Assembly: GCF_000003815.2 (NCBI RefSeq)
Contig: NC_049981.1
Coordinates: 30,544,511 to 30,608,510, forward strand
DNA: 64,000 bases
Direction of reading: 5' to 3'
Origin: Branchiostoma floridae
Taxonomy: Eukaryota; Chordata; Leptocardii; Amphioxiformes; Branchiostomatidae
The position numbers were made by a program, and so were the translations under genes. Of the stretch, positions 1 through 64,000 are shown one piece after another. Position 1 is the stretch's first letter. Each line of letters opens with the position of its first letter. The notes below the pieces were generated by a model, which searched no databases, was not told the origin of the DNA, and saw only the letters and a list, made by a program, of their open reading frames with translations.

Positions 1-255
1 AGGAGAGGGAGGGGGAAGAGATGATAGATGTGAGAAGGAAGAGTAAATAAAAATGATCATAATAGAGGAAATAGAGAGATTGATGATATAGGATGTAGAA
101 AAGAGATAGAAGAGAAGGAAGGAAATATAAGGAGGTATAATTTGTTTATAAGGATATAAACTGAAGGTTGAAAAAGAGTAAAGAATAAGAGAGGGAGAAA
201 TGAGGAAGATTGATACTGACTGATTATGATATGGGAAGAAAGATAGGGATTCATA
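1..255. repeat. Purine-rich low-complexity tract
   Basis: The + strand is almost entirely A and G (AGGA, GGAAG and GAGAG words) for about 250 bases, with T in scattered TGAT/TATA words. The minus-strand open frame here is a by-product of composition. It probably lies in an upstream annexin intron. No exon is visible. Confidence 0.7.
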
Positions 256-663
256 TTTGTGTAGGCTATATGATAATAACGTTAATGCCCCGCCTTATCC
301 TCACCAAAGTATGCACGGATCAAATTTCGTGATCCACTTATACCTTAGTGTATACCAATGGTCATAACATCACATGTCTGTAACTCTTCGCAAGTTTACG
401 TTCTGAAGTGATCGGTCATCAGTATTGATCCTGAAGAAGACGACAGTGGTCGTTGAAAACTTGATCCGTGTTTTCCATTGTGAAAGACGAAAGATAACGG
501 ATGTTATCTAAAATGTCTGATCATATCCAGTTGCTTGAGTAACTACTATTTGGCGTATCTTATTACCTGGATGTCTAACCTTCATTGATGAACTGGAAAT
601 GCATTTTCCTTTGAATTATAAACAATCAGAATTTTGCATCACGATTGCTTCCCTCCGTTCCAG
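256..663 (+). other. Upstream annexin intron sequence
   Basis: Unique-looking AT-rich sequence with no coding exon that I can support. It ends in the pyrimidine-rich acceptor of the first visible annexin exon (TTCCCTCCGTTCCAG, ending at 663). Confidence 0.5.
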
Positions 664-771
664 CCGGCCCCCCACCCCCGGGAGCAGCTGTCCCAGGGTT
701 CACAGCCCCGGGGATTCCCCAGCCCCAGGGACAGGACTACTCCCAGGGCATACCGGGACAATACCCCCAGG
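664..771 (+). CDS. Annexin exon: Pro/Gly-rich arm, first visible
   Basis: Acceptor TTCCAG is followed by 108 bp open in frame, with donor GTAAGC. Phase 1 at both ends. The product is Pro-rich ([15 protein letters not shown], then QGQDYSQG and GQYPQG), as expected for the annexin A7/A11 low-complexity arm. An upstream exon must supply the first base of the first codon. Confidence 0.8.
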
Positions 772-3700
772 GTAAGCACCTCAGTGTAAATCTAACACTA
801 GTTCACCTTTATCCATGTGGTAACCTACTGTAAATTCAGAAATGTTCGCGGTGGTTTTATGTTTGCGTTTTTTGCGGACTTAAAATCACTGCGAACATTT
901 TTCCATTATAGTTTTTGACATCAGTCCATGGCGCTACCGCAAACTTAAAACCACTACGAATATCGTGGTTTTATTGGCACAGGGGGGGGGGGGCAAAAAA
1001 GAATAACCTGATTTGTGGTTTCTTTATGTGTCATTTTTTGTGCTTTGAACATAAATTATGTTAGTGCGTCATATCACATGATTAGTTGACTCAAAACTAC
1101 AATGTAACTCACCTCACGCTTCTAAATATGATTTACAGGTACCGTTGTAGAAAGAAATTAACGATGGCTTTCTAAATCTGTTCTCCTTTGGCCTCAGAAT
1201 TGTTATTTTCTTGGACCTGTAAGCCCCAGAACCTTGGACCTGTAAGCCACCTGACTATCTGACAGTACTGTTCATTCTCTAATCAGTCTAAAAACCAGCC
1301 TTAAGCCTTAAACTGCCAGAGTTTCAGCGCTATAAAATGCTATCAGTGCCAGGGTTGGCTGCTGACCTCCAAAAAGAACCCCCCGAACAAGGCCGAAGTC
1401 CCTAACTTCCGGGGTTCGTGCGCTATGCGCGCGCAAAGTTGCTACTTCGGGGGAATACGCTATCCCGGATATATCCGGGTGCGGCACACTGGACATGTAT
1501 ATGTGACGGATTTATCCGGGTTTGGCAGTTTAAGGGTTAAGACTTAACAAGTCTAAAAACCAGTCCTAAGACTACTGATTTTGTTCTGTTTTTTTTTTTT
1601 CTGGTCCATCAAGAAATGCTGGTTTTGACTATAACTTGGAAAACATGTCTCTAATGATGTACCCTATTATGCTTCTCTCTTTCACACCAGGACAAGGAAG
1701 CTACAACTCCTCTATTGGATTTGGTACAGTCTGCCTTAATTATTCTTCCCCCTACTAATACATCCAGGGTAGTTTCATTTGCAGGGCTTGGTCTGAGGGA
1801 GGTGGCTCGCTGGGTTTAATGGGGCTTTTGATATTTATCATGATGAGGCCAAACCAATTCTATTTGACTCTGTTATTTCTCGGATTTTCTCAGAAAAAAA
1901 TTGGGTCGGTCGGTTGAAAAAGAAAATAAAGAAAAAACTTTTGCAAAAAGTAGGGGTTAGGAGAGATCGAGGGGTTTCCTCAAGTCACAGATAATTAAGA
2001 GGGTTCCTGGTAGCAAAGTCAAAGTTTGAAAAAAAAATTATAAACATACTGTCCAAAATAGGCAAGTACAGCTACTGGAATTTGAGGCCCATAGTTAATT
2101 TGAGAAAGGAGAGGCAGTGAAAATTTGTCAACACGTGGTGTACGTGTAGCCATCAATTTGAAATTTTTTTTTTTTAATTGGAAAAAATAGGGTAGGGAAA
2201 TCCGAGAAACTACTAATAAAATTGGTGTGGCCTGATATTCAATACCGTTTCCACAGTTGGGCATTGTGCAGTACCTAGAACTTGACAATTAGAAATGTTC
2301 TTGTAGTATAAATGCATGACAAACACCATAAGATGTAGAATCATATGTTAAGTATCAAAAGCTTTCAAAAACATCAGACTGATATTACATTTTTTTTTTA
2401 CTAACACTATTTTCATCTGGCTTGTGGCCTGCTCCACTTTCATTGGGGAATTCCAATAGAGCATCCTGTAAAATGTAATTATAGGCTTTTTGTGTCAAAA
2501 TCAAGAACACAAAAAGAGAAATAAACAGTCCTGGATTTCCAAAATTTCCCAGAATTGTCAGTATGGTGCAACGTTAATCAGTATACAGGGAAGTTTTTAT
2601 ATTCTTGAGTTAGATTGAAGAATAGGCCACACTATATCATCCTCATCATCATTATTCATCCTCTATTTTGAGGTGCAGCAAGTAAAGTCTAATTTCCAGA
2701 ACTGTCTGTCTCTCATCGCAGTGAGAAGTCCTAATCAGCCCTCTAGGCCAGTTTCTGACTCAATAAGTTTCTTCAAAGTTAGCCTTCGGTGACCAACATG
2801 TTTCTCACTCTACATAAATCAGGTGACCAGAACAGGAGTTTTCCGGCAGAGCCACATGGCCGGCAAGGAGTAGTCGCGTTGTTTAACAACAGAAGTAACA
2901 TTTGGTAATGACCCATGTAGCTGACTATTTGTAATGTGTTTCCACCATGGTGTATCATACACTACCCTTAAAATTCTTGTATAAGTACCATCAAGTTTTT
3001 TGGAGCCACACTTTAAACTGTAAAACCACATGTGCACTGTAGTAATGAGCAACTAAACCAAAAATTGCCCAGGATTCAAAAATGGTTGGAAAAGTAACAA
3101 CCTCATAACTCAAAATACATGTACCACCTTCACATTCAGGAAATTGCAGGTAAAACCAGAGCTGTGCAGGTATTTCTAATTTCTAATGAGTTACAGGCTT
3201 TATACATACAGAAGCACCCTTCAATGTGTCAGATGACAAATTCAAAATGGTGCTACAGTAGAAGCCATTTAATTGCACACACTATTTGCCCGAGCGTATT
3301 TTGTGCCATTATCCGGCTGGTGCAATAATGCGAAGTTGAACCGCGCCGGTTTAGGATTTGGGGATTCCGTACAGTTAACAGAAGTGTGCGTTAATCCATT
3401 GTACAATTAACTGGCTTCAACTGTACTAGGAGTTCAGTTCAGTTACTACTAGGAACATCTTCAAAACATTGTTGTTGCTGTTAAGGAAAAATTAATGCTG
3501 GTAAAATTTGCCCTGGTGACTGGTGACTGATTTTACACCTGTCCAGTGCAGCAAAGAAAAAAAGTCAGTATTTCGAACCACTGACCTGTGCTATCTTCCC
3601 TCCAGGTGGTCAGCCTGGGTACCAGCAGTCCGGCTACCAGCAACTGCCTGCGCCAGGCGGTTACCCACAAGCCCCTGCAGCTGGAGGCTACCCACAAGCC

Positions 3701-6700
3701 CCTGCGGCAGGCGGTTATCCACAAGCCCCTTCAGGCGGCGGCGGCTATCAGCAACCAGCCGCGCCATCTAACATCTACTCCGGCGGTGGCGGTGACCAGC
3801 CCCCACCCCCGGCCCAGCCGGCTGCGCCCAAACCTCAGGTGAGACCAGTGTTCAGGTTACGACATGGTCATATTGTAGGTCTGACGTGTCATAGGGTCTT
3901 GATGTTGATCAACCACTTAGAAGGATCTAGGACAGCTTTTTCCACAATAATAGTCAGCTGAATTTTGTATGGTACATGTACATGTACAACTGTTCGAATA
4001 ACGCCCTCAGATTGCAATCATACAATAATTGTATGACGAGAGTGTCCAGTTGAAGTCCTTAGAAGCAAAGCTTACTATCATTAGGTATGGATACCTGTAC
4101 ACCTAATTAATAAGCTTGCCCAGATAAAACCAAATATTGTTTAAAACTGTCTATGATGAGAAAGAAACCTACATGTATTGTATCTACTTTGCGGAACAAT
4201 GGATAATCTGAATGAAGAGCACCAAGACCTGTAGGTGTGGGTGTTCATACTAGTGTGTTAGATTTTGTATTACATTTACGATATGATTCAAAGTGCATTA
4301 TTATGTATTTTTTTTTTGTGCACCCTGAAGGAAGAACTGCCAGAGGTGAGACCTGCTGTGCCTAGCTGTCTGAGTCTCGCCTTCCCACACTATTGCACAA
4401 ACCTCTGACACTGCGTTTTGCTTCCAGGCTTTTGGGCTCCATCTGCGATTATACCTGTATGCACCTGAACTATGCATGGCCAGTTTGAACATTTGCCGTC
4501 ACTTTTTTATGACAATGAAAGCTTCTATCCCTTGAACTTGAAGTGGCTTTAATTGCTGTGGACACCTACCTTGTTTTTACCATTCAAGATACACCAATTT
4601 TTGATTTTTTAGTTTGTTGGCTCTCGGATTGAAGAAAATTTAAAATTGCTTACCTGGAATAACATAATGTAAACAAAGCCCCAGGACGGGGTTTACTTGT
4701 TACACTCAATTTTATGAAGTGAATACAGTTATATCCTGTTGTGTTTATGATGTCCACTTGCTGTACGTTGTATTTTCACTTTTAAAAAATTAGAGAACCA
4801 AGAAATTAACTTGGTGTGGCCCTATGTCTTAATACAAATGAGAAAGATGATATGATGCCTTCATAAAGAATTCTGCTGAATGACAGTACAATGTCATAAC
4901 CTGACCGAATTGCACTCCAACGGCTTGCACAACGCAGCCAACTCATGAGGTGCATGTAGAGGTTACCCCACAGATGTAAAGGTGAATTTAATATGTAATA
5001 TATTTCTACCGTATTGTCCGTTTAAGTCACCTTTAAGCCGTCTGTGTCTTCATCCCTTCAGGAAGTCCCTGAAGACCCTTTTGCAGGAGAAGAACTTCCC
5101 CGGACACCTACAGATGATGTACCTTTTCTTCTTCTTCTCTCACTAGTTCCTGCATGTCAGCCGTGCTGCTGTAGCTGCAATCAGCCGCTGACAATAAGAG
5201 ATTGTATAACACAGGCATTAAGTGTGGACTGCTGACTGTCATGAGATTTGTGACTTTTGCGCTTATGTCATAAAACATACTGAATTTTCTTCACATTGAA
5301 ACTGGAGTCTGTCTATTATACTAACACTCGTTCACCTTTATCTGTTGGGTAGCTTATATCCATTGTTTTTAAAAATGGTATTTAGGTATTTCAAGTCAAC
5401 AGTGATTTCAAATTGCAATATTTTTATGCGTCCTTTCACTTCATATCTTTAAGTGCCCTGTTTTTAAAGACAACGGATATAGGTTACCCCAAAGATAAAG
5501 GTGAACTAACGTTACATCTCTAGGGTGTTGTTTGCACAGTCACCTGTGTGTACTAGTGCAACGGTAGTGAACTCCTTTCTTGACTCCCTCTGTGTATCAT
5601 TCCTTCAGGAAGTCCCTGAAGACCCTTTTGCAGGAGAAGAACTTCCCTGGACACCTACAGATGATGTACCTTTTCTTCTTCTTCTTCTCTCACTAGTTCC
5701 TGCATGTCAGCCGTGCTGCTGTAGCTGCGATCAGCCGCTGACAATAAGAGATTGTATAACACAGGCATTAAGTGTGGACTGCTGACTGTCATGAGATTTG
5801 TGACTTTTGCGCAAAGCCGCATATATCATAAAACATACTGAATTTTCTTCACATTGAAGTCTGTCTATTATACTAAAACATGTTCACCTTTATCTGTTTG
5901 GTTACCTACATTGTATATCTTTTTTTTAAACAGGGTATCTAGGAATTTCAAGTCAATGGACAGTGATTTCAAGTTGCAATATTTTCAAAGTATTGCATTT
6001 TTAAAACCACTTTTTGCATCCTCTGGCTCCTCTAAGTACCCTGTTTTTAAAAGCAATGGATATAGGCTACCCCACGGATAAAGGTGAACTGACGTTATAA
6101 TCTCTAGGGTGTTGTCTGTACAGTCGCCTGTGTGTACTAGTACAACAGTAATGAACTCCTCTCTTGACTCCCTCTGTGTATCATCCCTTCAGGAAGTCCC
6201 TGAAGACCCTTTTGCAGGAGAAGAACTTCCCTGGACACCTACAGATGATGTACCTTTTCTTCTTCTTCTCTCACTAGTTCCTGCATGTCAGCTGTGCTGC
6301 TGTAGCTGCGATCAGCTGCTGACAATAAGAGATTGTATAACACAGGCATTAAGTGTGGACTGCTGACTGTCGTGAGATTTGTGACTTTTGCGCTTATGTC
6401 ATAAAACATACTGAATTTTCTTCACATTGAAATTCGAGTCTGTCTATTATACTAACACTTGTTCACCTTTATCTGTGGGGTTACCTATATCCGTTGTTTT
6501 TAGAAACTGGGTATTTACAGGGATTTCAAATTGCAATATTTTCAAAATATTACATTTTTTAAAATCACTAATACTTTACACATCCTTTGACTTCATACTT
6601 CGGTATCTCTGTACCCTGTTTTTAAAGACAATGGATATAGGTTAACCCCACAGATAAAGGTGAACTAACGCCATATCTCTAGGGTGTTGTCCGTACAGTC

Positions 6701-9700
6701 ACCTGTGTGTACTAGTACAATGGTAGTGAACTTCTTTCTTGACTCTCTCTGTGTATCATCCCTTCAGGAAGTCCCTGAAGACCCTTTTACAGGAGAAGAA
6801 CTTCCCCGGACACCTACAGATGATGTACCTTTTGTTCTTCTCCTCTCACTAGTTCCTGCATGTCAGCCGTGCTGCTGTAGCTGCAATCAGCCGCTGACAA
6901 TAAGAGATTGTATAACACAGGCATTAAGTGTGGACTGCTGACTGTCATGAGATTTGTGACTTTTGCGCATATGTCATAAAACATGCTGAATTTTCTTCAC
7001 ATTGAAATTCAAGTCTGTCTATTATACAAATGTACTAACACTTGTTCACCTTTATTTGTGGGGTAACCTGTATCCGTTGTTTTTAAAAACTGGATATTTA
7101 GGGATTTCAAGTCAATGAACGGTGATTTCAAATTGCAATATTTTCAAAATATTACATTTTTTAAATCACTGATACTTAAAACATAATTTGACTTCATACT
7201 TCGGTATCTCTGTACCCTGTTTTTAAACACAATGGATATAGGTTACCCCACGGATAAAGGTGAACTAACATTGAATCTCTAGGGTGTTGTCCGTACAGTC
7301 ACCTGTGTGTACTAGTACAACGGTAATGATCTCCTTTCTTGACTCCCTCTGTGTATCATCCCTTCAGGAACCCCCTGAAGACCCTTTTGCAGGAGAAGAA
7401 CTCCCCCGGACACCAATAGATGATGTACCTCTTCTTCTTTTTCTTCTCTTACTAGTTCCTGCATGTCAGCTGTGGTGCTTTAGATGCAATCAGCCGCTGA
7501 CAATGAGGGATTGTATAACACAGGCATTAAGTGTGGACTGCTGACTGTCATGAGATTTGTGACTTTTGCGCTTATGTCATAAAACATACTGAATTTTCTT
7601 CATATTGACATTGAAGTCTGTCCTTTATACTAACAATTGTTCTCCTTTATCTGTGGGGTAACCTACATGTATATCCGTTGTTTTGAAAAACGGGGTATTT
7701 AGGGATTTTAAGTGGACAGACATTTCAAATTGCAATATTTTCAAAATATTACATTTTTTAAATCACTGACACTTCACACATCTTTTGACTTCATGCCGGT
7801 ATCTCTGTACCCTGTTTAAAAGACAATGGATATAGGTTATCCCACGGATAAAGGTGAACTAACGTTGTATCTCTAGGATGTTGTCACCTGTGTGTACTAG
7901 TACAAGGGTAGTGATCCCCCTTGACTCCCTCTGTGTATCATCCCTTCAGGAAGTCCCTGAAGACCCTTTCGGAGGTGAAGAACTTCCCCGGACACCTACA
8001 GATGATGTACCTTTTCTTCTTCTTCTTCTCTCACTAGTTCCTGCATGTCAGCTATCATGCTGTAGCTGCTGCATGGTAGTGCAGTTGTCGTGGGGTGCTT
8101 CATATCTCTGTGCTGCTACTGTGCCTTGTATGTACGTACAGTACATGTAGTTATAATAAAATATACCAGGGTCCTCCCTGTGATTTTTTCACAGCGTAGG
8201 GGGCATCTTAGTGCGGCATGTACAAAATGTAGAGCAGGTGTGGCATCCTCCCCCTGCAAATTCTTAAATGTACAAGCTATAACAATATTTTCTGCATTAT
8301 GAGGGCCAAATTTAATCAACATTTTGTTTTACCTTTCTTACAAAACGACAGAAAAGCCACCGACATGTACTGTATGTTGGTTGAAACGCAATGTACATGT
8401 ACATGTAGGGGTCCAAATCATAGCAAATTAAAGCTACATGTACAGGGGGATACAAGTCACAGCTTAGGGTCCCTGTAGATATACATGCACTGGCGAGAAC
8501 CATGATGTTAGCCACGTTGCTTTTAAATTTGTTGCATGGTAGTGCAGTTGTCCATGCTCTGTGCTGCTACTGTGCCTTGTATGTAGTTACATGTACATGT
8601 ACTATGCACAAGCTTCTCACAGCCCCAATTTACCAGACTGGTGGTTGTAGCTTCTACTGTAAATATGTACAAAGCTGCATTCTACATGTACTCAACTGTA
8701 GTCAAATCTTATTCTGGAGTACTAGAGCTTCATGAAAATGACTCATTATAAGGTATTGTCCTACTGTACATCAGATTCTGTACATCTGTCTTCTTTGCTT
8801 CTCATAGATCTTAAATTATTTTTCCTTGCAATCTGGTTTTCATAACTCAAGTTTACTTTAGGCATATATTTTTTTTAAGTATGCATATTAAAGCACTCAA
8901 TGACTCTTTTAATTAATTACTTTGTAAAGCTGCAATTCACTCCTTCAGGAACCCCCTGAAGACCCTTTTGCAGGCGAAGATCTCCCCCGGACACCCACAG
9001 ATGATGTACTTTTTCCTTCTTCTCTCTGTTATTCGTACATGTCGGCAACAAAGCAAAAAAGCTGCGTTTTATTGCAGTTGTTCTAGATGCTTTGATGTCT
9101 GATTTATTCCGTATCCTACACTGTATCAGTCATATACTTGTAATTCCCTCCATGGCATAAGACACCAGCTTTGCAGGCACAGTGCTGTGGAATAGATGCC
9201 ATATTTTCTGTGCTGCTTTACTGGATACTACAAAATGTACATTCAATTACTACGACTTGCTTTGCTTGTTGCCAACCCTGTTAACATGTACATCAGTCAG
9301 TGTAACTGCACTGTGTCATGGCATACTGGCTTTGCATCTAGTACTGTGGTGTAGAAGAGGCATTCTCTATGCTGCTATGTCTTAGTTTCTGTTTGTTTAA
9401 ACCTTTGTTTATTGCTGTATAATGTATGTTAGCGATTTGTCTTGACCGGACTGCAAGAGCTGTTTGAATGGGAACAAAGCCGCTGTCTGTCATGCTAGTT
9501 TCCCCATCATTCCTGATTTTTGATTTTTTCTTACAGAAACGCACCAACAATCCGTATCCCTGCTTGATTGTTTGCAGACCAATAGAATGCTTCTTACAGA
9601 TTGTTTTCCACAATTTACTTAATAGATATATTGCAGGCTATTAGAATATGATGATTAGCATATGAATATGCTGTACCTATTCATATGCTTCGGCAATCAG

Positions 9701-12700
9701 TTTTGCCTTTGTTTCCAGATGAAGATGATTACACTATATATTTGTATTTGCTTACACTTGTATTTGCAAGCCTTTAGAATGCTTGAAGTGCTTCATATTT
9801 TCAGGCATTTCCATTGTAGGCTCCGCCCCCTCAGCATATATGGTAGTAACCAGTCCTCATTTGCATTTCAAGCTTTGCCCCCCTCACCAAATATGGTAGT
9901 AACAAGTCCTCATTTGCATTTCAGGCTCCGCCTCCTCAGCCTGTCCCACCAACCCACGAGCTGTCCCAGATGTCCCTCGGGGGCTGGCAGCCTGGCCAGA
10001 CCCGCGGCACCGTCGTCCCTACGGAAAACTTCGACGCTGAGGAGGACGCTAAGATCCTACGCAAGGCCATGAAGGGAATGGGTACGTCTTAAGATATTTC
10101 TTGACTTCTTAAATCTACCATAATCTGACTTCAAGATTTCAAATTGAATAGTGTCTGTATTTTGCTTGTTTGAAATGTGAGAACCCATTTTTGCATGATG
10201 TTATTCTGTCTGTGTTGTGCTGTGTTTTGTTTCCCATCACAAAGTGATGAATCCAGGGCACAGTCATAGGTAAAACAATTTAACAACTTCTCCTAGGCAT
10301 TGTCCCATCTCTTTGACATTTTAGTGTCTTAAAGAGCCTATGACATTTTTCAAAAAGAGCCATTGAAAGCAGCAGACTATAAATAACTTCCCTTTTATTG
10401 ACAACAAAGCCATCTTTATTTATAGAAGTAGCAAAACCTTCCTCTTGCCACAGATACATATCGATGAGAAGGCTATGCTGGCTGGCTGAACAAAGTAACA
10501 CTACCCTTTTCAACCTCCTTGCTTAAACATTGTACCTTGATCTGAATGAAACAGCACTGCCAGTCTGTAGGTTTTCCCTGTGACAACCATTCTGTATAAC
10601 AGGTACAGATGAGAAGGCAATCCTGGAATTACTGACTGAACAAAGTAACACTTTAATAAACACTGTACCTTAATGTGAAGGAAACCGCACTGCCCGTTTG
10701 GCAGGTTTTCCCTGTGCTAACAAGACAACTGTTCAATCTGTATAACAGGAACTGATGAGAAGGCCATCCTGGAGCTGTTGGCTGAGCGCAGTAACGCCCA
10801 GCGACAGAAGATCAAGCTGCAGTTCAAGACCATGTATGGCAAGGTGGGGACAGTTTTTTTTTAAAACAAGATAGCAAGGTCATTGTCTCTGTTTTTGTCA
10901 GCAGGGCTAGCCCTTTGTAATAGCCATAGGCTAGTTGGGCAGCCCTGGCTGTGTGTGCTAAGCAGCCAAACCAAGAAATAAAATAGAATAAAAGAGTCTC
11001 TTTATTTAGTGACATACCAACCTGATGAAACTATAATTCATGGATTCCTGATGTCTTGTTTGCTTCCATACATGTACGTGTAGGACCTGATCTCGGACCT
11101 GAAGTCTGAGCTGAGCGGAGACTTTAAGGAGAGTGTGATGGCGTTGTTCGTCCCCACTACGGAGTACGACGCCTGGTGCCTCAACAACGCCATGGTGGTA
11201 CGTAAATTTACATTTACGCTTATCTTCTTATGACATTATTGCCCCATGGTCAAACACCAGCTTCCTAGATGCAATCTTATCTTATTGCTGTAACATATTA
11301 GACAACTTGTCCTGTTTCAGGTGTTGGCAAGATTTATTACATGAAGCAGCTTCTACCACATTGGATGATAAAAAGTTCCGCTCTACAGTATTCAAGAAAA
11401 AACCATCTCTGAAACATGTTAAATCAGGGATTTTGAGACTTACAATTGTCTTTTTTTAACTTAATTATGCTACAATTTTAAGTCCATGTTTATTTCATAT
11501 GGTACCAAAAAGCACACATTGTATGTTTCTGTGTTAACCCATGTTCAAAATGGTGGAACATTCTACAAAATAGAGCAGGACCTTTTTCTCCAGCTCCAAC
11601 TTTTTCATACTCCATGTACAACATGTGACCTCTAGCAGATCACACAGGTACTGCAGGGACATTAATCTCCAAACTCTCCCTCCCTCAGGGCCTGGGCACC
11701 AATGAGGAGGTGTTGATTGAGATCCTGTGCACTCGAACCAACGAGGAGATCGCAGAGATAGTCAGGGTCTACCGCGACAGTAGGTTTTACTTCTTCTCAT
11801 GTGCAAAATGTATCTGTTGTTGTGCTTGCAGGCTTACTTAGGCCATGCCAGTGGATTTACAAAGTCTTGGTTTATTTTTTTTAGATAGAATTTTGCAAGC
11901 AGAAATCATAAAAGCATAGGGCAGGAAGGAAAACTTAAATAAATTTGTATGGGTCAGTATGACCATATTCACTCCATAACACTGAGTGCACCAAGGCATA
12001 AACCTGGTCCTCTGGCTTTGTTTTCATTATGTTATTTCAATTAAGTATATCTTTTAGACCAACAGATTAAACTGATGTGGCCTTAGGATACACGTACCTG
12101 TACAATTTTTGTACTACTAGCCTCCTTTGTGGCATATGAGCGCTTCAGTTTGTTGTTCAATATATTTTGAAAATCACGAATCAGCACTCCCCAGTAGTAA
12201 ACACCAGTGCTCGTGGAAGGCCACGAAGGGGCTGCATATTAGATGGTCTTGTATCTTTTTTTTCTTCCTACCTTTGGTTGCTGTCTTCCTACAAAAAAAG
12301 AGCTGACAGTGTTATTAGAACCGTAGATTGTTACAAAGACCAAATTTAGAACAGAAACAATTCCTCAGCAGGAAAAATGTTAATGAATGAATGAACATTG
12401 CACATTTTTTATGTTGAGCTATAAATACAGATCATGAAAAAACATATTCAATATACATCAAACAGTGTCATTTTTCCCCTCAGAATTCCACCGCGACCTG
12501 GAGAAAGACGTCGTTGGGGACACAAGCGGACACTTCAAGCGTTTGCTTGTCTCCATGACAACGGTAAGGTGTACTGTCAAGTTGTTATATTTTGTCCAAG
12601 TTGTGTTTTGATGAAAACAAAGTGACAATGTGCCAAAAAGTGTTATTCATGTAACTGGATATGATTTTGGAAACGTCAGACGTTTCCTCTGATGTTTCCT

Positions 12701-15434
12701 GGTAGAAAAATGCAAAATCATTCCCAGTTACTTGAGTAACTGCTTTTTTGAATCAGCAGCAACTACAAAGTGAGTGAGTGAGTGAGTGAGTGAGTGAGTG
12801 AGTGAGTGAGTGAGTGAGTGAGTGAGTGAGTGAGTGAGTGAGTGAGTGAGTGAGTGAAAGAGTAAGATTAAGATAAGGTAAAGTTAACATACCTGTCAAC
12901 ATTTGAATGACTAGTGTTGCATTGCAGTGCTCAAAATAGTCTTCTTTCAGACAGGTACCGGTTGCGCCATCAACTTTTTAGCTTCCCAGTAAAGTTGCGC
13001 CAAGCAAAATATGGTTGTGTTTGCAAGTGTGCAATTGGGTATTTCAAGCACTGCATTTTCTTTTCTTTTGTACAATGTAATGTTTGTTTGTTTGTTTGTT
13101 TGTTTGTTGTTTCCTCCAGGCTAACCGAGACGAGGTGAAGGAGGTTGACCTTGAGAAGGCTAAGAAGGAGGCTAAGGAGCTGTACAAGGCGGGAGAGAAG
13201 AAGTGGGGAACGGACGAGTCGGAGTTCAACCGTATCCTCGCCTGTCGCAGCTTCCCACAGCTCAAGGCTACGTTTGACGAATACATCAAGGTGTGTGTTT
13301 ATTTATTTGTTTGTTAAGGATGTGGGCTACATTATGTAGCATCAGATGCAGTTACATGTACAAGCACAGATAAAGATACAGGTACAATGTAGAGGTACGG
13401 TATAGGTACAGGTACAGTTAGAGGACTGGACCTGTACCTATCCTGAACAATTTGACAAAGCCCATCAATTTACTTGGTTCTGAAATTTTTTAAAGTAAAA
13501 ATATAGCAAGCAAACATCATGAAAGCATAGGGTAGGGAGGAACATGACAGTGTGCTCACTTCATAAAACAGAGTGCACCAAGGTATAAACCTGGTCCTAT
13601 GGCTTACTTTTCATAATTTTCAGTCTAGTGAAGCATTTTATTTTTAAATCCAAGAACCAACAATTGAAATTTGTGAGGTCTTACCTGTGGTCTTCAATGA
13701 TGATACCTGCTATAAACATGAATTAACAGTTAACAGAATGTTTCTTTAGGTTTCAGGTATCTTATCATGTTTGCATACTTTTGAGATGATCTCAAATAAA
13801 AGTGTCCGTTATAATATTTTACACAGGTCTCCCAGCGTGACATTATGGGCACAATCGACCGTGAATTCTCTGGACATGTGCGTGATGGGATGAAGGCTAT
13901 TGGTGAGTGAAAATGGATTATTATGTTTACCTTCGTGGAGGGGAAACATATTGTTTTTGCTACATTTCTTCTTCTTCTCCTTCTCCAAACAAATAACCTG
14001 TACCAGATGGCTGTCATAATGTGGAGGTGTTCAGTTACAAAATGTAGCAACTGGCAGCCAGGAGAGAGTGGAGGGGCTGGTCTTCATACACAATGAATGT
14101 GTTTGAGGAAGAATAAACACAGCAGTAGTTTATTAGGCTATACCTTACAAATTTAAACGCTATGTATTTGCTTTCTGTAGTTCTATTTTCTTTTATCTTC
14201 TGCTTGTTCTAGGAATTGATTTATCCACCATTTCTCTGTAGGTTACTGGCGCTGTTAGTCAGGAGCAAGGTCATCTATGGTTAGGGTTTGGTCAGCGAGG
14301 TTGCTTACAGTAACTACAAAGTTTTCAAATTTTGAAACATCAAAGTCAGGAAGTCAGAGTAAAGCAATGAGAGGAGGGCACTGGAGTTAGAATAGGATAG
14401 ATTCTAGGCTAGTTCCATCCCAGTGCCGACTTTGGGTTGGGGAGTGGTTGAGAGCAAAGTTTTGGGAAGGTCCAGACTGCGAGCCCAAAGTTGTACATTT
14501 TGTTGCTGACATTACTGCACTCGGAACTGGTCACTAATGTGATTTTCACCCTTACAGTCATGTGCGTGCGAAACCGCCCAGAGTTCTTTGCTGACAAGAT
14601 CTACAAGTGTGTGAAGGGGCTGGGCACCGACGATCACACCCTGATCCGGGTCATTGTCACTCGCAGTGAGGTAAGTTTAAACCTAGAAGCAAATGAGACA
14701 TAGGAGTTTTCTTTTACACAACCAGTTAATCTCACCTTAGCTGACATTTTGATGTCTGTCAGACATCTTCCTCAGAGCTTCTAACTGGAGTTCTGCTTCT
14801 TGCTGCTATATGTAGCCGATGTAGGTGGCGCTTTTGCGGCGAGAACACTATGATCCCAAACGTGGCTGAGTTTCTTGTCCTATGATCTACCAACCTGATA
14901 AAATTATTTTCAGTAGAAGCGAATGACTTTGGAATAATGCATTTTGCATCATATAGGGTTAGGGACGAGTAAGAAAATATCCTGCATCTGAACAGAAATG
15001 TTTGCTTCCTATCAACTGTAATGCAGTCGTAAGTGATATTTTATCAAGGCCATTTCCATATCAGGATTACATGTATATCAGTGGATTGATTAAATGATTG
15101 ATTGATTGATTGATTGATTAATTAGTTTTTGCACCTGACATTGACAAGGAAAAGAAACATAGTATGTATGTACGTCTACAGGGAAAAAAATATATATATT
15201 TGATAGGCTAATGCTAGTTCTTCCATTCTCTAACTTTACATTGGCCTTAAAGTATTTATTCTATTTCAGTTTGTCAAACTATGTTGTTTTTTTCCCCCAA
15301 TTTCCCAGTATGACATGGTGGAGATCAAGCAGGTGTTCCTGAACAAGTACAGGAAGACGGTGTGGAAGGCCATCGACTCTGACACCAGCGGAGACTACAA
15401 ACGCATCCTGCAGGCACTCGTCAAGAAGGACTGA
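664..15434 (+). CDS. ANXA7/ANXA11-like: Annexin A7/A11-like protein, 5' partial, multi-exon
   Basis: Calcium-dependent phospholipid-binding protein of the annexin family. Exons I support: 664-771, 1691-1723, 3606-3838, seven alternative 57-bp copies (5062-5118, 5609-5665, 6193-6249, 6768-6824, 7368-7424, 7950-8006, 8949-9005), 9925-10081, 10749-10843, 11084-11197, 11689-11779, 12484-12563, 13120-13290, 13827-13902, 14558-14670 and 15309-15434 (TGA stop). Junctions are GT/AG and phases agree throughout. Without the 57-bp exons the visible product is about 464 residues, and each included copy adds 19. The N-terminal arm is rich in Pro, Gly, Gln and Tyr (repeated GGYPQAPA), as in annexins A7 and A11. 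The core has four annexin repeats with GMGTD, GLGTN, KWGTD and GLGTD loops. Repeats I, II and IV keep the type-II calcium motif GxGT plus a downstream acid, while repeat III has Trp in the loop. The 5' end is missing from the window. The long disordered arm suggests condensate or membrane-tethering behaviour as in ANXA11, which is inference. Confidence 0.93.
796..828 (+). repeat. Solo end of MITE-B (TTCACCTTTAT family)
   Basis: CACTAGTTCACCTTTATCC followed by GGTAACCTA matches the terminus of the element at 40893-41107 and of the copies inside the tandem exon array. Only one end is present. Confidence 0.5.
829..1000. mobile_element. MITE-C-like repeat (TACTGTAAAT family)
   Basis: Starts TACTGTAAATTC with GTTCGCGGTGGTT, and carries inverted words such as CCACTACGAA and AAACTTAAAACCACT. 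Related sequence occurs near 41965-42132 and 56579-56685. A 12-G run follows at 982-993. Confidence 0.5.
1307..1535. mobile_element. MITE-D, inverted ends CTTAAACTGCCA
   Basis: Begins CTTAAACTGCCAGAG and ends TTGGCAGTTTAAG, so the ends are inverted repeats. The interior (TATCAGTGCCAGGG, CAAGGCCGAAGTCCC, GGATATATCCGGG) recurs at 58835-59056. The word TCTAAAAACCAG flanks it on both sides (about 1287 and 1551). Confidence 0.7.
1691..1723 (+). CDS. Annexin 33-bp microexon of the N-terminal arm
   Basis: Acceptor CTTTCACACCAG and donor GTACAG bound 33 bp, phase 1 at both ends. It encodes [12 protein letters not shown] once the preceding G is added, continuing the Gly/Tyr/Ser/Gln composition. It is short, so it rests on phase agreement and composition only. 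Confidence 0.65.
1846..2233. mobile_element. MITE-A copy (AGGCCACACCAAT family)
   Basis: Left end AGGCCAAACCAATTC with TTTCTCGGATTT. Right end AAATCCGAGAAA, then AAAATTGGTGTGGCCT, the inverted counterpart. This is the commonest transposon family in the window. Confidence 0.75.
3254..3425. mobile_element. Pogo/Tigger-type MITE
   Basis: Terminal inverted repeats TACAGTAGAAGCC and GGCTTCAACTGTA match at 12 of 13 positions and are TA-bounded, as expected for TA-targeting elements. The interior contains GTGTGCGTTAATCC, mirroring the start. 172 bp, no coding capacity. Confidence 0.65.
3606..3838 (+). CDS. Annexin exon: GGYPQAPA repeat region
   Basis: Acceptor CTTCCCTCCAG and donor GTGAGA bound 233 bp that enters in phase 1 and leaves in phase 0. 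It encodes tyrosine-spaced repeats ([13 protein letters not shown], then GGYPQAPA three times with small changes), a GGGGYQQP stretch and a Pro-rich end ([14 protein letters not shown]). It is the most typical annexin A7/A11 arm sequence here. Confidence 0.9.
4331..4345 (+). CDS. Possible 15-bp microexon (EELPE)
   Basis: A T-run then GTGCACCCTGAAG precedes GAAGAACTGCCAGAG, followed by a strong donor GTGAGAC. Phase 0 at both ends would fit between the exon ending at 3838 and the 57-bp array, and EELP recurs in that array. The acceptor is AAG instead of CAG, so support is weak. Confidence 0.25.
4588..4823. mobile_element. MITE-A copy in annexin intron
   Basis: Left part ATACACCAATTTTT with GTTGGCTCTCGGATT, right part AGAGAACCAAGAAATTAAC then TTGGTGTGGCCCT. 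Internal words (AGTGAATACAG, TTTATGATGTCCACTTGCT) recur in other copies on either strand. Confidence 0.6.
5062..5118 (+). CDS. Annexin tandem exon copy 1
   Basis: 57 bp, phase 0 at both ends, encoding [19 protein letters not shown] after acceptor TCCCTTCAG. The donor is GTACCT, lacking the usual G at +5, so inclusion may be inefficient or regulated. The frame stays open for 38 more codons if the donor is skipped. Confidence 0.6.
5322..5513. mobile_element. MITE-B copy in tandem unit 1
   Basis: TAACACTCGTTCACCTTTAT opens and GATAAAGGTGAACTAACG closes, with inner inverted parts TATCCATTGTTTTTAAA and ACAACGGATATAGG. Equivalent copies lie in units 2-5 (about 5872-6097, 6452-6668, 7036-7269, 7632-7862), so it was inside the unit before amplification. 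Confidence 0.8.
5609..5665 (+). CDS. Annexin tandem exon copy 2
   Basis: 57 bp, phase 0-0, acceptor TTCCTTCAG, donor GTACCT. Same product as copy 1 except Arg to Trp in the ELPWTP segment (CGG to TGG). Confidence 0.6.
6193..6249 (+). CDS. Annexin tandem exon copy 3
   Basis: 57 bp, phase 0-0, acceptor TCCCTTCAG, donor GTACCT. Shares the ELPWTP change with copy 2, suggesting one arose from the other. Confidence 0.6.
6768..6824 (+). CDS. Annexin tandem exon copy 4
   Basis: 57 bp, phase 0-0, acceptor TCCCTTCAG, donor GTACCT. Encodes [19 protein letters not shown] (Ala to Thr). Confidence 0.6.
7368..7424 (+). CDS. Annexin tandem exon copy 5
   Basis: 57 bp, phase 0-0, acceptor TCCCTTCAG, donor GTACCT. 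Encodes [19 protein letters not shown]. The EPP start is shared with the isolated copy 7. Confidence 0.6.
7950..8006 (+). CDS. Annexin tandem exon copy 6
   Basis: 57 bp, phase 0-0, acceptor TCCCTTCAG, donor GTACCT. Encodes [19 protein letters not shown]. Downstream homology to the other units breaks off after TGTAGCTGC, so this is the end of the compact array. Confidence 0.6.
8063..8948 (+). other. Annexin intron between tandem copies 6 and 7
   Basis: AT-rich sequence with partly duplicated words (GCATGGTAGTGCAGTTGTC near 8072 and 8534, TGTGCTGCTACTGTGCCTTG near 8109 and 8561) and TACATGTA palindromes. No exon seen. Confidence 0.5.
8949..9005 (+). CDS. Annexin 57-bp exon copy 7, diverged flanks
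   Basis: Acceptor CACTCCTTCAG, phase 0-0, donor GTACTT. Encodes [19 protein letters not shown]. Against copy 1 it has six substitutions, three of them synonymous, while the sequence past the exon hardly aligns. That is the pattern expected if the coding part is under constraint, and it makes this the best candidate for the ancestral, constitutively used copy. Confidence 0.7.
9820..9924 (+). repeat. Triplicated exon-start module before annexin exon 9925
   Basis: Exon beginnings GCTCCGCCCCCTCAG (9820) and GCTTTGCCCCCCTCACC (9872) precede the real GCTCCGCCTCCTCAG (9925), spaced 52-53 bp. Each pair is separated by ATGGTAGTAAC.AGTCCTC and ATTTGCATTTCA. The first is preceded by TAG, the second by CAA, and the real one by CAG. 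Confidence 0.8.
9925..10081 (+). CDS. Annexin exon: linker and start of repeat I
   Basis: 157 bp, enters phase 0, leaves phase 1, donor GTACGT. It encodes a Pro-rich linker ([17 protein letters not shown]), then [18 protein letters not shown] and the first helix of annexin repeat I ([15 protein letters not shown]). The TRGT...DA..LRKAMKG pattern matches the linker-core junction of annexins A7/A11. Confidence 0.93.
10463..10660 (+). pseudogene. Two decayed tandem copies of the repeat-I exon start
   Basis: GATGAGAAGG at 10463 and 10608 repeats the start of the real exon at 10754 with a period of about 145 bp. The second has an intact acceptor (TGTATAACAG) and reads [17 protein letters not shown] before similarity stops. 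The first has lost its acceptor. Neither covers the full 95-bp exon nor has a matching donor. Confidence 0.7.
10749..10843 (+). CDS. Annexin repeat I, second exon
   Basis: 95 bp, acceptor TATAACAG, donor GTGGGG, phase 1 to 0. Completes the GMGTDE calcium loop and encodes [17 protein letters not shown] and LQFKTMYGK, the second and third helices of repeat I. Confidence 0.95.
11084..11197 (+). CDS. Annexin repeat I end / repeat II start
   Basis: 114 bp, phase 0-0, acceptor GTGTAG, donor GTACGT. Encodes [18 protein letters not shown], with the acidic residue of the type-II calcium site in SELSGDF, then [14 protein letters not shown] leading into repeat II. Confidence 0.95.
11689..11779 (+). CDS. 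Annexin repeat II, GLGTN exon
   Basis: 91 bp, phase 0 to 1, acceptor TCCCTCAG, donor GTAGGT. Encodes [20 protein letters not shown] and EIVRVYRD, a standard annexin repeat helix set. Confidence 0.95.
11838..12086. mobile_element. MITE-A copy in annexin intron
   Basis: Left TAGGCCATGCCAGTGG, right AACTGATGTGGCCTTA, with the family core (AGGGCAGGAAGGAAAACTT, GAGTGCACCAAGGCATAAAC). Ends are eroded. Confidence 0.65.
12484..12563 (+). CDS. Annexin repeat II, GDTSG exon
   Basis: 80 bp, phase 1 to 0, acceptor TTCCCCTCAG, donor GTAAGG. Encodes [20 protein letters not shown] and LLVSMTT. The Asp of GDTSG supplies the downstream calcium ligand of repeat II. Confidence 0.95.
12770..12857. repeat. (GTGA)n microsatellite
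   Basis: About 22 uninterrupted GTGA units in the annexin intron. It should be highly length-variable between individuals. Confidence 0.97.
13120..13290 (+). CDS. Annexin repeat III exon
   Basis: 171 bp, phase 0-0, acceptor TTCCTCCAG after a (TTTG)n run, donor GTGTGT. Encodes [20 protein letters not shown], then [20 protein letters not shown] and CRSF...FDEYIK. The loop reads KWGTD instead of the usual GxGTD. Confidence 0.95.
13448..13684. mobile_element. MITE-A copy in annexin intron
   Basis: Left CATCAATTTACTTGGTTCTG, right CCAAGAACCAACAATTGAAA followed by GAGGTCTTAC, with the family core (AGCATAGGGTAGGGAGGAAC, GAGTGCACCAAGGTATAAAC). Confidence 0.65.
13827..13902 (+). CDS. Annexin repeat III, helix D/E exon
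   Basis: 76 bp, phase 0 to 1, acceptor TTTTACACAG, donor GTGAGT. Encodes [20 protein letters not shown] then GMKAI. REFSGH carries the acidic ligand position of repeat III. Confidence 0.93.
14558..14670 (+). CDS. Annexin repeat IV, GLGTDD exon
   Basis: 113 bp, phase 1 to 0, acceptor CCCTTACAG, donor GTAAGT. Encodes [20 protein letters not shown] then [18 protein letters not shown], an intact type-II calcium loop. Confidence 0.95.
15309..15434 (+). CDS. Annexin terminal coding exon
   Basis: 126 bp, phase 0, acceptor TTTCCCAG. Encodes [37 protein letters not shown] and VKKD followed by TGA. SDTSGDY supplies the last calcium ligand. The end is typical of annexins. Confidence 0.95.
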   Translation, partial: YDMVEIKQVFLNKYRKTVWKAIDSDTSGDYKRILQALVKKD

Positions 15435-15960
15435 GGACACCTCTCCGCCTCGGGATTAGAACTTGAGACACGGTGGCTCTTCACACGTTATACAACAGTC
15501 TTTCCTATATACCTGCATAGTTTACACATTACATCAGGACTGAGGTAGACGTTAATACTACAGACAAGTAGAACTAGAAACACGGTGGCCCTTCACACGT
15601 TATAAAAGTCTTTCCTATATACATATACCTGCATAGTTTACACATTACATGAGGACTGACTCAAAGGTAGATCCTTAGACTACAGACAAGCGCTGCATAT
15701 GTTATAAAAATGTTCTTTCTTATCTGAAAAGTTTACACAAGAACGTAAGGGACTGACAATAGACATTGATAGTGCTGTATACATTTACTGTTATACAATA
15801 TTATAGCTCTGTAGAATTTTAAACAATAGACAAGCGCTGCATATATTATATCCAATAGTCTTTCTCTTCTACCTGGTTTACTCATAGAATTGAGGGGACA
15901 CACAACTCTCACTGAGCAAGCGTAGAACAATGGACAAGGTATTGCTATGTACATGTACAT

Positions 15961-16202
15961 CAGGCAACACCAATAGATTTACTTGGTTCTCAGATTCTTT
16001 TTCAAATTAAAATATAGCGAGCGAACATCATAAAAGCAAAGGGTGGAGAGGAGAACTTGAATGTGACCGTATTCAGTCCATAAAACTGAGTGCACTAAGG
16101 TATAAACCTGGTCCTCAGGCTTTGTCTTCATTATGTTTTGCCAGTTAAGAATTTTTTTTTTTAAATCCGAGAACCAACAATTTAAATTGGTGTGTCCTTA
16201 CC
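15961..16202. mobile_element. MITE-A copy in annexin 3' UTR
   Basis: Left AGGCAACACCAATAG with TTACTTGGTTCTCAG, right CCGAGAACCAACAATTTAAA then TTGGTGTGTCCTTA. If the 3' UTR model holds, this element is transcribed in the mature message. Confidence 0.75.
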
Positions 16203-16999
16203 ATCATGCCATTGCACAGACTTTTCAACTATAGACATAGCAGTACTGCACTTGCATGCATGATACAATAGTTCTAGACATAGAAACCTTTACACAGAAG
16301 TGCTGAAGGCTTGTAAACAGTGGTAGTGCTAAATTTAGTAGACAATAAGTGTTTCTTCTATGCATGTATAGTAGGTGTTGCAAACCATACACATCACTAC
16401 AAAAAGAATTTTGCACAGTAACGGGCCCCTGGGGCATTATTATGTAACACGCTGAAATCATTACACAGTAGAGATAGCTCTGATGGTTTTCACAGAGTTA
16501 ACTCTCTAAACAAGACTTAAATCTTCAGTGCAGCTGCAGAATTAACTTTGAAGTTCAACAAACTTTATACAACAGTGCTGAAGGCTTAATGCACAGAAGG
16601 TACAATTATGAAGAACTTATACATGCTCTATACTGGAGGCATTTGTGAAAGCTTATTTTTTAATCAAGAATAATTATGCTGATGTAGAAATTATTGTAGT
16701 GGCTGAAGAAATATTGTGTATAATGTAGAATGCATCAATTGTAGCAAATTTGAGAATATAGACGCTAATTAGGAAAGCAGAAAGGAAGGAAGCTTTTGTT
16801 TTCAGGTTTCTGCACAAAGAATTTTAGCTGCTTTGGTAAACATTGTGGTAGTTACAATACAGAGAGAGTTCATACAGATTTTTGGGATTGTAGGTAGAAC
16901 TTTGGTGTAGAAAAAGTTGGTTGCATTGTTCAGTGTCACATCATTCTGGCTATATGTTCATCAGTGTATCTGTATATCCTGTCAACGATTGTGTGGTTG

Positions 17000-17005
17000 A
17001 ATAAA
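17000..17005 (+). terminator. Candidate annexin polyadenylation signal
   Basis: AATAAA in GGTTGAATAAACATTTTGG, the first canonical + strand hexamer I found after the stop. It is followed by a TTTCTGTACT stretch. Confidence 0.5.
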
Positions 17006-17020
17006 CATTTTGGAAACTGG

Positions 17021-20000
17021 ACTTTCTGTACTTTAAAGGGCTGAAAACTTAATGTACGATCCCCGAGTGAATCCATTATAGCAGGTATTGTACAGTAATA
17101 AGCTAGTTCAGGGTTGGAAGTGCACATGCACTGTGTGCTGCAGAGTGGATAATATGTCAAAGTGGATCGTCCCTTGCCATTCTTTATGTATTGCCAGGGG
17201 CACTGTGTTTTAATTGCAAAGTATGTGACTGTATAATTGCAACTCGCCCCTCAACTTCGACCTACCACTCATGGTGCATTGCACTGCATGTGCTCACTTC
17301 ACACTCTGAACTAACTTATCCTATCCGGCACCATTGCTTTTGGTGCACTGTCAAGTTCATATGTCAACCTCACCTATAATTCACCAAGATGTCAGTTCCA
17401 AGGTGAAGTACAATATGTTTAACCTACATGTTTTGGGGGTTATTTTCTAACTTAAAGTTTGACTAGCAATGATGTTGCTATAAAGACACAAAGCTTGCCC
17501 AAAGACTTTCACATTGTACCTTATAGTCTTGAGACCTAAAATATTGTAAAGACGTTATTTGCACCGTTACATGATGATGTTATTATATATGTGCTACCTC
17601 CTTGATCAAATGACTGTGAATCTTTGTTTTAGACAGGCAGTATAGCACCATTAGGTTTCTAAATAATGTGAAACGTAGTACGTGTTCTCCAAGCATGTGT
17701 AAGGATCTGGCAAATCCTTGTGGTGTTTTGCACCAGTCCTGATTTTGCAACATTCCTTGCATTCTCCACCAAAATCCTATAAAAAGAGTACAGAATGTTG
17801 CAAAAACAGATATATAAGTCTGAGAATGATCTAGATATTGATGACATCTTAGAGACTGAAAAATACACACCTATGAATGTATGTATTGAATGGAAACTCA
17901 GCTGTCTTTGTAGCTGCTGGTGTGTTGGTCGGTAAAGGATAAAAGTTGAATCTTTTGAAGGAGGGAGTATCATGTGAGTTTACATTTCTTGTGTTAAAAA
18001 GTGATCTAAGTGTACTGTTACAGTAACATGCAGTTTATGTATACATTTGTACATGTGAGTCAACTGTGTTTGTTGAGCAAGCTTGTCATACAATGTATGA
18101 ACTGTTGTCACGACTCCAATGCAACTTCACCTCATCTGTCATATGTCTGTACTACTACACATTAGAAGCAGAAGTGTCTGAATTTATTTTAGAGAGCAAA
18201 CACAGTTTACCTGAGGATTCTTGCTAGCTGACAAAGAGGACAAAGAAATCTGTAATGACGAGAAGACTATCTTGAAGGAAACATGATTGATGTATTGACA
18301 ACCAGAGGAACAAAAATAAAAATTCATGTCTGGTGACATATTTGTTGAGTGAAGTTGTTCATTCTCTAATTTGTAAGGCAACACAAAATTTATTTGTTGC
18401 TTCTCGGATTTTTTCAGATAAATATTTAACCAACAGGTCAATTTTTTTCAAAAGGTCTGGGGGAAGATATACCGCTTAGATTACAGCCTGAGGAGTTCAG
18501 TGGCACGTTTTATGCGATGAATCCCTTTGTTTGATTTGTTGCTAATGTTACTACGTTGCATTTCCTTAAAGCGTTAAAAGAGTTATTTATAATGTTTACC
18601 AAGAGGGCCCTCTTTCATACCGCAACAGCTTTTGAAACGTATGGCTGGCCATGCACCTGTTGCATAGTTGTGCTCTTGCGTGGTACAGAAGCGCCACCTA
18701 GTGTGTGTTGACGGTATCTCGGGAGAAAAAACAAGCGTTACAAGGTAAGAACTGTAAGGGCTTCTCATATAGTGTGTTAAAGCTTTTGTGTCAAATCAAA
18801 CTTGCATCAAATCAAACTACATGTACATGTACTTTTAAGTCAAGTTTGATTTTATACAAGTTTGGAGTTTAAGAACTTTTTGTACAACAGCCCTATGCTA
18901 TCAGCAAATACAACCATCTCTAGACAACTTCATCAGTAACTGTTGATTTCATTAACCAACGCAAAGAAAGATTCACTCTCTGGACAGTAGTTATACTTTT
19001 TATGTGTTTTTTTTTATTGTTAAGGTTTGCAAAGCATGTGTCTGCTCGCAAGCTACAGTACAGTCATCAGTGCACAGCCAAGGGCCTCTAGCTCCTTTAT
19101 CTGAGCATGTTGAGGCATGATGTAAAATTACCACAGCAAGGGCCCACTAGCTCCTCTGCCTGAACACGTTGAGCATCTATGTAACACCACCACACCGTTG
19201 TATTAGGTAAGGGCTGTGATAATCAGACATTTCTTACATCTGATTGCTCGGGCTTGCGGACCTCCTCATCGCCAACATATGACATGCACAACCATTTAAC
19301 TCGTTTCCCAGCATTCCTGTACACTTTTAAGTCTCTAACATTAACCTGAAAACTGAAAAGCCTGAAATCCAGCCTTGCTAAGCTTCAATTCAATTCACTT
19401 CTTGCTTCTGCCAAAACCGAAGCTGAAGAAGGCTGCATCCCAGGCTACAACAGTTCTGATGTCATGGATTGTACATGTATCTACCCTATCACGTGTATCA
19501 GCACACAACACACCAACAACAATCTTCTTTGGCTACAGGGAAAAGTGCCAGACGCGGATTTCTCTCAGTATGCACATGCAGCAAGAGCAATAATTATTAT
19601 CATTGAATTCTCTGTACAGAATTAATTCCAAGGCTTCTTCTATGACATTTCTGTCTCCTTAGCATACATGGTCTCCTATGATAGACACCATACAAGACAA
19701 GCTATGACTGATGTAGGCAAACTTCACAATTTCAGAAGATGTTTGAGTAACTCCAAACTATCTTAAAGGAAAGTCAACTTGAAGAAAGTTGTGAGAATTT
19801 GATGTTTCTGAATAAAAGAACTTGAATTTGGTTTTCTCATGGTAGAAATTCCATTTTGCAGGTCCAAAACGTGTGGTTTGGGTAATTTCCACCTTAAGTC
19901 ATTGACAATATCCCAGACTTGTCACTCAGGCCGTAACAATATGTGTGCATTTTGCTATAACTATGTTTACCCGAAAGATTGGTTCACTATTTGTGATTTG

Positions 20001-21881
20001 ATAGTACAAGAAAGTGTTTTCACATGACAATTTGTATGATTTGAAAATTTCTTGGCTTTCCAACAATGATAATTGTGAAGCACACTTTCATAAATCTTTG
20101 CCAAGCCACTTGCCCGGTAAGTACATTACATACATGTACATCAAGAGGAGAGATGCAATAATATCAACAAAAGTGGATATACAACATATTACAACCACAA
20201 CAATTACTTCATATAGTATGTTTGTATTCCTTACATCTAAAAGAGTTTGCTACATTCATACAGCTAGAACTTTTAGGCAACTAGGAATTGATTAAGGTTC
20301 CACTCAGGTACATAATTTGTAAGATTCTAAAATTGTGGCATTTGATCCTAACCATATGCTTTGTGTTACATGTAAGAAATGGATACATCATATTAATAAT
20401 ATGCAGCTTTTCAACAAATGTACATACAGACAGGCTTGTTTCTGATATCGCATATAATGTTCAGGTACAACCTTTATATTATAACTCGGTGTAAGCTCAG
20501 TGTATACAATGTGATTATCACAATACAGTATTTGCTGAGATATAAAGTATCCAAGGAACAACCATTCAAGATAATGAAATCTAATTTGTTACCAAAAGTC
20601 AATAACCCAGCAATGGGCCGTCATCCAAAGCCAGCCCTGATACAAACTCAGTAGTTGTTTCCCAACAGCTTGCATAGAAGAGTGCTGGCTTCAGGAGCCC
20701 TTTGTTGGGCTATATAGTTTAAAAATTCTAAATATCTTTTACCAACGCTTTTGAAGGCTCGTATAACATCTATTAAATGTATACAGAATGATAAATGATA
20801 TATTCCAATACAACGTACACTTTACAAAAATCATGGTAGTGAACTCAAACCACAGTGGTCATGTCTCTAAACAGAGTCAACAGTTGTCTCATTTACAGCA
20901 TGCTTAGACACATTGATCAGATTGTCTGGATCGCAACAGGGAGATCCTGGGATCCCATGTTTAGATCAGTCTTGGTTTAAACCTTTAAGTCACACTGATC
21001 ACACGTACGGTTGTTGTAGTCTAGAGTCTTAGGAGCTACCTTGCATTAACTAGTAAGTCCTCAGTGCCACTACATGTCTATGTACAGTAGGCATTCTACT
21101 CTGCACTTTTAGACTTCAGATCTTTTATCGAGATCGCAGCACATTTATTTGATGGAGATCAGTAATGGGCTTTCAGTATCAGTAAAACTAGGATATATCC
21201 AGGATAATGCAGTTAGAGACTTTTCTAGACACAATGAGGCATACTTTACAATGGGATGTCAAACTGCTCTACTCTAATAATTGTTGTCACAGTACTCTTT
21301 CTGTTGGTATTGGACTACATGATCATATGTATTGTACAGCACACTCAGCATCATCCAATACCTAAATGCCTAAAACATTTTATGAGAGCTGAGTTACATT
21401 GTTCTATATTTTACTTAGCATGAATCACTGATCTTTAATACACCAATACAGATGGGAGTGGGGTCAGCATTTGTGACATTTACAGTCAAGAATTTTCTGT
21501 TGATAACGGAAAAGTTATCTGGTTTTGCTGTGTTTTACTTTAAATAAGTGGACCTTAGGGTTAAGCTTTTCAGGACATACATGATTGTACAGTGTTAAAA
21601 AAGTCACCTCTGAGAAATTAGCAAAATTTTCCGTCAGGCATGCTTCTCGTTTCCTAAGAAAACTTCTAGAATGTGAGTTCCCCGCTGTCGAAACGTTTCA
21701 TTGTTCTCACAAGAATTGCACAGTTTTTACCACCTTCACAGCTATAGTGGGGAGTTCACACACAGAGGTTGCATCTCGTTTTGCTGACACAATTTGTTGC
21801 CAGGAATTCAGAGGACGTTTCCCTTTTCAAAATTGCAACCACGATTTTCTTAATTCACTTTAATGCATCCCGCAAAATTTA
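17021..21881. other. Convergent intergenic interval / possible FSTL 3' UTR
   Basis: No gene I can support. AT-rich sequence includes TACATGTACATGTA words, a duplicated segment near 19060-19200 (CAAGGGCC..CTAGCTCCT twice) and MITE fragments near 18360-18430. Both genes point into this interval, so part is probably the 3' UTR of the minus-strand gene. TTTATT (AATAAA on the minus strand) occurs near 21144, 19012 and 18183, but I cannot choose between them. Confidence 0.5.
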
Positions 21882-54851
<32,970 letters not shown>

Positions 54852-55580
54852 CTGTAATAGCCAATAAGAGCCTGCAATTAGTGTCATGTGACCAAAACCA
54901 ACCAATCAGCAGCAAGAGTTTTCTCAACTTTCTCATACTCATCATCTGTGCAGTTGTCACCTGTAATGGCCAATCAGAGCCTACAATTAGTGTCTTGTGA
55001 TCAAAACCAACCAATCAGCAGCAGGAGCTGTCTTAAGTTTTTCACACTCTTCATCTGTGCAGTGTCACCTGTAATGGCCAATCATAACTCACAATTAGTG
55101 TCATGTGATCAAAACCAACCAATCAGCAGCAGGAGCTGTCTTAAGTTTCTCATACTCCTCATCTGTGCAGTTGTCACCTGTAATAGCCAATCAGAGCCTA
55201 CAATTAGTGTCATGTGGTTACAATCAACCAATCAGCTGCAGGCATTGTCTAAATTTTTTCACACTCTTCATCTGTGCAGTTGTCACCTGTAATGGCCAAT
55301 CATAGCCTACAATAAGTGTCATGTGATCAAAACCAACCAATCGGCAGCAGGAGCTGTCTTAAGTTTTTCACACTCTTCATCTGTGCATTTGTTACCTATA
55401 ATGGCCAATCAGGGCCTTCAATAAGTGTCATGTGATCAAAACCAACCAATCAGCTGCAGGAGCTGTCTAAAGTTTCTCATACTCCTCATCTGTGCAGTTG
55501 TCACCTGTATTGACCAATCAGAGCCTACAATGAGTGTCATGTGATCAAAACCAACCAATCATCTGTGAAGTTTGTCACCT
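54852..55580. repeat. About 110-bp tandem array copying an EF-hand exon acceptor
   Basis: Units contain CTCATCTGTGCAGTTGTCAC, CTGTAATGGCCAATCAGAGC, AGTGTCATGTGATCAAAACC and AACCAATCAGCAGCAGGAGC. On the minus strand each has ATTACAG followed by GTGACAACTGCACAGATGAG, equivalent to the acceptor plus first bases of the exon at 54851. About seven units. Confidence 0.92.
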
Positions 55581-58210
55581 GAGTGTAGAATTTTTGGTGC
55601 CCTTTCCCCTCTAGTTATTTCCTTTGTCAGCCAACCAAAGCCTAAAATAAGTGTCACATGACTACAATCAACCAATCACAGGTACTTGTTTTCATATCAA
55701 CCCTCTCAGTATCAGGACCAATGAAAACAAGGATTTACAAGCACAGCGTGATGCTTGGAAGGGTTAAAGCAGAGGTCATCGGGAGACTGTCCCCATTGCA
55801 GCCCAGAATTCAGCACCATGGACAGTACAGGTTGTAGCCAGCCTGAAATCATTTTCCATCCCCTCAACTCTGAATAGAAATCCTATTGAGCATCAAAAGC
55901 CCTTTGAGGTTCCCAGGAGGGTCTGAGGGCATGCTCTCCCAGAAAATTTTGGAATCTAGACCCTCTGAAATGCTATTTCCTGCATTTTGAGGTGTAAATT
56001 TTGCAGGAAGACCAAGCTGTTCAATGGCAATTGTTTTTTATTGTATCTTTACATGTTGATTTTTGTCTGTCACACAGGACGGAACGGGAAAAATCTTTTT
56101 CATCATCCCCAGAACAGCAGAGAATTCAGCACCAGACAGTGGGGTACAAAAGGAATTCTCTCAAGATTTGGATCTACATCTACATAAGGGTTACACTCAA
56201 AATAGCCTCACAAGGGGCAACATAGGAAGGCGAGTTGAGGGCCCGTGTTAGGGTGGGCACAGAAAGTCTCAACAGTGGGAGCAATTACCAGTAAGCTAGG
56301 CAGGGTATTCCACTATGAAATAAATGTAGGAAAAAATGAAAATTTGTAGGTGCCCATACGAGCGTATATGGTCTGGTGGTCTATTTAAGGTGGTGGCTCC
56401 TTGCCTGGATGTGCCCCTTGGGTGGTTTTGAGAAGACTGTGTGTTTATATAGATCTGTTCCTATGTGAAACATTATACAGTAAAACATTCCATTGCAAAA
56501 CAGCCTCATTCTGTTTTGTACACTCACATCAGATGTCAGGTCACAAAAAATGTCATCTACAGAATCAAACTGAGACTTACTGTAAATTTACAAATGTTCA
56601 CAGCGGTTCTTATGTATTTGGGCAGTGGCCTCTTCACCGAGAACATAAAACCATCGCAAACATTTTCCATTACATTGACGCTGCTTGCCAAACTATTCAG
56701 ACATGCTTCACTTCTTAAATTCGTACTAATTTTCTGTATGTCATTATTTCCTCAACACTTAAAGCCTTTTTGTAGTGCTATAAGGTACAGTAGCGCTAAA
56801 AACATTAGCAAAGGCCTCAGACAAAATGGACAGCAAATTGAATTTGACGGTTTCAGAACACAAAAAGATTACAGAAGACAAGTTTTATTGACACAACAAT
56901 CTGGACCATGTCATGCTAAGATTTTCTGACTTAAGTCATTGTGATTGAAGCTCCCTTGCAAAGCTACTGTCAAATATGACTTACATAATAGCAGACAACA
57001 TTTTACTAATCAATAAGATCAATAGCTTGCACTACAGACTTTCCCCGCACACTCTCTTTTAATGTTGATTGACCAGCTAAGAACTATCTTATTCAATCCA
57101 AGAACAAAAAAGAAATAAAATGGTGTAGTCTTCTGGGTTTGCAACAAGATAGGAGTTTTCCCTCAAACTGGTTTCATGTCGACTGTCCGTCTTCTTACCC
57201 AAAGATGAATTAGTGAAGCTCTATACAGATCTATGGACAAATATGAACAACTTGGGAGTTAATAGCAGACAGAATTCTGCCAATCAATAAGATCCTATGA
57301 ATTTCAGAGCAAGCTCTTGATTGAGTCGTATTGATTACGGATATACGCCATGACATCACCACCAGGCAACCGCATGAAATACGGCCAGCACTTGGCCCCT
57401 TTTTATTGGCTGCAAACCCTGCAGGGATGTTTTGTGTAGTTATGTTATACCTCTGGAAAACATATTGTTTTTGCTGGTGTATTTTCTTTCTTTCCTTCTT
57501 CTTCTTCTGTCATGAACCAATCAGAGCTAAGAACTGCCGTGTGACTTTCTCCTCATACTCCATGTTTCCATGTTGATATTCCAATCTAGCATGTTTTTAA
57601 AGCTGAGAAGAAAGAACTTTTAAATTAGTGTGACCCACTCCACCTCTCAGGTGATATTCCACAAGGTCTGGCCATGGTGTCAACAAAATCCCAGTGATAT
57701 GCCATGTGTAACCATACATGTAGATTCTAAAGATTACACTTAGCTTGTGGGGATTTAATGTTGAGAAAATGGAATGTTCAAGGTGGTTTTGAGTCATATA
57801 CTGTAGTCACATGCAATGCTTATATTTGTAAGATTAAAAAGATTTGCGTGACACATCTTCCTGTAGTTTGTTATCTGAAAATGTGATAGATCTCAGATAC
57901 TTGCATATCTATGCAACAGTATCCCTGGGGATTTGATGCAGATGTGAAGGCAGGTCTCGTGTGTGAAGGAACATGAAACAAGATTCCCTTAATTAGCCTC
58001 TACATTATTAAAGCTCCATAGCTTATACCACAGGTATTAATTATGGTCTTCCCATGGGGTTTAATACTTCATAGGAGTTCATCACAGTTGAGTGGATTAA
58101 TCAAGAATTGTGGTTTTCATCATGAGTCCAATGATGGTCTTAAAGAAAAAGCCCTTCTTTCAAGTATTTCATATATTGTAGGCTAATCACGTGCAATTAG
58201 ACTGTGTGCA
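55581..58210. other. FSTL upstream intron, no supported exon
   Basis: AT-rich. A MITE-C-like fragment lies at 56579-56685 (CTTACTGTAAATTTACAAAT, GTTCACAGCGGTTC) and a weak MITE-A end near 57097. No Kazal-type cysteine pattern was recognised on the minus strand. Confidence 0.45.
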
Positions 58211-58500
58211 AGGGGTGTCTGTGTGGTGTAACGGCTAGAGCATTGGAATCAGAATCAGTATGTCCCGAGTTCAATACTCGGCATGCTCTGGCCCCTATGA
58301 CTGTCACAGTAGAGTGACGAATGCTTAACCGGAAAAACTTTACGAAAACAAGGCCCAAGGACAAGGATCATGTCTTGCTGCCCTTTTATGAAGTGAGTGT
58401 GTCTGTATCTGTATCTATATAGCCAGTATAACGGCCCTTCGGCGTAACACACCAGCTTTGCAAGCACGCGGCGTGGCAGCAGCTGGTTACATTACACTGA
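58211..58500 (+). mobile_element. tRNA-derived SINE, second family
   Basis: Head with A-box-like TGGTGTAACGGCTAGAGCA and B-box-like GAGTTCAATACTC spaced as in a tRNA, then a body ending GGCGTAACACACCAGCTTTG and CAGCAGCTGGTTACATTACA. The 3' part recurs inverted at 29985-30085. Confidence 0.7.
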
Positions 58501-58720
58501 AGGACCCGTCACACCTAACTTTTGCACATCTATCTGCAAGCGTGTCATATTCAAGTTTTCCTCCCTGCCCATTGCTTTTATGATGCCTGCTTGCTATATT
58601 TTCACCTTTTTTTTAAATTATGAGAAAATACATATTAAATTGGTGTTGCCCTAGCATATCAGTAGAGCATCATATTAGCTCTATTTTGCAAACCATAACT
58701 TTTAGGTGTATTGGTGTCAA

Positions 58721-59182
58721 CGATGTCATTGAAACTCCTTGACGTTGTAACCTTTCCAGATGGGTTCCACCCCGCAGGTGGGTATCCCGACAAATTACAG
58801 AGCTAACGTCATCGTTACTGTCATCATAAGTGCTAGAGTTTCAGCCCTTTGATATGCTATCAGTGCCAGGGTCGGCCGCTGACCTAAAAAAAATAAACCT
58901 CTGCACAAGGCCGAAGTCCCTTCCGGGTTTTTTTGCACTACAAGCGCGCAAAGCTGCTACTTTGGGGGAATATGCTTTCCCAGATATATCCGGGCGATGC
59001 ACACAGGACATGTATATGTGTGCCGGATATATCAGGGAATGGCAGTTTAGGGGTTAACTTTTAGATGTGCTAGTGTCAGAGATGTCATTGAAACTCCTTG
59101 ACGTTGTGACTGCCAACCTTTCCAGATGGGTCCCATCTCGATAAATCACGGAGCTATCGTCATAGTTATTGTCATCATTAAT
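58721..59182. repeat. About 110-bp direct duplication flanking a MITE-D
   Basis: GATGTCATTGAAACTCCTTG, ACGTTGTAACCTTTCCAGAT, TTACAGAGCTAACGTCATCG (58721-58834) recurs as GATGTCATTGAAACTCCTTG, CCTTTCCAGATGGGTCCCAT, CACGGAGCTATCGTCATAG (59071-59182). Confidence 0.75.
58835..59056. mobile_element. MITE-D copy 2
   Basis: GCTATCAGTGCCAGGGTCGG, CAAGGCCGAAGTCCC, GGATATATCAGGGAATGGCA and TTTAGGGGTTAA match 1307-1535 in the same orientation. The left inverted end is eroded (GAGTTTCAGC). Confidence 0.7.
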
Positions 59183-59391
59183 GCATGCAATCAGGATGGC
59201 ACACGTCTGCGCTTGTCCAAGGTGACCCAAGCAATGTTCTGACAAACAAAGACATAGATAACTCTCCCAGCTGTTAATTTGTGTTAACCAATTAACAGGA
59301 ATCCTGGCGCCTCTTGGTAATTTGAGACATGACTAGAATATAGAGCAGGCATATCATATGACAATCAGGTGACAAAAAAGCTTATCCAAGG

Positions 59392-59718
59392 TTATAGGCT
59401 ACACTAATCAAATTTGTTGTTTCCCAGATTTTTAAAAATGAAAATGTATAGAGGAAAACTTGAATATGACAATGTATTCATTCCATAAAACTGAGTGTAC
59501 CATAACGTTTGATTAGTCACGTTATATGTTATATGAATATTATTTAGTTTATGTTGATTGATTTAGGCTCCCTTGGAAATCAGTTTTTTCTTTAAACTGT
59601 ATGGATTTACCCTAAAAGATTAATAAATAAATAAACAAATTATGTTTTCCAATTAAGGATCATTTTGTATTTTTTTATAAAATCCGAAAACCAACAAAAT
59701 AAATTGGTGTGACCTGAC
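59392..59718. mobile_element. MITE-A copy carrying a LINE-like tail
   Basis: Left TAGGCTACACTAATCAAATT with GTTTCCCAGATT, right CCGAAAACCAACAAAATAAA then TTGGTGTGACCT. It contains a GATTTACCCTAAAAGATTAA tail resembling the one near 26824, so another element probably inserted into it. Confidence 0.65.
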
Positions 59719-59967
59719 AATATCATGCCCATAGCTTGAAAACTGGATACTTGATACCTGCTCAAGTTCCCATTCAAATTTATGTGAAATAGACCAGCAG
59801 GCATCTATGAATAAAAAAATGCAATTCAGCAGACAGCAGGTTGGTCTGCTGAGTTACCGGCAATAGTTTTCTTTTCTACACAATCAAAGCGCAAAGCCAG
59901 CATTTTTCTGCTCTAGTTATGAATTGTGATTATCAGTATGTTGTGAATTGTGATGATACAAGCTAAA

Positions 59968-60202
59968 CTTAGGCCACACGAATTTCATTTGTTGGTTGAA
60001 TGGATTTTAGAAAAATTCTAAAAAAATATGCTTAACTTGAAAAGCATAGCCAAAGGACCAGGTTTATCCCTGGGTGCACTCAGTTGTATGGAGTGAATAC
60101 TGTCAAGTTTTTCTCCCTGCCCTATGCTTTTATGATGTCCATTTGCTATGTTTTTTATTTGTAAAAATCCGACAACCAAGGAAATCAATTGGCCTGGCCT
60201 AA
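59968..60202. mobile_element. MITE-A copy, reverse orientation of core
   Basis: Left TTAGGCCACACGAATTTCAT with GTTGGTTG, right CCGACAACCAAGGAAATCAA then TTGGCCTGGCCTAA. Core (GGGTGCACTCAGTTGTATGG) is inverted relative to the copy at 48395. Confidence 0.8.
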
Positions 60203-60825
60203 GCAATGCATTTGGGAGGAAAATTGTCCACATGTGGTCATCTGTGAATCACTAGAAATCAATATAAAGAAGGACAGACTCCCAGAGGCAACAACACTAT
60301 AAACAAGTCTCCTCTGTTTGTTCAGAAAGAGTCTATATAATCAAAACATTGTCTCTGTTTCTGTACCTAATAATGGTCCCTGATCCCAAGATTTCATAGC
60401 CTGGGTAACTGCCAGACAGATGGCGTTTTGGGTGTTTGCTTCAATTCGCTCACGTGTAGAGACCAATCAGCGTCCTCGTCCAAAATTTGGACAATTCCAG
60501 ATGTTAGAGATGTCAAGATTCCCAGACGGAACTGCAGAGAAGTGACTGTACATGTATAGAGTGTACAAAAGATGTCAGAGCAAACTACTATCCGGATGGT
60601 ACCCAGGCTAAAGATTTGGAGCATCTTGGTGATCATTTGCCACATCACCACTCAAGCACTGATTGAGGAAGATAGCGTCCAAGGACACAAAAACCATTTT
60701 GTGCTTCGACAATTTAGATAACTGGTATCTGCTGCACTCATCATAGTCAACGCGCTTCCTGCCATTGCCAGGCAAACTCTGCCTACTGCAACATTTGAAA
60801 TATTTGCAGTTGAACTCAATATTTT

Positions 60826-61158
60826 CAGGGCTCAAAATACTTTTTTCTGCATACCTGCACTGGTGCAGGCAACATTGAAAATTACCTGCACCAGAAAAAT
60901 TTTCCCTGCACCACTTTGAACTTAAAGATTATGAATCATCCTAAAATTGTTCAGGAGCCATTCATTGCTGCTTCTTCTTTCATACTTTATCAATGCAGCT
61001 AATAACAATCCATACACACCTACATGTACATCATAGGGCATTTATGTACAAAACCCAGTACATGGACCAGTGCAGGTTAGGTGCAGGTAGACACCAGAAA
61101 TACCAGCTCTAAGTTAACCTGCACTATCCTGCATATGCAGGTGGTATTTTGAGCCCTG
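60826..61158. mobile_element. hAT-type MITE-H copy 2
   Basis: CAGGGCTCAAAATACTTTTT at the left and GGTATTTTGAGCCCTG at the right. Interior matches 50573-50902 closely. Intact CAGGGCTC/GAGCCCTG termini. Confidence 0.85.
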
Positions 61159-61289
61159 GACAAACGACAACTCTACGCCATGCATAACGACGGCCATCCA
61201 TAACCAGAGGATGCACCTAACAGGCATGTGGTGCGATATGAAGAAATGGCTGAAGCGGACCTGCTATGGCAACCAGCCGAGCATCCATG

Positions 61290-61480
61290 GTTCTAATCCT
61301 ATGATGCGCCACCAATGTTGTGCCCTTGAGAAAGTCACTTTATACGACTTTCCTTACTCCACCTAGTTGTAAAAATGGGTACCTGGCGTTGATTGTGGAA
61401 GTAAAAGACATTGCAGGGAGAAGGTTTTGGCTCCACCTTCCAATAATGTGCCCTAGACACAGTGGATAACAACCCACTGC
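61290..61480 (+). mobile_element. SINE body fragment
   Basis: TGTGCCCTTGAGAAAGTCAC, ACGACTTTCCTTACTCC and TAAAAATGGGTACCTGGCG correspond to the bodies of the SINEs at 26338 and 53710, here in the opposite orientation. Preceded by a weak B-box-like TTCTAATCC. Confidence 0.5.
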
Positions 61481-61659
61481 CCCACCACCTCAAAAGGATA
61501 TAGGACTACCTTTGCCTACCTAATTTTGTGATCCTATTTTTGAAAACATGAATATGTGCTCTGACTAACATTGTGTTGCGATAGTTAGTATGTGGGCGAA
61601 GCCCAACATTTAGTTTTTCCTCAGATATTTGCATATTCCAACCGGAAATCAGAAAAAAT

Positions 61660-61915
61660 GGAAGCTGTAAACATGCACTCCACGTTTCAAGCTTTTTGAT
61701 TGGGTTACAGTCGCACTTTCTCGGTTTTACGTCAGAGGTGAACCTATCAACGCACAGAACACAATCGGCATCGACTTTGATAATAGCCAATCAGAACTCA
61801 GAAAAACTGGAAGCTGTCAACATATATTCCGCGTTTCCAGCTTTTTGATTGGGACAAAGTCGCGGACTGTCTCGGGTGTACGCAGAACTGAACCAATCAA
61901 CGCACAGGACACAAA
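61660..61915 (+). promoter_or_regulatory. Duplicated CCAAT-box promoter-like region
   Basis: A unit of about 150 bp occurs twice (TGGAAGCTGTAAACAT.. CAAGCTTTTTGATTGGG.. ATCAACGCACAGAACACAA, and TGGAAGCTGTCAACAT.. CCAGCTTTTTGATTGGG.. ATCAACGCACAGGACACAA). CCAAT boxes: inverted at 61698 and 61847, direct at 61787 and 61893. The second unit abuts the ATG at 61916. No TATA box is evident. Confidence 0.5.
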
Positions 61916-62086
61916 ATGGCATTCGGCATGCAGTTTGACAAATTGAATACTATAGCAGCTGAGACGACCAAACAGGCGCTCAAGGAAGAAGTTGCCCGCC
62001 ATGGAATGAACGAGATTGATAAATTTTCACACAAAAACGTTATCTTCAGAAAATTGGACCTTGGAATCTTGCAAATTCAACGGTGA
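61916..62086 (+). CDS. Short ORF or first coding exon, unknown product
   Basis: ATG in ACAAAATGG (purine at -3, G at +4) opens 56 codons to TGA: MAFGMQFDKLNTIAAETTKQ, ALKEEVARHGMNEIDKFSHK, then NVIFRKLDLGILQIQR. Alternatively a donor CAACG/GTGAAC after 62082 would make it a first exon leaving in phase 2. Composition is protein-like (amphipathic, no low complexity) and unlike the AT-rich surroundings. I do not recognise the family, and no continuation exon was identified in the last 2 kb. Confidence 0.4.
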   Translation: MAFGMQFDKLNTIAAETTKQALKEEVARHGMNEIDKFSHKNVIFRKLDLGILQIQR

Positions 62087-62144
62087 ACGGACGTGTTCAA
62101 GCAACGCAATACATTTGTATACCTGTTAAAACGTGCGCTTGTAA

Positions 62145-62225
62145 CATGTCGTAGCACTGGCTCAGTGGTATTATTCACGCGTGATAAACCAACGCTCCGG
62201 GATCGAATCCATGGACAAATAATGT
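62145..62225 (+). mobile_element. tRNA-like SINE head
   Basis: GGCTCAGTGGTATTA resembles an A box and GGGATCGAATCC a B box, followed by T-runs (62224 on). Stems do not close into a full cloverleaf, so a tRNA-derived SINE remnant is more likely than a tRNA gene. Confidence 0.4.
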
Positions 62226-62226
62226 T

Positions 62227-63171
62227 TTTTAATTTTTTTTTCTTTTTGCTGCATTTTCGCGAAAATGTTGCCTTTCTTATTGCTTCTTTTCTTGCGATTT
62301 TTGCTTTCTTTTCCCTTCGCCCACATCCTGCATTTTTTTCAAAAATGTTGCCTTTCTAGTTTCAAATACATTAATGCTAGATCTACAGTGTGTATACACT
62401 ACACACAAAAGTTAACATATTCTGACTGTTGTGCAGTTGAAATATGGGATTCATAGGCAGAGTTGACAACTGTGATATAAAATATATAGATAAGAATCGA
62501 TTCTTATTTCTGCCTGGCATGTTTATTTCTGCAATGCCTGTCATATTGTTAGATGAATTTTGTCACACAAGCTTTCGAACCATGAAAAATTATTTGATGA
62601 ATACAGCTGACAGATACATGTACATATATGCAACAAATGCATCACAAGTCATTTTTGTGAAGCAATTGCACATAAAACATTTACGTCTCCCAAAATTGGT
62701 AGATTTATTGAGAAACCTCTGTGTACATCCTGACAGCATTTAGAGATGTGTGCTGGGGAAGAAATGAAGGAGATAGAAATCTTCATGACCTGCTCTACTT
62801 TAACTTGGGAATGGAAATCTAATTATTGTTTCTTTCATGTTTTCTCTGTTTGCTGTCCTTCCATCTCTTTCTTGGTCTTGATTATGGAAAATGATCATAT
62901 CATCAATACTATCACATAATGTGTTAAGAAGCACAATTTCCATGGACTATATCCTGATACATACATTGTACAATGAATATTTTGAATATTGTATATTGTG
63001 CTTAACTGCAATAATTTGAACAGCAACTTATGATTTTATAATTCATCTTTCCATATGACGCCATGTTATTGATCATATGCTGGGACTATGATCCTGTGAA
63101 TTTTATATTGACATGTGACTATTGTACATTGTGCTTTATATGACATAACGATTAACATACATGGAACTGAC
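62227..63171. other. AT-rich sequence without identified features
   Basis: T-rich start, then AT-rich sequence with repeated ATTGTACA.TGTGCTT words near 62960 and 63120. Open frames here are short and lack splice or codon support. Confidence 0.4.
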
Positions 63172-63315
63172 CAGCAACAAGTTTTTGCATTGCCGCGCCA
63201 GCGGCAATGCCTTATGCCAGCTTTCTTCCATGGATCCATGGATCAATGGATCAATGGACGGACCTTGTAACCCAGCCCTTCCAAAGCCTTTTCCAAAGGC
63301 CCTTTGTTATTTTGG
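63172..63315. repeat. Dispersed repeat, partner of 29515-29645
   Basis: TTGCCGCGCCAGCGGCAA hairpin, GCCAGCTTTCTTCCATGGAT, ATCAATGGACGGACC, AACCCAGCCCTTCCAAAGCC. Inverted relative to the other copy. Confidence 0.7.
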
Positions 63316-63389
63316 GTATACAAACAGTTTTAGTAATACAGACAGAGACCAAACTGAAAACCATCATAATATAAGAAGAAACAACTCAT

Positions 63390-64000
63390 GAATGGAAACA
63401 AAGAAAAATGATGTGCCATTCCACCCGAGGCAGACTTGCACCCGCCCAACCTTCTGCCAAGAAACGACACATCAAAGCAAACTGGAAATTATAAAGAGGA
63501 CTAGAGAGTAGAAGGGGAACACCATAGTGAAGGACTGAGCACACACACTGAACATCTAACAGACAATCCACCAATAGCAAAGACAGACTGTAGCACCAAA
63601 CAAAGACTACTACGACAAGGACTTCTAAAAACGTAGAACCAAAACTCCCGTCCGCACACTTGCCCATCTAACAGATTGGCACCACTCAGCCAAGAAACTT
63701 TCAGAACCAAGTCGAACAAACTCCATCTTGAGTTTAAACCTAAGAGCCTCCTTGATTAGAGACACCAGCTCAATGTGAAATACGAAATTATTGTCAAAGA
63801 GAGCCTGACACCTGGACCACCAAATCTTAGACCGAGCGACGGCCAAAATGTAGGTGCAGACATCTCTCTTACACTTCTTCAGGGTAGACGACATAACACC
63901 ATAGAGAGCGACCGCGCGAGAAACACGAAAACTAGAGACCACCCATCGCCTAATGAATCCTTCGACCCAAGTCCAGGTCAGGAGCACCTCGCCACAAGAC
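63390..64000 (-). mobile_element. LINE 3' end (Tx1/L1-like), truncated by window edge
   Basis: The minus-strand frame 63987-63625 reads LYGVMSSTLKKCKRDVCTYI, LAVARSKIWWSRCQALFDNN, then LRFKLKMEFVRLGSESFLAE and SVRWASVRTG before a stop. The K.IW.SRC core and tail resemble the end of non-LTR ORF2 proteins of Tx1/L1-like elements. That is recall-based, and no RT domain is within the window. The frame's initiator is arbitrary, so the element continues past 64000. Confidence 0.5.

Follow-up and report, generated by a model that had tools for sequence, protein, structure and literature searches.

The window analysed here, a stretch of 64,000 nucleotides from Branchiostoma floridae (contig NC_049981.1), contains on its forward strand a gene whose core consists of four annexin repeats (PF00191, 303.7 bits in four stretches, with a cut-off of 25), in agreement with the annexin identity assigned in the preliminary description. 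Among solved single-core annexins, this core is closest to annexin A7 (8w5s, 401 bits), with the next single-core chain scoring 322 bits, and the two-core annexin VI reaches a total of 599 bits distributed over two stretches, the best of which accounts for 305. The core is preceded by a long arm rich in Gly, Pro, Tyr and Gln, with 124 residues located ahead of the array described below within the window, 3 of which are charged. Judged by its core match score and the composition of its arm, the gene is an A7-like annexin. Further candidate stretches of the arm, recognized from composition only, are found in locus L008.

An array of seven exon copies between arm and core

Between an exon of the arm and the first exon of the core, the gene harbours seven copies of a 57-nt exon that is open in phase 0-0 in every case, just as the preliminary description had claimed. 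The region is defined by the following features:

3606..3838, + strand: upstream exon encoding Gly/Pro/Gln/Tyr-rich arm, ending in phase 0 (CAG/GTGAGA)
4331..4345, + strand: candidate 15-nt phase 0-0 microexon encoding EELPE, with an acceptor after a T-rich tract and the donor GAG/GTGAGA
5062..5118, + strand: exon copy 1
5609..5665, + strand: exon copy 2, R14W
6193..6249, + strand: exon copy 3, R14W
6768..6824, + strand: exon copy 4, A8T
7368..7424, + strand: exon copy 5, V2P and T17I, its codon 2 and codon 12 variants common to copy 7
7950..8006, + strand: exon copy 6, A8G; the homology of its unit stops at 8069
8949..9005, + strand: exon copy 7, V2P and E11D; older, with decayed flanks
9925..10081, + strand: downstream exon starting in phase 0, encoding the end of the arm and the beginning of the first annexin repeat
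10749-10843, 11084-11197, 11689-11779, 12484-12563, 13120-13290, 13827-13902, 14558-14670 and 15309-15434, + strand: the other eight annexin core exons

With the upstream exon ending and the downstream exon starting in phase 0, any number of copies from 0 to 7 would be neutral with respect to the reading frame, as had been proposed, and the length and phases of each copy preserve the frame upon skipping. The copies, whose status as exons is inferred, follow each other as homologous exons in tandem within one gene, as is characteristic of tandem exon duplications. Each encodes 19 residues with a net charge of -6 or -7, among them a single DPF motif and a single Thr-Pro site. A degenerate 21-mer permitting up to 3 mismatches matches five of the seven copies, compared to 0.02 matches expected from shuffles. 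In the 513-Mb assembly, a search with the 19-residue peptide returned seven candidates and seven matches, all of which belong to the array, and no retrocopy in spliced form was seen. Relatives of the exon were sought at 10 loci around other annexin matches and at 2 loci upstream of the window, with nothing convincing emerging (best E 0.22). In the same gene, decayed partial copies of another exon are located at about 10463-10499 and 10556-10649.

The short sequence at 4331-4345 is the sole strict microexon candidate in 3839-9924, with two strict candidates on the + strand and none on the - strand of the entire window, and it is likely a 15-nt microexon within the intron of the array. It does not appear to be the remnant of an eighth copy, as the region 4250-4500 aligned to the repeat unit no better than shuffled sequences (255 of 500 reaching its score).

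Weak donors followed by pyrimidine tracts

All seven copies are preceded by a CAG acceptor resembling those found elsewhere in the gene. Their donors, GTACCT in six copies and GTACTT in copy 7, are predicted to pair with U1 at only -0.7 kcal/mol. The gene's remaining 11 donors within the window reach -5.3 to -11.2 kcal/mol, and the array donors are the lowest of all 18 by this energy. With a donor matrix based on human frequencies, the array donors score 1.58-1.80, and the donor of the gene at 1723 (GTACAG) is slightly lower at 1.41; among the 410 GTs of the intron that holds the array, 119 score at least as high as the array donors, the array's own included. Copy 6 additionally contains a better internal donor at 7974, the use of which would shift the frame.

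Each array donor is immediately followed by a stretch of pyrimidines, exemplified by copy 1:

5119..5144, + strand: weak donor GTACCT and pyrimidine tract of copy 1, with a like arrangement after each copy

At least 18 of the 20 nucleotides following the donor are pyrimidines in all seven copies of the array and after none of the 11 other donors. Across the + strand of the window, this property is shared by 14 of 3825 GTs, 7 of which are the array donors, although the donors and tracts of six copies have recently descended together, so that the seven provide about two independent observations. In copy 7, the tract has been kept, though the AG that could turn it into an acceptor is lost. The arrangement corresponds in sequence to that of TIA-activated 5' splice sites, with a weak donor and a pyrimidine tract within about 20 nt. 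Such tracts, at distances of up to 20 nt, are reported to compensate for the weakness of 5' splice sites in most metazoans via TIA (PMC2766253). The combination of a weak donor and a near-pure pyrimidine tract is the described setting for either TIA-type activation of the splice site or its repression by PTB. The proposal that the weak donors would suit optional inclusion is thus borne out with respect to their weakness, but it is incomplete, since donors pairing with U1 at -0.7 kcal/mol need assistance, for which the tract directly after them is a candidate.

Two ways of extending the exon were considered and rejected. In copy 1, the GTs at 5221 and 5155 score better than the assigned donor, but the resulting lengths of 160 and 94 nt break the frame. 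In several copies the frame continues without a stop past the donor. The changes within this extension, however, mostly alter amino acids and, by eye, no like protein is found in copy 7.

Divergence of the copies and growth of the array

Relative to copy 1, copy 7 carries changes at 6 of 57 positions, 3 of them synonymous, and its homology to the other units is confined to 8936-9046, which confirms both the number of changes and the diverged downstream flank noted before. Its exon is less changed than the alignable flanks in 6/6 comparisons (p 0.0006-0.077, four below 0.05), where flanks end at the point at which the local alignment stopped, sites are assumed to be independent and the p-values of these six related comparisons are uncorrected. 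With the downstream 41 nt as sole reference, one of the six comparisons falls below 0.05. We regard these values as moderate support for constraint on the coding part of copy 7. As a general claim, constraint is not supported, since in gap-free columns of copies 1-5 the exon, variable at 7/57 positions, is not significantly quieter than the remaining unit, variable at 92/450 (p 0.16). In these copies, the exon is surpassed in conservation by an intronic block that begins about 70 nt past the donor:

5190..5259, + strand: intronic block with the highest conservation in the units, its other copies starting at 5740, 6321, 6896 and 7499

A comparison of substitution classes points in the direction of a synonymous excess, but with 6 non-synonymous and 6 synonymous events across all seven copies (p 0.06-0.10) it amounts to a trend only. 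As a mere 2-3% or so of single changes in the exon yield a stop, the lack of stops in the copies is uninformative. The introns between copies 1-5 differ by 6.5-14.8%, which exceeds the heterozygosity of 3.2-4.2% described for amphioxus species (PMC12500494), and the array is for this reason probably not an allelic duplicate of the assembly.

These patterns leave room for a scenario in which only copy 7, and perhaps copy 1, serves as an ordinary single cassette and copies 2-6 reflect a recent neutral expansion that is still open owing to its youth. We consider this scenario unlikely, while acknowledging that signs of constraint are seen in copy 7 only, that the exon of copies 1-5 does not stand out from its unit, that copies 2 and 3 have R14W in common, that copy 6 carries its own frame-shifting donor and that the decayed copies of another exon indicate that duplicates arise and rot in this gene. 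What speaks against it is the retention of frame, acceptor, GTAC donor and tract in all copies despite the divergence of the introns between copies 1-5. Still less probable is a repeat of purely intronic nature, which by chance would be open and bounded by AG and GT. Such an origin would be in line with a donor quality near background, with the intronic location of the most conserved block, with the moderate degree of constraint in copy 7 and with a number of changes that is too small to judge by, but it would have to account for phases that fit on both sides and for the coincidence of acceptor, donor and tract in 7/7 copies, including copy 7 with its unalignable further flanks.

Copies 1-6 form a young array with units of about 550-600 bp, which in introns 1-5 each contain a palindromic transposon, and copy 7 is older. 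The repeated elements are located as follows:

4957..5032, + strand: diverged remnant, ahead of copy 1, of the transposon's right arm and of the unit tail (0/300 shuffles reach its score)
5330..5506, + strand: foldback transposon (MITE-like) after copy 1
5882..6089, + strand: foldback transposon after copy 2
6461..6665, + strand: foldback transposon after copy 3 (hairpin z -14.7)
7044..7265, + strand: foldback transposon after copy 4
7639..7859, + strand: foldback transposon after copy 5

As expected for a foldback MITE, the element is short, palindromic and present in many dispersed copies, with 92 match rows at no fewer than 40 distinct places (40 scored of 1927 first-look candidates). We propose that the array grew by tandem duplication of the transposon-carrying unit, most likely through unequal crossing-over. 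A search for small RNA genes in 3500-10200 returned five Rfam matches with E up to 5, all under gathering scores; the best of these, to long-hairpin miRNA families, are located on the foldback element.

The transposon arms in introns 1-5 are predicted to pair in all 25 left-right combinations at -50 to -85 kcal/mol, whereas one arm, base-shuffled 200 times, gave a mean of -16 kcal/mol. A further left arm is found at 801. Pairing between introns would loop out exons, and duplicated stem-loops have been proposed as origin of the competing structures in mutually exclusive exons (PMC6071210). A choice of a single copy through competing hairpins nevertheless appears very unlikely to us, since hairpins within one intron have much the same stability as distant pairings and would be the first to form, the reading frame allows double inclusion, the near-identity of the copies leaves little to be gained from choosing among them, and the arms tested, those of introns 1-5, can loop out copies 2-5 only. 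We give even less credence to a constitutive inclusion of all seven copies as a fixed acidic repeat of 133 residues, which would agree with symmetric exons and ordinary acceptors but conflicts with donors whose U1 pairing falls far short of that of the gene's 11 remaining donors within the window.

Proposed variable inclusion and its relation to known systems

We tentatively favour the view that all seven copies genuinely serve as optional coding exons in an A7-like annexin, a variable number of which would be spliced in. The arm exon ending at 3838 would be joined to this variable number of copies and then to the core exon starting at 9925. The array donors, being too poor for recognition by U1 through base pairing alone, would depend on a TIA-type factor bound to the adjacent tract, and the count of included copies would be set by how much of this factor, or of a competing protein such as PTB, is present. 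Each copy would change the charge of a nearly uncharged arm and in this way might tune its self-association and contacts. In a more far-reaching and decidedly speculative version, which we consider improbable, the array would act as a splicing counter, where the dose of the tract factor sets the copy count (up to seven) together with inclusion of the EELPE microexon, the arm is graded in valency and in charge (by about -6 with each copy), the transposon hairpins in the introns bias the number of copies that are looped out, and individuals differ in copy number.

If transcripts do vary in copy number, the locus would offer a natural titration series in which one annexin carries from 0 to 7 near-identical acidic modules, permitting direct tests of how arm charge and valency affect phase separation, membrane tethering and adaptor binding, and it would illustrate how a transposon-bearing intron unit grows into an exon array.

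The cassette exon of human annexin A7 is presumably placed just before the core, as is the array described here, and no sequence likeness between the two is known to us. In mammals, the N-terminal domain of annexin A7 contains a cassette exon under tissue-specific regulation, giving rise to isoforms of 47 and 51 kDa (PMC1087847). This resembles the present gene in the kind of annexin and in the position of the optional exon, but it is a single exon compared to seven copies in our case. In line with the preliminary description, no annexin with such an exon array was found in the parts of the literature searched.

With respect to the encoded peptide, a single DPF motif can bind AP-2, and binding of adaptors by the DPF of the array is only a possibility. 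Repeated Asp-Pro-Phe motifs outside folded domains, as encoded here, are also a feature of proteins of the Eps15 type (PMC4731787). The SGIP1 domain requires two DPFs connected by linkers of 2-5 residues (PMC4731787), whereas 16 residues separate the motifs in the array, and a two-DPF binding mode of the SGIP1 type is thus not expected.

Tandem exon duplications, which are cited in PMC9013439 to occur in about 10% of animal genes, consist of homologous tandem exons with similar introns, as observed here, and in Drosophila hydra the transposon DINE-1 flanks 7/9 first exons (PMC9013439), resembling the foldback element after five of the array copies. Well-known examples of such duplications choose among diverged exons, whereas the copies described here are near-identical, so that their number rather than their identity would matter. 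Exons that are short, phase-neutral and skippable in any number occur in schistosome micro-exon genes, the PEVK region of titin and nebulin, from which the present case differs in that seven nearly identical copies are assembled within one intron of an annexin.

A candidate exon array in the arm of an annexin gene

The gene carrying the array is an annexin. The translation of nine exons from 9925 to 15434, constituting its core, matches Pfam Annexin in four stretches with 303.7 bits, and annexin A7 (8w5s) is the top match among solved single-core relatives (401 bits). Its arm is long and rich in Gly, Pro, Gln and Tyr, with candidate additional stretches, recognized by composition only, located upstream of the window, where a run of N is also found. 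Between an exon ending in phase 0 at 3838 and one beginning in phase 0 at 9925, seven copies of a candidate exon encode the peptide E-V/P-PEDPF-A/T/G-GE-E/D-LP-R/W-TP-T/I-DD, free of stop codons in each case. The seven-copy array proposed in a preliminary description is real and was well described. In the assembly (513,431,437 bases in 431 contigs, with the window at C3:30544511-30608510), a search with this peptide identified seven candidates, all of which match and belong to the array, and none outside of it. We consider it probable that at least one copy is a working exon; as judged from sequence, variable inclusion of several copies is the single best reading.

Features of the array intron (3839-9924)
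5062, 5609, 6193, 6768, 7368, 7950, 8949: starts of exon copies 1-7, 57 nt each
5138-5146, 5688-5696, 6269-6277, 6844-6852, 7447-7455, 8029-8037: second acceptor-like sequence TCTCACTAG just 3' of the pyrimidine tract; in copy 5 (7447-7455) TCTTACTAG
5190-5259: conserved intronic block following copy 1; in other copies starting at 5740, 6321, 6896, 7499
4331-4345: candidate microexon GAAGAACTGCCAGAG, encoding EELPE, donor GAG/GTGAGA

When short exons flanked by strong splice sites and open in phase 0 were searched for, the last feature was the single match within the intron; the whole window contains two such matches on the + strand and none on the - strand. It is probably a microexon; its origin as a remnant of the array is not demonstrable.

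Other duplications were observed in annexin genes. At 9826-9927, a 53-bp repeat (1.9 copies) duplicates the acceptor region of exon 9925-10081, and the intron preceding exon 10749-10843 contains two decayed partial copies of that exon (10463-10499 and 10556-10649, about 74% identical), one including upstream flank. In a second annexin gene, 1.4 Mb away, covered by the loci L010 and L011 (own coordinates), direct duplications of 1116 bp (L010 8469-9583 and L011 1010-2123, 99.6%) and of 692 bp repeating an annexin-repeat exon (L011 217-908 and 2484-3175, 99.9%) may be genuine or assembly artefacts, with 1196 N across both loci. Elsewhere in the window, we noted by eye an open frame resembling the N-terminal region of a mariner-type transposase (51098-51439, - strand), a pair of open frames in which TPGYYGN/HTWLLW segments recur, probably a minisatellite (25315-26666), and overlapping open frames on the two strands that contain internal repeats, with an EF-hand-like stretch on the - strand (54505-55292).

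Splice sites and the adjoining pyrimidine tract

The acceptors of the array contain 11-13 pyrimidines in 16 positions, similar to other exons of the gene (10-14). Its donors, GAT/GTACCT and GAT/GTACTT, had been described as weak, which is borne out by a U1 pairing energy of only -0.7 kcal/mol compared to -5.3 to -11.2 kcal/mol for the gene's 11 remaining donors within the window. By a donor matrix based on human frequencies, 119 of the 410 GTs in the intron, counting the array's own, score at least as high, and the gene's donor at 1723 slightly below. In copy 6, a stronger internal donor (GAG/GTGAAG at 7974) would define a frame-shifting exon of 25 nt.

Directly 3' of all seven array donors, 18-20 of 20 bases are pyrimidines, a feature shared by none of the 11 other donors. 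Among the 3825 + strand GTs in the window, 14 show it, including the seven of the array. The tract ends with CTAG, a potential acceptor, in copies 1-6, whereas copy 7 lacks this AG yet keeps the tract; the second acceptor-like sequence was not found in copy 7. Compensation of weak donors by an adjoining pyrimidine tract via TIA proteins is reported for most metazoans (PMC2766253, PMC2964331). The tract of the array fits this description. Its CU-rich composition would equally suit PTB, which is usually a repressor, and the action of either protein would make the exons regulable.

Constraint and history of the copies

The coding part of copy 7 had been proposed to be constrained. In each of six comparisons, fewer changes are seen in its exon than in the flanks that could be aligned (copy 1, 6/57 exon and 17/64 flank positions, p 0.036; copy 2, 7 and 17, p 0.067; copy 3, 7 and 18, p 0.043; copy 4, 7 and 20, p 0.016; copy 5, 4 and 21, p 0.0006; copy 6, 8 and 18, p 0.077). 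Compared to the 41 downstream bases alone, p falls below 0.05 only against copy 5 (0.010, six comparisons); these bases, which include donor and tract, may be constrained themselves. No alignment to the units, the repeats of exon and following intron that hold copies 1-6, was obtained farther out. Over all seven copies, six non-synonymous and six synonymous events compare to an expectation of about 71-75% non-synonymous (p 0.06-0.10). Among copies 1-5 (gap-free columns, copies 6 and 7 excluded), 7/57 exon positions vary compared to 92/450 in the rest of the unit (p 0.16). The claim is moderately supported for copy 7 only, and not as a general property of the array. The intronic block is in these copies even quieter than the exon, with down to 1/57 variable gap-free columns, and a search of the assembly with a 120-base stretch around it found five occurrences, each within the array; the block may act in splicing or represent a conversion tract.

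The units span about 550-600 bp, their homology stopping at 8069 downstream of copy 6, while a diverged piece of unit tail persists upstream of copy 1 (4957-5032). Copy 7, the older copy, is alignable to them only over 8936-9046. It shares variants in codons 2 and 12 with copy 5, and the older state may therefore be preserved in this pair. Alleles placed end to end are an improbable explanation of the copies, because introns of copies 1-5 diverge by 6.5-14.8%, beyond the heterozygosity of 3.2-4.2% reported for amphioxus species (PMC12500494).

All five inter-copy introns contain a palindromic element with single-strand folding energies of -71 to -95 kcal/mol (z -14.7 for the one after copy 3, the sole element with a shuffle control). 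Of 1927 first-look candidates in the assembly, 40 were scored; their 92 match rows fall on 40 distinct places, three of them in the array. Being found at many places, the element is a dispersed foldback transposon and no part of the annexin. Left and right hairpin arms pair in all 25 combinations (-50 to -85 kcal/mol, compared to -16 kcal/mol on average over 200 base shuffles of one arm) and duplicated stem-loops are a proposed origin of competing structures in tandem exons (PMC6071210), making it possible that copies 2-5 are looped out. Since local hairpins are about equally stable, we regard looping as a modifier at most.

Predicted consequences for the protein and known parallels

Upstream of the array, 3 of 124 arm residues within the window are charged. 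Each copy would add 19 residues, 7 or 8 of them charged (net -6 or -7; -44 for all seven combined), one DPF and one Thr-Pro, and copy number would thus affect the arm in its length, its charge and its number of motifs at once. The spacing of 16 between DPF motifs does not match the linkers of 2-5 residues that the two-DPF mode of SGIP1 is reported to require (PMC4731787). Titles and abstract openings of the open-licence papers found on annexins or tandem exon duplication contain no description of this array. The nearest known case is mammalian annexin A7, where a regulated cassette in the N-terminal domain is reported to generate isoforms of 47 and 51 kDa, with the long isoform alone in skeletal muscle (PMC1087847); this cassette is single, whereas the lancelet gene contains seven copies.
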